The translations under genes were made by a program, and so were the position numbers. A DNA stretch of 64,000 bases from Thiohalospira halophila DSM 15071 (GTDB taxonomy: Bacteria; Pseudomonadota; Gammaproteobacteria; Thiohalospirales; Thiohalospiraceae): positions 124,001 through 188,000 of the forward strand of contig NZ_FOMJ01000006.1 of NCBI RefSeq assembly GCF_900112605.1, written 5' to 3'. Under the pieces are notes generated by a model. That model had not been told where the DNA came from and ran no database searches. It saw only the letters and a program-made list of their open reading frames with translations. Shown one piece after another: positions 1 through 64,000 of this stretch (position 1 is its first letter; each line of letters begins with the position of its first letter).

Positions 1-130
1 GCAGGGTCTCCGCCTGGAGACCAGCCACCACCTGAAAGAAGACCAACCCCACCAACAGGACCAGGACCAGCATGCCCCCGCCGGCGTAGACGGTGACCAT
101 GGAGGAGAGGGTCCGCGGATAGGGGATCAC
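1..130 (-). CDS. Membrane-anchored protein, N-terminal fragment (probable sensor kinase or GGDEF protein)
   Basis: Only the first 43 codons lie in the window; the gene runs off the left edge. The start is a GTG whose last bases overlap the TGA of the upstream binding-protein gene (GTGA, 127-130), so the two are probably translationally coupled. The visible residues are a short basic N-terminus, then a strongly hydrophobic segment of about 22 residues (residues 17-38, with GGGMLVLVLLVGLVFF), then the beginning of a presumably periplasmic part. One N-terminal membrane helix after a PhnD-type binding protein is the usual arrangement for a sensor histidine kinase (AioS or ArxS style) or a diguanylate cyclase. 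No catalytic domain is visible, so the class is inferred from context only. Confidence 0.6.
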   Translation of the reverse strand, partial: MIPYPRTLSSMVTVYAGGGMLVLVLLVGLVFFQVVAGLQAETL

Positions 131-993
131 GGTTCACCCTCCCCCGAACAGGGCCGTTCCACCGCTCGCAGGTGGTCACGCCCCACTTCCATGAGGTCCG
201 CGTCCGGCGCCCGGAAGTGGGGGACGTAGGCGGGAATCCGGCCGCCGGCCAGAGGCTCCCGCAGGAGGCGGGCCACACGCTCGGCCTGCCCCCGGGACAG
301 GGCCGGACCGGCCACCACCGCCGGCGGGGGTAGCGGCCCCGACTCCGCCAGGACCCGCAGCTCACCCCCCTCTTCAGTGAAACGCGCCGCCAGGGCCGCG
401 TTTACGGCGCCAGCGGCGTAGTCACCGTGGATCACTGAGCGAGCCACCCTCCCCTGGCGATGGAGGAACTCGTAATCGGCGAGGTCGGCCAGGTGTACAC
501 CCGCGTCCGCCAGCAGGCGGCGCGGGGCGTAGTGGCTGGAGAGCGAGCGATAGGCGCCGAAGGCGAAGGTCTCATCCCCGAGGTCGGTGAGTGCCTCGTG
601 AGGGCTGTCCCGCCGGACCACGACGGCCGCCCGGTAACCGGCCTCGGCCGCCAGTGGGCGGAATCCGCCACCATCCGGATACCGCCGCTCCAGCCGGATG
701 AGGCCGGTGGCCCCCAGGTAGGCCAGGTCCGCTCGCCCCTCGGCCAGCATGCGCAGGGGCTCGGCGTAGTCGCGGCTGACGTGGAGCTCCACCCGCCGCC
801 CCAGCCCCGCCTCCAGATAGGCCGCCAGGGGCTGGAAGCGCTGGGCGATGCGGCTCGGCGAGGTGTAGGGCAGGACGGCGAAGGTCAGCGGCGGCTCCGC
901 CCCCGCGGACTCGGCAACCGGCGCCTCCTCCCCCCGACAACCGACCAGCGCCAGTGTCAGGCACAGCGCCGCGAACCATCCGCGCCGGTCCAT
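127..993 (-). CDS. PhnD/AioX-type periplasmic oxyanion-binding lipoprotein
   Basis: A 288-residue protein with a lipoprotein signal peptide (lipobox LVGC, Cys19), then a type 2 periplasmic binding fold of the phosphate/phosphite/phosphonate-binding family. Family-typical features are the early 'TFAVLPYTSP' strand, 'ADLAYLGATGLIRL' and 'VIHGDYAAGAVN'. No permease or ATPase gene is adjacent. Instead it is coupled by GTGA to a membrane protein, which fits a sensory partner such as AioX/ArxX (arsenite sensing) better than an importer. However, the only Cys residues are in the signal peptide, the lipobox and the extreme C-terminus (about residue 282). The internal arsenite-binding Cys known in AioX is therefore absent, and the ligand may be phosphate, arsenate or another anion. 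It is the penultimate gene of the ars-led minus-strand unit, 4 bp after the MBL gene. Confidence 0.82.
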   Translation of the reverse strand: MDRRGWFAALCLTLALVGCRGEEAPVAESAGAEPPLTFAVLPYTSPSRIAQRFQPLAAYLEAGLGRRVELHVSRDYAEPLRMLAEGRADLAYLGATGLIRLERRYPDGGGFRPLAAEAGYRAAVVVRRDSPHEALTDLGDETFAFGAYRSLSSHYAPRRLLADAGVHLADLADYEFLHRQGRVARSVIHGDYAAGAVNAALAARFTEEGGELRVLAESGPLPPPAVVAGPALSRGQAERVARLLREPLAGGRIPAYVPHFRAPDADLMEVGRDHLRAVERPCSGEGEP

Positions 994-997
994 GGGG

Positions 998-1951
998 TCA
1001 CCCCTCGAACTGGAGATAGGTCCGGTTCATGTTGGTGGGGTGCCAGTCGTCGAAGTGGCGCAGGTGCTCGAAGGCCGGGGCCTCGCGGTAGCGGTCCATG
1101 ACCTCGTTGATGGGGTCCCACGCCCGGGCGTCCGCACCGACGTTCTCCACCAGGAAGTCGAGGTAGTCGCCGGTCTCGGCGCGGACCTTGGCCGGATCGC
1201 TGACGCCGCCGTGGCCGGGGACGATGGTCTTCGGTGCCAGGGTCTCCATGGCCTCGTGATAGGCCTCCTGCCAGGCAGCGACATCGCTCCAGGGGTGGAC
1301 GCCCAGGAGGCGGTCGACGTAAACCATGTCCCCGGTGAAGAGCACCTCCTCCTCCGGCAGCCAGACCACGGCATCGCCGGGGAAGTGGGCATCGCCGAAG
1401 TAGCGCAGCTCCAGGGTGCGCCCACCCAGCTCCACCCGGTGGCGGTCGCCGCTGGCGGGTTCATCGGCGTGGACCGGCTCGATGGCCGCGGCGGCCTCTT
1501 CGCCCAGGACCCGCTCCAGCCGCGGCAGGTGACGGTCGGCGAAGTCCTGCTGGGTCGCCACGGTCTGCTCCAGGGCGATGATCTCGGCCCCGCGCTCGGC
1601 GAAGTAGCCGTTGCCCAGCCAGCGGTGGTCCTGGCTACCGGTATTGATGACCCACTTCACCGGCTCGTCGGTGACCGCCCGCACGGCGCGGTGCAGGGTC
1701 TCGGCGGCCACCGGGGCGGCCCCGCTGTCGATGAGGACGGCACCCGCGTCGGTGACCACCACCCCGTAGTTGGCGTTGAGGGCGAGATTCTCCTCGGTGC
1801 GCGGCTCAGTGGGGCCGATGAGGGCGTAGACGCCGTCACCTGCCGCCTCGATGTTCAGCGGCCCCACCTGCTCGGGCGTGTCGCGTTCGGGGGCGGCACA
1901 GGCGGCCATCGTCAGGGCCACTCCGGCCAGTACCAGGTTTCTCGGGGACAT
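998..1951 (-). CDS. Metallo-beta-lactamase-fold hydrolase, exported, with altered metal site
   Basis: A 317-residue protein with an N-terminal signal or lipoprotein peptide (AACAAP near residue 17), resembling the SoxH/quinoprotein-relay branch of the MBL superfamily. The fold is clear: 'NANYGVVVTDAGAVLIDSG', then 'VINTGSQDHRWLGNGYF', 'FGDAHFPGDAVVWLPEEE', 'VLFTGDMVYVDR' and 'IVPGHGGVSD'. The position that normally reads HxHxDH is NTGSQDHRWLGN here, so the first two histidines are missing while the downstream His, Asp and His positions remain. It may bind metal differently or act on another substrate. It lies 25 bp after the thioredoxin gene and 4 bp before the binding-protein gene, inside the arsenic-led unit. 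The ATG has a GAGGT ribosome site. The substrate is unknown. Confidence 0.85.
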   Translation of the reverse strand: MSPRNLVLAGVALTMAACAAPERDTPEQVGPLNIEAAGDGVYALIGPTEPRTEENLALNANYGVVVTDAGAVLIDSGAAPVAAETLHRAVRAVTDEPVKWVINTGSQDHRWLGNGYFAERGAEIIALEQTVATQQDFADRHLPRLERVLGEEAAAAIEPVHADEPASGDRHRVELGGRTLELRYFGDAHFPGDAVVWLPEEEVLFTGDMVYVDRLLGVHPWSDVAAWQEAYHEAMETLAPKTIVPGHGGVSDPAKVRAETGDYLDFLVENVGADARAWDPINEVMDRYREAPAFEHLRHFDDWHPTNMNRTYLQFEG

Positions 1952-1976
1952 ACTGGATACCTCGCGTTATCGGGGT

Positions 1977-2210
1977 TCAGGAGAGCCAGCCGGCCACCGT
2001 CTTGTGGTCGGGCACGCCGCCGCTGTGGACGACCTGGCCGTCCACCACCACGCCGGGCGTGGACATCACCCCCCAGCTCATGATGTCGCCGATGTCCTCG
2101 ACCTTCTCCAGCTCGATCGCCGCCCCCTGCTCGCCGGCGACCTTCTCGATGAGTTCCGCGGTGCGCTGGCAGTTGGCGCAGCCGGTACCCAGTACCTTGA
2201 TGTTCTTCAT
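1977..2210 (-). CDS. Small thioredoxin-fold protein (redox-active disulfide family)
   Basis: A 77-residue protein of the thioredoxin_3 type. It has a beta strand (MKNIKVLG), then the redox motif CANC (Cys11/Cys14), a helix (RTAELIEKVAGEQG), the cis-proline loop 'MSTPGVVVDG' and a C-terminal helix. It lacks a signal peptide, so it should be cytoplasmic. A strong GGAGG ribosome site precedes the ATG. Such proteins commonly sit next to YraQ-type permeases and arsenic genes. A reasonable inference is that it recycles the disulfide formed by the neighbouring thioredoxin-coupled ArsC proteins or handles thiol-bound metalloid, but no direct evidence fixes its partner. Confidence 0.9.
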   Translation of the reverse strand: MKNIKVLGTGCANCQRTAELIEKVAGEQGAAIELEKVEDIGDIMSWGVMSTPGVVVDGQVVHSGGVPDHKTVAGWLS

Positions 2211-2237
2211 GGTCCGTTACCTCCGTAAAAGATGAGT

Positions 2238-2591
2238 TCAGCAGCAGGACTGGCCACTGGCGGTGGTACCGCAGCAGCCGCCCTCGCTATCTGCGGCCGG
2301 CTCGGGCTCCGGTTCGGCGGGACCGCAACAACCGCCGGCCTCGGAGCCGGTCGTGGCCTCGGCCGCCGGGGTGCCGGCCTCGGCATCGAAGGCGGCATCC
2401 AGCTTGTCGCCGGCCTCGTCCCGGATGTGGCGGGCCACCTCGATGACGGTGTCGATCTGGTGCTCCGGGATCCCCAGCTCGCGCAGCTTGGATACCTGGC
2501 ACAGCCCCATGGAGGGGTGGTTGGCGGCGATGGAGGCCCCCAGGGACACCATGGAGACGATGGAGGGGTGGAGATTCGGCTTGTCGGTCAT
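2238..2591 (-). CDS. CMD/AhpD-like small protein with cysteine-pair tail
   Basis: A 117-residue protein. Residues about 8-75 resemble the carboxymuconolactone decarboxylase/AhpD-like helical domain often found in arsenic operons ('MVSLGASIAANHPSMGLCQV', then 'KLRELGIPEHQIDTVIEVA'). The usual CxxC active pair is not intact: one Cys remains in GLCQV. After an Ala/Glu-rich linker, the C-terminal part carries three vicinal cysteine pairs (GGCCGP, GGCCGT, and SCC at the very end). This suggests soft-metal or arsenite binding rather than peroxidase chemistry, which is inference. The start is the ATG 29 bp after the permease stop, and a gap of 27 bp leads to the thioredoxin gene. Confidence 0.8.
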   Translation of the reverse strand: MTDKPNLHPSIVSMVSLGASIAANHPSMGLCQVSKLRELGIPEHQIDTVIEVARHIRDEAGDKLDAAFDAEAGTPAAEATTGSEAGGCCGPAEPEPEPAADSEGGCCGTTASGQSCC

Positions 2592-2620
2592 GCGGTCCTC
2601 CTCGGGTTCGAAACGCCGTT

Positions 2621-3574
2621 TCAGGCGAAGAGATTGAACAGCCAGCCCACCAGCATGAAGGCCACCGCCAGCACGGCGGCGTAGAGGGCCAGGGCCTTCC
2701 AGTGGATGACCTTGCGCAGGATGAGCATCTCCGGCAGGGAGAGGGCGGCGATGGACATCATCAGGGCCAGTACCGTACCCACGGCCACGCCCTTGCCCAG
2801 CATGGCCTCGGCCACGGGGATGACGCCGGTGGCGTTGGCGTAGAGGGGCACGCCCAGCAGCACGGCCCCGGGGACGGTCCACCACTGGCCGCCGGCGAGG
2901 TAGGTGGTCACCCACTGCTCGGGGACGAAGCCGTGGAAGGCGGCCCCCAGGGCGATACCGGCGACCACCCACTTCCAGATCCGGCCGACGATCTCGCGCA
3001 CCTCGCCCACGGCGAAGCGGTGGCGACCGGCCAGGCTGGTATCGGCCTCGGGTTCGGCGGTCTCGCCCATCTGGATCTTCCAGACGTAGTCCTCCACCCA
3101 GCGCTCGGGGCGGAAGCGCTCCATGACCCAGCCGCCCACGTAGGCGACCACCAGGCCGGCGGCCACGTACATGGCGGTGAGCTCCCAGCCGAGGATCCCC
3201 ACCAGCAGGACCACCGCCACCTCGTTGATCATGGGGCTGGCGATGAGGAAGGAGAAGGTCACCCCCAGCGGGATCCCCGCCTCCACGAAGCCGATGAACA
3301 GCGGCACCGAGGAGCAGGAGCAGAAGGGCGTCACCGCCCCCAGACCCACCGCGGAGGTGCGCGCCGCCCACTTGGGCTTGCCGCTGACGTAGTTGCGCAC
3401 CCGTTCCGGGCTGATCATCGCCCGGAGCAGGCCCATGATGTAGATGACCACCACCAGCATCACGAAGATCTTGGTGGTATCCATGACGAAGAACTGGACC
3501 GCCGGGCCCAGGGAGCCCTCGGCGGCGAGCCCCAGCAGGTCGTAGGCGAACCAGTCGCCCAGCGCCTTGAACAT
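2621..3574 (-). CDS. Permease of the YraQ/DUF318 family (ArsP-like)
   Basis: A 317-residue polytopic membrane protein with about eight hydrophobic segments in two halves. The family hallmark 'TPFCSCSSVPLFIGF' (Cys85, Cys87) and the following 'SFLIASPMINEVAV' are present, and a related pattern in the second half ('GVPLYANATGVIPVAEAML') reflects the internal duplication. Members include ArsP, which exports trivalent organoarsenicals; other members have no known substrate. Its place 2 bp after arsC and in the same unit as arsI (C-As lyase) makes a metalloid substrate likely. The loop between the halves is hydrophilic and acidic. The specific substrate is inference. Confidence 0.88.
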   Translation of the reverse strand: MFKALGDWFAYDLLGLAAEGSLGPAVQFFVMDTTKIFVMLVVVIYIMGLLRAMISPERVRNYVSGKPKWAARTSAVGLGAVTPFCSCSSVPLFIGFVEAGIPLGVTFSFLIASPMINEVAVVLLVGILGWELTAMYVAAGLVVAYVGGWVMERFRPERWVEDYVWKIQMGETAEPEADTSLAGRHRFAVGEVREIVGRIWKWVVAGIALGAAFHGFVPEQWVTTYLAGGQWWTVPGAVLLGVPLYANATGVIPVAEAMLGKGVAVGTVLALMMSIAALSLPEMLILRKVIHWKALALYAAVLAVAFMLVGWLFNLFA

Positions 3575-3576
3575 GA

Positions 3577-4011
3577 TCAGCCTCCCGTTGCGTCGTTGGT
3601 TGCGGTCAGTCGGGCCACCAGCGCCCGGACCCGCTCCTCCACCTCGTCCCGGGTGGCGCGGAAGGTCGCCATGATCGCCTCCTCGCTGCCGGTGGCCCGG
3701 GCCGGATCCTCCAGGGGCCAGTGCTCCCGTTCCGTTCCCGGCGGCAGGACGGGGCAGTTCTCGTCGGCGTGGCCGCAGACGGTGACCACCCGGTCCGCCC
3801 AGTCCAGGAGGGCACTGCTCAGGCGGGTGGAGTGCTGGTCGCGGATGTCCATCCCGGCCTCCTCCATGACGGCGATGGCGCGCGGGTTCTGGCCGTGGGC
3901 CTCGATGCCGGCGGAGTCGAAGGCCAGGCCGGGGTTCGCCAGGTGTCGCCCCCAGCCCTCCGCCATCTGGCTGCGACAGGAGTTGCCGGTGCAGAGAAAG
4001 AGGATGTTCAT
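3577..4011 (-). CDS. arsC: Arsenate reductase, thioredoxin-coupled LMW-PTPase type (copy 1)
   Basis: A 144-residue cytoplasmic enzyme reducing arsenate to arsenite. The low-molecular-weight phosphatase P-loop CTGNSCR gives the CX5R catalytic motif (Cys7, Arg13). The redox-relay cysteines of the thioredoxin-dependent ArsC class are present in 'VCGHADENCPVLPPG' (Cys79 and Cys86), followed by 'EHWPLEDPA'. The ATG overlaps the stop of acr3 (ATGA, 4008-4011), so reductase and efflux pump are translationally coupled. The short C-terminal extension after the last helix (TATNDATGG) has no obvious role. Confidence 0.95.
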   Translation of the reverse strand: MNILFLCTGNSCRSQMAEGWGRHLANPGLAFDSAGIEAHGQNPRAIAVMEEAGMDIRDQHSTRLSSALLDWADRVVTVCGHADENCPVLPPGTEREHWPLEDPARATGSEEAIMATFRATRDEVEERVRALVARLTATNDATGG

Positions 4012-5087
4012 GGCTGTTGTGCCTCCGGGAAGCGGCCTCGGGTACGGTTGGCGATCTTCACCAGCGCGAGCATCAGCGGGACCTCCACCAGGACGCCCAC
4101 CACCGTGGCCAGCGCCGCGCCCGACTGCAGGCCGAACAGGGCGATGGCGGCGGCCACCGCCAGCTCGAAGAAGTTGCTGGCGCCGATGAGCGCCCCCGGG
4201 GCGGCCACCGCATGGGGCACCCGCCAGGCGTACGCCCAGCCGTAGGCGATGAAGAAGATCAGGAAGGTCTGGAGGATGAGCGGCACCGCGATGAGCGCGA
4301 TGTGCAGCGGGTGATTGAGGATCACCTCGCCCTGGAAGGCGAAGAGCAGCACCAGGGTGAGGATGAGCCCGGCGGGCGTGATGTGGCCCAGCCGCGGCAG
4401 GAAGGTGTGCTCGAACCAGGCCTGGCCCTTGCGCCGGATGAGGGCGACCCGGGTGACATAGCCGGCGGCCAGCGGAATGACGATGTAGAGCACCACCGAC
4501 AGGGCCACCGTATCCCAGGGGACGGTGATGTCCGAGATCCCCAGCAGGAAGACGACGATGGGGGCGAAGGCGACCAGCAGGATGAGGTCGTTGAGCGAGA
4601 CCTGCACCAGGGTATAGGCCGGATCCCCCCGGGTGAGATAGCTCCAGACGAAGACCATCGCCGTGCACGGCGCCGCCCCCAGCAGGATGGCCCCGGCCAG
4701 GTACTCCCGCGCCAGGTCGGCGGGGATGAGCGGGGCGAAGATCACGATAAGGAAGAGCCAGGCGATGGCGAACATGGTGAAGGGCTTGATGAGCCAGTTC
4801 ACCGCGGTGGTAATGACCAGGCCCCGGGGCTGTCGCCGCACCCCCAGGATGGAGGCAAAGTCGATCTGGACCATCATGGGGAAGATCATCGCCCAGATGA
4901 GGAGGGCCACCGGGATCGATACCTGGGCATACTCCAGGCGCGAGAGCGCCTCGGGCACCGCCGGGGCGAGCTGGCCCAGGGCCACGCCGGCAACGATGGC
5001 CAGGGCCACCCAGAGGGAGAGGTAGCGCTCGAAGGGGCCCATGCCTTCGGCGACATCGGGCACCGCGGTGGTCGAATCGTGGCGCAT
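4008..5087 (-). CDS. acr3: Arsenite efflux permease Acr3
   Basis: A 359-residue inner-membrane protein with about ten transmembrane segments, of the Acr3/BASS superfamily. It exports arsenite (and in some members antimonite) using the proton gradient. Diagnostic stretches are 'LLIWAMIFPMMVQIDF' and the conserved cysteine segment 'GAILLGAAPCTAMVFVWSYL', then 'VQVSLNDLILLVAFAPI' and 'GALIGASNFFELAVAAAIAL'. The length matches bacterial Acr3. The ATG start lies 28 bp after the arsI stop and the 3' end overlaps arsC. With ArsC it forms the core reduce-and-export pair. Confidence 0.96.
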   Translation of the reverse strand: MRHDSTTAVPDVAEGMGPFERYLSLWVALAIVAGVALGQLAPAVPEALSRLEYAQVSIPVALLIWAMIFPMMVQIDFASILGVRRQPRGLVITTAVNWLIKPFTMFAIAWLFLIVIFAPLIPADLAREYLAGAILLGAAPCTAMVFVWSYLTRGDPAYTLVQVSLNDLILLVAFAPIVVFLLGISDITVPWDTVALSVVLYIVIPLAAGYVTRVALIRRKGQAWFEHTFLPRLGHITPAGLILTLVLLFAFQGEVILNHPLHIALIAVPLILQTFLIFFIAYGWAYAWRVPHAVAAPGALIGASNFFELAVAAAIALFGLQSGAALATVVGVLVEVPLMLALVKIANRTRGRFPEAQQP

Positions 5088-5115
5088 GGTCCGGTCCTCG
5101 CGGAGGGATCGGGAG

Positions 5116-5553
5116 TCAGCCGCAGCAGCCGGTGCTCGCCGGCTCTTCCGCGGCCGGTGTGCAGCAGCTGCTGGCGGGGTCGTGAAAGAGCTGTGCCTCG
5201 CCCAGGGAGTGGAAGGTCTCCCACGCCACCCCTGCCGGATCCGTGGCCCAGTACTTGTCGGAGACAGCATAGCAGCAGGTGGTCCCGACCTCGGCGAGGC
5301 CGGCGGCATCGGCGGTCCGGGCCCGCTCGGCCAGGTGGGTCTGCTCCGCTTCATCCGCCGCCTGGAAGCCGAGATGGTCGACCCCCGGCTCGCGCCCCCG
5401 GGCCGAGATGGCGAAGTTCACCGCCGGGTCGGTGAGCTCCCACTTGGCGTAGTCCTCCTTCTGCACGGAGGGCTCGGTACCGAAGAGGGCGTTGTAGAAC
5501 GCGATCCCCTCGCCGAGATCGGCGACGGCGACATGGACGTGGAAACGGCTCAT
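5116..5553 (-). CDS. arsI: ArsI/CadI-family C-As lyase (VOC dioxygenase)
   Basis: A 145-residue vicinal-oxygen-chelate protein. Known ArsI enzymes use Fe(II) and O2 to cleave the carbon-arsenic bond of trivalent methyl- and aromatic arsenicals. Visible ligands are an N-terminal His (His5/His7 in RFHVHVAV), His60 (GVDHLGFQ) and Glu112 (AWETFHSLG). The vicinal cysteine pair that binds the arsenical is in 'TTCCYAVSDKYW' (Cys93-Cys94). The C-terminus carries two further pairs (SSCC and GCCG). It is the first gene of the minus-strand unit and directly faces the shared operator region. Annotators sometimes call this family cadmium-inducible CadI; the arsenic context favours ArsI. Confidence 0.92.
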   Translation of the reverse strand: MSRFHVHVAVADLGEGIAFYNALFGTEPSVQKEDYAKWELTDPAVNFAISARGREPGVDHLGFQAADEAEQTHLAERARTADAAGLAEVGTTCCYAVSDKYWATDPAGVAWETFHSLGEAQLFHDPASSCCTPAAEEPASTGCCG

Positions 5554-5672
5554 GGGTTCCTCCTTCCCGTCACGGGATTGTCATCACTCCTGTGGGAGCC
5601 TTTTATATTCGGTTAACCCGATATGTCGAAGAGTGTATATTCGCTAACCCATATACGCAAACGGAGTCCTCC
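5554..5672. promoter_or_regulatory. Divergent ars promoter/operator region
   Basis: This gap separates arsI (minus) from the second arsC (plus) and is much more AT-rich than its surroundings. It holds two similar blocks 32 bp apart: ATATTCGGTTAACCCGATAT at 5605-5624, an imperfect palindrome with 16 of 20 positions self-complementary, and ATATTCGCTAACCCATAT at 5637-5654, a shorter relative. Spacing of about three helical turns and placement over the likely promoters of both divergent genes suggest binding sites for the ArsR encoded nearby. The blocks also contain TATATT sequences that could be -10 elements. ArsR binding is inferred, not shown. Confidence 0.65.
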
Positions 5673-6107
5673 ATGACCAGCCCCGTCCGTGTCCTCTTCC
5701 TGTGTACCGGCAACTCCGCCCGCTCGCAGATGGCCGAGGCCCTGCTGCGCCGGTACGGCGGCGCCGACTTCGAGGTCCGCAGCGCCGGCACCGACCCCCA
5801 GGGGGTCCATCCGCTGACCCTGCGCATGCTGGAGGAGTGCGGGGTCGCCACCGACGGGCTCCGCAGCGAGCCACTGGAGCAGTACACGGGGGAGGCGTTC
5901 GACTACATCATCACGGTCTGCGACCGGGCGCGGGATAACTGCCCGACCTTTCCGGGGGATGCCGAGCGGATCCATTGGGGCTTCGAGGATCCGGCTGCGG
6001 CCAGCGGGGACGAGGCCGCCCGGCTGGCCGTCTTCCGGCGCGTCTACAACGAGATCGCCGGCCGGATCCGTACCTGGGTCGAGACGGCGCGCAAGGGCCG
6101 TCGCTAG
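5673..6107 (+). CDS. arsC: Arsenate reductase, LMW-PTPase type (copy 2)
   Basis: A 144-residue second ArsC, clearly diverged from the first. The P-loop is CTGNSAR (Cys11, Arg17), and the redox-relay pair lies in 'VCDRARDNCPTFPGD' (Cys83, Cys90), followed by 'IHWGFEDPAAASG'. All three cysteines needed for thioredoxin-coupled arsenate reduction are therefore present. The ATG follows a GGAG ribosome site (ACGGAGTCCTCC). It is transcribed alone from the divergent ars operator region and converges on the conserved unknown gene after arsR. Two reductases on opposite strands of one operator may allow different expression levels. Confidence 0.93.
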   Translation: MTSPVRVLFLCTGNSARSQMAEALLRRYGGADFEVRSAGTDPQGVHPLTLRMLEECGVATDGLRSEPLEQYTGEAFDYIITVCDRARDNCPTFPGDAERIHWGFEDPAAASGDEAARLAVFRRVYNEIAGRIRTWVETARKGRR

Positions 6108-6125
6108 GGCTCTACCCCGGAGTGC

Positions 6126-6554
6126 TCAGCCGCGCCCCATGAGCCGCTGCCACCAGCGGCGGCGGTTGCCGGGGACCGGGGCATCGTCGGCCACCGGCTC
6201 CGGCGGGATCCGGGTGATCACCCAGCGCGGGGGGATGCGCTTGCCGCTGCTGCCGCAGGAGGCACCGAGGTTGTTGGGGTCGTAGACCTTGATGAGGGCG
6301 GGGTCGGTGGGCTCGTCGACGTAGACGATGCCGCAGAAGTCCTCGTCGTGCTCCCGGCGCAGGAGGGCGTCGAGTTCCTCGATAAAGGGGATCAGCTCCC
6401 CGGCCGGCAGCGGCTCCTCGGGCACGCCCTCGCCGATCTGGTAGACGTACCAGCCTTCGGCATCGCCGCGCAGCCGCTCCCAGAAGGCATCCAGCTGGTG
6501 CCAGCGCAGGATCCCGGAGAAGGCGCCGTCGAAACGCTCGCTGAAGGTCGCCAT
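6126..6554 (-). CDS. Conserved hypothetical protein in the arsR transcription unit
   Basis: A 142-residue acidic protein that I remember as a conserved unknown in gammaproteobacteria rather than a named family. Recognisable stretches are 'ILRWHQLDAFWERLRGDAEG', 'WYVYQIGEG', 'LLRREHDEDFCGIVYVDE' and 'IKVYDPNNLGASCGSSG', ending in a basic tail (RRRWWQRLMGRG). It has no signal peptide or membrane segment. It starts 4 bp after the arsR stop, so it is probably co-transcribed with arsR, and it converges with arsC copy 2. The two conserved Cys residues (DFCG and SCGS) could matter for a redox or metal role, but no function is assigned. Confidence 0.82.
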   Translation of the reverse strand: MATFSERFDGAFSGILRWHQLDAFWERLRGDAEGWYVYQIGEGVPEEPLPAGELIPFIEELDALLRREHDEDFCGIVYVDEPTDPALIKVYDPNNLGASCGSSGKRIPPRWVITRIPPEPVADDAPVPGNRRRWWQRLMGRG

Positions 6555-6558
6555 GGTC

Positions 6559-6906
6559 TCAGGCACAGCAGCTGTTGGCCGGTCGATTGGGCATGGCGGC
6601 CAGGCGGGCGGCGTCGGCCGCCCAGGGCTCGCGGTGGAGGAGGCCATCGGCCGTAGCCGCCAGCACGGCCCGGGCCCACTCGGGCAGATCGGGGTGGAGG
6701 CGGTAGTGGACCCAGTAGCCGTCGCGCCGGTCCTGGACCACCCCGGCGCTGCGCAGATGGCCCAGGTGCCGTGAGATCCGGGGCTGGGGCAGGTCCAGGG
6801 CGTGGGTCAGCTCGCAGACGCAGAGTTCCCCCTCCGCCTGGAGCAGCATCAGGCACCGCAACCGGGTCCCGTCCCCCAGCGACCGGAAGAACTGCTCCGC
6901 CTCCAT
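6559..6906 (-). CDS. arsR: ArsR-family arsenite-responsive repressor
   Basis: A 115-residue winged-helix repressor. The metalloid-sensing motif ELCVCEL (Cys29 and Cys31) lies at the start of the DNA-binding region, followed by the recognition helix 'LPQPRISRHLGHLRSAG' and wing 'VVQDRRDGYWVHYRL'. A third Cys (Cys18) and a terminal Cys pair (NSCCA) could add ligands. The ATG at 6906 has GGAGG six bases upstream; a GTG six bases earlier would sit directly on that ribosome site and is less likely. It is expected to repress the divergent arsI and arsC promoters about 0.9-1.3 kb away, and possibly its own. Confidence 0.95.
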   Translation of the reverse strand: MEAEQFFRSLGDGTRLRCLMLLQAEGELCVCELTHALDLPQPRISRHLGHLRSAGVVQDRRDGYWVHYRLHPDLPEWARAVLAATADGLLHREPWAADAARLAAMPNRPANSCCA

Positions 6907-7041
6907 CTTCACCCTCCCACCTGTTCGTGAGAGCAACCTAATACACCACCGGGACGGGGTAAAGCCGAGGGTGCGGAGGGAATGGCCTTCGCCTACAATA
7001 ACCCGGGCCCTGTCGGGTCCTGCTACGCCCAGGGGGAGATC

Positions 7042-8337
7042 ATGGAACTCGATCCGGACCACCCGCTCCACGACCGCGAGATGGCGGGGCTTCTGACGGT
7101 GGCCCTGGAGCAGACCTTCCTGGGCGTGGTCATCACCGATGCCGAACTCCAGGCGCCCGGCCCCCGGATCCTCTGGGCCAACCGACGCTTACTGGAGATG
7201 ACCGGTTACACCATGGCCGAACTGCGTGGCTCCTCCCCCCGGATCCTGCAGGGGCCGGAGACCGAGCCCGCGGTGATCCAGGAGCTGCGCCGCGCCCTGG
7301 CCGCTGGCGAATCCTTCCAGGGGGAGACCGTAAACTACCGCAAGGATGGCATCCCCTACACGGTGGAATGGACCATCTCCCCGGTCCACACCGACGACAG
7401 CGGCAAGCCCGCCTACTATGTCTCCTTCCAGAACGAGACCACGGAAAAGTGGCAGGAGCGACGTCAGCGCCAGCAGCTCTCCACGGCGCTGGAGCAGACC
7501 GCCGACTCGGTCATGATCACCGAACCCGACGGCACCATCCGCTACGTCAATCGCGCCTTCGAGAACTACACCGGCTACGGCCGGGACGAGGCCATCGGCC
7601 GCCAACCCTCCCTGATGAAATCCGGCGAACACGATGCCGAGTTCTATCGGGAGCTGTGGGAGACCATCCAGGCCGGCCAGCCCTTTCGCGCCACCTTCAC
7701 CAACCGCAAGCGCAATGGAGAACTCTTCTTCGAAGAGACGACCATCACCCCGGTCCAGGACGAGACCGGCCGGATCCGCGCCTACGTCTCTTCCGGCAAG
7801 GACGTCACCGAGCGCGTGGAGATGGAGCGCCAGCTACGGGAGATGGCGGTCACCGACCCGCTTACCGGCCTGGCCAATCGCCTGCGCTTCGAACAGACCC
7901 TGGAGGCCGAGCTGGAGCGTAGTCTGCGCTACGACAACCCCCTTTCCCTGGTCATGTTCGACATCGACCACTTCAAGGCGGTGAACGATACCCACGGCCA
8001 CGAGGCCGGTGATGACGTCCTCCGGACCCTCGCCGACTGCGTCAATAACCAGCTTCGTCGCAGCGACGCCCTGGCCCGCTGGGGCGGGGAGGAGTTCCTG
8101 GTCCTCGCCCCCCAGGTGGGCGCCGCCGAGGCCGCCGCCCTGGCGGAGAAGCTGCGCGCCGCCGTGGCCGCCCAGGACTTCGGCCTGAGCGATCCCGTCA
8201 CCGCCAGCTTCGGCGTGGCGGAGCGGGCCCCGGGTGATACCCCCAAGCGGCTCATCCGTCGGGCCGATGACGCCCTGTATGCCGCCAAGGAGACTGGCCG
8301 CAACCGGGTCGAGGTCGCCGACGGACAGGTACGCTAG
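7042..8337 (+). CDS. PAS-PAS-GGDEF diguanylate cyclase
   Basis: A 431-residue soluble sensor enzyme predicted to make cyclic di-GMP. PAS1 covers about residues 18-140 and looks like a LOV domain ('NRRLLEMTGYTMAELRG', 'PRILQGPET', 'VNYRKDGIPYTVEWTISPV'). The photoactive Cys of GxNCRFLQ is replaced (GSSPRILQ), so flavin-cysteinyl photochemistry is not expected. PAS2 covers about 145-265. The GGDEF domain (about 270-425) has an intact GGEEF active site, the 'DPLTGLANRLRFE' and 'FDIDHFKAVND' motifs, and an RRSD product-inhibition I-site five residues before it. No EAL domain is present. The ATG at 7042 has a GGGGGAG ribosome site. The gene is divergent from arsR, and no link to arsenic is evident. 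Confidence 0.92.
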   Translation: MELDPDHPLHDREMAGLLTVALEQTFLGVVITDAELQAPGPRILWANRRLLEMTGYTMAELRGSSPRILQGPETEPAVIQELRRALAAGESFQGETVNYRKDGIPYTVEWTISPVHTDDSGKPAYYVSFQNETTEKWQERRQRQQLSTALEQTADSVMITEPDGTIRYVNRAFENYTGYGRDEAIGRQPSLMKSGEHDAEFYRELWETIQAGQPFRATFTNRKRNGELFFEETTITPVQDETGRIRAYVSSGKDVTERVEMERQLREMAVTDPLTGLANRLRFEQTLEAELERSLRYDNPLSLVMFDIDHFKAVNDTHGHEAGDDVLRTLADCVNNQLRRSDALARWGGEEFLVLAPQVGAAEAAALAEKLRAAVAAQDFGLSDPVTASFGVAERAPGDTPKRLIRRADDALYAAKETGRNRVEVADGQVR

Positions 8338-8405
8338 GGGAAGCCCTCCCCCCAGCACCCCCGTTACCGAACCGGCCCCGCACGAGGGAGCCGGTCACAG
8401 GGGGC

Positions 8406-10001
<1,596 letters not shown>

Positions 10002-10134
10002 GGAAGAGCTCCTTGAGAGGACTGCAATGGGGTCAGCGGGGCATTGCGGGAGCCGTATCCGGCGATGCCCCCTGGCACGGGTGGTCTTTACGCTAGCACA
10101 ATTACAGCCTTTCGCCATAAGGACGACACCGCCC

Positions 10135-10731
10135 GTGCGATGGTCCCGCCTCCTGCCGCCCCTGGTTCCGGCCCTCGCCCTGATGGGGGCCGGGGCCCTG
10201 TGGTGGACCGCTGGCGGGACTCCGGCGGAGCTCCGAGGTATCGCCCTGAACGAGCCCTGCCCCCTACCCACCTTCCGGCTGGGGAACGGAGAGGGCGAGG
10301 CCCTGGAGCGGGAAGATCTCCTGGGCCAGTGGCACTTCGTCTACTTCGGTTATACCCACTGCCCCGACGTGTGCCCGCCCACCCTGGCCCGGCTCGGCGA
10401 ACTCGCCGACCTCCTGCCGGCCGGGGAGGCCGGCTACCTGTTCGTCTCCGTGGACCCGGCCCGGGACGACCCGGCGCAGCTGGCCGAATACACCGATTAC
10501 TTCCACGAGCGACTGCAGGGCTATACCGGCACGCGGGCCGGGATCGACCGCCTGGTGGCCGCTGCCGGCGCCCATTACCGGCTGGGCGAGGGAGCCGACT
10601 ACACCGTCGACCATTCCGCCGGGGTCTTCCTCGTCGGCCCCGAGGCCCGTGTGCGTGCGGTCCTGCCGCCGCCCCACCGGCCTGCCGAGATGGCCGAACT
10701 CTTCCGGGACGTGCAAAAATATTCCCCGTAG
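10135..10731 (+). CDS. SCO1/SenC-family copper chaperone or thiol protein (copy 1)
   Basis: A 198-residue membrane-anchored protein of the SCO1/SenC/PrrC family, with an N-terminal hydrophobic anchor (LLPPLVPALALMGAGALWW) and a periplasmic thioredoxin-like domain. The copper-binding motif is complete: 'FGYTHCPDVCPPTL' (CxxxC) and the distal His in 'TVDHSAGVF'. Conserved 'FVSVDPARDDP' follows. Such proteins deliver copper to cytochrome c oxidase CuA or act in redox signalling. The start is taken as the GTG at 10135, with AAGGA upstream; no in-frame ATG gives an intact anchor. It lies 122 bp before a second SCO gene. Confidence 0.88.
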   Translation: MRWSRLLPPLVPALALMGAGALWWTAGGTPAELRGIALNEPCPLPTFRLGNGEGEALEREDLLGQWHFVYFGYTHCPDVCPPTLARLGELADLLPAGEAGYLFVSVDPARDDPAQLAEYTDYFHERLQGYTGTRAGIDRLVAAAGAHYRLGEGADYTVDHSAGVFLVGPEARVRAVLPPPHRPAEMAELFRDVQKYSP

Positions 10732-10853
10732 ACATCATTTTCTGCGCGATTCTTGTCCTCCCCGGGGGAGCCGATTATGCTCCGCGTCTCGGGCCGGAGA
10801 TGTCCGGTGTGCGGCAAGGGACTGCGCTTCCAACACCTCCCGGGAGGACGGAC

Positions 10854-11447
10854 ATGGGGATGCGCCTGCTCTGGGTGGCCGCCGCACTGGTCGCGGTCTT
10901 CGCCCTGCCCTTCCTGGGCAATCCCTTCTCCGCCTCCGACCTCCACGGCCGCGCCCTGGACCGCCCCGTACCCGACGTCTCCCTGCGGGACTCCGCGGGC
11001 ACGCCGGCCTCCCTCGCGCGCTGGGAGGGCCACCCCGTCTACCTGATGTTCGGCTACCTGGGCTGCGAGGATGTCTGCCACAGCCAGGCCTTCACCCTCC
11101 AGGGGATCGCCGAACGCAGCGGCCGTGACGATCTGCGCTTCGTCTACATCGCCATGGACCCGGCCCGGGATGAGCCAGGGCAGGTCGCGGCCTACTTCGA
11201 CGACCGCGGCGAACGCTTCACCAGCCTGCACGCGCCCGACATGGCGGCGATCCAGGCGGTGGCCAACCGCTTCAATGCCCCCTACAGCCGCGATGGCCGG
11301 GGCGAGTACGAGATCGACCATCCCGGCTTCATCTATCTCATCGACGCCCGGCAGCGGATCCGGGCGCTGTACAGCGGCGCCACCCCGAGCATCCCGCTGA
11401 TGCTCGAGGACCCGGCCCACATCGCACCCCGAGGAGAGAATTCGTGA
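10854..11447 (+). CDS. SCO1/SenC-family protein (copy 2)
   Basis: A 197-residue paralogue with an N-terminal hydrophobic anchor ([20 protein letters not shown]) and a thioredoxin-like periplasmic domain. The metal/thiol motif is '[14 protein letters not shown]' (CxxxC), the second-site His is in '[11 protein letters not shown]', and '[13 protein letters not shown]' matches the family. The loop after the CxxxC differs from copy 1 (CHSQAF instead of CPPTL), so the two are not recent duplicates. A GGGAGG ribosome site precedes the ATG. Its TGA overlaps the GTG of the chemoreceptor gene (GTGA, 11444-11447), an unusual coupling for this family. Confidence 0.9.
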
Positions 11448-12976
11448 GCGAACAGCAACGCATCGATGCGGCCATCGCCGAGCAGACCACCGCCACCCGG
11501 CGCCGCTACGACCGGATCCTCTGGCTGCTCATCCTCGCCCACCTGCCGCTGACCATGGGCCTCGTGCCCCTGGGTTACGGGACGTGGGGCTTTGCCGCCG
11601 CCGGCTCCCTCCTCCTGGGCGCCATCGCCACCGGGGCCTGGTTCACCCTGGCCGGCACGCGGACCTTCGGGATCGTGGCGGCCATCCTCCTCATGGGGCT
11701 GTCGGCGGTGATGATCCAGTCGCAGCTCGGCCGCATCGAGATGCACTTCCACATATTCGGGGCGCTGGCGCTGCTGCTCATCTACCGTGACTGGCTGCCG
11801 CTGGTCGCCGCGGCCGCCGTCATCGCCGTCCACCACGTCGTCCTCACCTACCTGCAGCTGGAGGGTATCCAGCTCGGGGACATGCCGGTGATGATCTTCT
11901 CTTACGGCTGTAACTGGGGGATCACGGCGCTGCACGCCGCCTTCGTGGTCTTCGAGACGGCGATCCTCGTCTACTACGCCCACCTCCTCGCGGGCGAGCA
12001 GTACACCTCGGCCGGGATCAACGCGGCCGTCCGCGCCATCGAGGAGGACCGGGACCTGACCTTCAGCGTGCCCGGTGAGGAGAGCGACCCCACCGCCCGC
12101 GCCTTCAACCAGACCATGGCCGCCTTCGCCGGCCTCGCCCGGCAGACCCGGGAGTCTGCCGAGGACATCGCCAACGAGGCCGGCGGGCTGGCGGATAGTG
12201 CTCGCCACACCGACGAGCTCGCCCGGGGGCAGCAGAGCCAGGCCAGCCAGGCCGCCTCCTCCGCCACCGAGATGTCCCAGTCCATTCAGGAGGTGGCCGC
12301 CAGCGCCCAGGCCACCGCCGACGCCGCCTCCACCGCCAACGACCACGCCAATGCCGGGGCCGGCACGGTGGAACAGTCGGTGGCGGACTCCCGCAAGCTC
12401 GGCGACGCCATGTCCCGGGCCGGGGACTCGGTCAATCAGCTGGCGGACAAGGCCGGGAACATCAACAAGATGGTGGAGGTCATCCGCGGGATCTCGGAAC
12501 AGACCAACCTCCTGGCGCTCAATGCCGCCATCGAGGCGGCCCGGGCCGGGGAGGCCGGGCGTGGATTCGCCGTGGTGGCCGACGAGGTCCGCAACCTCGC
12601 CCAGCGCTCCCAGCAGTCCACGGAGGAGATCGAGCAGACCATCAACGAGGTCCAGGGACAGACCCACACCACCGTGGAACAGATCGAGGAGGCCCGGGGC
12701 ATTGCCGCCACCAACGCCGACAACATGCAATCGGTGAACGAGGCCTTCCAGAACGTGGTCGATGCGGTCTCGGACATCTCCCAGCGGACCTCCGCCATCG
12801 CCTCGGCCACGGAAGAGCAGAGCACCGCCGCCGAACACATCGCCGAGACCGTGGAGACCATCTCCGGCCAGGGGGCCTCCCTCACCAGCACCGCCGAGCA
12901 GGACAGTCAGCGGGTGGAGACCCTGCGAGAGCTCTCCCGGACCCTGGCGGAACGGGCAGGCGCCTACCGGACCTGA
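11444..12976 (+). CDS. Methyl-accepting chemotaxis protein with polytopic His-rich sensor domain
   Basis: A 510-residue receptor starting at GTG. Residues about 25-185 form roughly six membrane helices instead of a periplasmic ligand domain and contain a characteristic set of polar residues: '[20 protein letters not shown]' and '[12 protein letters not shown]'. This kind of integral sensor occurs on chemoreceptors, GGDEF proteins and kinases; its ligand is uncertain. A short HAMP-like linker leads to a complete cytoplasmic signalling domain with the invariant hairpin '[20 protein letters not shown]' and '[14 protein letters not shown]'. Gln/Glu-rich methylation segments are visible. Coupling to a SCO gene suggests a copper, oxygen or redox stimulus, which is inference. 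No CheR or CheB pentapeptide is seen at the C-terminus. Confidence 0.93.
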
Positions 12977-12989
12977 GCGAGGGAGAGCC

Positions 12990-13697
12990 CTACCCGGGCA
13001 GGTATTCGGCGTAGCGCGGGGTCGCCTTCCCGCGCGCCAGGAGGACCCGAAGGTGTCCCGCCAGCGCCAGTTCGGCATCCCGGGGGTGGATGGCCACGCG
13101 CAGGGGCCGCTGGCTGTGTAACGCCCGCCCCTCCTGGATTCGATTCCAGCCATCCAGAAAGAGGCGGCGGATCGGGGTATCCGCCTCGTAGCCGGCCAGC
13201 GGCAGGCGCCAGAGGCGGTTCTGACGCACCTCCAGCAGGCCGCCGGTAACCTCCACCCGCCGATAGGGCAGGCGCGCCAGGGCGCCCCCCTCCACCCGCC
13301 CCAGGGCCCAGGCCGGCGGCACGTAGGTGGTCGGCATGGCCAGGCCGTGGGCGGGGAACCAGTCGGCAGCGGCGCGCATCCGGTCGAGGATGGCCTCCGG
13401 GCTCAGGGCCAGGTGTTCGGCGGCGCGGCGGGAGAGCAGCGCGCCGTGCAGTCGATGCCAGAGGCCGCCGAACTGCCACACATGGTGGTACCAGCCGTGG
13501 GCGGCCAGCTCCACGCCGTCGGCCTCCCAGGCGGCCAGCTGCGCCAACCCCTCGCGATCCCAGTCCCGGCCGGGTACCACCAGCAGCGTGGGCCTGTGGT
13601 GGCCGGCCGCCGCCAGTTGTTCCATCAGGGTGCGGATCCGGGGCAGCGTCTCCGGCATCACATCGTGGATGGAGACGAGCAGATCCGGCGCGTTCAT
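12990..13697 (-). CDS. DUF2334-type polysaccharide deacetylase family protein
   Basis: A 235-residue protein related to carbohydrate esterase/polysaccharide deacetylases (DUF2334). It shows the early acidic metal-site strand 'LLVSIHDVMPET', then 'PTLLVVPGRDWDREG' and the His motif 'ELAAHGWYHHVWQF', and a C-terminal 'LRVAIHPRDAEL' strand. No signal peptide is seen, suggesting action on cytoplasmic or membrane-bound glycan intermediates. The ATG overlaps the glycosyltransferase stop (ATGA, 13694-13697), making it the last gene of a coupled trio. The product and acyl group removed are unknown. Confidence 0.85.
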   Translation of the reverse strand: MNAPDLLVSIHDVMPETLPRIRTLMEQLAAAGHHRPTLLVVPGRDWDREGLAQLAAWEADGVELAAHGWYHHVWQFGGLWHRLHGALLSRRAAEHLALSPEAILDRMRAAADWFPAHGLAMPTTYVPPAWALGRVEGGALARLPYRRVEVTGGLLEVRQNRLWRLPLAGYEADTPIRRLFLDGWNRIQEGRALHSQRPLRVAIHPRDAELALAGHLRVLLARGKATPRYAEYLPG

Positions 13698-14818
13698 GGT
13701 CGGGCGTGCCGTAGCAGGACCGTCAGCCACTGCTCCAGGGTATCGCCGTTGAGGCGCTGGGCCGCCCGGCGGGCACAGCCGGCCACCGCCTCCAGGGTCC
13801 CGGCGGGCCGTCGCCGCAGCCGCTGAATGGCGGTGGACAGCGCCTCGCCCGGGTGGAGGGTGAAGAGCCCGGGCGCCAGCCCCGGCCAGTCCTGGATGCC
13901 GGCGCTGGCCGCCACCAGGGCGGGGCGGCCCCGCGCCATGGCCTCCAGGGCCACGGACCCGAAGGTCTCCTGGTGGGAGGGCAGGACCAGCAGCGAAGAT
14001 TCGTCCAGCAGTTCCCGCAGGCCGTCGCGATCCAGCCAGCCCCGGTATTCGAGGTTTTCCAGGCGGGCGGCGGCCTCCTCCACCCGGGAGCGCAGCGGGC
14101 CATCCCCCCCGATGAAGAAGGGGATCGACGGCAGCTCCCGGGCCGCCTCGAGGACGGCATCGATATTCTTCTCCGCGGCCAGCCGGCCGGCGAAGCAGAT
14201 CCGCATCGGGGCCGGGGGTGGCGAGACCGGGCTGGCCAGGAAATCCCGGGCCAGCGGCGTCCCCATGACCTCCACCGCCGGGGCGCCCAGGTCCCGGACC
14301 ACACTGGCCAGGGCGCGGTTGTTCACCAGGACCGAGGCGCTGCGGCGGAAGAGGTGGCGGTTGGCCCCGCCCAGGGCGCCGACCACCAGGCGCCGCGTCA
14401 CCGGGCCCCAGTAGAGGTCGGCCAGCCCCTCGAAGTGGGTGTGGAAGGCGCTCAACAGCCCGCAGCCCTGGCGCCGTGCCAGCCACGCACCCAGCAGGCC
14501 GTAGGGGCCCGGCGTCACGCTGACCACGACGTGGGGCTGTAACTCGGCCATGGTCCGGCGCAGATGCCACGCTCGCGGGATGGCCAGGCGCTGGGTGGGA
14601 TCCCCCGGCAGGGGGAGCGAGACCCCCCGCCAGTCCTCGTCCCCGCCCGGCTGGACCACCCGGGCCTCCGCCACGCGCGGCGCCAGATGGCCGAGGAGAT
14701 CGTGGTAGTAGGCGCCGGTGCCGTTGCGCTCCGGCAGGGCATCCGAGAAGAAGGCGATCCGGAGGTCCTCCGGCCGGGTGGTGGCCTCCGGCTCGACCAG
14801 GGCGGCAGCTTGATTCAA
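13694..14818 (-). CDS. Glycosyltransferase family 4 (GT-B) protein
   Basis: A 374-residue GT-B glycosyltransferase. The N-terminal domain has 'IAFFSDALPERNGTGAYYH' and the acceptor-side 'SAFHTHFEGLADLYWGPV', resembling GtfA/MgtA-type mannosyl- or glucosyltransferases. The C-terminal domain has 'RICFAGRLAAEKNIDAVLEA', 'FFIGGDGPLRSRVEE' and the nucleotide-sugar motif 'PSHQETFGSVALEAMARGRP'. The start is assigned to a TTG at 14818 because its frame overlaps the sulfotransferase stop (TTGA, 14815-14818) and no suitable ATG exists. The acceptor may be a lipid or surface glycan, given its partners. Sugar specificity cannot be told. Confidence 0.9.
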   Translation of the reverse strand: MNQAAALVEPEATTRPEDLRIAFFSDALPERNGTGAYYHDLLGHLAPRVAEARVVQPGGDEDWRGVSLPLPGDPTQRLAIPRAWHLRRTMAELQPHVVVSVTPGPYGLLGAWLARRQGCGLLSAFHTHFEGLADLYWGPVTRRLVVGALGGANRHLFRRSASVLVNNRALASVVRDLGAPAVEVMGTPLARDFLASPVSPPPAPMRICFAGRLAAEKNIDAVLEAARELPSIPFFIGGDGPLRSRVEEAAARLENLEYRGWLDRDGLRELLDESSLLVLPSHQETFGSVALEAMARGRPALVAASAGIQDWPGLAPGLFTLHPGEALSTAIQRLRRRPAGTLEAVAGCARRAAQRLNGDTLEQWLTVLLRHARP

Positions 14819-16011
14819 GGGTGACTCCCGACGCGATGGGGTTGTTGCAGCAGATGGCGATAGGGCGGCTCCAGACGGGCGTCCATCTCTGCCGGTTGCA
14901 GCGCCAGGGCCGAGACGGCGTGGCGATGACCACTGGTCCCGCCCGCGGGGAGCGCGGCCAGGCGCGCCGCCAGCGCCGGCCCCGGGGCCTCGCCCAGCCG
15001 CTCCAGCGCGGCGCGCAGCGTGGCCCCCGGGGCGGTACGCAGGTCCGCCATGTCGATGACGGCCACCGTCCCCGTGGGCCAGTCGGCGACCGTCCGGCCC
15101 AGATGGCCCAGGGTCTCTTGATAGCCCTCCAGGAAGAGGCGCTGGAAGGCCTCGCCCCGGGTGGCCGTCCCGAAGAGGCGCTCCGCGGCCGCCACCGAGC
15201 TGATCTGGGAACTCAGGGCGGTGCCGGGCTCGCGGAGGCAGAGGAGGAAGCGGGCATCCGGGAAGGTCTCCCGCAGCCCCGTGACCCAGCCGCCGAAGGC
15301 CGCATTCTTGGAGAGCAGCCGACGAGCGCCGCCATCGGCGTAGAGGTGGCGCTGCAGCAGGCGGCGGTAGAGCCGTAGCAAACGGCCGCGCCGCCCGGCC
15401 CCCAGGGCGGTATCCAGCCGCCCCAGCTCCGCCGGGCCGCTCTCCCCGGGCAGGGCCAGGACCGGCAGGAAACAGCCGCCAGCCGGGAGCAGCAGGAGGT
15501 AGTCCTCCTCCGCCGCAGTGAGGCCCACGGCGTGGATGGCCTCCATGCCCCCCGTGAGCCGGCGGGTAAGCGCCGCCAGTGCCCGCGCACCCAGCCCTCC
15601 CAGAGCGCCATCCGCGCGCGCCAGGAGGCCGACCAGCCGCCGCTGCAGGATGGAGGGGGCGAGCAGCGCCTCCCAGGTAGTGACGGTGGTGAAGGTCTCG
15701 CCCTCCCCCGCCAGGGTGCGGTGGACGAAGGTCGTCCCGCTGCGCGGGATCCCGGTAATGAACAGCGGCCGCTCCACCGCCGTGCGCCGGTAGGCCGGGA
15801 AGAGGACCTCGTCCAGGAGCAGGCAGAGGATGTGAACGAACTGGAGTAGCAGGAAGAGCGGCCCACCCGCCAGCAGGACCAGCAGACGCCGCAGGGTCAT
15901 GGGGGCCCGTGGGTCCCGCCAGCTCACCAGGGCCCGCAACCACCAGCGCAGTTGGTGACCCATCCCCTCCAGGAAGGTATAGAGCGTCAGCATCACCGGA
16001 CCCGGTTCCAA
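14815..16011 (-). CDS. Sulfotransferase family protein, membrane-associated
   Basis: A 398-residue PAPS-dependent sulfotransferase-family protein. The 5'-phosphosulfate loop 'ITGIPRSGTTFVHRTL' lies near residue 85 and the 3'-phosphate site in 'LLCLREPGTALSSQISS' near residue 250. A hydrophobic segment (LVLLAGGPLFLLLQFVHILC, about residues 44-63) probably anchors it to the inner membrane. It is the first gene of a three-gene unit (sulfotransferase, glycosyltransferase, deacetylase) joined by TTGA and ATGA overlaps. This suggests production of a sulfated glycolipid or surface saccharide. An internal ATG (residue 7) is an alternative start. The acceptor is unknown. Confidence 0.9.
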   Translation of the reverse strand: MEPGPVMLTLYTFLEGMGHQLRWWLRALVSWRDPRAPMTLRRLLVLLAGGPLFLLLQFVHILCLLLDEVLFPAYRRTAVERPLFITGIPRSGTTFVHRTLAGEGETFTTVTTWEALLAPSILQRRLVGLLARADGALGGLGARALAALTRRLTGGMEAIHAVGLTAAEEDYLLLLPAGGCFLPVLALPGESGPAELGRLDTALGAGRRGRLLRLYRRLLQRHLYADGGARRLLSKNAAFGGWVTGLRETFPDARFLLCLREPGTALSSQISSVAAAERLFGTATRGEAFQRLFLEGYQETLGHLGRTVADWPTGTVAVIDMADLRTAPGATLRAALERLGEAPGPALAARLAALPAGGTSGHRHAVSALALQPAEMDARLEPPYRHLLQQPHRVGSHP

Positions 16012-16294
16012 TACGGACCCGACTCTAGCCGGATCGGGTTACAGGGCTGTTACGAAGGCAACAGTGCCCAGCGTCCACCGTTCCTGGCGCAGACAGGAGA
16101 TCGCGACTCGCCCTTTTCCGCCCGCCCCACCACATGAGGGCGTCGCTTTTGGGGAGGACTTCATTCAGGAGGCAAAGGGGCTTGAACGCCCCTTCGAGCC
16201 GTTGCAGTTTACGAAGCGCGGCGCCTCGCAAGACGTGGCGCGTTACAGGAAGGGCACAAAGTGGGCACAAGATGGGCACAGGCCCGGAACGAGA
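16012..16294. other. Lower-GC intergenic strip beside tRNA-Met
   Basis: About 280 bp between the sulfotransferase start and the tRNA-Met terminator with clearly lower G+C than the flanks. Short open frames on both strands have no recognisable family. Three direct copies of GGGCACA with an 11-bp period occur at 16252, 16263 and 16274. The sulfotransferase promoter should lie in the left part. A decayed integrated element beside the tRNA 3' end is possible, because tRNA 3' ends are common integration targets, but no integrase or duplicated tRNA end is seen. Confidence 0.4.
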
Positions 16295-16318
16295 AAAGGG
16301 TTGCCGAGGCAACCCTTT
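16295..16318 (-). terminator. Rho-independent terminator of tRNA-Met
   Basis: Perfect 11-bp inverted repeat AAAGGGTTGCC / GGCAACCCTTT with a 2-nt spacer, beginning 8 bp beyond the CCA end of tRNA-Met. On the minus strand the stem ends in CCCTTTTC, a short T run typical of intrinsic terminators. Confidence 0.8.
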
Positions 16319-16325
16319 GATTTAC

Positions 16326-16402
16326 TGGTGGCTACGCCCTGATTCGAACAGGGGACCCCATCATTATGAGTGATGTGCTCTAACCAGCTGAGCTACGTAG
16401 CC
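16326..16402 (-). tRNA. tRNA-Met (CAT), elongator
   Basis: A 77-nt cloverleaf read on the minus strand with encoded CCA. The acceptor arms GGCTACG and CGTAGCC pair perfectly. The D arm is AGCTCAGCTGGTTAGAGC, the anticodon loop CTCATAA gives CAT, and the T arm contains GTTCGAATC. The body is nearly identical to the E. coli elongator tRNA-Met as I recall it, and it lacks the initiator features (unpaired first base, three G-C pairs in the anticodon stem). Confidence 0.96.
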
Positions 16403-16423
16403 AGGGGGGGAAGTTCTTCTGAA

Positions 16424-16446
16424 GCCCGGCATTTTCTTCGCCGGGC
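16424..16446 (-). terminator. Hairpin after ychF (probable terminator)
   Basis: Inverted repeat GCCCGGC / GCCGGGC with a 9-nt loop, 17 bp beyond the ychF stop and before tRNA-Met, read on the minus strand. The T tract after it is weak (TTC), so it could also be a processing or pausing structure. Confidence 0.55.
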
Positions 16447-16462
16447 CCTGTTGTGTCAAGGT

Positions 16463-17554
16463 TCAGACGTTGAAGAGGAAGTGGATGACGTCGCCGTCGA
16501 CGACCACGTACTCCTTGCCCTCGGAGCGCAGCCGGCCGGCCTCCTTGGCTCCTTTCTCGCCACCATGCTCGACGAAGTCGTCGTAGCTGATGACCTCGGC
16601 CCGGATGAAGCCGCGCTGGAAGTCGGTGTGGATGGCCGCGGCGGCCTCCGGGGCGGTGGCGCCCTGGCGGGTCGTCCACGCCCGGGCCTCCTTGGGCCCG
16701 GCGGTGAAGTAGGTCTGCAGCCCCAGCAGGTCGTAACCGGCCCGGATCACGCGGTTGAGTCCCGGCTCTTCCTGGCCGATCTCGGCCAGGAATTCGGCGC
16801 GCTCCTCGCTGTCCAGCTCGGCGATCTCCGACTCGATGGCCGCACAGACCGGCACCACCCCGGCCCCCTCGGATGCGGCGTGGGCCCGCACCGATTCCAG
16901 GTGGGGGTTGTCCTCGAAACCGCCCTCGTCGACGTTGGCGATGTAGAGGGTCGGCTTGATGGTCAGCAGGTGGAGATCCCGGAGGTGCTCGCGCTCCTCC
17001 TCGGTAAGCCCCAGGGCCCGCACGGGCTGGCCCTCGTCCAGGGCGGCCTGCACGCGTTCCAGCACCGCCAGCCGGGCCTGCGCCTCCTTGTCCCCGCTCT
17101 TGGCCGCCTTGGCGGTCCGTTCGCGGTTGCGGGTGACGGTATCGAGATCCGCCAGGGCCAGCTCGGTGTTGATGACCTCGATATCCCCCACCGGGTCCAC
17201 CTTGCCGCCCACGTGGACCACGTCGCTATCCTCGAAGCACCGGACCACATGGCCGATGGCATCGGTCTCCCGGATGTTGGCGAGGAACTGGTTCCCGAGC
17301 CCCTCGCCCTGGGAGGCCCCGGCCACCAGGCCGGCGATGTCGGTGAACTCCAGGGTGGTGGGGATCACCTTCTCCGGCTGCACCAGCTCCGCCAGCTTGT
17401 CCAGTCGCGTATCCGGTACCGGCACCACGCCGACGTTGGGCTCGATGGTGCAGAAGGGATAGTTCTCCGCCTGGATCCCGGCACTGGTGAGGGCGTTAAA
17501 GAGGGTGGACTTGCCCACGTTGGGCAGGCCCACAATGCCACAGGTAAACCCCAT
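16463..17554 (-). CDS. ychF: Redox-regulated ATPase YchF (OLA1 family)
   Basis: A 363-residue universal Obg-family P-loop protein, which in this branch prefers ATP. It has the Walker A loop '[17 protein letters not shown]', the switch region '[19 protein letters not shown]', a coiled-coil insertion around residues 130-200 and a C-terminal TGS domain ending '[13 protein letters not shown]'. The length equals the E. coli protein. It is reported to associate with ribosomes and to influence oxidative stress responses. It is the last protein gene of the prs-rplY-pth-ychF run, 21 bp after pth, as in many gammaproteobacteria. Confidence 0.97.
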
Positions 17555-17575
17555 TGAAGGACTCCGGTGGTGGTG

Positions 17576-18148
17576 TCAGGTGGTGTGGAGGCGATTCATG
17601 GTGTTGGCAAAATCGCCGGTCACCATGGCCTCGAGTTCGCCGACGGCGGCCTCCACCGCCTCGTCGATGGCCCGGCGCTCGGCCTTGCCGGGGCGATCGA
17701 GGACGTAGCGCACCACGTCCCCGCCGGTTCCCGGGTGGCCGACGCCCAGCCGCAGGCGGTGGAAGTCCCGGCTCCCCAGGGCCCCGATGATGTCGCGCAG
17801 ACCGTTGTGCCCGCCGTGGCCGCCGCCGGTCTTCAAGCGGACGGCACCGGCGGGCAGATCCAGCTCATCGTGGGCCACCAGGACCGACTCCGGCGCCAGG
17901 CGGTAGAAGCGCGCCAGCGCTCCCACCGCCTGCCCGGAGTGGTTCATGTAGGTCGTAGGCTTCGCGACCCGGAGGTCCTGGCCGGCCACCGAGATCCGGG
18001 CGACGTCGGCGCTGTGCTTCGCCTCGCGCTTGAAGGCGCCGCCAAGGGCGGCGACCACGGCATCGGCGAACCAGTAACCGGCGTTGTGCCGAGTGCCGGC
18101 ATACCGGTCACCCGGGTTTCCCAGACCGGCGATGAGAGCCAGGGCCAC
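17576..18148 (-). CDS. pth: Peptidyl-tRNA hydrolase
   Basis: A 190-residue enzyme that releases peptides from prematurely dropped peptidyl-tRNA. Active-site regions are intact: 'IAGLGNPGDRYAGTRHNAGY' with the catalytic His, 'KPTTYMNHSGQAVG', 'VAHDELDLPAGAVRLK' with the catalytic Asp, and 'GGHGGHNGLRDI'. The start codon is GTG, 12 bp after rplY. It precedes ychF in the conserved order. Confidence 0.97.
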   Translation of the reverse strand: MALALIAGLGNPGDRYAGTRHNAGYWFADAVVAALGGAFKREAKHSADVARISVAGQDLRVAKPTTYMNHSGQAVGALARFYRLAPESVLVAHDELDLPAGAVRLKTGGGHGGHNGLRDIIGALGSRDFHRLRLGVGHPGTGGDVVRYVLDRPGKAERRAIDEAVEAAVGELEAMVTGDFANTMNRLHTT

Positions 18149-18160
18149 GGCGCCGCCGGA

Positions 18161-18832
18161 CTACTCTTCCTCGCCTTCCTGGTCGCTCTCGCCACCCTCC
18201 TCGGCAGCCTCGGCCTCTTCCTCCTCGACTCCGGCCGAGGTGGCAGTGGCGCGGGTGGCCTCGATGGCGGCGACCTGGGCATCGTGGTCGGCCCCCTGGG
18301 TCAGGGCGATGATCTCCACCCCCTTGGGGAGCTTCAGCTCGGAGAGGTGGACGGAGTCACCCACCTTGAGCTTGCTCATGTCCACGCGGATGGACTCGGG
18401 CAGGTCGCCGGGGAGGCAGCTGACCTCCACCTCGTTGAGGGCGTGGGTGGCCACGCCGCTCTGGCGCTTGATGCCGGGGGCCTCCTCCTCGCCCTCGAAG
18501 TCCAGCGGCACGCTCACGCGGATGGGCTCCTTGGCGCTGACGCGCTGAAAGTCGGCGTGGACGATCTTGGGCTTGGCCGGATGGCGCTGCAGATCCTTGA
18601 TGATGGCCGGGATCTTCTCGCCGTCCAGCTCGATGTTGAGGATGCTGGAGGCGAAGGCCGGATTGTGGAGCTGCTTCTCCAGGACATTGTGGTTCAGCGC
18701 GATGGCCACCGGATCGGCATCCGCCCCGTAGAGGATGGCGGGCACCTGGCCGTTCCGACGCAGGCGGCGGCTCGCACCCTTGCCCTGCTCGGACCGCTTC
18801 TCGGCGCTGACGATGATGGTGTTCTTGCTCAT
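18161..18832 (-). CDS. rplY: 50S ribosomal protein L25, long (Ctc/TL5) form
   Basis: A 223-residue 5S-rRNA-binding protein. The N-terminal L25 domain (about residues 1-95, 'AEKRSEQGKGASRRLRRNGQ' and 'PAILYG') is followed by the beta-rich TL5/Ctc C-terminal domain (about 100-190). A strongly acidic tail rich in Glu ends the protein (EEEEAEAAEEGGESDQEGEEE spans the last residues), longer than in non-halophiles and consistent with a salt-adapted proteome. It lies between prs and pth, with a GC-rich hairpin upstream. Confidence 0.96.
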   Translation of the reverse strand: MSKNTIIVSAEKRSEQGKGASRRLRRNGQVPAILYGADADPVAIALNHNVLEKQLHNPAFASSILNIELDGEKIPAIIKDLQRHPAKPKIVHADFQRVSAKEPIRVSVPLDFEGEEEAPGIKRQSGVATHALNEVEVSCLPGDLPESIRVDMSKLKVGDSVHLSELKLPKGVEIIALTQGADHDAQVAAIEATRATATSAGVEEEEAEAAEEGGESDQEGEEE

Positions 18833-18913
18833 TTCGAGTGACTCCGTGATTTCAACTGGAACGACCGCCCGAAGGCGGCCGCCGCCTCCCCCGCGACCAG
18901 GTTCGGCGTACCC

Positions 18914-18932
18914 GGGGCGCCGACGGCGCCCC
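18914..18932 (-). other. GC-rich hairpin between prs and rplY
   Basis: Perfect 8-bp inverted repeat GGGGCGCC / GGCGCCCC with a 3-nt loop, 17 bp beyond the prs stop and about 80 bp before rplY, with no T run. It could slow the polymerase or stabilise the prs mRNA 3' end. It is not a convincing intrinsic terminator. Confidence 0.45.
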
Positions 18933-18949
18933 TGCAGGGATTCTTGCGG

Positions 18950-19903
<954 letters not shown>

Positions 19904-19940
19904 GGTCTGTCCCCGAATAAGCTGTAGCCGGAACGGGAAA

Positions 19941-19958
19941 CGGCCCCCGAAGGGGCCG
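19941..19958 (-). terminator. Hairpin after tRNA-Gln
   Basis: Inverted repeat CGGCCCC / GGGGCCG closing a loop that reads TTCG on the minus strand, a very stable tetraloop, followed by TTTCCC. It lies 6 bp beyond the tRNA-Gln CCA and before prs, so it may end the tRNA transcript or act as an attenuator or processing hairpin. Confidence 0.55.
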
Positions 19959-19964
19959 GATGAA

Positions 19965-20039
19965 TGGCTGGGGCGGCAGGATTCGAACCTGCGCATGGCG
20001 GCACCAAAAGCCGCTGCCTTACCGCTTGGCTACGCCCCA
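19965..20039 (-). tRNA. tRNA-Gln (TTG)
   Basis: A 75-nt minus-strand tRNA with encoded CCA. The acceptor arms TGGGGCG and CGCCCCA pair, the D arm is AGCCAAGCGGTAAGGC, the anticodon loop TTTTGGT gives TTG, and the T arm has GGTTCGAATCC. The starting T and weak first pair are typical of tRNA-Gln. Its first 21 nt are also the last codons and TAA stop of ispE. Confidence 0.96.
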
Positions 20040-20882
20040 GTAGTCGATCCACTCGCCGTCCAGAAGCGGCGAGCGGTTGCAGCCGCGGGCCACGAAGCCG
20101 GACCAGCGCGTCGGCAGCCGGGCGGCCACCGCCTCGGCCGCGGGCTGCTGGTCGAAGGCGGCAAACAGGCACGCCCCGGAGCCGGTCATCCGCGCCGGAG
20201 CGAAGGCGCCCAGCCACTCCAGCGCCGCGGCCACCTCCGGCTCTCGCGCGGCGACCACCGCCTCCAGGGCGTTGCCACCGCGGCCCGCGAGATAGTCATC
20301 CATTGTAATGGGGGGCATGGCCCGGTTCAATTCCGGATCGGCGAAGATGGCCGCGGTGCTCACCGCCACCGGCGGCACCACCACCAGGAACCACGGCTCG
20401 GGGAGCTCCACCGGGGTCAGGGCCTCGCCCACCTCCTCGGCCCAGGCGGCCTGGCCGCGGACGAAGACCGGCACATCGGCCCCCAGCTCCAGCCCCAGGC
20501 GCGCCAGGGCCTCCTCGTCCAACCCGGTCTCCCAGAGCCGGTTCAGCGCCACCAGGGTGGTGGCGGCGTCGGAGCTGCCACCACCCAGGCCACCCCCGGC
20601 GGGGAGGCGCTTGGTCACCGTGAGGTCGGCCCCCTGGGTGGCACCGGTCGCCGTCTGGAGCCGATGCGCGGCCCGGGCCACCAGGTCCTGCTCCGGATCC
20701 AGCCCCTCCAGGCGGTGGTGGATCCGGATGGCGCCGTCCGTGCGCGGGGTCACGCGGACGGTGTCGCCGTAGTCCAGGAACTGGAAGACGGTCTGCAGGC
20801 GATGGTAGCCATCCGGCCGGCGGCCGACCACGTGGAGGAAGAGGTTGAGCTTCGCCGGGGCGGGCCAGTCAGTCGGCGTCAC
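20019..20882 (-). CDS. ispE: 4-diphosphocytidyl-2-C-methyl-D-erythritol kinase
   Basis: A 287-residue GHMP kinase of the MEP isoprenoid pathway, phosphorylating CDP-ME. Motifs are '[20 protein letters not shown]', the ATP loop '[18 protein letters not shown]' and '[14 protein letters not shown]' near the C-terminus. The start is a GTG at 20882 with GGAGG six bases upstream, overlapping the end of lolB. The usual C-terminus ([10 protein letters not shown]) is followed by about 15 extra residues ([14 protein letters not shown]), because no stop occurs until the TAA inside the D arm of tRNA-Gln. The coding frame thus overlaps the tRNA by 21 nt. Confidence 0.95.
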
Positions 20883-21504
20883 CACTCGCCTCCGGGAAGT
20901 GCCAGTCGTGGATGGCCAGGCGCAGACGGACGGAGCCGTCACCACGGGTCGCGGTGAGCGCCTCCGGCAGGGCCCGGCCGCCGTGGTCACCGTAGGCGGT
21001 GTACCGGACCTCCCAGCCGCGCTGGGTGAGCGTGGAAAGCCGGCCCCGATCATCCAGCTCCCGCGCGCGAACATCGCCAGGAGCGGGCAGACCGCGGACC
21101 CAGTACTCCAGGGCGGCCACGGGGAGGATCAGGCCGGTCCGGCGGTAGAGCAGGGCGCGGGCGTCACGGTCGAAATAGGTCCCCTGGGAACCCTCCAGTA
21201 CCGCCCCGTCGGGCCCGCCCCGGAGGACGACCTCCCCGGTCCCGAAGGGGCCGTAGAGGGCCACCCGCCAGCGCTCTCCGCGCTGGCTCCAGTCCAGGGA
21301 GGCGCGGCTGCCCTCCTCCCCGGCCCGGATGGCCACGCGGCCGCCCAGCTCCCAGCGCTGGACCTTGCTCAGGCTGTCGCGATGCCGCTCCCAGGCCGCC
21401 TCCCGGTCCTCCACGGGTTCCGGGCTCGGGGCCGTGGCACAGCCGGCCAGCAGCAGGAGGGCCAGCGCGGGCGCGGCCAGCATCGGGCGAAGGGGGTTCG
21501 GCAC
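20869..21504 (-). CDS. lolB: Outer-membrane lipoprotein insertion factor LolB
   Basis: A 211-residue lipoprotein with signal peptide and lipobox LLAGC. LolB accepts lipoproteins from periplasmic LolA and inserts them into the outer membrane. Family features include 'WELGGRVAIRAGEEGSRASL', 'WRVALYGPFGTGEVVLRGG' and 'ALEYWVRGLPAPG'. The chosen GTG start (21504) has GGAG seven bases upstream; an ATG at 21483 would remove most of the basic n-region. It overlaps ispE by 14 bp and follows the TPR gene by 4 bp. lolB-ispE-prs is the standard gammaproteobacterial order. Confidence 0.93.
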   Translation of the reverse strand: MPNPLRPMLAAPALALLLLAGCATAPSPEPVEDREAAWERHRDSLSKVQRWELGGRVAIRAGEEGSRASLDWSQRGERWRVALYGPFGTGEVVLRGGPDGAVLEGSQGTYFDRDARALLYRRTGLILPVAALEYWVRGLPAPGDVRARELDDRGRLSTLTQRGWEVRYTAYGDHGGRALPEALTATRGDGSVRLRLAIHDWHFPEASGDAD

Positions 21505-21508
21505 CGGC

Positions 21509-23269
21509 CTACTCCAGATACCGGTGCATGGTCTCGCGGAGGATCTCCGCATCGGGGTCCTCGGCCAGACCCGCTTCCCAGATCCGGCGCGCCTCCTGCT
21601 CGCGGCCGCTCTCCCAGAGGACCTCGCCGTAGTGGGCGGCGATCTCCGGGCCCGGGGCCGCCTCCCAGGCCCGCCGGAGCCACTTCTCGGCCTCGGCGAG
21701 GTTCCCCAGGTGGTATTCCACCCACCCCATGCTGTCGAGGATGTTGGGGTCCTCGGGCTCCAGCTCCAGGGCGCGCTGGATGTATTCCCGCGCCTCGGCG
21801 TGGCGGTCGGTCTGGTCGGTCAGGGTGTAGCCCAGGGCATTGAGGGCGTGGGCGTGGTCGGGGGCCTGCCGCAGGAGCTGGCGCAGGTCCTGCTCCACGC
21901 GCTCCACGCGCCCCAGCTCGGCGGCGGCCATGGCCCGGCCGTAGAGGAGTTCGGCCTGGTCGGGGAAGTTGGCCAGGGCGGTGTTGTAGACCTCGAGAGC
22001 GGCCTCGGGGTGACCGTGGCGGACCAGCAGGCGCCCCTCGGCAAGCCCCAGCCGCACCGACTCACCGCGCTCCCGGGGCTCGGCCGCCTGGAGATAGTGG
22101 CGCGCCGCCACCAGGTCCCCTTCCTCCGCCATGAGCCAGGCGGCCCGGATGCGTGCATCCACGGCGTGCTGCCCGCCGGCCACCTGGCGGTAGGCGGCCA
22201 GCGCCTCCGCCTGTTCGTCCTGCTCCTCCAGGGAGAGCCCCAGGTAGTAGGCGGCCTCCTGCCCCCGTTCGCCGGCCGCAGGCCCCTCCACCAGTTGCCG
22301 GAAATGCTTCTCGGCAGCGGCCCAGTCGCCCTGCTCCAGTCCCAGCAGGCCCAGGGCGAAGCGGACCTCGGGATCCTCCGGGTCCTCCTTCGCCAGGTGG
22401 GAGAACTGCCGGCGGGCCTCGGCCACTCGCCCGCTGTCCACCAGATAGCGGGCGTAGGTCAGCCGCAGGCCACGGTTGTCAGGTTGCGCCGCCACGGCCT
22501 CCTTGAGGTCCGGCAGGGCGGCGGTCGCCTCGCCGGCGCGGGAGCGCTGGATGGTGGCCCGCAGGAGGAGCGCCCGGGTCCAGTCCGGGCGCTCCTCCAG
22601 GACGCCCTCCACGGCCTCCAGGGCTTCGTCATGGGCGCCCAGCGAATTGGCCAGGCGAGCCCGCGCGAAGCCGATATCGAGGTTCTCCGGATGGCGGCGA
22701 ACCAGCTCGCCCATGACCGCCAGCGCCTGCTCGCGATGCTCGCGGCTGTCCAGCAGGCCACGAAGGGCCTCGAAATCCAGTTCCGCGCCCTCCAGGTCCA
22801 GCAGGATCTCCAGCTGTTCCACCGCCTGCTCCTGCTCGCCGTCCCGAATGAATAGGGCGGCCAGGGTCTGCCGGGCGCGGGCGTTCCCGGGGGCCACCTC
22901 GACCCAGAGCGGGACGGCCTCCCGGACCATCGCCTCGTCGCCGGCGAAGAAGGCGATCATGGTGGCCCGCGCTACCACGGCCGGGTCCCGGGTGGCCTGG
23001 GCGGCCCGTAGATAGTATTCGGCGGCGACGTCCAGCTGGTGGAGCTGGCCGGCGATCTCGGCTACCAGGAGGGCATAGAGGACCTCGGCGCTTAGTTCGG
23101 AATCGGGAACCTCTTCGACCTCGTCCTCTTCGACCGCCGGCTCCTGGGCCGCCGGTGGCGGCTGCTGCACCGCCTCGTCCCCGGATTCCGGAGACACGAG
23201 GCCCGCGCAGCCGGTGGCCAGCAGGGGGAAGAGCAACAGCAGGAGGCGGGCGGGAACGGCTAGCGGCAT
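21509..23269 (-). CDS. TPR-repeat lipoprotein upstream of lolB
   Basis: A 586-residue protein with a signal peptide and lipobox LATGC (Cys21), an acidic linker (EEDEVEEVPDSE), then at least a dozen TPR-type helical repeats over about residues 60-580 (for example 'ALNALGYTLTDQTDRHAEA', 'ALELEPEDPNILDSMGWVEY'). A related TPR lipoprotein sits before lolB in Pseudomonas and many relatives, divergent from hemA as here. A scaffold role at the outer membrane or in periplasmic complex assembly is likely, but the partner is unknown. Confidence 0.9.
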   Translation of the reverse strand: MPLAVPARLLLLLFPLLATGCAGLVSPESGDEAVQQPPPAAQEPAVEEDEVEEVPDSELSAEVLYALLVAEIAGQLHQLDVAAEYYLRAAQATRDPAVVARATMIAFFAGDEAMVREAVPLWVEVAPGNARARQTLAALFIRDGEQEQAVEQLEILLDLEGAELDFEALRGLLDSREHREQALAVMGELVRRHPENLDIGFARARLANSLGAHDEALEAVEGVLEERPDWTRALLLRATIQRSRAGEATAALPDLKEAVAAQPDNRGLRLTYARYLVDSGRVAEARRQFSHLAKEDPEDPEVRFALGLLGLEQGDWAAAEKHFRQLVEGPAAGERGQEAAYYLGLSLEEQDEQAEALAAYRQVAGGQHAVDARIRAAWLMAEEGDLVAARHYLQAAEPRERGESVRLGLAEGRLLVRHGHPEAALEVYNTALANFPDQAELLYGRAMAAAELGRVERVEQDLRQLLRQAPDHAHALNALGYTLTDQTDRHAEAREYIQRALELEPEDPNILDSMGWVEYHLGNLAEAEKWLRRAWEAAPGPEIAAHYGEVLWESGREQEARRIWEAGLAEDPDAEILRETMHRYLE

Positions 23270-23394
23270 GAGGCGGACGGCGTCCCTGAACAGCGGCGGA
23301 TGATCTTCACACTATAGTGAATCATGATCGCCCGGGACACCTCCATGACGCGGGGGAGCCGCAGAAGACGGGCGGCCCGGGAAGTTGAGTTCGG

Positions 23395-23424
23395 CTGACC
23401 CTTGCCCCAGAATGACCATATAAG
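23395..23424 (+). promoter_or_regulatory. Candidate hemA promoter
   Basis: CTGACC (23395-23400) and TATAAG (23419-23424) are separated by 18 bp, a plausible sigma-70 -35/-10 pair, with the hemA ATG 15 bp after the -10. The distance implies a very short 5' leader, and no mapping data support it. Confidence 0.35.
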
Positions 23425-23439
23425 AGAGGGTCGGGTTCC

Positions 23440-24708
23440 ATGTCGCTGATCGCATTCGGTCTCAATCACAGAACGGCCCCGGTGGCCATCCGGGAGCAGG
23501 TCGCCTTCCCGCCGGAGAGGCTGGACGAGGCGCTGGCCGATCTGCGCGCCTCGGTGGGTGTCGAGGAGGCCGCCATCCTCTCCACCTGCAACCGTACCGA
23601 GATCTACTGCGGCGGCGACCGCCCTCCGGCCACCGAGGAGCTGGTGAGCTGGTTCTCCCGCTACCACGACCTGGAACCGGCCAACGTCGCCCCCTACGTC
23701 TACGTCCATCCGGACCGCGATGCGGTGCGCCAGGTCATGCGCGTGGCCAGCGGCCTCGACTCCCTGGTCCTGGGCGAGCCCCAGATCCTCGGCCAGCTCA
23801 AGGGCGCCTACGAGGCCGCCACCGCCGCCGGCTCGGTGGGCGGGCAGCTCAACCGCCTCTTCCAGCAGACCTTCGCCGCCGCCAAGCAGGTCCGCACCGA
23901 CACCGCCATCGGGGCGAGCGCCGTCTCCGTCGCCTACGCCGCGGTGAGCCTGGCGCGCCAGTTCTTCGACGACCTGGGCCACCACACCGCCCTGCTCCTG
24001 GGGGCCGGCGAGACCAACGACCTGGTCGCTCGCCACCTCCACGAGGCGGGCATCGGCCGGGTCATCGTCGCCAACCGGACCGTGGAGCGGGCGCGGGACG
24101 TGGCCCACCCGGTGAACGGCTTCGCCATCGGCCTGGACGAGGTGGAGGCCCACCTGGCCGAGGCCGACCTGGTGGTCTCCGCCACCGCCAGCGAGGAGCC
24201 GCTGATCACCAAGGCCATGGCCAAGCGCATCGTCAAGAAGCGCCGTCACCGGCCGGTACTCATGGTGGACATCGCCGTGCCGCGGGATATCGACCCGGCC
24301 GCCGGCGAACTGGACGACATCTACCTCTACGCGGTGGACGACCTCCAGGCCATCATCAAGGAGGGGCTGCGCTCCCGTCAGGCCGCGGCCATGCAGGCCG
24401 AGGAGATCATCGACGCCCGCGCCGACCACTACATGGCCTGGCTGCGCGCCCAGGATGCCGTGGGGACCATCCGGACCTTCCGCGAGCACACCCACCAGCT
24501 CCAGGCCGAGGAATTCGACCGCGCCCGGCGCCAGATCGCCGCCGGTCGCGATCCCGAGGCGGTCCTGGCCGAATTCGGCCGGCGCCTGACCAACAAGTTC
24601 ATCCATACCCCCACGGTGGCGATGAACCAGGCGGCCCAGCGCGGCGATGAAGAGATCGTCCGGGCCGCCCGCCACCTCTTCGACATCCCGGAAGACGACG
24701 CACAGTGA
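23440..24708 (+). CDS. hemA: Glutamyl-tRNA reductase
   Basis: A 422-residue NADPH-dependent enzyme reducing glutamyl-tRNA to glutamate-1-semialdehyde, the first committed step of C5-pathway haem synthesis. Motifs are '[17 protein letters not shown]', the catalytic Cys in '[13 protein letters not shown]', '[20 protein letters not shown]' and the Rossmann loop '[16 protein letters not shown]'. The C-terminal dimerisation helices end at 'DIPEDDAQ'. The TGA overlaps the prfA GTG. The hemA-prfA-prmC order is the gammaproteobacterial norm. Confidence 0.97.
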
Positions 24709-25796
24709 AGGCCAGCATCCGCGACCGCCTCGACCGCCTGGTGGATCGGCTGGAGGAGGTGGACGGCCTCCTCGCCGATCCCGAGACCCATACCGATCCC
24801 GACCAGTTCCGCCGGCTCTCCCAGGAGCACGGCCAGCTCTCGCCGGTGGTGAGCACCTACCAGGACTACCTGGGGGTCCTCGACGACATCGAGGCCGCCC
24901 GCACCATGGCCGCCGAGGACGATGCCGAGATGCGGGAGATGGCCGAGGCCGAGCTGGAGACGGCGCAGACCCGGGCCGAGGAGCTGGAGTGGGAGCTGCA
25001 GCGGCTGCTCCTGCCCACGGATCCCAACGACGAGAAGAGCCTCTACCTGGAGATCCGCGCCGGGGCCGGCGGGGACGAGGCGGCCCTCTTCGCCGGCGAC
25101 CTCCTGCGCATGTACAGCCGCTACGCGGAGAATCGCGGCTGGCGCACCGAGGTCCTCTCGGAATCGGAAGGTGAGCACGGCGGCTACCGGGCCGTGGTGG
25201 CCCGCATCGACGGCCGCGGCGCCTTCTCCCGGCTGAAGTTCGAGTCCGGCGCCCACCGCGTCCAGCGCGTGCCGGAGACCGAGTCCCAGGGCCGGATCCA
25301 CACCTCCACCTGCACCGTGGCGGTAATGCCGGAGGCCGATGAACTCGCCGACGTGACCATCGACACCAACGACCTCAAGGTGGACACCTTTCGCGCCTCC
25401 GGCGCCGGCGGCCAGCACGTCAACAAGACCGACTCCGCCATCCGGCTCACCCACCTGCCCACCGGTATCGTGGTGGAGTGCCAGGAGGAGCGGTCGCAGC
25501 ACAAGAACCGCGCCCGGGCCATGTCCTTTCTCCAGGCCAAGCTCCAGCAGCAGCAGGAGGATGCCCAGACCCAGGAGCGCGCCGAGACCCGGCGCGCCCT
25601 GGTCGGCACCGGCGACCGCTCCGAGCGGATCCGGACCTACAACTTCCCCCAGGGCCGGGTCACCGACCACCGCATCAACCTGACCCTGCACAAGCTCGAG
25701 GCGGTCCTCGCTGGCGACCTGGATCCGCTCATCGACGCCCTGACCAGCGAGCACCAGGCCGACCAGCTCGCAGAGCTGGCCGGCGCCGAGGCATGA
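24705..25796 (+). CDS. prfA: Peptide chain release factor 1
   Basis: A 363-residue factor that terminates translation at UAA and UAG. The codon-recognition tripeptide position reads PET (within '[20 protein letters not shown]') and the peptidyl-transferase GGQ is in '[16 protein letters not shown]', the Gln that PrmC methylates. The N-terminal coiled domain (about residues 1-100) is complete. The start is GTG in a GTGA overlap with hemA, and the stop forms ATGA with prmC, so all three genes are coupled. Confidence 0.97.
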
Positions 25797-26632
25797 CCAT
25801 CGACGGTCTCCTGGCGGAGGCCGTAGCCGGACTCACCGCCACCAGTGACTCCCCGCGCCTGGACGCCGAACTCCTCCTGGCCGAGACCCTCGGGCGCAAC
25901 CGGACCTGGCTGCGCACCTGGCCGGAGGTGACCGTGGAGGCTCCGCTGGCGACCCACTTCCGGGAACAGGTGGCCCGCCGCGCCGCCGGCGAGCCAGTGG
26001 CCTACCTGCTGGGCCGAACGGGCTTCCACGCCATCGACCTGGCGGTGACCCCGGCCACCCTCATCCCCCGCCCGGAGACCGAGGAACTGGTGGAGCGCGC
26101 CCTGGAGCTGGGTGGGGCAGCGGGCGCCGACCGCGCTCGAGTCCTGGATATCGGTACCGGCAGCGGCGCCATCGCCCTGGCCCTGGCCGCCGCCCGGCCG
26201 AACTGGACCGTGACCGCCACCGACAACAGTTCGGCGGCCCTCGCCGTGGCCGCCGCCAACGCCGCCGAACTGGGCCTGGAGCGGGTGGAACTGCACGCCG
26301 GGGACCTCTTCGCCGGGCTGACCGGCCCCTGGGAGCTCATCGTGAGCAACCCGCCGTACATCGCCGCCGACGACCCCCATCTGGGGGCAGGCGACGTCGG
26401 CTTCGAGCCCCGTGGCGCTCTGGCCGCCGGCCCGGACGGGCTCGACTGCCTGCGCCGACTGGCGGCGGAGGGCCCGGCACACCTCGTCCCCGGCGGGTGG
26501 CTGCTGGTGGAGCATGGCTGGGACCAGGGGGCGGCGGTCCCGGATCTCTTCACGGAAGCGGGCCTGGCGGAGGTGGCGACCCACCGCGACCTGGCCGGCC
26601 AGGAGCGGTTCACGGAGGGGCGGCGCCCTTGA
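25793..26632 (+). CDS. prmC: Release-factor glutamine methyltransferase PrmC
   Basis: A 279-residue SAM-dependent enzyme that N5-methylates the GGQ glutamine of RF1 and RF2. An N-terminal helical domain (about residues 1-75, '[19 protein letters not shown]') precedes '[13 protein letters not shown]', the SAM loop '[16 protein letters not shown]' and the catalytic '[12 protein letters not shown]'. The ATG overlaps the prfA stop (ATGA). Substrate and enzyme genes are adjacent, as usual. Confidence 0.97.
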
Positions 26633-26693
26633 ACCGCAGAGCCCAGCGGCTATGCTGGGAGAGCCATTCCCGGGACTGGAACGAGGGAGCGCG

Positions 26694-27095
26694 ATGGAAG
26701 ACCGCATCAAGGTTCGGGAGATCGCCTTCCAGATCCCGCACCCCGATCCCGATCAGGCACGTACGGCGCTGGAGTCGGTAACGGCCATCGACGGGGTGCT
26801 GGAGGCGATCCACCACGGACCGCAGCTGCTGGTGGTGCACTACGACGTGCGCTACATCACCCTGGAGGAGCTGGAGGGGCTCTGCCAGGAGTTCGGCCTG
26901 CACCTGGACAACAGCCTCCTCTACCGGCTCAAGCGCGCCCTCTACCACTACACCGAGGAGACCCAGCGCGCCAATCTGGCCGGCTGCGACAAGGGCCAGC
27001 ACAACTGCACCGAGCACGCCTTCATCGTCACCTACCAGCGCCACCGCCACGGCCGTCGGGACGAGCGCCCGGAGTACCTGCGCAACTACCTCTGA
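26694..27095 (+). CDS. Conserved hypothetical protein with possible HMA-like fold
   Basis: A 133-residue protein I cannot assign. The first 65 residues look like a ferredoxin-like or HMA-type domain: a strand (IKVREIAFQIP), a helix (DPDQARTALESVTAIDGVLE), a strand ('GPQLLVVHYDVRYITLEEL') and a helix, but without the metal-binding CxxC. The second half is His- and Arg-rich (YHYTEETQR, TYQRHRHGRRDERPE), with 'CDKGQHNCTEHAF'. Its own ATG has GAGGGAG upstream, 62 bp after prmC, and moeB follows after 43 bp. A metal-binding role is possible but unsupported. Confidence 0.75.
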   Translation: MEDRIKVREIAFQIPHPDPDQARTALESVTAIDGVLEAIHHGPQLLVVHYDVRYITLEELEGLCQEFGLHLDNSLLYRLKRALYHYTEETQRANLAGCDKGQHNCTEHAFIVTYQRHRHGRRDERPEYLRNYL

Positions 27096-27138
27096 GCCGC
27101 TACCATGGGGCCTTCGCCAGCCCCGACGGCCCTGCCCC

Positions 27139-27891
27139 ATGAACGACGAACAGCTCCTGCGCTACGGCCGCCAGATCCTCCTCGACGGCGTCGACATCGC
27201 CGGCCAGCAGCGCCTGGCCGACAGCCGCATCCTCATCCTCGGCCTCGGCGGCCTGGGCTCCCCCGCCGCCCTCTACCTGGCCGGGGCCGGGGTCGGCGAG
27301 CTGGTCCTGGTGGACGACGATGTCGTCGAGATCTCCAACCTCCAGCGCCAGATCGCCCACACCACCGCCGAGGCGGGCGCGGCCAAGGCCGAGTCCGCCG
27401 CCCGACGGATCGCGGCACTCAATCCGGAGGTCACCACCCGCCCCGTCACTCGACGGCTGGACGAGGCCGGGCTGGCCGCCGAGGTCGCCGGCGTCGACCT
27501 GGTCCTGGACTGCTCCGACAACTTCCCCACCCGCTTTGCCCTCAACCGCGCCTGCGCCGCCGCCGGCCGACCCCTGGTCTCCGGGGCGGCCATCCGCCTG
27601 GAGGGCCAGGTGGCGGTCTTCGACCATCGCACCGGCGGCCCCTGCTACCGCTGCCTCTACCGCGAGGAGGGGGCCGAGGCGGAGCGCTGCAGCGAGGCCG
27701 GGGTCCTGGGACCGGCGGTGGGGATCGTGGGGAGCTGGCAGGCCGCGGAGGCACTGAAGCTGCTACTGGGAGTGGGGACGCCGCTCACCGGCCGGCTGCT
27801 CATGCTCGACCTGGCAGCCGGGGACTGCCGTACGCTGACCCTGCGCGCCGACCCGGCCTGTCCGGTCTGCGGGGGCCATGGCGACGCCTGA
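27139..27891 (+). CDS. moeB: MoeB/ThiF/HesA-type adenylyltransferase
   Basis: A 250-residue E1-like enzyme that adenylates the C-terminus of ubiquitin-like sulfur carriers (MoaD for molybdopterin, ThiS for thiamine). Present are 'RYGRQILLDGVDIAGQQRL', the nucleotide loop 'LGLGGLGSPAALYLAGAGVG', 'DDDVVEISNLQRQIAHT', the catalytic Asp region 'VLDCSDNFPTRF', and zinc-binding pairs CYRC and CPVC. No rhodanese domain is attached. It overlaps the JAMM gene by 14 bp. Whether it serves MoaD or ThiS is not decidable here, since no carrier gene is adjacent. Confidence 0.92.
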   Translation: MNDEQLLRYGRQILLDGVDIAGQQRLADSRILILGLGGLGSPAALYLAGAGVGELVLVDDDVVEISNLQRQIAHTTAEAGAAKAESAARRIAALNPEVTTRPVTRRLDEAGLAAEVAGVDLVLDCSDNFPTRFALNRACAAAGRPLVSGAAIRLEGQVAVFDHRTGGPCYRCLYREEGAEAERCSEAGVLGPAVGIVGSWQAAEALKLLLGVGTPLTGRLLMLDLAAGDCRTLTLRADPACPVCGGHGDA

Positions 27892-28303
27892 GGTGCCACC
27901 CGGGCGGCTGCTGGCGACGCTGCTGGAACGGGCGCGGCGCTCGCCGGGGCAGGAGATCTGCGGCCTGCTGGTCCGCGATGGTGACGGCGCCTGGCATCAC
28001 TGGCCGGTGACCAACGCCCACGAGTCGCCGGAGCGGGCCTTCCTCATGGAGCCGGGGGAGCAGATCGCCGCCTTTCGCGCCCTGCGGGAGCGGGCGTGGA
28101 CCCTGGCCGCCATCTACCACTCCCACCCGGAAGGCGAGGCGATCCCCTCGGCCACGGACGCCGCCGAGGCGGCGTGGGAGACCCTGCACCTGCTGGTTGC
28201 CCCGCGGGCGGCAGCACCGGTTCGCGGCTGGTGGTGGGATGGTGGGCGATTTACCGAGGTAGCGCTGCCACCGCCGGACGGGGACTCAATGCCGGGTCGG
28301 TGA
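27878..28303 (+). CDS. JAMM/Mov34 (M67) metalloprotease-like protein
   Basis: A 141-residue JAB1/MPN-domain protein with the full zinc-protease signature: Glu26 (GQEICGLL) and 'HSHPEGEAIPSATD' (His81, His83, Ser91, Asp94). Bacterial relatives (for example Mec of the CysM/CysO route) trim ubiquitin-like sulfur carriers to expose the Gly-Gly end. Its reading frame begins inside moeB, so E1-like enzyme and deconjugase/processing protease are probably co-translated. The 3' end overlaps the convergent hslO gene by 18 bp. The target is unknown. Confidence 0.92.
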   Translation: MATPEVPPGRLLATLLERARRSPGQEICGLLVRDGDGAWHHWPVTNAHESPERAFLMEPGEQIAAFRALRERAWTLAAIYHSHPEGEAIPSATDAAEAAWETLHLLVAPRAAAPVRGWWWDGGRFTEVALPPPDGDSMPGR

Positions 28304-29164
28304 ACCACCCAGGGGGTCGTCGGCGGCGAAGAGCTGCTCGGCGTCCACCGGGTCGAAGTGGAAGTGGCGATTGCAGAACTCGCAGTTCACGTCCACGGCA
28401 CCCTGCTCGGCGATGATGGAGCGGACCTCGTCCACGCCCAGGGAGCGCAGGGTGCCGGCCACCCGCTCGCGGCTGCAGGAGCAAGCAAAGCGCACCGGCT
28501 CGGCCTCGAACAGCCGCAGGTCCTCCTCGTGGAAGAGGCGGTGCCGCAGCCGGTCCCCGTCCAGCCCCAGCAGTTCGGCCTCGGTCACGGTATCGGCCAG
28601 GTGGCAGGCGCGCTCCCAGGTATCGCTGTCCTCATCGCTCTGGCCGGGGATGCGCTGGAGCATGAGGCCGCTGGCCCGGCGGCCGTCCACCGCCAGCCAC
28701 AGCCGCGTGGGGAGCTGCTCGGACCGATCCAGATAGCCCTCGAAGGCGCCGGCCAGATCGGCCCCCTCCAGGGGGACGATGCCCTGGTAGCGCTCACCGC
28801 CGTCCTCCGGCTCCAGGGTGATGGCCATGCGGCCGTCGCCGAAGGCGGCTGCCAGGTCCGCCCCCTCGGGAACCCGGGCGTTGGATTGCGCCATGCCGCG
28901 CAGGGTCCGCTGGGCGGTGGCCTCGGCCACCAGCAGGTTCACCGGCCCGTGGCCGCTGACCTGCACCACCAACCGGCCGTAGCCCTTGAGAGTGGACCCC
29001 ATCAGGCCCGCGGCCACCAGGGTCTCCCCCAGCAGGCGCCGCACCGGGGTGGGATAGTCGTGGCGGGCAAGGATCGCCTGCCAGGTCCCGTCCAGGTGGA
29101 GGTACTGGCCGCGCACCGCGGCGTGCTCGAAGAGGAAGCGCTGGAGGGTGTCCTGGCTGCTCAT
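28286..29164 (-). CDS. hslO: Redox-regulated chaperone Hsp33
   Basis: A 292-residue cytoplasmic holdase activated by oxidative unfolding. The C-terminal zinc centre is intact: CSC (FACSCSRERV) and CEFC (VNCEFCNRHF), about 30 residues apart. The N-terminal substrate domain begins 'DTLQRFLFEHAAVRGQYLHL' and the linker is complete. It ends with an extra tail after the zinc domain (DPVDAEQLFAADDPLGG). Transcribed toward the JAMM gene, it overlaps that gene's end by 18 bp. Confidence 0.96.
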   Translation of the reverse strand: MSSQDTLQRFLFEHAAVRGQYLHLDGTWQAILARHDYPTPVRRLLGETLVAAGLMGSTLKGYGRLVVQVSGHGPVNLLVAEATAQRTLRGMAQSNARVPEGADLAAAFGDGRMAITLEPEDGGERYQGIVPLEGADLAGAFEGYLDRSEQLPTRLWLAVDGRRASGLMLQRIPGQSDEDSDTWERACHLADTVTEAELLGLDGDRLRHRLFHEEDLRLFEAEPVRFACSCSRERVAGTLRSLGVDEVRSIIAEQGAVDVNCEFCNRHFHFDPVDAEQLFAADDPLGGSPTRH

Positions 29165-29191
29165 TACCTTCCGCCAGAGCCGCGATGCGGC

Positions 29192-30631
29192 TCAGCCATT
29201 GAGCTTCTCCTTGAGCCGCTCGTTGACCTGCTGGGGGTTCGCCTTGCCGCCGGAGGCCTTCATCACCTGGCCGACGAAGAAGCCCATGAGCTTGTCCTTG
29301 CCGCCGCGGTAGGCCTCTACCTGCTCCGGATTGGCGGCCATGACCTCGTCGATGACGGCATCGATGGCGGAGGTATCGGTGATCTGCTTGAGCCCCCGCG
29401 CCTCGATGACCGTATCGGCATCGCCCTCACCGGCCCACATGGCCTCGAAGACCTCCTTGGCGATCTTCCCGGAGATGGTCTCGTCCTGGATCCGGTTGAG
29501 CAGGCCGGCCAGCCCCTCGGCGGAGACCGGGCTCGCGGTGATGTCGAGGTCGTCCCGGTTCATGGCTGCGGCCAGCTCGCCGGTGACCCAGTTGGCGCAG
29601 AGCTTGGGGTCATCGCCTACGGCGGCGACCACGGCCTCGTAGTAGTCGGCCAGGGCGCGGGTATCGGTGAGCACCGCGGCGTCGTAGCGGGAGAGGCCGT
29701 AGTCGGCCATGAAGCGATCGCGCTTGGCGTCCGGCAGCTCCGGCAGGGCGGAGCGGGCCTCGTCCACGAAGGCCTGGTCGATGGCCAGCGGCAGCAGGTC
29801 GGGATCGGGGAAGTACCGGTAGTCGGTGGCCTCCTCCTTGCTGCGCATGGAGCGGGTCTCGTCCTTCGCCGCGTCGTAGAGGCGCGTCTCCTGGACCACC
29901 CGGCCGCCGCCCTCGAGGACGTCGATCTGGCGCTCCACCTCGAAGTCGATGGCGCGCTCCAGGAAACGGAAGGAGTTGACGTTCTTGATCTCCGTCCGGG
30001 TCCCGAAGCGGTGCTCGCCCACCGGCCGCACGGAGACGTTGGCGTCCATGCGGAAGGAGCCCTCCTGCATGTTGCCGTCGCAGATCTCCAGGTACTGGAC
30101 CAGGGCGTGGAGCTTGCGGGCGTAGGCGGAGGCCTCCCTGGCCGTGCGCATGTCCGGCTCGGAGACGATCTCCAGCAGCGGCGTCCCGGCCCGGTTGAGG
30201 TCGATCCCGCTCATGCCGTGGAAGTCCTCGTGGAGCGACTTGCCGGCATCCTCCTCCAGGTGGGCCCGGGTGATGCCGATGGTCTTGGCCTCGTCGGCCC
30301 CCTCCGGCTCGATGGCCATCTCGCCATGGCGGACCACCGGCAGCTCGTACTGGCTGATCTGGTAGCCCTTGGGCAGGTCGGCGTAGAAGTAGTTCTTCCG
30401 CGCAAAGACCGAGGTGGGCGCGATCTCGGCGCCGATGGCCAGGCCCAGCTTCACCGCCATGCGCACCGCCTCGTGGTTGAGCACCGGCAGCACCCCGGGC
30501 ATGGCCAGGTCGATGGCGCAGGCCTGGGTGTTGGGCTCGGCGCCGTAGGCGGTGGAGGCGCCGGAGAAGATCTTGGTCTGCGTGGCGAGCTGGGTGTGGA
30601 TCTCCAGCCCGATGATGGTCTCCCACTCCAT
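29192..30631 (-). CDS. gatB: Asp/Glu-tRNA amidotransferase subunit B
   Basis: A 479-residue tRNA-binding and kinase subunit of GatCAB, which amidates misacylated Asp-tRNA(Asn) and/or Glu-tRNA(Gln). Motifs include '[19 protein letters not shown]', '[20 protein letters not shown]', '[20 protein letters not shown]' and the C-terminal YqeY-like domain ending in '[20 protein letters not shown]'. It starts 2 bp after gatA. The presence of gatCAB implies indirect Asn-tRNA and/or Gln-tRNA formation, though GlnRS could coexist elsewhere. Confidence 0.97.
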
Positions 30632-30633
30632 GA

Positions 30634-32103
30634 TTACGCCCCCTCGCCGTTGGCCGTGGCTCCGGGCGCCACGCGCTGGTGCCAGTCGGTGACCTGCTGA
30701 TAGCGGTGGGCGGCGTTGAGCAGGCCCGGCTCGTCGAAGTAGTTGCCGATGAGCTGCAGCCCCACCGGGCGGCCGTCCACCAGTCCCGCCGGCACCGACA
30801 TCGCCGGCAGGCCGGCGAGGTTGGCGGCGATGGTGTAGATGTCCGACAGGTACATGGAGACGGGGTCGGTCTTCTCGCCGATATTGAAGGCCGGCCCGGG
30901 GGCGGTGGGCCCGAGCAGCAGGTCCACCTCCTCGAAGGCGGCCATGAAGTCGTTCTTGATGAGCCGGCGCATGCGCTGCGCCTTGAGGTAGTAGGCGTCG
31001 AAGTAGCCGGCGGAGAGGGCGTAGGTCCCCACCATCACGCGGCGCTTGACCTCGTCGCCGAAGCCCTCCCCGCGGGAGCGCTTGTAGAGGTCCTCCAGGT
31101 CCTCGGGATCCTGGCAGCGGTGGCCGTAGCGCACGCCGTCGAAGCGCGAGAGGTTGGAGGAGCACTCCGCCGGGGCGATGACGTAGTAGGTCGGCACGGC
31201 CAGCTCAGCATGGGGCAGGGAAACCTCGCGGATCTCGGCGCCCAGGCCGCGGAACTCCTCGATGGCGGCCTCCAGGGCGCGCGCGGTGCCCGCATCCAGA
31301 CCACTGCCGAAGTACTCCTTCGGCAGGCCGATGCGCAGCCCCTCGAGACTGCGCCCCAGCCCCTCGGTATAGTCCGGCACCGGCTCCTGGAGGCTGGTGG
31401 AGTCGCGCTCGTCGAAGCCGGCCATGGCGCCGAGCAGCAGCGCACAGTCCTCGGCGGTGCGCGCCATGGGGCCCGCCTGATCGAGGCTGGAGGCGAAGGC
31501 GATCATCCCCCAGCGGGAGACGCGGCCGTAGGTGGGCTTGAGCCCGGTCACGCCGCACAGCGCCGCCGGCTGGCGAATGGAACCGCCGGTATCGGTCCCG
31601 GTGGTGCCGGGGACCAGGCCGGCGGCCACCGCCGCCGCCGAGCCGCCGGAGGAGCCACCCGGCACCGCCTGCGGGTCCCAGGGGTTGCGCACGGGGCCGT
31701 AGTAGCTGGTCTCGTTGGACGACCCCATGGCGAACTCGTCCATGTTGGTCTTGCCCAGGTTCACCAGCCCGGCGCCCGCCATCCGTTCCACCACGGTGGC
31801 GTCGTAGGGGGCGACGAAGGAATCGAGCATGCGCGAGCCGCAGGAGGTCTTGAGCCCGTCGGTGCAGAAGATGTCCTTGTGGGCCATGGGCAGCCCGGCC
31901 AGCGGCCCGGCCCGACCGGCGGCGCGCTCGGCATCGGCGGCCCGGGCCGCGGCGCGGGCGCCCTCGGCATCCACGGTAATGAAGGCGTTGTGCGTATCCG
32001 CGTCGATCCGCTCCAGCGCCTCGGTGACCAGCTCCTCGCCGGAGCAGTCGCCGGCGGCCACGGCGTCGCGCATCGCGCGCAGGGTCTTCGGTTTATCAGC
32101 CAT
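30634..32103 (-). CDS. gatA: Asp/Glu-tRNA amidotransferase subunit A
   Basis: A 489-residue amidase-signature glutaminase subunit. The Ser-cisSer-Lys triad is visible: Lys in '[20 protein letters not shown]', Ser in '[18 protein letters not shown]' and Ser in '[17 protein letters not shown]'. It releases ammonia from glutamine and channels it to GatB. The ATG start (32103) lies 4 bp after gatC; an upstream in-frame ATG inside gatC is not used in related proteins. Confidence 0.97.
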
Positions 32104-32107
32104 GGTC

Positions 32108-33612
<1,505 letters not shown>

Positions 33613-33688
33613 TGATGGCGGTACGCCCTCTCGGGGCCTCCCCTAGCATCGACAGCCTCAGGGGGCATACGCCCTCGGGGGGTCGTTC

Positions 33689-34585
33689 ATAAAGTCCCTG
33701 TTCGTCCATGGCCCTTCGGTCACCGCCCGCCTGGTCCTGGTCACCCTCCTCTCGGTGAGCCTGATGGCCGTCGACCATCGCCAGAATCACCTGGAGACCA
33801 TCCGCGGAATGGTCTCCACGGTGATCTATCCCCTGCAGCTGGCTGCCGACGCACCCGCCTCACTGGCCGGCATGCTGTCCAGCGCCATGACCTCCCAGCG
33901 CGATCTCCGGCGGGAGCTGGCAGAACTCAAGCGGGAGCGCCTCTTCCTGGAGGCGGAGCTCCAGCGCATGGCGGCCCTGGAGGCGGAGAACGAGCGCCTG
34001 CGCCGACTGTTCGAATCCAGCCGCGCCCTGGACGAGCGGCTGGAGATCGCCGAGATCCTCTCCGTGGACCTCGACCCCTTCAGCCGCCAGGTCGCCCTGA
34101 ACAAGGGCAGCCAGCAGGATCTCTATCGCGGCCAGCCCGTGCTGGACCGGGACGGCGTCATGGGTCAGCTCACCCATGTGGGCCCGCTCTCCAGTACTGC
34201 CATGCTGCTCACCGATCCGGCCCACGCCATCCCGGTCCAGATCAATCGTACCGGTCGCCGGGCCATCGCCGTGGGCACCGGTTCGGCGGAGCGGCTGGAC
34301 ATCCCCTACATCCCCAACAACGCGGATATCCGGAACGGTGACCTGCTGGTCACCTCCGGCCTGGGAGGGCGCTTCCCGTCCGGCTATCCGGTCGCCCGGA
34401 TCACGAACATCGAGCCGCGCCCGGGTGAATCCTACGCCCGCGTCGACGCCGAGCCGCTGGCCCGGATCCACCGGGTCCGCGAGGTCCTGCTGGTCTGGTC
34501 CGACCAGGGCGACAACCCGGCCGGGGAGCCATCGGTGCCGGCCGAGACGGCGCCGGCCGGGGCGGCCGACGAGGAGGCGCCATGA
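33689..34585 (+). CDS. mreC: Rod-shape-determining protein MreC (apparent ATA start)
   Basis: A 298-residue periplasmic elongasome scaffold with one N-terminal membrane helix (about residues 11-25), a coiled coil (about residues 55-110, 'RRELAELKRERLFLEAELQR') and two beta domains ('GQPVLDRDGVMGQLTHVGP', 'GDLLVTSGLGGRFPSGYPVA'). The family-typical N-terminus KSLFVHGPSVTARLVLVTLL is encoded, yet the codon before it is ATA at 33689, with a G-rich ribosome-site-like stretch ending six bases upstream. No ATG, GTG or TTG occurs in frame between the upstream stop (33644) and a GTG at 33755. Starting at that GTG would delete the membrane helix. Either AUA initiates, a CTG at 33698 is used, or the base call is wrong. 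It overlaps mreD (ATGA). Confidence 0.85.
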   Translation: MKSLFVHGPSVTARLVLVTLLSVSLMAVDHRQNHLETIRGMVSTVIYPLQLAADAPASLAGMLSSAMTSQRDLRRELAELKRERLFLEAELQRMAALEAENERLRRLFESSRALDERLEIAEILSVDLDPFSRQVALNKGSQQDLYRGQPVLDRDGVMGQLTHVGPLSSTAMLLTDPAHAIPVQINRTGRRAIAVGTGSAERLDIPYIPNNADIRNGDLLVTSGLGGRFPSGYPVARITNIEPRPGESYARVDAEPLARIHRVREVLLVWSDQGDNPAGEPSVPAETAPAGAADEEAP

Positions 34586-35067
34586 GCACCGGCCGTCGCG
34601 GCATTGGCCTCATCTTCGCCACCTTCGTGGCCGCACTGGTCCTGACCCTGGTGCCCATGCCGGACTGGAGCCGGCTGCTGCGCCCCGAGTGGACCCTGCT
34701 GGTGCTTACCTACTGGGCCATGGCGACCCCGGATCGGGTGGGCGTGGGCGTGGCCTGGCTCCTGGGGCTCTTCCAGGATGTGGCCGTGGGGACCCTGCTG
34801 GGCCAGCACGCCCTGACCTTTGCGCTGGTCACCTACGTGGTCCTGCGGCTGCATCCGCGGCTGCGGATCTATCCCGTGTGGCAGCAGGCGGTAAGCCTGC
34901 TGGTACTGGTGGCGCTGCACCTGCTCGTCACCCGCTGGATCATGGGCTTTACCGGGAATGCCCCCGAGACCCTGTGGTTCTGGGCCCCGGCCGCCACCAG
35001 CGCCGTCCTCTGGCCGTTGATCTTCGTCTTCCTGCGCCGACTGCGTCGGCGCTACCGTATCGCCTGA
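34582..35067 (+). CDS. mreD: Rod-shape-determining protein MreD
   Basis: A 161-residue inner-membrane protein with about five hydrophobic helices. Family-typical stretches are 'PDWSRLLRPEWTLLVLTYWA', 'GVGVAWLLGLFQDVAVGTLL' and 'GQHALTFALVTYVVLRLHPR'. It bridges MreC and the RodA-PBP2 synthase. The ATG overlaps the mreC stop, and mrdA starts 2 bp after its TGA. Confidence 0.94.
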   Translation: MSTGRRGIGLIFATFVAALVLTLVPMPDWSRLLRPEWTLLVLTYWAMATPDRVGVGVAWLLGLFQDVAVGTLLGQHALTFALVTYVVLRLHPRLRIYPVWQQAVSLLVLVALHLLVTRWIMGFTGNAPETLWFWAPAATSAVLWPLIFVFLRRLRRRYRIA

Positions 35068-35068
35068 G

Positions 35069-36922
35069 ATGGCCGATAATCACACCCTGCGCGACAAGGT
35101 CCGGGAGAGTCGGGTTGCCACCGTGCGCATCATCACGGCAGGCGTCATCGCCGGCCTTTTGCTGGTGGCACTCGGGGGCAGGCTCTTCTACCTCCAGATC
35201 CTCGACCATGAACGGCTGGCCACCCAGTCCCAGGCCAACCGGCTGAACCTCCAGCCGCTGCCGTCCACCCGGGGCCTGATCTACGACCGCGACGGCCGCC
35301 TGCTGGCGGAAAATGTCCCCACCTACAGCCTGGAGGTGGTGCCCGAACGGGTGGACGACCTGGGGGCCACCCTGACCGCTCTGCGCGAGGTCATCCCCTT
35401 CAGCGATGCCCAGCGCGAGCGCTTTCTGGAAGAGGTCGAGCGCAGCCGCTCCTTCGAGAGCATCCCCCTGCGCCTGCGACTCACCGAGAAGGAGGTCGCC
35501 CGCTTCGCCATCGACCGCCACCGCTTCCCCGGAGTGGATATCGAGGCGCGACTGTCCCGCCATTACCCCCTGGGCGAGACCACGGCCCACGTGGTCGGCT
35601 ACGTGGGCCGGATCTCGGCCGAGGAGGTCCGCCAGGCGGAGCCCGGTGCCTACCGCGGCCGGACCCACGTCGGCAAGGTCGGCATCGAGGCCGCCTATGA
35701 GGAATCACTCCGCGGGGAGACCGGCTTCGAACGGGTGGAGACCAACGCCCAGGGTCGCGTCCTGCGCGTGGTGGAGCGCGAGGACCCGATCCCCGGCCGC
35801 GACCTCCACCTGACCATCGATGCCGAGCTCCATCGTGCCGCCCACGACGCCTTCGGCGAGGAGAGCGGCGCCCTGGTCGCCCTGGAGCCGGAGACCGGCG
35901 ACGTCCTCGCCCTGGTCAGCTCCCCCGGCTACGACCCCAACGGATTCGTACGAGGCATGGAGCGGGAGGCGCTGAACGTCCTGAATCTGTCGCCCAACCA
36001 GCCCCTGTTCAACCGCGCCATCCGGGGCCGCTACCCTCCCGGCTCCACCATCAAGCCGCTGGTGGGCCTGGCCGGCCTGGAGACGGAGACGGTGGATCCC
36101 GACGATACCGTGGACTGCCACGGCCACTACGAGCCGGAGTTCGAGGACGAGCGGACCTACCGGGACTGGAAGGAAGAGGGTCACGGCCCCACGGATCTCC
36201 ACAAGTCCATCGCCCAGTCCTGCGACGTCTACTACTACGACCTCGCCTACCACCTGGGCATCGACCAGCTGGCCCCCTTCCTGGAGCGCTTCGGCCTGGG
36301 CCGGCCCACCGGCATCGACCTGGAGGGGGAGCGCGCCGGCGTGGTCCCCTCCCGGGAATGGAAGGAGGAGAACCGCCACGTCCGCTGGTTCCCCGGGGAG
36401 ACCCTCATCACCGGCATCGGCCAGGGCTACATGCTGGCGACCCCCCTGCAGCTCGCGGAGGCCACGGCCACGCTGGCCAACGGCGGCCACCGCATGCGCC
36501 CCCGGGTGGTCGCCCGGGAGGAGGGGCCCGAGGAGACGACCCCCCATCCCCCGGAGGAACAGGCCGACCTGGAGCTGGATCCCGGCAATGTCGAAGACGT
36601 CCGCGAGGGCATGGAGGGCGTCATCCACGGCCTGCGCGGGACCGCCCGCTCCATCGGCTGGCGCATCAACTACCGGATGGCCGGCAAGACCGGGACGGCC
36701 CAGGTCTTCGGCCTGGAGGAGGGCGAGGAGTACGTGGAGGAGGAGATCGTCAAGCGCCTCCGGGACCACGCCCTCTTCGTCGCCTTCGCCCCCGCGGACG
36801 ATCCCGAGATCGCCGTGGCCGTCATCGTCGAGAACGGCGGCAGCGGCGGGGCCGTCGCGGCCCCCATCGCCGAGCGGGTCATCACCCGCTTCCTGGAGTC
36901 CCGCGCCGAGGAGGGCTCATGA
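35069..36922 (+). CDS. mrdA: Penicillin-binding protein 2 (transpeptidase of the elongasome)
   Basis: A 617-residue class B PBP crosslinking lateral-wall peptidoglycan together with RodA. An N-terminal membrane anchor (about residues 20-42) precedes the pedestal domain ('STRGLIYDRDGRLLAENVPT') and the transpeptidase domain. The catalytic SxxK lies in 'RYPPGSTIKPLVGLAG', the second motif in 'SIAQSCDVYYYDLAY' and KTG in 'YRMAGKTGTAQVFG'. Several acidic stretches are typical of a salt-adapted protein. The TGA overlaps the rodA ATG. Confidence 0.97.
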   Translation: MADNHTLRDKVRESRVATVRIITAGVIAGLLLVALGGRLFYLQILDHERLATQSQANRLNLQPLPSTRGLIYDRDGRLLAENVPTYSLEVVPERVDDLGATLTALREVIPFSDAQRERFLEEVERSRSFESIPLRLRLTEKEVARFAIDRHRFPGVDIEARLSRHYPLGETTAHVVGYVGRISAEEVRQAEPGAYRGRTHVGKVGIEAAYEESLRGETGFERVETNAQGRVLRVVEREDPIPGRDLHLTIDAELHRAAHDAFGEESGALVALEPETGDVLALVSSPGYDPNGFVRGMEREALNVLNLSPNQPLFNRAIRGRYPPGSTIKPLVGLAGLETETVDPDDTVDCHGHYEPEFEDERTYRDWKEEGHGPTDLHKSIAQSCDVYYYDLAYHLGIDQLAPFLERFGLGRPTGIDLEGERAGVVPSREWKEENRHVRWFPGETLITGIGQGYMLATPLQLAEATATLANGGHRMRPRVVAREEGPEETTPHPPEEQADLELDPGNVEDVREGMEGVIHGLRGTARSIGWRINYRMAGKTGTAQVFGLEEGEEYVEEEIVKRLRDHALFVAFAPADDPEIAVAVIVENGGSGGAVAAPIAERVITRFLESRAEEGS

Positions 36923-38040
36923 GCAGCTCCGACCTCCCGGATACCGGCATGCTCTACAAGCGGCGCCTGAGCGATCGCCTGCACGTGGACATCCCCCTGC
37001 TGGTAGCGCTGCTCATCATCCTGGGCGGCGGTCTGGTGGTCATCTACAGCGCCAGTGACGAGAATCTCGGCCTCGTCTGGCGGCACGGAGCTCGCGCCGG
37101 TGCCGGTCTCCTCGGCGCCCTGTTCCTCGCCCAGATCCCCCCCGAGCAATTGCGCCGACTGCTGCCCTGGATCTACGGGCTGGGACTGGTCCTCCTGGTA
37201 CTGGTCCTCTACCTGGGGGATGCCAGCAAGGGGGCCCAGCGCTGGCTGGATCTCGGTTTCGTGCGCTTCCAGCCCTCGGAGCTGATGAAGCTCGCGGTCC
37301 CCGGCATGGTGGCCGCCTATCTGGCCAACACCGGCCTGCCCCCCGGCTTCCGCCATACCATGCTGGCACTGGCCCTGGTGGCCCTGCCCACCGGCCTGGT
37401 CATCCAGCAGCCCGATCTCGGAACGGGCCTGCTTATCGCCTCCTCCGGCTTCATCGTCCTCTTCCTGGGCGGGCTCCACTGGCGCTGGCTGGCGACCGGG
37501 GCCGCCCTGCTGGCTGCCTCGCTCCCGGTGGCCTGGAACCTCATCCACGACTACCAGCGCAGTCGCGTGCTGACCTTCCTCAACCCGGAGCGGGATCCCC
37601 TGGGGGCGGGCTACCACATCATCCAGTCCAAGATCGCCATCGGTTCCGGCGGCCTCTACGGCAAGGGCTGGCTCAACGGCAGCCAGTCCCATCTGGAATT
37701 CCTGCCGGAGCGCTCGACGGACTTCATCTTCGCGGTGCTCGCCGAGGAGTTCGGCTTCGCCGGCGGCCTCGCCGTCCTCGCCGCCTACGCCTTCGTCATC
37801 GGCCGCGGCCTGATGATCGCCCTGCAGGCCCAGGACGTCTTCGGCCGCCTGCTGGCCGGCGGGATCAGCCTCGGCTTCTTCGTCTACGCCTTCGTCAACA
37901 TCGGCATGGTGGCCGGCCTTCTTCCCGTAGTCGGCCTGCCCCTGCCCCTGGTGAGCTACGGCGGCAGCTCCCTGGTCTCCCTCATGGCCGGTTTCGGCCT
38001 GCTCATGTCCATCCAGACCCACCGCCGCTTCATCCACTAG
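36919..38040 (+). CDS. rodA: SEDS peptidoglycan polymerase RodA
   Basis: A 373-residue polytopic glycosyltransferase of the SEDS family that polymerises lipid II for elongation. Ten hydrophobic segments are visible, with conserved 'GAQRWLDLGFVRFQPSELMK', 'IQQPDLGTGLLIASSGFIVL', 'YHIIQSKIAIGSGGLYGKGW' and 'GLPLPLVSYGGSSLVSLMAG'. The ATG overlaps the mrdA stop (ATGA), coupling polymerase and transpeptidase. No gene lies in the 137 bp before mltB. Confidence 0.97.
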   Translation: MSSSDLPDTGMLYKRRLSDRLHVDIPLLVALLIILGGGLVVIYSASDENLGLVWRHGARAGAGLLGALFLAQIPPEQLRRLLPWIYGLGLVLLVLVLYLGDASKGAQRWLDLGFVRFQPSELMKLAVPGMVAAYLANTGLPPGFRHTMLALALVALPTGLVIQQPDLGTGLLIASSGFIVLFLGGLHWRWLATGAALLAASLPVAWNLIHDYQRSRVLTFLNPERDPLGAGYHIIQSKIAIGSGGLYGKGWLNGSQSHLEFLPERSTDFIFAVLAEEFGFAGGLAVLAAYAFVIGRGLMIALQAQDVFGRLLAGGISLGFFVYAFVNIGMVAGLLPVVGLPLPLVSYGGSSLVSLMAGFGLLMSIQTHRRFIH

Positions 38041-38177
38041 CCCTGCAATCAGTTGGTTACGCGATCTCATTCACGATCCACGAGAAAAGGTTCGATGAAA
38101 CCCACGCCAGTCGCGCAATTCCGTCTTGCACGGGGGCGGCGTTGCGCTACCATGGGGCCGTTCCCCGGAGGGCCTCC

Positions 38178-39149
38178 ATGCGCGTTCTGATCCTGCTCCT
38201 CGCCCTGCTGACCGGCCTGCCGGCCGTCGCCCAGCCCATTGCCGAACAGCCCGGCTTCGACGCCTTCGTCGAACGCATGGAGCGCGAGCACGGCTTCAAT
38301 CCCGAGCGGCTGCGCGCCCTCTTCGACGGGGTGGAGATCCGCGAGGACATCATCGCCACCATCAAGCGGCCGGCGGAGAGCCTCCCCTGGTACCGCTACC
38401 GGCCCATCTTCCTCACCGAGGAGCGCATCCACGCCGGGGCCGAGTTCTGGGAGGAGCACCGGGAGACCCTGGCGCAGGCGCAGGCGGAATACGGCGTGGA
38501 CCCGGCGGTCGTGGCCGGGATCATCGGCGTGGAGACCTATTACGGCCGCCACAAGGGGGACGACCCCCTGCTGGAATCCCTGGGCACCCTGGGCTTCGCC
38601 TACCCGCCCCGGGCCGACTTCTTCCGGGGCGAGCTGGAGGAGTTCCTGCTCATGGCCCGCGAGGAGCAGCTCGACCCCGCGGAGGTGACCGGGTCCTACG
38701 CCGGAGCCATGGGGCGTCCGCAGTTTATCGCCAGCTCCTTCCGCGCCTTCGCCGTGGACTTCGACGGCGACGGCCGCCGCGACCTCTGGAACAGCTGGCC
38801 CGACACCATCGGCTCGGTGGCGCGCTACATCGCCGACCACGGCTGGGAGGCGGGCGAACCGCTGCTCCACCGCCTCCCCGAGGATACCGAGGCGCCGCTG
38901 GAAGAGCTGGCCGAGGAGGGGCTCAAGCCCTCCCTCACCGTCAACGAGCTCCGTGAGAGGGGGCTGGCGCTGGAGGGTCTGGCCGGCGATCGCAAGGCAG
39001 CGGTGGTACGGCTGGAGCAGGAGGAGGGCCACGACCACTGGCTCGCCTTCGGCAACTTCTACGCCATTACCCGCTACAACCACAGCGAACTCTACGCCAT
39101 GGCCGTCCATCAGCTCGGGGAGGCCATTCGGGAGGAGGTCGACGGGTGA
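38178..39149 (+). CDS. mltB: Membrane-bound or periplasmic lytic transglycosylase B
   Basis: A 323-residue murein-cleaving enzyme forming 1,6-anhydro-MurNAc ends. The signal peptide (MRVLILLLALLTGLPAVAQ) has no lipobox Cys, so it is probably soluble in the periplasm, unlike E. coli MltB. The catalytic Glu is in 'IIGVETYYGRHKGDDPLLES', followed by 'SYAGAMGRPQFIASSFRAFA' and 'FDGDGRRDLWNSWPDTIGSV'. The ATG at 38178 has GGAGG six bases upstream. It overlaps rlpA through GTGA. Confidence 0.94.
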   Translation: MRVLILLLALLTGLPAVAQPIAEQPGFDAFVERMEREHGFNPERLRALFDGVEIREDIIATIKRPAESLPWYRYRPIFLTEERIHAGAEFWEEHRETLAQAQAEYGVDPAVVAGIIGVETYYGRHKGDDPLLESLGTLGFAYPPRADFFRGELEEFLLMAREEQLDPAEVTGSYAGAMGRPQFIASSFRAFAVDFDGDGRRDLWNSWPDTIGSVARYIADHGWEAGEPLLHRLPEDTEAPLEELAEEGLKPSLTVNELRERGLALEGLAGDRKAAVVRLEQEEGHDHWLAFGNFYAITRYNHSELYAMAVHQLGEAIREEVDG

Positions 39150-39997
39150 GCACCCTGGGCCGATGGGTGGTCGGGCTGGCCGCCCTCCCCCTCCTGCACG
39201 CCTGCGGTTCGCTGCCCACCGAACCCGGTGACGGCCCGCCGGAGAAGACGGTGGACGTCTCCGGTGTTCCCGAGCCGGTCCCGCGGGCCGAGCCACCCAG
39301 CCGCTACGGCAACCCGGATTCCTACGAGGTCTTCGGCGAGACCTATCACGTCATGGACTCCAGCGACGGCTACCGCGAGCGCGGTCACGCCTCCTGGTAC
39401 GGCACCAAGTTCCACGGGCAGCGCACCTCCAGCGGTGAACCCTACGACATGTTCGCCCTCACCGCCGCCCACAAGAGCCTGCCGCTGCCCACCTACGTGG
39501 AGGTTACCAACCTGGACAACGGCCGCTCCCTGGTGGTGAAGGTCAACGACCGCGGCCCCTTCCACGAGGGCCGGATCATCGACCTCTCCTACGCGGCCGC
39601 GCGGCGGCTGGGCGTCTATGCCACCGGGACCGCCCCCGTGGAGGTCCGGGCGCTGAACCCCGCCGCCGACGAGGAGAACCCCGAAGAGGGCGCCACCCCC
39701 GAGCAGCGACCGGACGAACTCATGGAGCTGGTGCAGAACGCCGGCTCCGTCGGGGAACGGGCGGAGGCCGGGCCGGTCTATCTCCAGGTGGGCGCCTTCC
39801 GCGAGGCGGACAACGCGACCTCCCTGCGGCGACGGCTGGAGGCGGCCGACGGCATCGGCCCCGTGGCGATCCGGGAGGAGGCCGGCATCCACCGGGTCCG
39901 GGTCGGACCCCTGGACGATCGCGGCCACGCCCGGCGCCTGGGCCAGCGGATCGCCGACCTGGGACTGCCGCCCCCGGTGGTCGTCCCGTCGCGCTAG
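39146..39997 (+). CDS. rlpA: RlpA septal ring lipoprotein / lytic transglycosylase with SPOR domain
   Basis: A 283-residue outer-membrane lipoprotein (lipobox LLHAC). The central double-psi barrel domain includes 'GHASWYGTKFHGQRTSSGEP' and 'VVKVNDRGPFHEGRIIDLSY'. The C-terminal SPOR domain (about residues 205-280, 'VYLQVGAFREADNATSLRRR') binds denuded septal glycan. RlpA of Pseudomonas cleaves such glycan. The linker between domains is Glu/Pro-rich. The start is GTG, in a GTGA overlap with mltB. Confidence 0.95.
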   Translation: MSTLGRWVVGLAALPLLHACGSLPTEPGDGPPEKTVDVSGVPEPVPRAEPPSRYGNPDSYEVFGETYHVMDSSDGYRERGHASWYGTKFHGQRTSSGEPYDMFALTAAHKSLPLPTYVEVTNLDNGRSLVVKVNDRGPFHEGRIIDLSYAAARRLGVYATGTAPVEVRALNPAADEENPEEGATPEQRPDELMELVQNAGSVGERAEAGPVYLQVGAFREADNATSLRRRLEAADGIGPVAIREEAGIHRVRVGPLDDRGHARRLGQRIADLGLPPPVVVPSR

Positions 39998-40082
39998 CGT
40001 CTACTGTCTCTCGATTCCAGCAGGTAGAATGGAACACGAACCTTCCGGAACCCCGGCAACCATCACCGACACCGAGCACACC

Positions 40083-41240
40083 ATGCATCGACGCCCTGCC
40101 CGCTTCCCGCTACTGGCCACCCTCCTCCTGCTCGCGGCGTGGCTGCCGCCGGCCCTGGCGGCCCCGCCCTCCATGGTCCCGGCGCCCCCCGAGGTGGAAG
40201 CCGGCGGCTGGGTACTGCAGGACTTCCAGAGCGGCCACGTCATCACCGAGAACAACGCCGAACAGCGCATGGAGCCGGCGAGCCTCACCAAGATGATGAC
40301 CGCCTACGTGGTCTTCAACGAACTGGAATCGGGCAACATCGCCCTGGACGACGAGGCCCGGATCAGCGAGAAGGCCTGGCGCATGCCGGGTTCGCGGATG
40401 TTCATCGAGGTGGACACTCGGGTCACGGTGGAGAAACTCCTCAAGGGCATGATCATCCAGTCGGGCAACGACGCCAGCGTCGCCCTGGCCGAGCACGTGG
40501 GCGGTTCCGAGGAGGCCTTCGCCGGCATGATGAACGGCCACGCCGACCGACTGGGCATGGACGGCACCCACTTCGTCAACGCCACCGGCCTGCCCCACGA
40601 GGAGCACTACTCCACCGCCCGGGACATGGCACGGCTGGCGCGCGCCCTGGTGCGCGACTTCCCCGACCACTACGAGTGGTACAGCCAGCGCAAGTACACC
40701 TACAACGGCATCACCCAGTACAACCGGAACAAACTGCTCTGGCGGAACCCCCACGTGGACGGGCTGAAGACCGGCCACACCGAGAGCGCCGGCTACTGCC
40801 TGGTGACCTCCGCCCAGCGCGAGGAGATGCGCCTGGTCTCGGTGGTCATGGACGCCGAGAGCGAGGAGGCACGGGCGCGGGAGAGCGACAAGCTCATCAA
40901 CTACGGCTTCCGCTTCTTCGCCACCCACAAGCTCTACGACGCCGGCGAGACGCTCACCGAGTCCCGGGTCTGGAAGGGCAAGACGGAGGCCCTGCCCCTG
41001 GGCATCGACGAGACCCTGTGGGTAACCATCCCGCGCGGCCGCTACGATGCCCTGGATGCCTCCATGGAGCTGGACCGGCCCATCATGGCGCCGGCCGCCG
41101 CCGGCGAGCGTTACGGAACCCTGCATATCGAGTTCAACGGCGAGACGCTGGAAGAGCGTCCCCTCCGGGCGCTGGAGGGGGTCGAGGAGGGCAGCCTCTG
41201 GACCCGGCTGGTGGACAACGTCGTCCTCCTGTTCCGCTAG
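40083..41240 (+). CDS. dacC: D-alanyl-D-alanine carboxypeptidase (PBP5/6 family)
   Basis: A 385-residue S11 peptidase trimming the terminal D-Ala of peptidoglycan pentapeptides. The signal peptide ends near ALAAPP. The SxxK is in 'MEPASLTKMMTAYVVFNELE', SGN in 'LLKGMIIQSGNDASVALAEH' and KTG in 'VDGLKTGHTESAGYCLVTSA'. A beta C-terminal domain and a terminal amphipathic helix (SLWTRLVDNVVLLFR) give membrane association. The start at 40083 leaves a normal signal peptide; an in-frame ATG at 40029 has a better ribosome site but would add 18 residues before it. The symbol follows PBP6 only by family. Confidence 0.92.
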   Translation: MHRRPARFPLLATLLLLAAWLPPALAAPPSMVPAPPEVEAGGWVLQDFQSGHVITENNAEQRMEPASLTKMMTAYVVFNELESGNIALDDEARISEKAWRMPGSRMFIEVDTRVTVEKLLKGMIIQSGNDASVALAEHVGGSEEAFAGMMNGHADRLGMDGTHFVNATGLPHEEHYSTARDMARLARALVRDFPDHYEWYSQRKYTYNGITQYNRNKLLWRNPHVDGLKTGHTESAGYCLVTSAQREEMRLVSVVMDAESEEARARESDKLINYGFRFFATHKLYDAGETLTESRVWKGKTEALPLGIDETLWVTIPRGRYDALDASMELDRPIMAPAAAGERYGTLHIEFNGETLEERPLRALEGVEEGSLWTRLVDNVVLLFR

Positions 41241-41242
41241 GC

Positions 41243-42109
41243 ATGAGCGAGCCCACCGTCTACCTCGACGGCCTCTACCTCCCCCAGGGGGAGGCGCGGG
41301 TGCCGGTCCTCGATCGCGGCTTCATCTTCGGTGATGGCGTCTACGAGGTGCTGCCGGTCTATGCCGGCGAACCCTTCCGGCTGGCCCAGCACCTGGAGCG
41401 GCTGGAGCGCAGTCTGCGCCTCACCGCCATGGCCAACCCCCACGGCCGCGAGGGCTGGGAGCGGGTCATCCGCGAGGTGGTCCGCCGCAACGGCGGCGGC
41501 GACCAGTCGGTCTACCTCCAGGTGACCCGGGGCGCTGCCCGGCGCGACCACGCCTTCCCGGACGACACGCCGCCCACCGCCCTGGTCATGAGCAGCCCGC
41601 TGACGCCGCCGAGCGCGGAGGATCTGGCCCGGGGGGCCGAGGTCATCAGCCGGCCCGATCCGCGCTGGCTCCACTGCGATATCAAGACCACCTCCCTGCT
41701 GCCCAACGTCCTGCTGCGCCAGGAGGCGCTGGAGGCCGACGCCGACGAGGTGATCCTGGTCCGCGACGGCGTGGTCACCGAGGCGGCTACCGCCAACCTC
41801 TTCCTGGTCCGGGATGGCCGGCTGCTCACCCCGCAGCAGGGGCCCCACCTCCTGCCCGGGATCACCCGGGACCTGGTCCTGGAGCTGGCGGCCGACCAGG
41901 GGATCCCCGCCGGCGAGGCGGCCCTGGACCGGACCGATCTCGCCGCCGCCGACGAGATCTGGCTGACCTCCTCCACCCGCGAGGTCCGGCCGGTGACCCG
42001 CCTGGACGGGCGGCCGGTGGGTACCGGCGAGGCAGGCCCCCTGTGGCGCCGCCTCCACACCGCCTACCAGGCCTGCAAGGACCGCATCCGCGCCGGCGAG
42101 GCACACTAG
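41243..42109 (+). CDS. dat: D-amino-acid aminotransferase (class IV)
   Basis: A 288-residue PLP enzyme interconverting D-alanine and D-glutamate. The fold-type IV signature includes 'VPVLDRGFIFGDGVYEVLPV', the PLP lysine in 'CDIKTTSLLPNVLLRQEALE', and 'VTEAATANLFLVRDGRLLTP'. Branched-chain aminotransferases and aminodeoxychorismate lyase are related, but the peptidoglycan neighbourhood (dacC before, ybeD-lipBA after) matches the dat position in other gammaproteobacteria. It starts 2 bp after dacC. Confidence 0.92.
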   Translation: MSEPTVYLDGLYLPQGEARVPVLDRGFIFGDGVYEVLPVYAGEPFRLAQHLERLERSLRLTAMANPHGREGWERVIREVVRRNGGGDQSVYLQVTRGAARRDHAFPDDTPPTALVMSSPLTPPSAEDLARGAEVISRPDPRWLHCDIKTTSLLPNVLLRQEALEADADEVILVRDGVVTEAATANLFLVRDGRLLTPQQGPHLLPGITRDLVLELAADQGIPAGEAALDRTDLAAADEIWLTSSTREVRPVTRLDGRPVGTGEAGPLWRRLHTAYQACKDRIRAGEAH

Positions 42110-42118
42110 GAGGGGGAC

Positions 42119-42385
42119 ATGAGCGAGGAAGAGACCGCCTTCGAATTCCCCTGCACCTTCCCGTTGAAGGTGATGGGCAGCCATGACGAGGCCTTCGAGA
42201 GCGAGGTGCTGGCCCTGGTCCGCGACCACGTGGGCGAGCCGGGCGAAGAGGCCATCCAGCGCCGTGCCAGCCGCAACGGGCGCTACCTCTCGCTGACGGT
42301 GACCTTCACCGCCACCAGCAAGGCCCAGCTGGACGACCTCTATCGCGCTCTGAACGCCAGCGACCGGGTCCTGATGACGCTGTGA
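42119..42385 (+). CDS. ybeD: YbeD/DUF493 family protein
   Basis: An 88-residue ferredoxin-like ACT-resembling protein of unknown function. The sequence 'FPCTFPLKVMGSHDEAFESE' and the terminal '[17 protein letters not shown]' are typical. It is nearly always located between dac and lipB in gammaproteobacteria, as here, suggesting a link to lipoate or wall metabolism. A strong AGGAGGGGG ribosome site precedes the ATG. It overlaps lipB by GTGA. Confidence 0.95.
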   Translation: MSEEETAFEFPCTFPLKVMGSHDEAFESEVLALVRDHVGEPGEEAIQRRASRNGRYLSLTVTFTATSKAQLDDLYRALNASDRVLMTL

Positions 42386-43047
42386 CCGGGACGGTGAGCG
42401 GAACCGGCCTGCTGCTGCGGCGCCTGGGCCAGCGGGAGTACGAATCCACCTGGGCCGCCATGCGCGCCTTCACCGAGGGCCGCACCGAGGCGACGCCGGA
42501 CGAGCTCTGGCTGCTGGAGCACCCGCCGGTCTTCACCCTGGGGCGCAATGCCGCCCGGGAGCACCTCCTGGACCCCGGCGACATCCCCACCGTCGCCGTG
42601 GACCGGGGCGGCCAGGTCACCTACCATGGACCGGGCCAGGCGGTGCTCTACACGCTGGTGGACCTGCGCCGCCGCGGCCTCGGGGTCCGGGCGCTGGTGG
42701 ACGCCCTGGAGGGCGCCACCGTGGACTGGCTGGCCGCACAGGGCATCGCCGCCGCCACCCGGCGCGACGCCCCCGGGGTCTACGTGGAGGGGGCCAAGAT
42801 CGCCTCCCTGGGGCTGCGGGTCCGCCACGGCCGCGCCTACCACGGCCTGGCGCTCAACGTGGATGCCGACCTGGCCCCCTTCGATCGCATCAACCCCTGC
42901 GGCTACCGCGGCCTGCCGGTGACCCGGCTCGCGGACCTGGGGGTCGAGACCACACCCGAGGCGGCCGGTGCCGGGGTGGCCGGTAAACTGGCCGAACGCC
43001 TGGGCTCACGCATCCGCCCCACCGAGGGAGCCGACCATGCCGGATAA
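42382..43047 (+). CDS. lipB: Octanoyl-[ACP]:protein octanoyltransferase
   Basis: A 221-residue enzyme transferring octanoate from ACP to lipoyl domains. The catalytic Lys is in '[17 protein letters not shown]' and the acyl-thioester Cys in '[15 protein letters not shown]'. '[20 protein letters not shown]' is the third signature. It starts at GTG overlapping ybeD and its end overlaps lipA by 11 bp. Confidence 0.96.
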
Positions 43048-44005
43048 CACCCCCGATCCCGCCGCCCCGAGGACGCCGCACCCCGGCAAGGGCGCCTCCA
43101 AGACCAGCCGTATCCCCATCAAGGTGGTGCCGGCGGAGCGGCCCCAGCCCAAGCCCCACTGGATCCGGGCCAAGTCGCCGACCAGTCCGGAGGTCGCCCG
43201 GCTCAAGGGCGTGCTGCGGGAGCAGGAGCTGGTCACCGTCTGCGAGGAGGCCTCCTGCCCCAACCTGGGGGAGTGCTTCGCCCACGGCACCGCGACCTTC
43301 ATGATCCTCGGCGAGGTCTGCACCCGCCGCTGCCCCTTCTGCGATGTCGCCCACGGCCGGCCGGAGCCGCCGGACCCGGAAGAGCCCCGCCACCTCGCCG
43401 ATACCGTGGCGCAGATGGGGCTCGAGTGGGTGGTGATCACCTCCGTGGACCGGGACGACCTGCGCGACGGCGGTGCCCAGCACTTCGTCGACTGCATCAC
43501 CGCCCTGCGGGAGACCAGCCCCGGCACGGCGGTGGAGATCCTGGTTCCCGACTTCCGTGGCCGCCAGGAACGGGCCCTGGCGATCATGGGCGGCGGCGTT
43601 CCCGATGTCTTCAACCACAATCTCGAAACGGTTCCGCGCCTCTACAAGGCGGCGCGCCCGGGGGCCGACTACGAGGTCTCCCTGCGCCTGCTGGCCGACT
43701 TCCGCGCGGCCCATCCGCAGGTCCCCACCAAGTCGGGACTCATGCTCGGGATCGGGGAGGAGATCGACGAGGTGGAGCAGGTCATGGCCGATCTGCGGGA
43801 CCACGGGGTGACCATGCTCACCCTGGGCCAGTACCTCTCCCCGGGCCCCAACCACCTCCCGGTCCACCGCTACGTCCACCCGGACGAGTTCGATGACCTC
43901 GGCCGGAAGGCGAAGGCCATGGGCTTCGAGCAGGTGGCCAGCGGCCCCATGGTCCGCTCCTCCTACCACGCCGACCGCCAGGCGGCGGGCGAGACGGTCC
44001 GCTAG
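43037..44005 (+). CDS. lipA: Lipoyl synthase
   Basis: A 322-residue radical-SAM enzyme inserting two sulfurs into octanoylated domains. Both iron-sulfur clusters are visible: the auxiliary one in '[13 protein letters not shown]' and the radical-SAM CxxxCxxC in '[13 protein letters not shown]'. The C-terminal Ser ligand is in '[16 protein letters not shown]'. The N-terminus has a basic, proline-rich extension. It completes the lipB-lipA pathway pair. Confidence 0.97.
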
Positions 44006-44026
44006 GGCCCGCCCCGGGGGCGACCG

Positions 44027-44773
44027 ATGCAGCGCCTCCTGGAGGCCCTGATCCTGCCACCGGGCAGTGGCCTCCTGCTCCTGCTGGCCGCCCTTCTGGC
44101 CCTGCGCGCCGGCTGGCGCCGGAGCGCCCGGGCGGGTCTGGTGGCGGCCCTCCTCCTCCTCTATCTGCCTGCCACCCACTGGGGTGCCGCCATGCTCATG
44201 CAGGCCGCCCAGGGACCGGCGGTGGCCGAGCAGGCAGGGGCCCGGGCCGAGGCAGGGGCCATCCTGCTCCCCGGCGCTGGTCGCGCCCCGACGCCGGCCG
44301 GGTCGCGATATCCGGCCCGACCCTCGGCCCTGGCGAAGGAGCGGCTTCTCCGGACCGCCCAGCTGGCTCGGGAGACCGGACGGCCGGTGGTCACCTCCGG
44401 TGGTGATCTCGATGGACTGGGCGAGCCGGAGGCCGAGACCCTGGCGCGGGAGCTGGTGCAGCTGGGGATCCCGGTGCGCTGGCGGGAGGGACGCGCCGCC
44501 AATACCCGGGAGAATGCGGTTCGAAGCGCGGCCCTGCTGCGCGAGGCGGGGATCCGGCGCGTCTGGGTCGTCACCCAGGCCTGGCACATGCCGCGCCTGC
44601 GGGCGAGCTTCGCCGGCACCGGCGTGGAGCCGGTCCCGGTGGCGATCGGTCGGATCCCGGCGATCCCGCCAACCCCGGATAACCTCCTGCCGAACGCCGG
44701 TGCCCTGCGGCGCAGCGCACTGGCCCTGCACGAGCTGGCCGGCCAGGCCTGGTACGGCCTGCGTTACGACTGA
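44027..44773 (+). CDS. YdcF/ElyC-family (DUF218) envelope protein
   Basis: A 248-residue protein with two N-terminal membrane helices (about residues 12-50) and a DUF218 domain. The family motifs are 'GAILLPGAG', 'GRPVVTSGGDLDGLGEPEAE', 'REGRAANTRENAVRSAALLR' and 'VWVVTQAWHMPRLRASFAGT'. ElyC and related proteins affect lipid carrier and peptidoglycan metabolism; biochemistry is unsettled. The location next to wall genes agrees. It converges with the L,D-transpeptidase gene, with a 21-bp gap. Confidence 0.9.
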   Translation: MQRLLEALILPPGSGLLLLLAALLALRAGWRRSARAGLVAALLLLYLPATHWGAAMLMQAAQGPAVAEQAGARAEAGAILLPGAGRAPTPAGSRYPARPSALAKERLLRTAQLARETGRPVVTSGGDLDGLGEPEAETLARELVQLGIPVRWREGRAANTRENAVRSAALLREAGIRRVWVVTQAWHMPRLRASFAGTGVEPVPVAIGRIPAIPPTPDNLLPNAGALRRSALALHELAGQAWYGLRYD

Positions 44774-44794
44774 ACCCGTCGGCTCGGGGGTACC

Positions 44795-46138
44795 TCAGGG
44801 CGCCGGCCCCTCGTAGAGGACGGACCAGTCACCGGCCTCGCGGCGAAGGTAGAGCTGCTTGTCCATAACGCCGCGGTAGTTGTTGGAGTCGTAGTCCTGG
44901 CGGAACCGGGCCACGACCAGGTTGCCAGCCCGGCCTGCGGCGGAATCGGGATAGGCGAGGAGGGCACGGCGTTCCAGCCGGATGGCCTGATCGGTCTTGG
45001 TGGCCAGCACCCGGCGCTTGTAGTCGGTCCACCTCGCGCGCTCCCCGCGCGGGCTCCAGAAGTCGGCATCGTAGTACGCCAGGTACCGCTCCACCGCCAT
45101 GGCCTCCCAGCTGCGGCGCCACCCCTCCACGGCCTGCCGGGCCGCGCGGCGCCGCTGGCGCCACTGCTCGTGGTCGATCCAGTCCAGCCGCTCGGCGATG
45201 ATGACCGGCGTCCCCGCGGACACGGAGCCGCGCAGATCCTGCAGATTGAGGTTGGGCAGGACGACGCAGCCCTCGCTGTCCAGCGGCGGCCGGCTGAAGA
45301 AGCGCCGATCGGTGCCGTGGAGCCAGATCCCGTAGCCGGTCTTGCCACGTCGGCGATCCAGGGGGTTGGGATAGTCCAGGGTGAAGGCGCCCAGGCCGTA
45401 CTCCGCGGGGAGTTCGCCGTCCTCCAGGAACTCCTGCACGAAGTAGACCCCCTCCGGCGTGCGGAGATCCCCCTCGCGCTCCTTGTCACCGCGGGCCTGG
45501 CCGGTGCTGACGTAGTGGTCGCGGATCCGGCGTGGCGGCCGGCCATCACCACGACGCTCGTAGACGTAGAGCCGGTTGTGGCGCTTGTCCACCAGGAGCG
45601 CCACCGGGTTCTCCGGGGAGAGCTGGAGGAGCGCGGCGGGGACGCGAGCGGTGCGCAGGGTCTCGAGATAGCCCTCCAGGCGCGCCCGGGCCTCGGCGCG
45701 AAGGGCATTGCGGCTGAGGTCGCCCTCTCCCTCCACGGCCGCGGCGACGCCGTTACCGCCCAGCCCGGCGACCACCCGGGAACGGCTCAGCAGCAGATCA
45801 CCGCGCACCAGGTGGGCGAGCTGGAAATCGGGCGCGCGCCGGACCACCTCGTCCAGGGACTCCAGCGCGGCCGCGTAGTCGCCCTCACGGAAGTGGATCA
45901 GCCCCAGCAGCAGGCGCGCCTCGGTATCGCCGGGATGGCGCCGGACCCGCTGACCCAGGCGCTCCCGGGCCCGCTGCAGAAGGTCGCCGTCGGCCTCTTC
46001 GGCAATGACACGGGGGGAGAAGCCGCTGCCGGGGTAGTCGGCGGCGCGGTTGAAGGCCAGCTGCTCGGCAACGGCGGGGGCGAGAAGGCCGATAACGAGA
46101 ACCAGACCCCCGAGGGAACCCGCGAGGAAACGAGTCAT
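44795..46138 (-). CDS. L,D-transpeptidase (YkuD) with TPR-like and NTF2-like domains
   Basis: A 447-residue exported protein with a signal peptide (AGSLGGLVLVIGLLAPAVAE). Residues about 45-120 look TPR-like. The YkuD catalytic domain (about 165-320) has 'YGIWLHGTDRRFFSRPPLDS' leading to the catalytic Cys in EGCVVLPNLN. The C-terminal region (about 335-447, 'AVERYLAYYDADFWSPRGER', 'RFRQDYDSNNYRGVMDKQLY') resembles an NTF2-like Cds6-type domain. It may make 3-3 crosslinks or attach proteins to the wall. The ATG overlaps the stop of the preceding TPR gene (ATGA), whose product shares the same C-terminal domain type. Confidence 0.9.
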   Translation of the reverse strand: MTRFLAGSLGGLVLVIGLLAPAVAEQLAFNRAADYPGSGFSPRVIAEEADGDLLQRARERLGQRVRRHPGDTEARLLLGLIHFREGDYAAALESLDEVVRRAPDFQLAHLVRGDLLLSRSRVVAGLGGNGVAAAVEGEGDLSRNALRAEARARLEGYLETLRTARVPAALLQLSPENPVALLVDKRHNRLYVYERRGDGRPPRRIRDHYVSTGQARGDKEREGDLRTPEGVYFVQEFLEDGELPAEYGLGAFTLDYPNPLDRRRGKTGYGIWLHGTDRRFFSRPPLDSEGCVVLPNLNLQDLRGSVSAGTPVIIAERLDWIDHEQWRQRRRAARQAVEGWRRSWEAMAVERYLAYYDADFWSPRGERARWTDYKRRVLATKTDQAIRLERRALLAYPDSAAGRAGNLVVARFRQDYDSNNYRGVMDKQLYLRREAGDWSVLYEGPAP

Positions 46139-47208
46139 CGCTCCAGGACTTTGAGGGTCTGTTCGTTACTGATGACCCAGCGTCCCTCCTCGAGCACCAT
46201 CTGGAGGGACTTGAGAGTGACGTCGGCGTAGGAGTCGGCGTCGTAGTGCTGGCGAACGATGGCCGTGGCGGTGTCCGGGCCGGTGTCCCAGACCTCGATG
46301 CGGTCGAGCTCCACCTGGATCCACTCCGGCCGCTGGATGCGCCGGCGCCGCTGCTCCTCCCACTCCTCGCGGTTCAGCCCCTCGGGAGAGTAATCCGCCG
46401 CATAGGCGGCGACATACTCCGCCACCGCCTGCTCCGACCAGGCGCTTGCCCAGTCATGCAGGCGGCGGGTGACGGCCCGTGTGACCGCCTCATCGGCCCG
46501 GACCTGCAACGCCTCGTTCTCGCTGCGCGCCGAACCACCCTCGTCGGCGGCCGCGGCGCCCTCCTCGTCGGCCGCATCCTCCGCCGGCTGCGGATCAGCG
46601 GGCTCTGCCGCCTCGCTACCGGCATCGGCATCGGCATCGTCCTTGTCCTCGACGCTGGCCATGAGCGAGACCCGACCGCGACGGGGCTCTTCCAGGGCGG
46701 CCAGCTCACGCAGGCCGGGCTCTTCCCGCTCCTCCTCGGGATCGAGCTGGAGCGCATGGGCGTAGGAGCGGCGCGCCATCTCTACATAGACGGTGCTGAG
46801 GTTCTCGTAGAGAGTGGAGTAGACCTTGCTGGTCGCCAGCCCCTTTTCCAGGGCGTCCCGGGCGGACTCCAGCTTGCCCTGGCGGGCCAGGAGGACCGCC
46901 AGGTTGTTGTAGGGCTCGGGCATCTCGGGATGGTCGGCGACGAGCGCCTCGAGGCGCTCGATGGCGCCCTCCTCGTCCCCCTCCCGGGCCAGGATGCGGG
47001 CGCGGACGAAGCGCGCCCCCGGATGGTCCGGCTGCTCCGCCAGGATGGATTCCACTCGCTCGCGCGCGGCCTCGAGATCCCCCTGCTGGAGGGTCTCCTT
47101 GACGGATTCCAGATCCAGCGGAGGCTCCGCGACCGCTACGGCCGGGGAAGCACCCAGCAGCAGGGCCAGCAGGCCGGCCAGGCTGTATGTACGTAGCGGT
47201 CTGTCCAC
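46135..47208 (-). CDS. TPR protein with NTF2-like (Cds6-type) C-terminal domain
   Basis: A 357-residue exported protein. A signal peptide ([19 protein letters not shown]) is followed by TPR repeats (about residues 30-165, 'AARERVESILAEQPDHPGAR', 'PEPYNNLAVLLARQGKLESA'). A long acidic Ala/Glu/Asp linker (about 185-230) leads to a C-terminal domain ('RLHDWASAWSEQAVAEYVAA', 'IVRQHYDADSYADVTLKSLQ'). That last domain matches the tail of the adjacent L,D-transpeptidase in pattern ('RQ.YDS...Y..V..K.L'). The pair probably acts together at the wall, with this protein as partner or regulator. That link is inference. Confidence 0.87.
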   Translation of the reverse strand: MDRPLRTYSLAGLLALLLGASPAVAVAEPPLDLESVKETLQQGDLEAARERVESILAEQPDHPGARFVRARILAREGDEEGAIERLEALVADHPEMPEPYNNLAVLLARQGKLESARDALEKGLATSKVYSTLYENLSTVYVEMARRSYAHALQLDPEEEREEPGLRELAALEEPRRGRVSLMASVEDKDDADADAGSEAAEPADPQPAEDAADEEGAAAADEGGSARSENEALQVRADEAVTRAVTRRLHDWASAWSEQAVAEYVAAYAADYSPEGLNREEWEEQRRRRIQRPEWIQVELDRIEVWDTGPDTATAIVRQHYDADSYADVTLKSLQMVLEEGRWVISNEQTLKVLER

Positions 47209-47257
47209 GATCCCTCCTCCACGGCGCTACCCTATCCTAACGGAAACCGGCGGGAAA

Positions 47258-47275
47258 GCCCCCATTCTCGGGGGC
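47258..47275 (-). terminator. Rho-independent terminator
   Basis: Inverted repeat GCCCCC / GGGGGC with a 6-nt loop, followed by TTTCCC on the minus strand, 7 bp after the stop of the 153-residue hypothetical gene. It separates the amgK-murU unit from the TPR/L,D-transpeptidase pair. Confidence 0.65.
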
Positions 47276-47282
47276 CTGCGGG

Positions 47283-49427
<2,145 letters not shown>

Positions 49428-49599
49428 GCCGGGCATTCTACACGCCCGGGCCAACCCGTCCCCAGGCGTTGGCCCTTCATTGAATGCCCGCCCGGCATAT
49501 GCGAATTTAGCGCGCTCGCCCTCCCGCCAGGCACCCCCGCGAAGGGTAGGCCGCGCGCCATCGTCCGCGGGAGGTCCGTAACCCGGGGACCCACACGCC

Positions 49600-51885
49600 T
49601 TGCCGAGCCGCATCTCCACCCTCCTCGCCCTGGCCCTGACCCTGGGCCTCGCCGACGAGGCCACCGCCGAGGTCCTGGCCAGCGAGCGCTTCGGGCTCTG
49701 CACGCCGCTGACCTTCCCCCCGGCGGCCCTGGAGGCGCCCCCGGCCGGGGGCATGGCGGCGCGGGCCCGGCGCATGGAGCTGGTGCGCGACGGCGTCTCC
49801 ACCCTGGAGGGGGACGTCGCCCTGCGCCGGGGCGAACGCCAGCTCACCGCCGACCGGGTCACCCTCGACGCCACTACCGAGCGCGCCCGGGCCGAGGGGA
49901 ACCTCCTGTTCTGGGACGACACCTTGGTCATCGAGGGTGAAGAGGCGCGGATGTCCTCGGCGCTGGATACCGGCGAATTCACCGGCACCGACTTCCGCGT
50001 GCCGGAGCCCCACGCCCGGGGTGGGGCCGGCCGCATCCGACGGTTGGCCGACGGCCGCACCCGGATGTGGGACGTGCGCTACACCACCTGCGACCCCGGC
50101 CGCCAGGACTGGCTGCTGGATGCCTCCCGGGTCACCCTGGACCACGACAGCGGCCGCGGCTACGCCCGCCACACGGTGCTTCGGGCGGTGGGGGTGCCGT
50201 TCTTCTACCTCCCCTGGATGACCTTCCCTATCACCGAGGACCGGCTCACCGGGCTGCTCAGCCCGACCTTCGACATCGATAGCGACGACGGCAGCTACGA
50301 CATCATGCTGCCCATCTACCTCAACCTGGCGCCCAACTACGACGCCACCCTGGTCCCGCGCTTCTTCGACGACCGCGGGGAGATGCTCGGCGCCGAGTTC
50401 CGCTACCTCACCGAGGACAGCCAGGGGGAGATCCGGGGCAACTACCTGCCCAACGACCAGGTCTACGGCGACGACCGCTACAGCTATAACGTGGAGCACC
50501 GCTCGACCCTCGGCGCCGGCTTCTCCACCCGGGCCAATATCGAGGGCGTCAGCGACGAGGACTACCACGAGGACATCAGCAAGGGCTTTGCCAGCACCTC
50601 CGCGCGCTACACCGAGCAGACCGCCGAACTCGGCTGGGCCAGCGATTGGCTGAACGTGAACGCGCGCCTGGAGCGCTACCGCCCCATCGACGAGGACCAG
50701 CCCACCCCCTACGAGCGCCGCCCCCAGGTGACCTGGGAGACGCCGCGACCCTGGGCCATCAACCGGCCCACCTGGCAGCTGGAGGGGGAGTATGTCGACT
50801 TCGCCAGCAACGACGAGGCCGACCCGGTGGGCCGCCGCCAGGACCACACCCTCACCCTGGGCTGGCCCCTGGAGACCACCGCCACCTTCTTCCGGCCGGA
50901 GGTCGCCCTGCGCCATACCGCCTGGGACCTGGACGAGGACCCCGCCGACCCCGCCGCACCCACGGAGTTCGAGCGAAACCTGCCCATCTGGACGGTGGAC
51001 ACCGGGCTCTTCCTGGAACGCCCCTTCGAGCTGGGCCGGCCGCTGCTGCAGACCCTGGAGCCGCGGCTCTACTACGTCGACATCCCCTACCGGGAGCAGG
51101 ATGCGATCCCGACCTTCGACACCGGCGAGCAGACCTTCAACTTCGGCCAGCTCTTCCAGCCGAACCGCTACACCGGCCCAGACCGCATCGGCGATACCCG
51201 CCGGGTCACCACGGCGGTGACCACCCGCTTCCTGGACCGGGCCAGTGGTGAGGAGTACCTGGCCGCCAGCGCCGGCCAGATCCGCTACCTGGCGGACCGG
51301 CGGGTCACCCTGGGCAACGAACCGCGGACCACCACCGAGAGCGATATCGCCATGGAGCTGCGCGGCGGCGCCGGCCCTTGGCGGACCACCGCCTCCGTGC
51401 TCTACGCCCCGGAGGAGGATCGCCCCCGCCAGCGCGCCCTGCGACTCCAGTACAAGGCGGCCCCCCGCCGGCTGGTGAGCCTCAACTACCGCGACCGCAT
51501 CAATGACTTCGATGCCGAGGAGGCGGTGGACGAGTACCAGCTCCGCCAGACCGGCGCCTCCGCCATCTGGGCCTTCAACGACCGCTGGCACGTCATCCTC
51601 CACGACCGCTACGACCTGCGCGAGCAGTTCCACCGCGAGGTGCTCTTCGGCATCGGCTACGACAGCTGCTGCTGGGGAGTCCGGCTGGTGGGCCGGCGCT
51701 ACCAGGAGCAGGCCGAGCCGGAGCCCGGGGAGACCCGTGCCGACCTGGTAGATCGCGGCGTCTTCCTGGAATTCGAGCTGAAGGGGCTGTCGGCCATCGG
51801 TAGCCGCGTTGACGAGATGCTGCATGATAGTATCTACGGCTATGAGCCACGCTTCGAGCAAGACGATGACGACCCCAACCAATAG
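49600..51885 (+). CDS. lptD: LPS-assembly outer-membrane protein LptD
   Basis: A 761-residue beta-barrel that, with lipoprotein LptE, inserts LPS in the outer leaflet. A signal peptide (LLALALTLGLADEATA) precedes an N-terminal beta-jellyroll (about residues 50-190, 'LRRGERQLTADRVTLDATTE') and a barrel to residue 761. The four conserved cysteines of the two interdomain disulfides are present: FGLCTP (Cys34), TTCDPG (about 163) and the pair in DSCCWG near the end. The start must be the TTG at 49600, because an in-frame stop lies 21 bp upstream and no better codon occurs before the signal peptide. It is followed by surA, the chaperone it depends on. Confidence 0.95.
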   Translation: MPSRISTLLALALTLGLADEATAEVLASERFGLCTPLTFPPAALEAPPAGGMAARARRMELVRDGVSTLEGDVALRRGERQLTADRVTLDATTERARAEGNLLFWDDTLVIEGEEARMSSALDTGEFTGTDFRVPEPHARGGAGRIRRLADGRTRMWDVRYTTCDPGRQDWLLDASRVTLDHDSGRGYARHTVLRAVGVPFFYLPWMTFPITEDRLTGLLSPTFDIDSDDGSYDIMLPIYLNLAPNYDATLVPRFFDDRGEMLGAEFRYLTEDSQGEIRGNYLPNDQVYGDDRYSYNVEHRSTLGAGFSTRANIEGVSDEDYHEDISKGFASTSARYTEQTAELGWASDWLNVNARLERYRPIDEDQPTPYERRPQVTWETPRPWAINRPTWQLEGEYVDFASNDEADPVGRRQDHTLTLGWPLETTATFFRPEVALRHTAWDLDEDPADPAAPTEFERNLPIWTVDTGLFLERPFELGRPLLQTLEPRLYYVDIPYREQDAIPTFDTGEQTFNFGQLFQPNRYTGPDRIGDTRRVTTAVTTRFLDRASGEEYLAASAGQIRYLADRRVTLGNEPRTTTESDIAMELRGGAGPWRTTASVLYAPEEDRPRQRALRLQYKAAPRRLVSLNYRDRINDFDAEEAVDEYQLRQTGASAIWAFNDRWHVILHDRYDLREQFHREVLFGIGYDSCCWGVRLVGRRYQEQAEPEPGETRADLVDRGVFLEFELKGLSAIGSRVDEMLHDSIYGYEPRFEQDDDDPNQ

Positions 51886-51892
51886 AGGCCCC

Positions 51893-53164
51893 ATGTACCG
51901 GATCCTCGCCCCCCTGCTGGCCATTCTGATGGCCCTGGCCCTGTCCGCTCCCGCGGCAGCCGAGACCCTCGAGCGCATCGTCGCCGTGGTCAACGACGAG
52001 GCGGTCCTGGCCAGCGAGCTTGAACGGGAGATGCGAACCGTCCGCCAGCAGCTCCAGCAGCGGAACATCCGCCCCCCCTCGCAGGAGGCACTGGAGAAGC
52101 AGGTCCTGGACCGGCTCATCACCCAGCGGCTGCAGCTGCAGATGGCCGAACGCACCCGGATCCGGGTGGACGACGTCACCCTCAACCGCGCCCTGCAGGA
52201 CATCGCCTCCCGCAACAACCTGAGCCTGGAGCAGTTCCGCAACGTCCTGGAGCGCGACGGTATCGACTACGCCGCCTTCCGCGAGGACATCCGCGACGAG
52301 ATCACCATCTCCCGCCTGCAGCAGCGCCAGGTCCAGCAGCAGGTCCAGGTCACCGAGGAGGAAGTGGAGAACCATCTCGACAATCTCCGCGCCCGGGGCG
52401 CCCTGGACGAGGAGTACCGTCTGCGCCACATCCTGGTGGCGGTCCCGGAGGCGGCCAGCCCCGACGAGGTGGAGGCGGCGCGTGAGGAGGCCGCCTCCCT
52501 GCGGGAACAGCTCGTCGACGAGGGTGCCGATTTCGCCCGCCTGGCCACCCGCGAGTCCGATGGCCAGAACGCCCTGGAGGGCGGTGATCTGGGCTGGCGC
52601 CGCGGCGGCCGCCTGCCGGAGACCCTCGCCGAGTCCCTCCAGGGCCTGGAGGCCGGCGGGATCAGCGAGGTGGTACGTACCCCCAGCGGCTTCCACCTGC
52701 TCCAGCTGGAGGAGCGGCGTACCACCGGCGGCGAGACCGAGGAGCAGACCCGGGCGCGCCACATCCTCCTCCAGGGAGACAACGCCCGTAGCCGCCTCCA
52801 GCGCCTGCGCCGCCAGATCGAGAACGGCGCCGACTTCGCCGAGCTCGCCCGCGAGCACTCCGAGGATCCCGGCTCCGCCGAGCGCGGCGGCGACCTGGGC
52901 TGGGTGGGCAGTGGTGCCCTGGTCTCCGAGTTCGAGAACGTCATGGACGGACTGAATCCGGGTCAGGTCAGCCAGCCCTTCGAGACCCAGTTCGGCTGGC
53001 ACATCGTCCGGGTGGAGGACCGCCGCCGCCAGGCCGCCGGGCTGGAGTCCCGGCGCAACGAGGCGCGCCAGCTCATCCGCCAGCGCAAGAGCGAGGAGAC
53101 CATCGACCGCTGGCTGCGCCAGCTCCGCGCCGAGGCCTACATCGAGCGCCGCCTGGGCGAATGA
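51893..53164 (+). CDS. surA: Periplasmic chaperone/PPIase SurA
   Basis: A 423-residue periplasmic chaperone for outer-membrane proteins. The signal peptide is 'LLAILMALALSAPAAAETL'. The N-terminal chaperone domain begins 'RIVAVVNDEAVLASELEREM'. Two parvulin domains follow: 'YRLRHILVAVPEAASPDEVE' with 'GGDLGWRRGGRLPET', and 'RARHILLQGDNARSRLQRLR' with 'GGDLGWVGSGALVSEFENVM'. It lies 7 bp after lptD and overlaps pdxA (ATGA). Confidence 0.96.
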   Translation: MYRILAPLLAILMALALSAPAAAETLERIVAVVNDEAVLASELEREMRTVRQQLQQRNIRPPSQEALEKQVLDRLITQRLQLQMAERTRIRVDDVTLNRALQDIASRNNLSLEQFRNVLERDGIDYAAFREDIRDEITISRLQQRQVQQQVQVTEEEVENHLDNLRARGALDEEYRLRHILVAVPEAASPDEVEAAREEAASLREQLVDEGADFARLATRESDGQNALEGGDLGWRRGGRLPETLAESLQGLEAGGISEVVRTPSGFHLLQLEERRTTGGETEEQTRARHILLQGDNARSRLQRLRRQIENGADFAELAREHSEDPGSAERGGDLGWVGSGALVSEFENVMDGLNPGQVSQPFETQFGWHIVRVEDRRRQAAGLESRRNEARQLIRQRKSEETIDRWLRQLRAEAYIERRLGE

Positions 53165-54147
53165 CCGAGCGCACCCTCGCCCTGACCCCCGGGGAACCGG
53201 CGGGAATCGGCCCCGACCTGGCCCTGGCGCTGGCCACCGACCCGCCCGCCGGCGCCCGCCTGGTCGCGGTGGCCGATCCTGACCTGCTCGCCGAGCGCGC
53301 CCGCCTGCTGGGCTGGCCGGTGACCATTACCGAGTGGGCACCGGACCGACCCCGGTCCGCCCACGGCGGCCCGGTCCTGGAGGTGCTGCCCGTGACCTGC
53401 CCGGCCCCGGTCCGCCCCGGCCATCCGGATCCGGCCACCGCCGGCTACGTCCTCGAGACCCTGACCACCGCCGCCGACGGCTGCCGCGACGGCCGCTTCC
53501 ACGGCCTGGTCACCGGCCCGGTCCACAAGGGCGTCATCAACGCCGCCGGCATCCCCTTCACCGGCCACACCGAATTCCTGGCCGAGCATGCCGGGGTCGA
53601 GCGCGTGGTCATGTGCCTGGCCGTCGGCGACCTGCGCGTGGCCCTGGCCACCACCCACCTGCCCCTGGCCGAGGTCCCCGGCGCCATCCGTCGGGACGAG
53701 CTGGAAACCACCCTGCGCATCCTCCACCGCGACCTGGTGGAGCGCTTCGGTATCCATGACCCGCGCATCCTGGTCTGCGGCCTCAACCCCCACGCCGGCG
53801 AGGGCGGCCACCTGGGGCGGGAGGAGATCGAGACCATCGGCCCGGTGCTGGAGGCCCTGCGCACCGAGGACATGGACCTGCGCGGCCCGCTGCCGGCGGA
53901 CACCGTCTTCACCCCCCACCACCTGGAGGGGGCCGATACGGTCCTGGCCATGTACCACGACCAGGGGCTGCCGGTGCTCAAGTTCCACGGCTTCGGCCGG
54001 GCGGTGAACATCACCCTGGGCCTGCCCTGGATCCGCACCTCCGTAGACCACGGCACCGCCGTGGACCTCGCCGGTACCGGCCGGGCCGACGCCGGCAGCC
54101 TGCGCGAGGCGGTGCACCAGGCCCTGGCGCTGGGGGCGCGCACGTGA
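53161..54147 (+). CDS. pdxA: 4-hydroxythreonine-4-phosphate dehydrogenase
   Basis: A 328-residue NAD-dependent oxidative decarboxylase of the DXP-dependent vitamin B6 pathway. Motifs are '[19 protein letters not shown]', '[20 protein letters not shown]', the metal-binding His in '[19 protein letters not shown]', '[19 protein letters not shown]' and '[19 protein letters not shown]'. It is coupled to surA by ATGA and to rsmA by GTGA. The surA-pdxA-rsmA-apaG-apaH order is widely conserved. Confidence 0.97.
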
Positions 54148-54938
54148 GCGACCACCGACCCCGCAAGCGCTTCGGCCAGAACTTCCTCCACGACCCCCAC
54201 ATCATCCAGCGCATCGTGGATGCGGTGGCACCCGGGCCCGACGAGACCCTGGTGGAGATCGGCCCCGGCGAGGGGGCGCTCACGGGGCCGCTGCTCGCCG
54301 CCGCCGGCCGACTGACCGCCGTGGAGCTCGACCGCGACCTGGCCGCCCATCTGCGGGAGCGCTTCGGCGAGGCGCTCACCGTAGTGGAGGCGGACGCCAC
54401 CCGCGTGGACCTGCGGGAACTGCTCCCGGAGCAGGAGGGAGGTGAGGAGAGGCCCCTGCGCCTGGTGGGCAACCTGCCCTACAATGTCTCCACGCCCCTG
54501 CTCTTCCACTTCCTGGGCTACCGCAATGCCATTCGGGACATGCACTTCATGCTCCAACGGGAGGTGGTGGAGCGCATGGGGGCGAAGCCCGGCAGCCGCC
54601 AGTACGGCCGGCTCTCGGTAATGGTGCAGTACCACTGCGCCGTGACGCCGCTCTTCCGGGTCCCGGCGGGGGCCTTCCGGCCGGCGCCGAAAGTAGAGTC
54701 CATGGTGGTCCGGCTGGTCCCCCACGCCGAGCCACCGGTGGCGGTGGCCGACGAGGCGCGCCTGGCGGCGGTGGTCACCCGCGCCTTCGGCGCCCGGCGC
54801 AAGACCCTGGCCAACGCCCTCAAGGGCGAACTGGACGCGGAGGCCATCCGCGCCGCCGGGGTCGACCCCGGCGCCCGGGCCGAGACCCTGGACCTGGCCG
54901 CCTTCGCCCGGCTGGCCAATGCCAGCGTTGCGGGATAA
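54144..54938 (+). CDS. rsmA: 16S rRNA (A1518/A1519) dimethyltransferase
   Basis: A 264-residue KsgA/RsmA enzyme dimethylating two adenosines near the 3' end of 16S rRNA. Conserved '[20 protein letters not shown]', the SAM loop '[16 protein letters not shown]', the target-base motif '[19 protein letters not shown]' and '[20 protein letters not shown]' are present. The start is GTG, overlapping pdxA. Unlike the usual arrangement, apaG does not follow directly: a structured repeat and a HExxH gene intervene. Confidence 0.97.
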
Positions 54939-55011
54939 CTCGCGGGACCCGGATTCCGGGATGGTTCCCTCTGCGAGAAGGTATCGCCAGGCCGCGGTCT
55001 TTCGACGCGGC

Positions 55012-55118
55012 AAGGGCGGTGCCGGTCCCGGTTCGCGGGGTTTCGACAGCAGGGATGCTGTCGTAAAGCCTACATGGATGTATGTACGGCGTCCCCGCGA
55101 ACCGGACCGGCATCGCCC
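55012..55118. repeat. Structured dispersed repeat, copy 1 (two hairpins inside a long stem)
   Basis: The outer stem pairs 55012-55040 with 55093-55118 (arms starting GCCGGTCCCGGTTCGCGGGG, with one bulged base and one mismatch). Inside are hairpin 1, CGACAGCA / TGCTGTCG with loop GGGA (55044-55063), and hairpin 2, GCCTACA / TGTA-C-GGC with an 8-nt loop TGGATGTA and a bulged C (55068-55090). The same architecture occurs at 63820-63926, where the sequences of all three stems differ but stay complementary. It lies in the 235-bp gap between rsmA and the HExxH gene. Confidence 0.85.
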
Positions 55119-55173
55119 GGAACGGAGCGAAACGTCGAATAAAGGACCTGCTGTAACAGGAGAGACACCCCCG

Positions 55174-55665
55174 TTGACCGACGTCCTCACCTGCGCCGAC
55201 CTCGGCTGGGCGCCCCTGGAGGCGCTGCTGGACCGCTACGGCCTGGCCCTGGCGCCGGTGGCCGCGGGCGCGCCCATCCCCGGGACCTTCTGGGGCGAGC
55301 CGGAGGCCGGCATGATCGGGACCACCCTCCATGCCCGGCCGGACACCCCGGTCCATTCGCTGCTCCACGAGACCGCCCACGTGGTCTGCATGGACAGCGA
55401 CCGGCGCGCCGGCCTGCATACCGACGCCGGCGGCACCGCCCTGGAGGAGTGCGGCGTCTGCTACCTGGAGATCCGGCTGGCCGACAAGCTCCCCGAGGTC
55501 GGGTCCGACCGGATCATGGCCGACATGGACGCCTGGGGGTACTCCTTCCGGCTGGGCTCCACCTCGGCGTGGTACGCCGGGGATGCCGAGGATGCGGCGC
55601 AATGGCTTACCGAGCACGGGTTGATCGACGAGTCGGGCGCCCCAACATGGCGGCTGCGTACCTAA
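55174..55665 (+). CDS. Putative small HExxH metalloprotein
   Basis: A 163-residue cytoplasmic protein with the zinc-protease-like motif HETAH (His65-Glu66-His69, in HSLLHETAHVVCM) and a conserved acidic/Cys region 20 residues later (TALEECGVCYLEI) that could give the third ligand. No signal peptide or membrane helix is present. The start is a TTG at 55174 with AGGAGA about ten bases upstream. I recall similar conserved unknowns in gammaproteobacteria but no named family. It stands between a structured repeat and apaG. Peptidase activity is only suggested by the motif. Confidence 0.78.
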   Translation: MTDVLTCADLGWAPLEALLDRYGLALAPVAAGAPIPGTFWGEPEAGMIGTTLHARPDTPVHSLLHETAHVVCMDSDRRAGLHTDAGGTALEECGVCYLEIRLADKLPEVGSDRIMADMDAWGYSFRLGSTSAWYAGDAEDAAQWLTEHGLIDESGAPTWRLRT

Positions 55666-55700
55666 TACCCATTCCAACGAAATCGCGAGAATCGCAGACC

Positions 55701-56093
55701 ATGACCCAAGAGCAGGAAGACCCGCGCTACCAGATCCGCGTGGACGTGGAGAGCCGCTTCATCCCGGAGCAGTCCGAGCCGGACGAGGGGCGGCATGTCT
55801 TCGCCTACACCGTCACCATCCACAACGAGGGTAGCGAGGCGGCCCAGCTCCTGGATCGCCACTGGATCATCACCGACGCCGACGGCCAGACCCAGGAGGT
55901 CCAGGGCGAGGGCGTGGTGGGCGAGCAGCCCCGCCTGGAGCCGGGGCAGAGCTACCAGTACACCTCGGGCACGGTGCTGCGCACCGCCGTGGGGAGCATG
56001 CACGGGACTTACGGCATGGTCGCCGACGACGGCCACCGCTTTAACGCCTCCATCGCCCCCTTCAGCCTCCAGGTGCCCGGGAAGCTCCACTAG
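55701..56093 (+). CDS. apaG: ApaG protein
   Basis: A 130-residue fibronectin-III-like protein of unclear function, typically encoded with apaH and rsmA. Family stretches are 'HVFAYTVTIHNEGSEAAQLL', 'DRHWIITDADGQTQEVQGEG' and 'VVGEQPRLEPGQSYQYTSGT'. Its stop shares one base with the GTG of the methyltransferase gene (TAGTG). Eukaryotic homologues form ApaG domains in polymerase-delta-interacting and F-box proteins. Confidence 0.96.
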   Translation: MTQEQEDPRYQIRVDVESRFIPEQSEPDEGRHVFAYTVTIHNEGSEAAQLLDRHWIITDADGQTQEVQGEGVVGEQPRLEPGQSYQYTSGTVLRTAVGSMHGTYGMVADDGHRFNASIAPFSLQVPGKLH

Positions 56094-56695
56094 TGTCCCT
56101 GGCCGCCGCCTATCGCCTCTGGGCGCCCCTCTACGACCCCGTCCTGCGCCGGGCCACGGCGCCGGTGCGGCGACGGAGCCTGGAACGGCTGCAGGCGGAG
56201 CCGGCCGATGACGTCCTGCTGGCCGGCGTGGGAACCGGCCTGGACCTGCCCCATCTGCCCGCCGGCCCCCGCTACCGCGGCTGCGACATCACCCCGGCCA
56301 TGCTCGCCCGGGCCACGGGCCAGCGGGCGGTCGCCCTGGACTGCGCCGACGTCCAGGCCCTGCCCTATGCCGAGGCCGGTTTCGATGCCGTGGTGGCCCA
56401 CCTCATCCTGGCGGTGGTGCCGCGGCCGGCCGCCGCACTGGCGGAGATGAGCCGGGTAACCCGGCCCGGCGGCCGGATCCTGATCTTCGACAAGTTCCTG
56501 CAACCGGGTCAGCGGGCCCCCCTGCGGCGGCTGGCGAGCCCCCTCCTGGGGCGGCTGGCCACCCGCACCGACGTGGTCCTCGAGGAGCTGCTGGCGGAGC
56601 GACCGGAACTGGGGGTGGAGGCCGACGACCCGGCCCTGGCCGGGGGCTGGTTCCGCCAGATCACCCTGCGCCGCCATCCGGACGAGGCCCACTGA
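56093..56695 (+). CDS. Class I SAM-dependent methyltransferase (UbiE/PmtA-like)
   Basis: A 200-residue methyltransferase inserted between apaG and apaH. An N-terminal segment (AAYRLWAPLYDPVLRRATAP) resembles phosphatidylethanolamine methyltransferases. The SAM loop is 'VLLAGVGTGLDLPHLPAG', followed by 'LDCADVQALPYAEAGFDAVV' and 'VTRPGGRILIFDKFL'. It starts at GTG overlapping the apaG stop by one base. Lipid, quinone or small-molecule substrates are all possible. Confidence 0.87.
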   Translation: MSLAAAYRLWAPLYDPVLRRATAPVRRRSLERLQAEPADDVLLAGVGTGLDLPHLPAGPRYRGCDITPAMLARATGQRAVALDCADVQALPYAEAGFDAVVAHLILAVVPRPAAALAEMSRVTRPGGRILIFDKFLQPGQRAPLRRLASPLLGRLATRTDVVLEELLAERPELGVEADDPALAGGWFRQITLRRHPDEAH

Positions 56696-56717
56696 GCCTG
56701 TAGCGCGAGGAGGACGC

Positions 56718-57554
56718 ATGGCCGTCTACGCCATCGGAGACATCCAGGGCTGCGCCGAGGAGCTGGACCGGCTGCTGGAACACATCGCCTTCGACCCGGC
56801 AACCGACCGGCTCTGGTTCGCCGGCGACCTGGTCAACCGCGGCCCCGGCTCCCTGGATGCCCTGCGCCGGGTCCACGAACTCGACGCGGTGGCCACGGTA
56901 GTGCTGGGCAACCACGACCTCCACCTGCTGGCGGTGGCCCGGGGCGCCGGCCGGGAGAAACGCGGCGATACCCTGCGCCCCATCCTGGAAGCGCCGGATC
57001 GCGAGGTCCTGCTGGAGTGGCTGCGGCGCCGCCCCCTCTTCCACCAGGACCCGGAACTGGGCTTCAGCCTGGTCCACGCCGGGCTGCCCCCCATCTGGGA
57101 TACCGGCACCGCCGCCCGCCTGGCGCGGGAGGCCGAGGCGGTCCTGGGCGGCCCCGATCCGGACCCCTTCCTGCACGTCATGTACGGCGACCAGCCCGAC
57201 CGCTGGGACGAGGCGCTGGAGGGATGGCCGCGGCTGCGCTACATCGTCAACGCCCTGACCCGGCTGCGCTACGTGCGCGACGACGGCCGACCGGCCCTCG
57301 CCGCCAAAGGGGCGCCGGGGAGCCAGCCCAGCGGCTGCCACCCCTGGTTCGACCACCCCGAGCGCGCCAGCCGGGGGCAGCGCGTCGTCTTCGGCCACTG
57401 GTCCACCCTGGGGCTGCACCTCACCCGGGACACCTTCGGCCTGGACACCGGCTGCCTCTGGGGCGGCCGCCTCACCGCCCTGCGCCTGGACGGGGAGGAA
57501 CCCCGGGTCTTCCAGGTGGACTGCCCCGGCGCCGTGACGCCGGGGACCGTCTGA
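56718..57554 (+). CDS. apaH: Symmetrical bis(5'-nucleosyl)-tetraphosphatase
   Basis: A 278-residue metallophosphoesterase hydrolysing Ap4A to two ADP and, in E. coli, removing Np4 caps from RNA. The calcineurin-like motifs are 'YAIGDIQGCAEELDRLL', 'WFAGDLVNRGPGSLDALR', 'VVLGNHDLHLLAVARG' and the late 'VFGHWSTLG'. A GAGGAGG ribosome site precedes the ATG. It ends the lptD-to-apaH run. Confidence 0.97.
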   Translation: MAVYAIGDIQGCAEELDRLLEHIAFDPATDRLWFAGDLVNRGPGSLDALRRVHELDAVATVVLGNHDLHLLAVARGAGREKRGDTLRPILEAPDREVLLEWLRRRPLFHQDPELGFSLVHAGLPPIWDTGTAARLAREAEAVLGGPDPDPFLHVMYGDQPDRWDEALEGWPRLRYIVNALTRLRYVRDDGRPALAAKGAPGSQPSGCHPWFDHPERASRGQRVVFGHWSTLGLHLTRDTFGLDTGCLWGGRLTALRLDGEEPRVFQVDCPGAVTPGTV

Positions 57555-57631
57555 CGCCCCGGGGAAACCTGGGGGCAGACCCGGGCCCTGTGCTATCTTG
57601 CGAATACAAACTGCCTGCAAGGAGACCCGCC

Positions 57632-58204
57632 ATGAAACGACTCTTCGCCCTCGCCCTCGGCATCGCCCTCTCGGCGCCCGCAGCCGCCGAGTGGACGCTG
57701 GACAACGAGGCTTCGGACCTCAACTACATCTCCATCAAGGCCGGCCACACCGGGGAGGTGAACGAGTTCGAACAGCTCTCCGGCAGCCTGGAGGAGGGCC
57801 GGGCCGAGGTGACCATCGACCTGGCCAGCGTCGACACCGGCGTGGATATCCGCGACGAGCGCATGCGCGATATGTTCTTCAAGGTGGACAACTTCCCCAC
57901 CGCCGAGCTCACCGCCGAGTTCGAGGCGACCCTGGTGAAGAACCTCTTCCCCGGTGACATGACCCGGGCGCGGGTCTCCGGCGAACTCACCCTCCAGGGT
58001 GACAGCCAGGAGCTGGAGATGCCGGTGCGGCTGCTGCGCCTGGACGAGGACACGCTGGTGGCCACCAGCGCCGCGCCGGTGGTCATCAACGCCGCCGACT
58101 TCGGGCTCACCGAGTCCCTGAAGGCGCTGCGCGAGGTCGCCGGGCTGGACACCATCAGCCGGGCGGTCCCGGTCCACTTCAACCTGGTCTTCCGCCGCGA
58201 CTGA
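57632..58204 (+). CDS. YceI-family periplasmic lipid-binding protein
   Basis: A 190-residue exported lipocalin-like protein (signal peptide MKRLFALALGIALSAPAAA). Family stretches are 'WTLDNEASDLNYISIKAGHT', 'VTIDLASVDTGVDIRDERMR' and 'DMFFKVDNFPTAELTAEF'. YceI-fold proteins bind polyisoprenoid chains such as ubiquinone-8 precursors. An AAGGAGA ribosome site precedes the ATG, and a TATCTT block at about 57594 may be part of a promoter. It stands alone. Confidence 0.93.
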   Translation: MKRLFALALGIALSAPAAAEWTLDNEASDLNYISIKAGHTGEVNEFEQLSGSLEEGRAEVTIDLASVDTGVDIRDERMRDMFFKVDNFPTAELTAEFEATLVKNLFPGDMTRARVSGELTLQGDSQELEMPVRLLRLDEDTLVATSAAPVVINAADFGLTESLKALREVAGLDTISRAVPVHFNLVFRRD

Positions 58205-58469
58205 GCCCGCCCGGAACGACAGGATAGTCCCACCGTGGCCCTGAACCACCTCCACGGGCCCGTTCTCGGGGTTCCGGACTGGCGCTGACGCGCCATCCGG
58301 AACGACGGGAATGGTCCATGAACACCGTCGTTCCCGCGCAGGCGGGAACCTCGATAACCCCGCCACCCGGTCCCGAAACACCTCCGAAGGCCTGTTCTCG
58401 GGGTTCCGGGTCGGCGCTACGCGCCGCCCGGAATGACGGGGATCTCCGATTGAACGGGGAGGGTCGCGC
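58205..58469. repeat. Intergenic cluster of short palindromic repeats
   Basis: A non-coding gap between the convergent yceI-family gene and folA. Two palindromic units of about 33 bp share a core GTTCCGG-N-GGCGC-N-GCGCC-N-CCGGAA (58271-58303 and 58403-58434), each preceded by GTTCTCGGG and followed by GACGGG. A partial third tail (CCCGGAACGACAGGATAGTCC, about 58211) begins the cluster. Between them lies a perfect hairpin GTTCCCGC-GCAG-GCGGGAAC (58330-58349). This resembles REP/BIME-type clusters, which could also terminate both transcripts. Confidence 0.75.
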
Positions 58470-58970
58470 CTATCCGGCCGGGTCGTAGACCTCGAAGGTC
58501 ATGGGATGGGGATTCTCGGCGTCCGCCGGGTACTCCCGGGCTTCCACCCGTTGCCACTGCGTCCAGTCCACCTCGGGGAAGTGCGTATCTCCCTCCAGCC
58601 GGGCATGGATCCGGGTAACGATGAGGCGATCCGCCCGGGGCAGGAACTCGGCGTAGACCTGCGCCCCGCCGATGACCATGGCCCAGTCGGTATCCGTCGG
58701 CACGGCCGCCAGGGCCGCGTCGGGACCGGTGACCGGGACCACGGCCTCGGGCAGGCCGGCCGGGTCCCGGGTGATGACGATATTGGTCCGGCGGGGCAGC
58801 GGCCGGCCGCCGAAGGAGTCCAGGGTCCGCCGGCCGACGATGACCGGCCGCCCCTCGGTCCACTCCCGGAACCAGCGCAGGTCGGCGGGCTGATGCCACG
58901 GCATGTCATTGCCGGCGCCGATGACATCATTGTCCGCCATGGCCCAGATGAGGGCGATGGATGCAGTCAC
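58470..58970 (-). CDS. folA: Dihydrofolate reductase
   Basis: A 166-residue NADPH-dependent enzyme making tetrahydrofolate. Active-site features are 'LIWAMADNDVIGAGNDMPWH', 'DLRWFREWTEGRPVIVGRRT' and 'WAMVIGGAQVYAEFLPRADR'; the acidic active-site residue lies in the 'PADLRWF' helix. The start ATG overlaps the motB stop (ATGA, 58967-58970). Co-location with thyA upstream is functionally sensible, since ThyA produces dihydrofolate. Confidence 0.96.
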   Translation of the reverse strand: MTASIALIWAMADNDVIGAGNDMPWHQPADLRWFREWTEGRPVIVGRRTLDSFGGRPLPRRTNIVITRDPAGLPEAVVPVTGPDAALAAVPTDTDWAMVIGGAQVYAEFLPRADRLIVTRIHARLEGDTHFPEVDWTQWQRVEAREYPADAENPHPMTFEVYDPAG

Positions 58971-59926
58971 TGGCTGCTCCCCCCGAGCCCCTCCGGCATC
59001 TCGCCGTGTTCGAGCTCTTCCACCGTGGTGCTCCCCTCCTCCTCGGCGGCGTCCAGCCGCTCGGTCTGCAGGACGATAGCCACGCGACGATTGCGGGCCC
59101 GGCCCTCGGCGGTGTCATTGTCGGCGATGGGGCGGGTATCGGCGTAGCCCACCGCCCGCATCTGCTCCCGCGGGATCCCCTGCCCCTCCAGGAAGTTGAC
59201 CACCTCCACCGCGCGGGCCGCCGAGAGGTCCCAGTTGGAGTTGTAGCGGTCGCTGCGGATGGGCCGGTTGTCGGTATGGCCCTCCACCGAGATGGAGCGG
59301 CCAGTGGCCTCCAGGATGGGGACCAGGTCGCCGATGAGGTCATTCCCCCCCGGGTTGAGGCGCGAGCCACCGGTATCGAACAGCAGCTTGTCGTCCAGGC
59401 GCAGGGTGATCCGCCCCTCGTTGAAGGCGACCTCCACCCGCTCCAGCATGCCGGACTCGCGCATCTCCTGCAGGAACTCCCGGGTGCGCTCAGTCGGGCT
59501 CTCATCTGCCTCGCGGCCATCCACCGGCCGCTGGTCGCCCACGATGGCGCCGGGCTTGTCGCCCACCGTCTCCCCGATGGGTTGCGGGACGATCTGGGGC
59601 CGGCTCACCGCCCCCTCCAGGGATTCCGCCACCTCGCCGAAACCGGCCTGGTCGAAGTTGGCGTAGGCCAGGAGCATGACGAAGAGGGTGAGCATGAGGG
59701 TGATGACGTCCAGGTAGGTCTGCATCCAGGCCTGGTCGTCATCGGTGTTGCTGTTGGCCGGCTCCATGCCGCCCTGGGCCGAGCGGAGCTTGCGGCGACC
59801 GTTCCCGCCGCGGCCCTGGGGCGGCTGCTGCCCACCCGAATGGCCCCCGGAATGATCCTGGGGCCGCTGGCCGCCACCCTCGTCGCCGCCGACCATGTCC
59901 CCGAGGCTGCCGCCGGATTCGGCCAT
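58967..59926 (-). CDS. motB: Flagellar motor stator protein MotB
   Basis: A 319-residue stator subunit. After a long, Gly/Gln-rich cytoplasmic N-terminus (about residues 1-65), one membrane helix carries the ion-binding Asp in 'MQTYLDVITLMLTLFVMLLA'. A plug/linker and a C-terminal OmpA-like peptidoglycan-binding domain follow ('ISVEGHTDNRPI', 'NWDLSAARAVEVVNFLEGQG', 'RARNRRVAIVLQ'). It abuts motA directly. The 65-residue N-terminal extension is longer than usual. Confidence 0.94.
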   Translation of the reverse strand: MAESGGSLGDMVGGDEGGGQRPQDHSGGHSGGQQPPQGRGGNGRRKLRSAQGGMEPANSNTDDDQAWMQTYLDVITLMLTLFVMLLAYANFDQAGFGEVAESLEGAVSRPQIVPQPIGETVGDKPGAIVGDQRPVDGREADESPTERTREFLQEMRESGMLERVEVAFNEGRITLRLDDKLLFDTGGSRLNPGGNDLIGDLVPILEATGRSISVEGHTDNRPIRSDRYNSNWDLSAARAVEVVNFLEGQGIPREQMRAVGYADTRPIADNDTAEGRARNRRVAIVLQTERLDAAEEEGSTTVEELEHGEMPEGLGGSSQ

Positions 59927-60769
59927 CTAGCGCCCCTCCTGCCGCTCCGATTCGCGAGCGGCCTCTTCTCGGGCGGTCTCCAGGGCCTCTTCGACATCCG
60001 ACTGGCGCAGCTCGTCCTCGTAGTGGGCGATGAAGTTCTCCAGGTAGGCCTTCACGAAGGCGGGGCTACGCTGCTGGCCGATAAGGCCGATGCCCTCCAT
60101 GACCAGGTGCATGAGCATAACCCGCTGTTCGGTACGGCGCTCGAACTTCACCGCGATGGGCTTGAAGAAGAGATTGGCCAGGAGGATGCCGTAGAAGGTG
60201 GTCAGCAGCGCCACCGCCATGCCCTGGCCGATGTAGGCGATATCACCGCCGCTCATGCCCTTGAGCATGTTCACCAGGCCAATGAGGGTGCCGAGCATGC
60301 CGAAGGCCGGGGCGTAGGAGGCCATGCTGCGGAAGAGCTGGGCCTCGGCCCCCTCCCGCGCCTTGAGCCGCTGGAGCCGCCACTCCATGAGCTCCTGGAC
60401 ATCTTCCAGCGGCACGCGGTCCACCAGGAGCTGGATGCCGGTCCGGAGGAAGGGATTCTTGATGGTCTCCATCTCCTCCTCGGTGGCGAGGATGTCCCCA
60501 CCGAACCAGAGCCGGGAGACCTCGATGATCTCCTCCAGGTCGTCCTGGGTGTAGAGCCGCTCGTTGCGCAGGACGATGAGAACCACGTGGAAGACCCGGA
60601 CTACCTCCTTGAAGGGGTAGCTGATGAGCGTAGCCGCCAGGGTCCCGCCGAGGACGATGAACAGCCCCGGCACATTCACGAACGCAGTGACATCCTCGGC
60701 GGTGGTGTAGATCGCGGCAACGAGCAGCGCCACGCCGCCGAGCATGCCGAGCAGGGTTGTCGGGTTCAT
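59927..60769 (-). CDS. motA: Flagellar motor stator protein MotA
   Basis: A 280-residue stator channel subunit with four membrane helices. Motifs include 'VPGLFIVLGGTLAATLISYP', 'YAPAFGMLGTLIGLVNMLKG' and 'GQGMAVALLTTFYGILLANL', plus a large cytoplasmic loop with charged residues for rotor contact. The C-terminus is highly acidic and basic. Length and the 'FGMLGTLIGLV' pore helix also fit the sodium-type PomA; the coupling ion cannot be told from this. No flagellar genes are adjacent. Confidence 0.94.
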   Translation of the reverse strand: MNPTTLLGMLGGVALLVAAIYTTAEDVTAFVNVPGLFIVLGGTLAATLISYPFKEVVRVFHVVLIVLRNERLYTQDDLEEIIEVSRLWFGGDILATEEEMETIKNPFLRTGIQLLVDRVPLEDVQELMEWRLQRLKAREGAEAQLFRSMASYAPAFGMLGTLIGLVNMLKGMSGGDIAYIGQGMAVALLTTFYGILLANLFFKPIAVKFERRTEQRVMLMHLVMEGIGLIGQQRSPAFVKAYLENFIAHYEDELRQSDVEEALETAREEAARESERQEGR

Positions 60770-60866
60770 CCGCCGGTCTCCAGAAGTGTCCGAACAGGGG
60801 AATCCCTCCCCCCGGTCACAGGTTTTTCACGCTAGCACGGACCCCCCTCAGGGGCCACCACCCCGG

Positions 60867-61661
60867 CTAGACCGCCACCGGCGCCTTGATGGCCGGGTGG
60901 CTCTCATAGCCCTCGAGCTGGATGTCCTCGAAATCGAAGGCGAAGAGGTCGTCGACCGCGGGATTGAGGCGCAGGGTCGGCAGCGGCAGAGGCTCCCGCG
61001 CCAGCTGGGTCCGCGCCTGCTCCTCGTGGTTCCGGTAGAGGTGGGCATCCCCCAGGGTGTGGACGAACTCCCCCGGCTCCAGGCCGGTGACCTGCGCCAC
61101 CATGTGAGTAAGCAGGGCGTAGCTGGCGATGTTGAAGGGCACGCCCAGAAAGAGGTCGCCGCTACGCTGGTAGAGCTGGCAGGAGAGCCGGCCGTTGGCG
61201 ACGTAGAACTGGAAGAGCAGGTGGCAGGGCGGCAGGGCCATCTCGTCGATCTGGCCCGGATTCCAGGCGGTGACGATGAGCCGCCGGGAGTCGGGGTTGG
61301 TCCGGATGGCCTCCACCACCTCGGCCATCTGGTCGATGGTCTCGCCGTAGGGGGTCGGCCAGGAGCGCCACTGGGCGCCGTAGATGGGGCCCAGGTCGCC
61401 GTCGGGGCCGGCCCATTCGTCCCAGATGGTGACCTTGTTCTCGTGGAGATAGGCGAGGTTGGTATCCCCGCGCAGGAACCAGAGCAGCTCGTGGATCACC
61501 GATCGCAGGTGGAGCTTCTTGGTGGTGACCACCGGGAAGCCCTCGGCAAGGTCGAAGCGCATCTGCCGGCCGAAGAGGGAATAGGTCCCCGTGCCGGTTC
61601 GGTCTCCCTTGGGCGTGCCGTGCTCCAGGGCCTCCCGGAGCAGCGCCAGATAGGTCTGCAT
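60867..61661 (-). CDS. thyA: Thymidylate synthase
   Basis: A 264-residue folate-dependent enzyme making dTMP from dUMP. The nucleotide-binding Arg is in '[20 protein letters not shown]', the catalytic Cys in '[20 protein letters not shown]', and '[20 protein letters not shown]' and '[14 protein letters not shown]' complete the folate site. The length equals E. coli ThyA, including the usual C-terminus (IKAPVAV). The lgt-thyA order is conserved. Confidence 0.97.
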
Positions 61662-61709
61662 GGTCCTTCTCCTCCCGGGGTCCGTCCCCCGCTCGTTATC
61701 GCCGCGCCC

Positions 61710-62501
61710 TCAGGCTCGCGCCCCGGTGCGCCGGTAGGCCAGTGCCAGCATGGCCGCCCCGATCAGAATCATGGGCAGGGAGAGGACCTGCCCCATGGTG
61801 AGCCAGTCCCACGCCAGGTAGCCGAGCTGGGCATCCGGCAGCCGGAAGAACTCCACGAAGAAGCGGAAGCCACCGTAGAGCACCAGGAACAGCCCCGAGA
61901 CCGCCATGGCCGGCCGCGCCCGCCGGGAGAAGAGCCACAGCGCCACGAACAGCACCACCCCCTCCAGGGCGAACTCGTAGAGCTGGGAGGGGTGGCGCGG
62001 CAGCGGCCCCGCCCCGGGGAAGACCATGGCCCAGGGGACCTCGCTCACCCGGCCCCAGAGCTCACCGTTGATGAAGTTGCCCAGCCGCCCGGCGCCCAGA
62101 CCCAGCGGCGTGAGCGGCGCCACGAAGTCGGCCACGTCGAAGAAGCCGCGTCCGGTGTGGCGGCCGTAGAGGGCCATGGCGACGATGACCCCCACCAGCC
62201 CCCCGTGGAAGGCCATGCCCCCCTCCCAGATGGCGAGGATCCGCCAGGGCTCCGGCAGATAGGTCCCGGGCTCGTAGAAGAGGGCATAACCCAGCCGTCC
62301 GCCGACGATGACGCCCACGGCGCCGTAGAAGAGCAGATCGCCCAGCTCCGCCGGATCCCAGCCCGAGCCGGGGCGATTGGCGCGGACCCGGCCCAGCCAC
62401 CAGGCGCCCAGGAAGCCGACGAGATACATGATCCCGTACCAGTGGATCTGCACCGGCCCCAGGTCCAGGGCCACCGGGTGGATGGCGGGATACTCCAGCA
62501 C
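61710..62501 (-). CDS. lgt: Prolipoprotein diacylglyceryl transferase
   Basis: A 263-residue inner-membrane enzyme with seven predicted helices, attaching diacylglycerol to the lipobox Cys. The signature '[20 protein letters not shown]' and '[16 protein letters not shown]' contain the catalytic Arg/Asn residues, and '[20 protein letters not shown]' is the family N-terminal motif. It lies 9 bp after rlmI and 48 bp before thyA. Several lipoproteins encoded in this window are its expected substrates. Confidence 0.97.
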
Positions 62502-62510
62502 GGCGGCCTC

Positions 62511-63707
62511 CTACTGGGTGGGCAGGATCCGGGCGAAGACGGCCTTGAGGTACTCCGTCTCCGGGATCGCCGGGTGGATGGGATGGTCCGGCCCCTGGTG
62601 GCCCCGCGCCAGCACGGCGGCGTCGCGGTCCAGGTGGCGCGCCCGGCCGCGGACGGCATCCTGAAGCTGGTCCATCCCCAGGTGGTGGGAGCAGGAGGCG
62701 GAGAGCAGCAGGCCGTCCTTGGACAGCAGCTGCAGCGCCAGCTGGTTCAGGTGGCGATAGCCCTCCAGCCCCGACTTGATGTCGCGCTTGCGCTTGATGA
62801 AGGCCGGCGGGTCCAGGACCACGGCGTCGAAGCGCTCACCGTCCTCGCGCAGCGCCTTGAGGACCTCCAGCGCCTCGCCGTGCAGCGGCGCGACCCGGTC
62901 CTCCAGGCCGGCGACCTCGGTGTTGTCCTGGAGGTGGTCCAGCGCCTCCTCGCTGCGCTCGATGGCCACCACCTCCTCCGCCCCGGCCGCGGCCGCCCGC
63001 AGGCCGAAGCCGCCCACGTAACTGTAGACGTCCAGCACCCGGCGGCCGTGGCTCCAGGCGGCGAAGCGGTCGCGGTTCTCGCGGTGGTCGAAGAACCAGC
63101 CGGTCTTCTGGCCGCCCACGCCGGGGACGCGGAAGGTCATCCCGCCCTCCTCCACCGTCAGGGTCTCGGGGGCCGATCCCACCGCCGTCTCGGTGTAGCG
63201 CTCCAGCCCCTCCTGCTCGCGCACGGACGTGTCGTTGCGCAGGATGACCACCCGCGGCCGGATCACCTTCTCCAGCGCCTCCAGGATCGCCTCCCGGGCG
63301 CGCTCCATGCCGGCGGTGCCCATCTGGACCACGCAGACATCGTCGTAGCGGTCCACCACCAGGCCCGGGAGGAAATCCCCCTCGCCGTGGACCAGGCGGT
63401 AGAAGGGCCGGTCGAACATCGCCTGGCGCGCCGAGAGGGCGACCTTGAGGCGGTGGACCAGCAGGGAACGGTCCAGCCCCTTGTCGGCGTCGCGGCTCAC
63501 CAGCCGGGCGCAGATGAGGGAGTGGGGATTGGCGTAGCCGGCGCCCAGGGGCTTACCGTTGCTCGCCTGGATGACCACCGGCTGGCCCGGCTCGAGGTCA
63601 GTGAGCGGCGTGGCGGCGGTATCCACCTCGTTGCTGAAGACCCAGAGGTGGCCGCCGCGCAGGCGCCGCTCCTCGCGCGGCTTGAGCTTCAGGGGGGCGT
63701 GTTCCAT
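62511..63707 (-). CDS. rlmI: 23S rRNA (m5C1962) methyltransferase RlmI
   Basis: A 398-residue PUA-domain SAM enzyme. The N-terminal PUA domain (about residues 1-75) has 'KLKPREERRLRGGHLWVFSN'. The methyltransferase domain follows, with 'FDHRENRDRFAAWSHGRRVL', '[20 protein letters not shown]' and the catalytic 'DAVVLDPPAFIKRKRDIKSG' and 'SASCSHHLGMDQLQDAV'. The length agrees with E. coli RlmI. The ATG at 63707 fits family starts; a TTG at 63731 would add eight residues. It leads the rlmI-lgt-thyA run. Confidence 0.93.
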   Translation of the reverse strand: MEHAPLKLKPREERRLRGGHLWVFSNEVDTAATPLTDLEPGQPVVIQASNGKPLGAGYANPHSLICARLVSRDADKGLDRSLLVHRLKVALSARQAMFDRPFYRLVHGEGDFLPGLVVDRYDDVCVVQMGTAGMERAREAILEALEKVIRPRVVILRNDTSVREQEGLERYTETAVGSAPETLTVEEGGMTFRVPGVGGQKTGWFFDHRENRDRFAAWSHGRRVLDVYSYVGGFGLRAAAAGAEEVVAIERSEEALDHLQDNTEVAGLEDRVAPLHGEALEVLKALREDGERFDAVVLDPPAFIKRKRDIKSGLEGYRHLNQLALQLLSKDGLLLSASCSHHLGMDQLQDAVRGRARHLDRDAAVLARGHQGPDHPIHPAIPETEYLKAVFARILPTQ

Positions 63708-64000
63708 GGGCTCGGCTTCTTCCGGCGGCAAAGCCGGGATCCTACCACGCGGTTCCAGGGCCGTGGACTCCGCGGGTAGGGTACCTCCCGGGCGGAGACC
63801 CCTTGCAGGCGGTCGAGGGCGAGGGAGGCGGGGCCGGTCACCGGGACCTCGGCGGCAGGGATGCCGCCGTGGAGGCTACAGGGACGTATGTACGCCGTGT
63901 CCCGGTGACCGGCCCCGCCTCCCTCGGCCCCCGAAAGCCGAGTCGAGCCTCAAAGTCCGCCAGTAACGGTTCTCGGCTCCGGCGCGGGTCGGGCGAGGTA
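63708..64000. other. Intergenic region at the right edge
   Basis: Non-coding stretch upstream of rlmI, about 290 bp to the window edge. It must contain the rlmI promoter, though no clear -10/-35 pair stands out, and it holds the second copy of the structured repeat (63820-63926). I see no convincing reading frame after 63926. Confidence 0.6.
63820..63926. repeat. Structured dispersed repeat, copy 2
   Basis: A perfect 28-bp inverted repeat (63820-63847 with 63899-63926, left arm starting CGAGGGAGGCGGGG) encloses two hairpins. Hairpin 1 is CGGCGGCA / TGCCGCCG with loop GGGA (63850-63869). Hairpin 2 is GGCTACA / TGTA-C-GCC with loop GGGACGTA and the same bulged C (63874-63896). Compared with copy 1, the stems change by paired substitutions while the GGGA loop, the TACA/TGTA core and the bulge are kept. 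Confidence 0.88.

Follow-up and report, generated by a model that had tools for sequence, protein, structure and literature searches.

The mreC gene in the window (the whole 64,000-nucleotide stretch of Thiohalospira halophila DSM 15071 DNA that was analysed) probably begins with the ATA codon at position 33689, as one instance of an old class-wide design in which a weak start would limit the amount of MreC and make its synthesis responsive to the start-checking factor IF3. At the corresponding position, 125 of 185 motif-bearing mreC loci carried ATA, ATC or ATT (hereafter ATH, or AUH in mRNA). The sequence-only reading of this region, which had proposed the ATA start and called for a comparison with orthologues, was strongly supported by that comparison and, if anything, understated, the feature being spread, on the alignments, over the whole class.

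The mreC start region in the window

The features of the locus are as follows.

32566..33612, forward strand: mreB, ATG start; upstream neighbour, used as control
33609..33692, forward strand: small ORF of 27 codons, ATGATGATG, overlapping the mreB stop; its TAA overlaps the ATA start as ATAA
33644..33646, forward strand: in-frame TAG, which excludes a start farther upstream of the mreC ATA (frame reading)
33677..33682, forward strand: GGGGGG, Shine-Dalgarno-like run, 6 nt before the ATA
33689..34585, forward strand: mreC CDS, 298 codons, putative start ATA, stop TGA; PF04085; N-terminus aligned to 234 loci
33689..33691, forward strand: putative ATA start codon of mreC; aligned position ATA 37, ATC 43, ATT 45, ATG 24 in 185 motif-bearing loci
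33698-33700, forward strand: CTG, codon 4 (Leu) of mreC, in frame
33755-33757, forward strand: GTG in the mreC frame, 22 codons past the ATA, inside the membrane helix
34582..35067, forward strand: mreD, which starts with an ATG that overlaps the stop of mreC; next gene downstream, used as control

The open reading frame was identified as mreC by its match to PF04085 (139.3 bits against a cut-off of 28) and by its position between mreB and mreD, the order mreB-mreC-mreD being present in the window (ORFs 32566-33612, 33689-34585 and 34582-35067). Translation downstream of the ATA gave KSLFVHGPSVTARLVLVTLLSVSLMAVDHRQ, which is the conserved MreC N-terminus that had been said to follow this codon directly, and the G-rich, ribosome-site-like run was found as described (GGGGGG, 6 nt 5' of the ATA). 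This G-run, not GGAGG, is the window's own Shine-Dalgarno sequence, and the duplex of the upstream stretch with ACCUCCUUA was calculated at -10.1 kcal/mol. The genome comprises 2.69 Mb in 23 contigs; the G+C content of the window is 70.5%, and the mreC start is the sole ATA among the 136 Ile codons of seven window genes. The ATA aligns exactly with the ATG of E. coli mreC.

Reading of the frame bore out the claim that no ATG, GTG or TTG is available between the upstream stop (TAG, 33644) and the GTG at 33755. That in-frame stop, together with the Ile usage test described below, ruled out the reading of the ATA as an ordinary Ile codon inside a gene that starts farther upstream. It is very improbable that the real start lies instead at the CTG (33698), which had been offered as the other option, or at the GTG: both codons are in frame and the annotated start of P. 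aeruginosa mreC is a later GTG, but codon 4 is CTG in just 27 of the 125 ATH loci, while a start at 33755 would remove residues 2-22, which are conserved, and with them most of the membrane helix, as had been foreseen, and conservation begins at the ATH codon.

Start codons of mreC across the Gammaproteobacteria

The class search for mreC covered 370 genomes (337 with a match, 33 without), and 80 lower-scoring genomes were searched a second time, all with a match; the first sampling rounds favoured lineages near the query. Own-genome copies or unrelated matches (L001, L002, L003, L143) and genomes already in the set (L231, L232) were dropped, which left 234 loci with N-termini aligned by MAFFT, among them probably at least one further duplicate (L038/L064, both 6,949-base contigs with an identical leader). 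Codon tallies were limited to the 185 of these 234 loci with the motif x-K-x-L-F, in which the K and L positions were defined loosely; 11 of the other 49 also showed ATH at the estimated start.

Among the 185 motif-bearing loci the start position was ATT in 45, ATC in 43, ATA in 37, ATG in 24, GTG in 1, TTG in 1 and another codon in 34, the last group comprising 9 loci that lack a canonical codon and have ATH at most three codons upstream, and 25 with a canonical codon elsewhere. No ATG, GTG or TTG occurred from the upstream stop through codon 5 in 105 of the 125 ATH loci, in 71 of which that stop was at most 10 codons away, and in 100 ATH loci none occurred up to codon 13. The other 20 had a canonical codon somewhere in frame (6 within codons 2-5 only and 14 upstream), a few of the upstream ones very near the ATH start, such as that of L065 at -2. 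Counted by taxonomic unit (family, or a single row where there was no family code), an AUH start was found in 75 of 90. The mreC gene thus shows an AUH start, without a usable canonical start, that is kept across orthologues while its third base varies. In some families (L236, L238, L114, L117, L106, L162) the ATH was located one codon farther upstream (ATC or ATT, followed by K or S and the motif), which would place the beginning of MreC one residue earlier there.

A sequencing or assembly error of ATG, which had been raised as a possibility, has a negligible probability. The ATA was read from a single genome, with no same-genus genome among the relatives searched, but all 10 matched genomes of the window's family (12 searched; window included) have ATH, nine as ATA and one as ATT, as do many other families, and errors would not recur at one codon. 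Already in the first set of 38 rows (36 loci and the window twice, as L001 and L004) the counts were ATA 19, ATT 6, ATC 6, ATG 1, GTG 1 and unclear 5, so that 17 of the 36 other loci were independently ATA and 12 were ATT or ATC. Within the family, locus L014 has ATH at the mreC start and is without the regex motif, and two near-complete genomes (G002 and G008) gave no mreC match in the search.

Inspection of named organisms revealed both forms. In P. aeruginosa CP123788.1 (L145), ATC is present at the conserved position (219) after GGAG, and mreC is annotated from GTG 267, 16 codons late, in this one annotated record inspected. All 30 loci read from a Pseudomonas-like genus (56 genomes matched; assigned from ~80% identity to P. 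aeruginosa MreC) were ATH (26 ATC, 3 ATT, 1 ATA). The conserved position is ATG in E. coli, Aeromonas caviae and Proteus mirabilis; in two Acinetobacter records a GTG, the annotated start, precedes it by one codon; and Legionella adelaidensis has neither form at the aligned position and an annotated GTG upstream. Twenty further class members comprised 5 with ATH, 10 with ATG and 5 with another N-terminus and ATG upstream. Among 20 loci (L351-L370) from the phylum's other classes, none combined an AUH start with a KPLF-type motif; their N-termini differ, and all except L362 have an in-frame canonical codon.

The neighbouring genes served as controls. Within a 139-locus subset, mreB was matched in 138 loci, and all 134 whose N-terminus could be aligned had a canonical mreB start (134 of 134); mreD starts were canonical in 136 of 138, the two exceptions resembling alignment slips. 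Judged by these starts, mreC alone among these neighbours carries the AUH signal.

Conservation, third-base history and Shine-Dalgarno strength

Conservation in the 125 ATH loci begins abruptly at the ATH codon: K2 is kept in 112, P9 in 97, S10 in 93, R14 in 114 and S22 in 105, with synonymous change free; the start codon and F5 are given by the choice of motif, which also biases the counts at K2 and L4. Codons -12 to -5 showed ~4 bits of entropy and contained stop codons, and the drop at codons -4 and -3 is the Shine-Dalgarno sequence itself. Translation from the ATH codon is, on this evidence, visible in the conservation pattern of mreC.

The third bases of the ATH codons departed from the Ile usage of the same genes (expected ATA 8.4, ATC 77.5 and ATT 39.1; observed 37, 43 and 45; chi2 113.7, p 2e-25), which indicates that the codon is not an ordinary decoded Ile. 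Their history was followed on a tree built with FastTree from MreB and MreC together, minus the first eight MreC residues. Parsimony required at least 42 changes among ATA, ATC and ATT and at least 9 between ATH and ATG, and in this rough count 9 of 51 changes involved G, compared with half if G were equally open (p 3e-6). The third base therefore changes readily, with G as the one base that is largely avoided; as the counts are lower bounds and the tree has no established root, gain and loss are not separable with certainty. The ATG and other canonical starts formed 11 separate clades, of which one holds E. coli, Proteus, Aeromonas and one further genome, and another ten genomes of six families. 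Since Enterobacterales-type genomes and several other clades use canonical starts, the weak start is not indispensable.

The ATH codons follow strong Shine-Dalgarno sequences. Mean energy was -7.44 kcal/mol for the 125 ATH mreC loci, against -3.79 for 219 mreB ATG starts and -3.14 kcal/mol for 24 ATG-type mreC genes; 95% of the ATH loci reached -4 kcal/mol or lower, compared with 36% in shuffled sequence. At -5 kcal/mol or lower the raw counts were 115 of 125 ATH and 7 of 24 ATG loci; the association of ATG with loss of the strong Shine-Dalgarno was not significant after correction for the tree (0 against 4.2 pairs, median p 0.125).

Termination and reinitiation, in which a small ORF from the mreB stop region brings ribosomes to the mreC start and couples it to mreB translation, is an unlikely main explanation. 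The window ORF at 33609-33692 ends as ATAA on the mreC start, a small ORF ends at the start in 8 of 9 tabulated family loci including the window (two of them begin with TTG or GTG), and class-wide 60 of the 125 ATH loci have one, compared with 44.8 +- 3.9 in shuffled intergenic sequence. This excess is modest, however, and 65 ATH loci have no such ORF; ATA followed by AAA yields TAA automatically, and a strong Shine-Dalgarno is in place at most loci. Reinitiation may add to direct initiation at mreC, not replace it, and the window ORF is a possible coupling element of uncertain significance. A shared 20-codon small ORF (MAA....LLLAA.KHIQE. type), with TGA just before the ATA, was seen in L006, L008 and the more diverged L016, and could be either a conserved small peptide or mere DNA similarity.

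Likeness to infC and a proposed role for IF3

AUH weak starts are rare and known mainly from infC, the gene of IF3, and very few non-canonical starts are known whose function has been kept (infC, sigR and pcnB). The E. coli pcnB start is AUU, and pcnB resembles mreC as an otherwise ordinary gammaproteobacterial gene with such a start; included as a further positive control, it had canonical codons in frame upstream in most of the relatives examined. The likeness to infC drawn by the sequence-only reading was apt, since infC of the window genome (L248) starts with ATC after GGAGG, which gives this genome at least two AUH-start genes. Of 30 infC loci examined in the same genomes, the anchor was found in 28, and 27 of these begin with ATH, counted only as the class AUH because the script's pick among adjacent ATA and ATC codons was uncertain in some loci; the mean Shine-Dalgarno energy of the 27 was -8.9 kcal/mol. 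An AUH start, a strong Shine-Dalgarno and conservation across relatives are thus common to infC and mreC, and the ATH mreC genes have the strong Shine-Dalgarno expected of infC-type genes. The two differ in that IF3 regulates itself at infC, whereas MreC is a cell-shape protein without a known link to IF3.

IF3 represses infC, whose start is ATT in E. coli and ATC in Streptomyces, and likewise sigR at its GTC start; when this GTC is replaced by a canonical codon, more SigR is made than of its partner RsrA (PMC5472188). Streptomyces sigR resembles mreC in its non-canonical start, in lying outside the translation machinery and in having been misannotated, and its start keeps one operon partner below the other (PMC5472188); it differs in its codon (GTC), in being actinobacterial and in that its regulation was proven by experiment, that of mreC being a proposal. 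IF3 permits non-Watson-Crick pairing at the third base only and excludes weaker pairs there, and in vitro, where the third-base pair was weak, as in AUU/CAU, the yield of correct products fell as IF3 was raised (PMC10158994).

By analogy with infC and sigR, the AUH codon of mreC should hold MreC down and make it responsive to IF3. The ATA would be read by initiator tRNA as fMet, with two bases paired and a mismatch to the anticodon CAU at the third base only; this weak start would let IF3 reject a large share of initiation attempts on mreC, MreC would be made in a limited amount relative to MreB, and its synthesis would rise and fall with IF3 activity, as for infC. A regulatory role of the ATA start is therefore plausible on these parallels, from which we infer reduced initiation, dependence on IF3 and a stoichiometric purpose.

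A true AUH start could instead set a fixed low rate, MreC being needed in small amount and its synthesis not regulated at the level of IF3. The conservation and Shine-Dalgarno data fit a fixed setting as well as a regulated one, and canonical starts were adopted or kept in 11 clades. Were only a low rate required, however, ATG, GTG or TTG behind a weak Shine-Dalgarno would be the usual solution (compare the mean of -3.14 kcal/mol in ATG-type mreC), and what recurs instead is a strong Shine-Dalgarno with AUH, the same pairing as in infC; we consider the fixed rate a serious contender, if clearly a less likely one than an IF3-responsive start.

It is conceivable, and suggested here tentatively, that an IF3-responsive mreC start operates in much of the Gammaproteobacteria, including Pseudomonas, wiring cell-wall elongation to initiation capacity, and that the E. 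coli lineage lost the switch. If so, synthesis of the elongasome scaffold would vary with the amount of IF3 relative to initiating 30S ribosomes, and elongation would be tied to translation-initiation capacity via IF3's own autoregulatory switch; the E. coli lineage would have moved to ATG and given up the strong Shine-Dalgarno, and the model organism would have hidden the switch. Whether bacterial cell shape is coupled to translation-initiation fidelity becomes a testable question.

A published reconstruction found that 1 of 61,358 ancestral AUG starts had switched to AUU (PMC5622118), which makes an AUH mreC start in so many taxonomic units striking. In that study AUU- and CUG-start genes, being few, were excluded from some of the analysis, and mreC goes unmentioned in the main text (PMC5622118). 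Our full-text literature searches, with most subscription journals outside their reach, found no report of mreC with an AUH start. Gene finders limited to ATG, GTG and TTG can cut the MreC membrane anchor, as in the one P. aeruginosa record.

Other features of the start region were noted. A hairpin between mreB and mreC was considered as a common element and was not convincing (mean fold z -1.28, 24% of 103 below -2, window -1.4). Leu4 in the ATH loci was CTA in 29 and TTA in 25, against gene-body expectations of 5.1 and 10.3 of 103, and GC3 of mreC codons 2-8 was 48% versus 66% in the body; the A/T-rich beginning perhaps keeps the weak start unstructured. C was enriched before the ATH starts (61% at -2 and 57% at -1 in the 125 loci), and with one locus per family it was found in 48 of 75 at -2 and 48 of 75 at -1, with CC in 29 of 75; the corresponding positions of the window (33687-33688) are TC.
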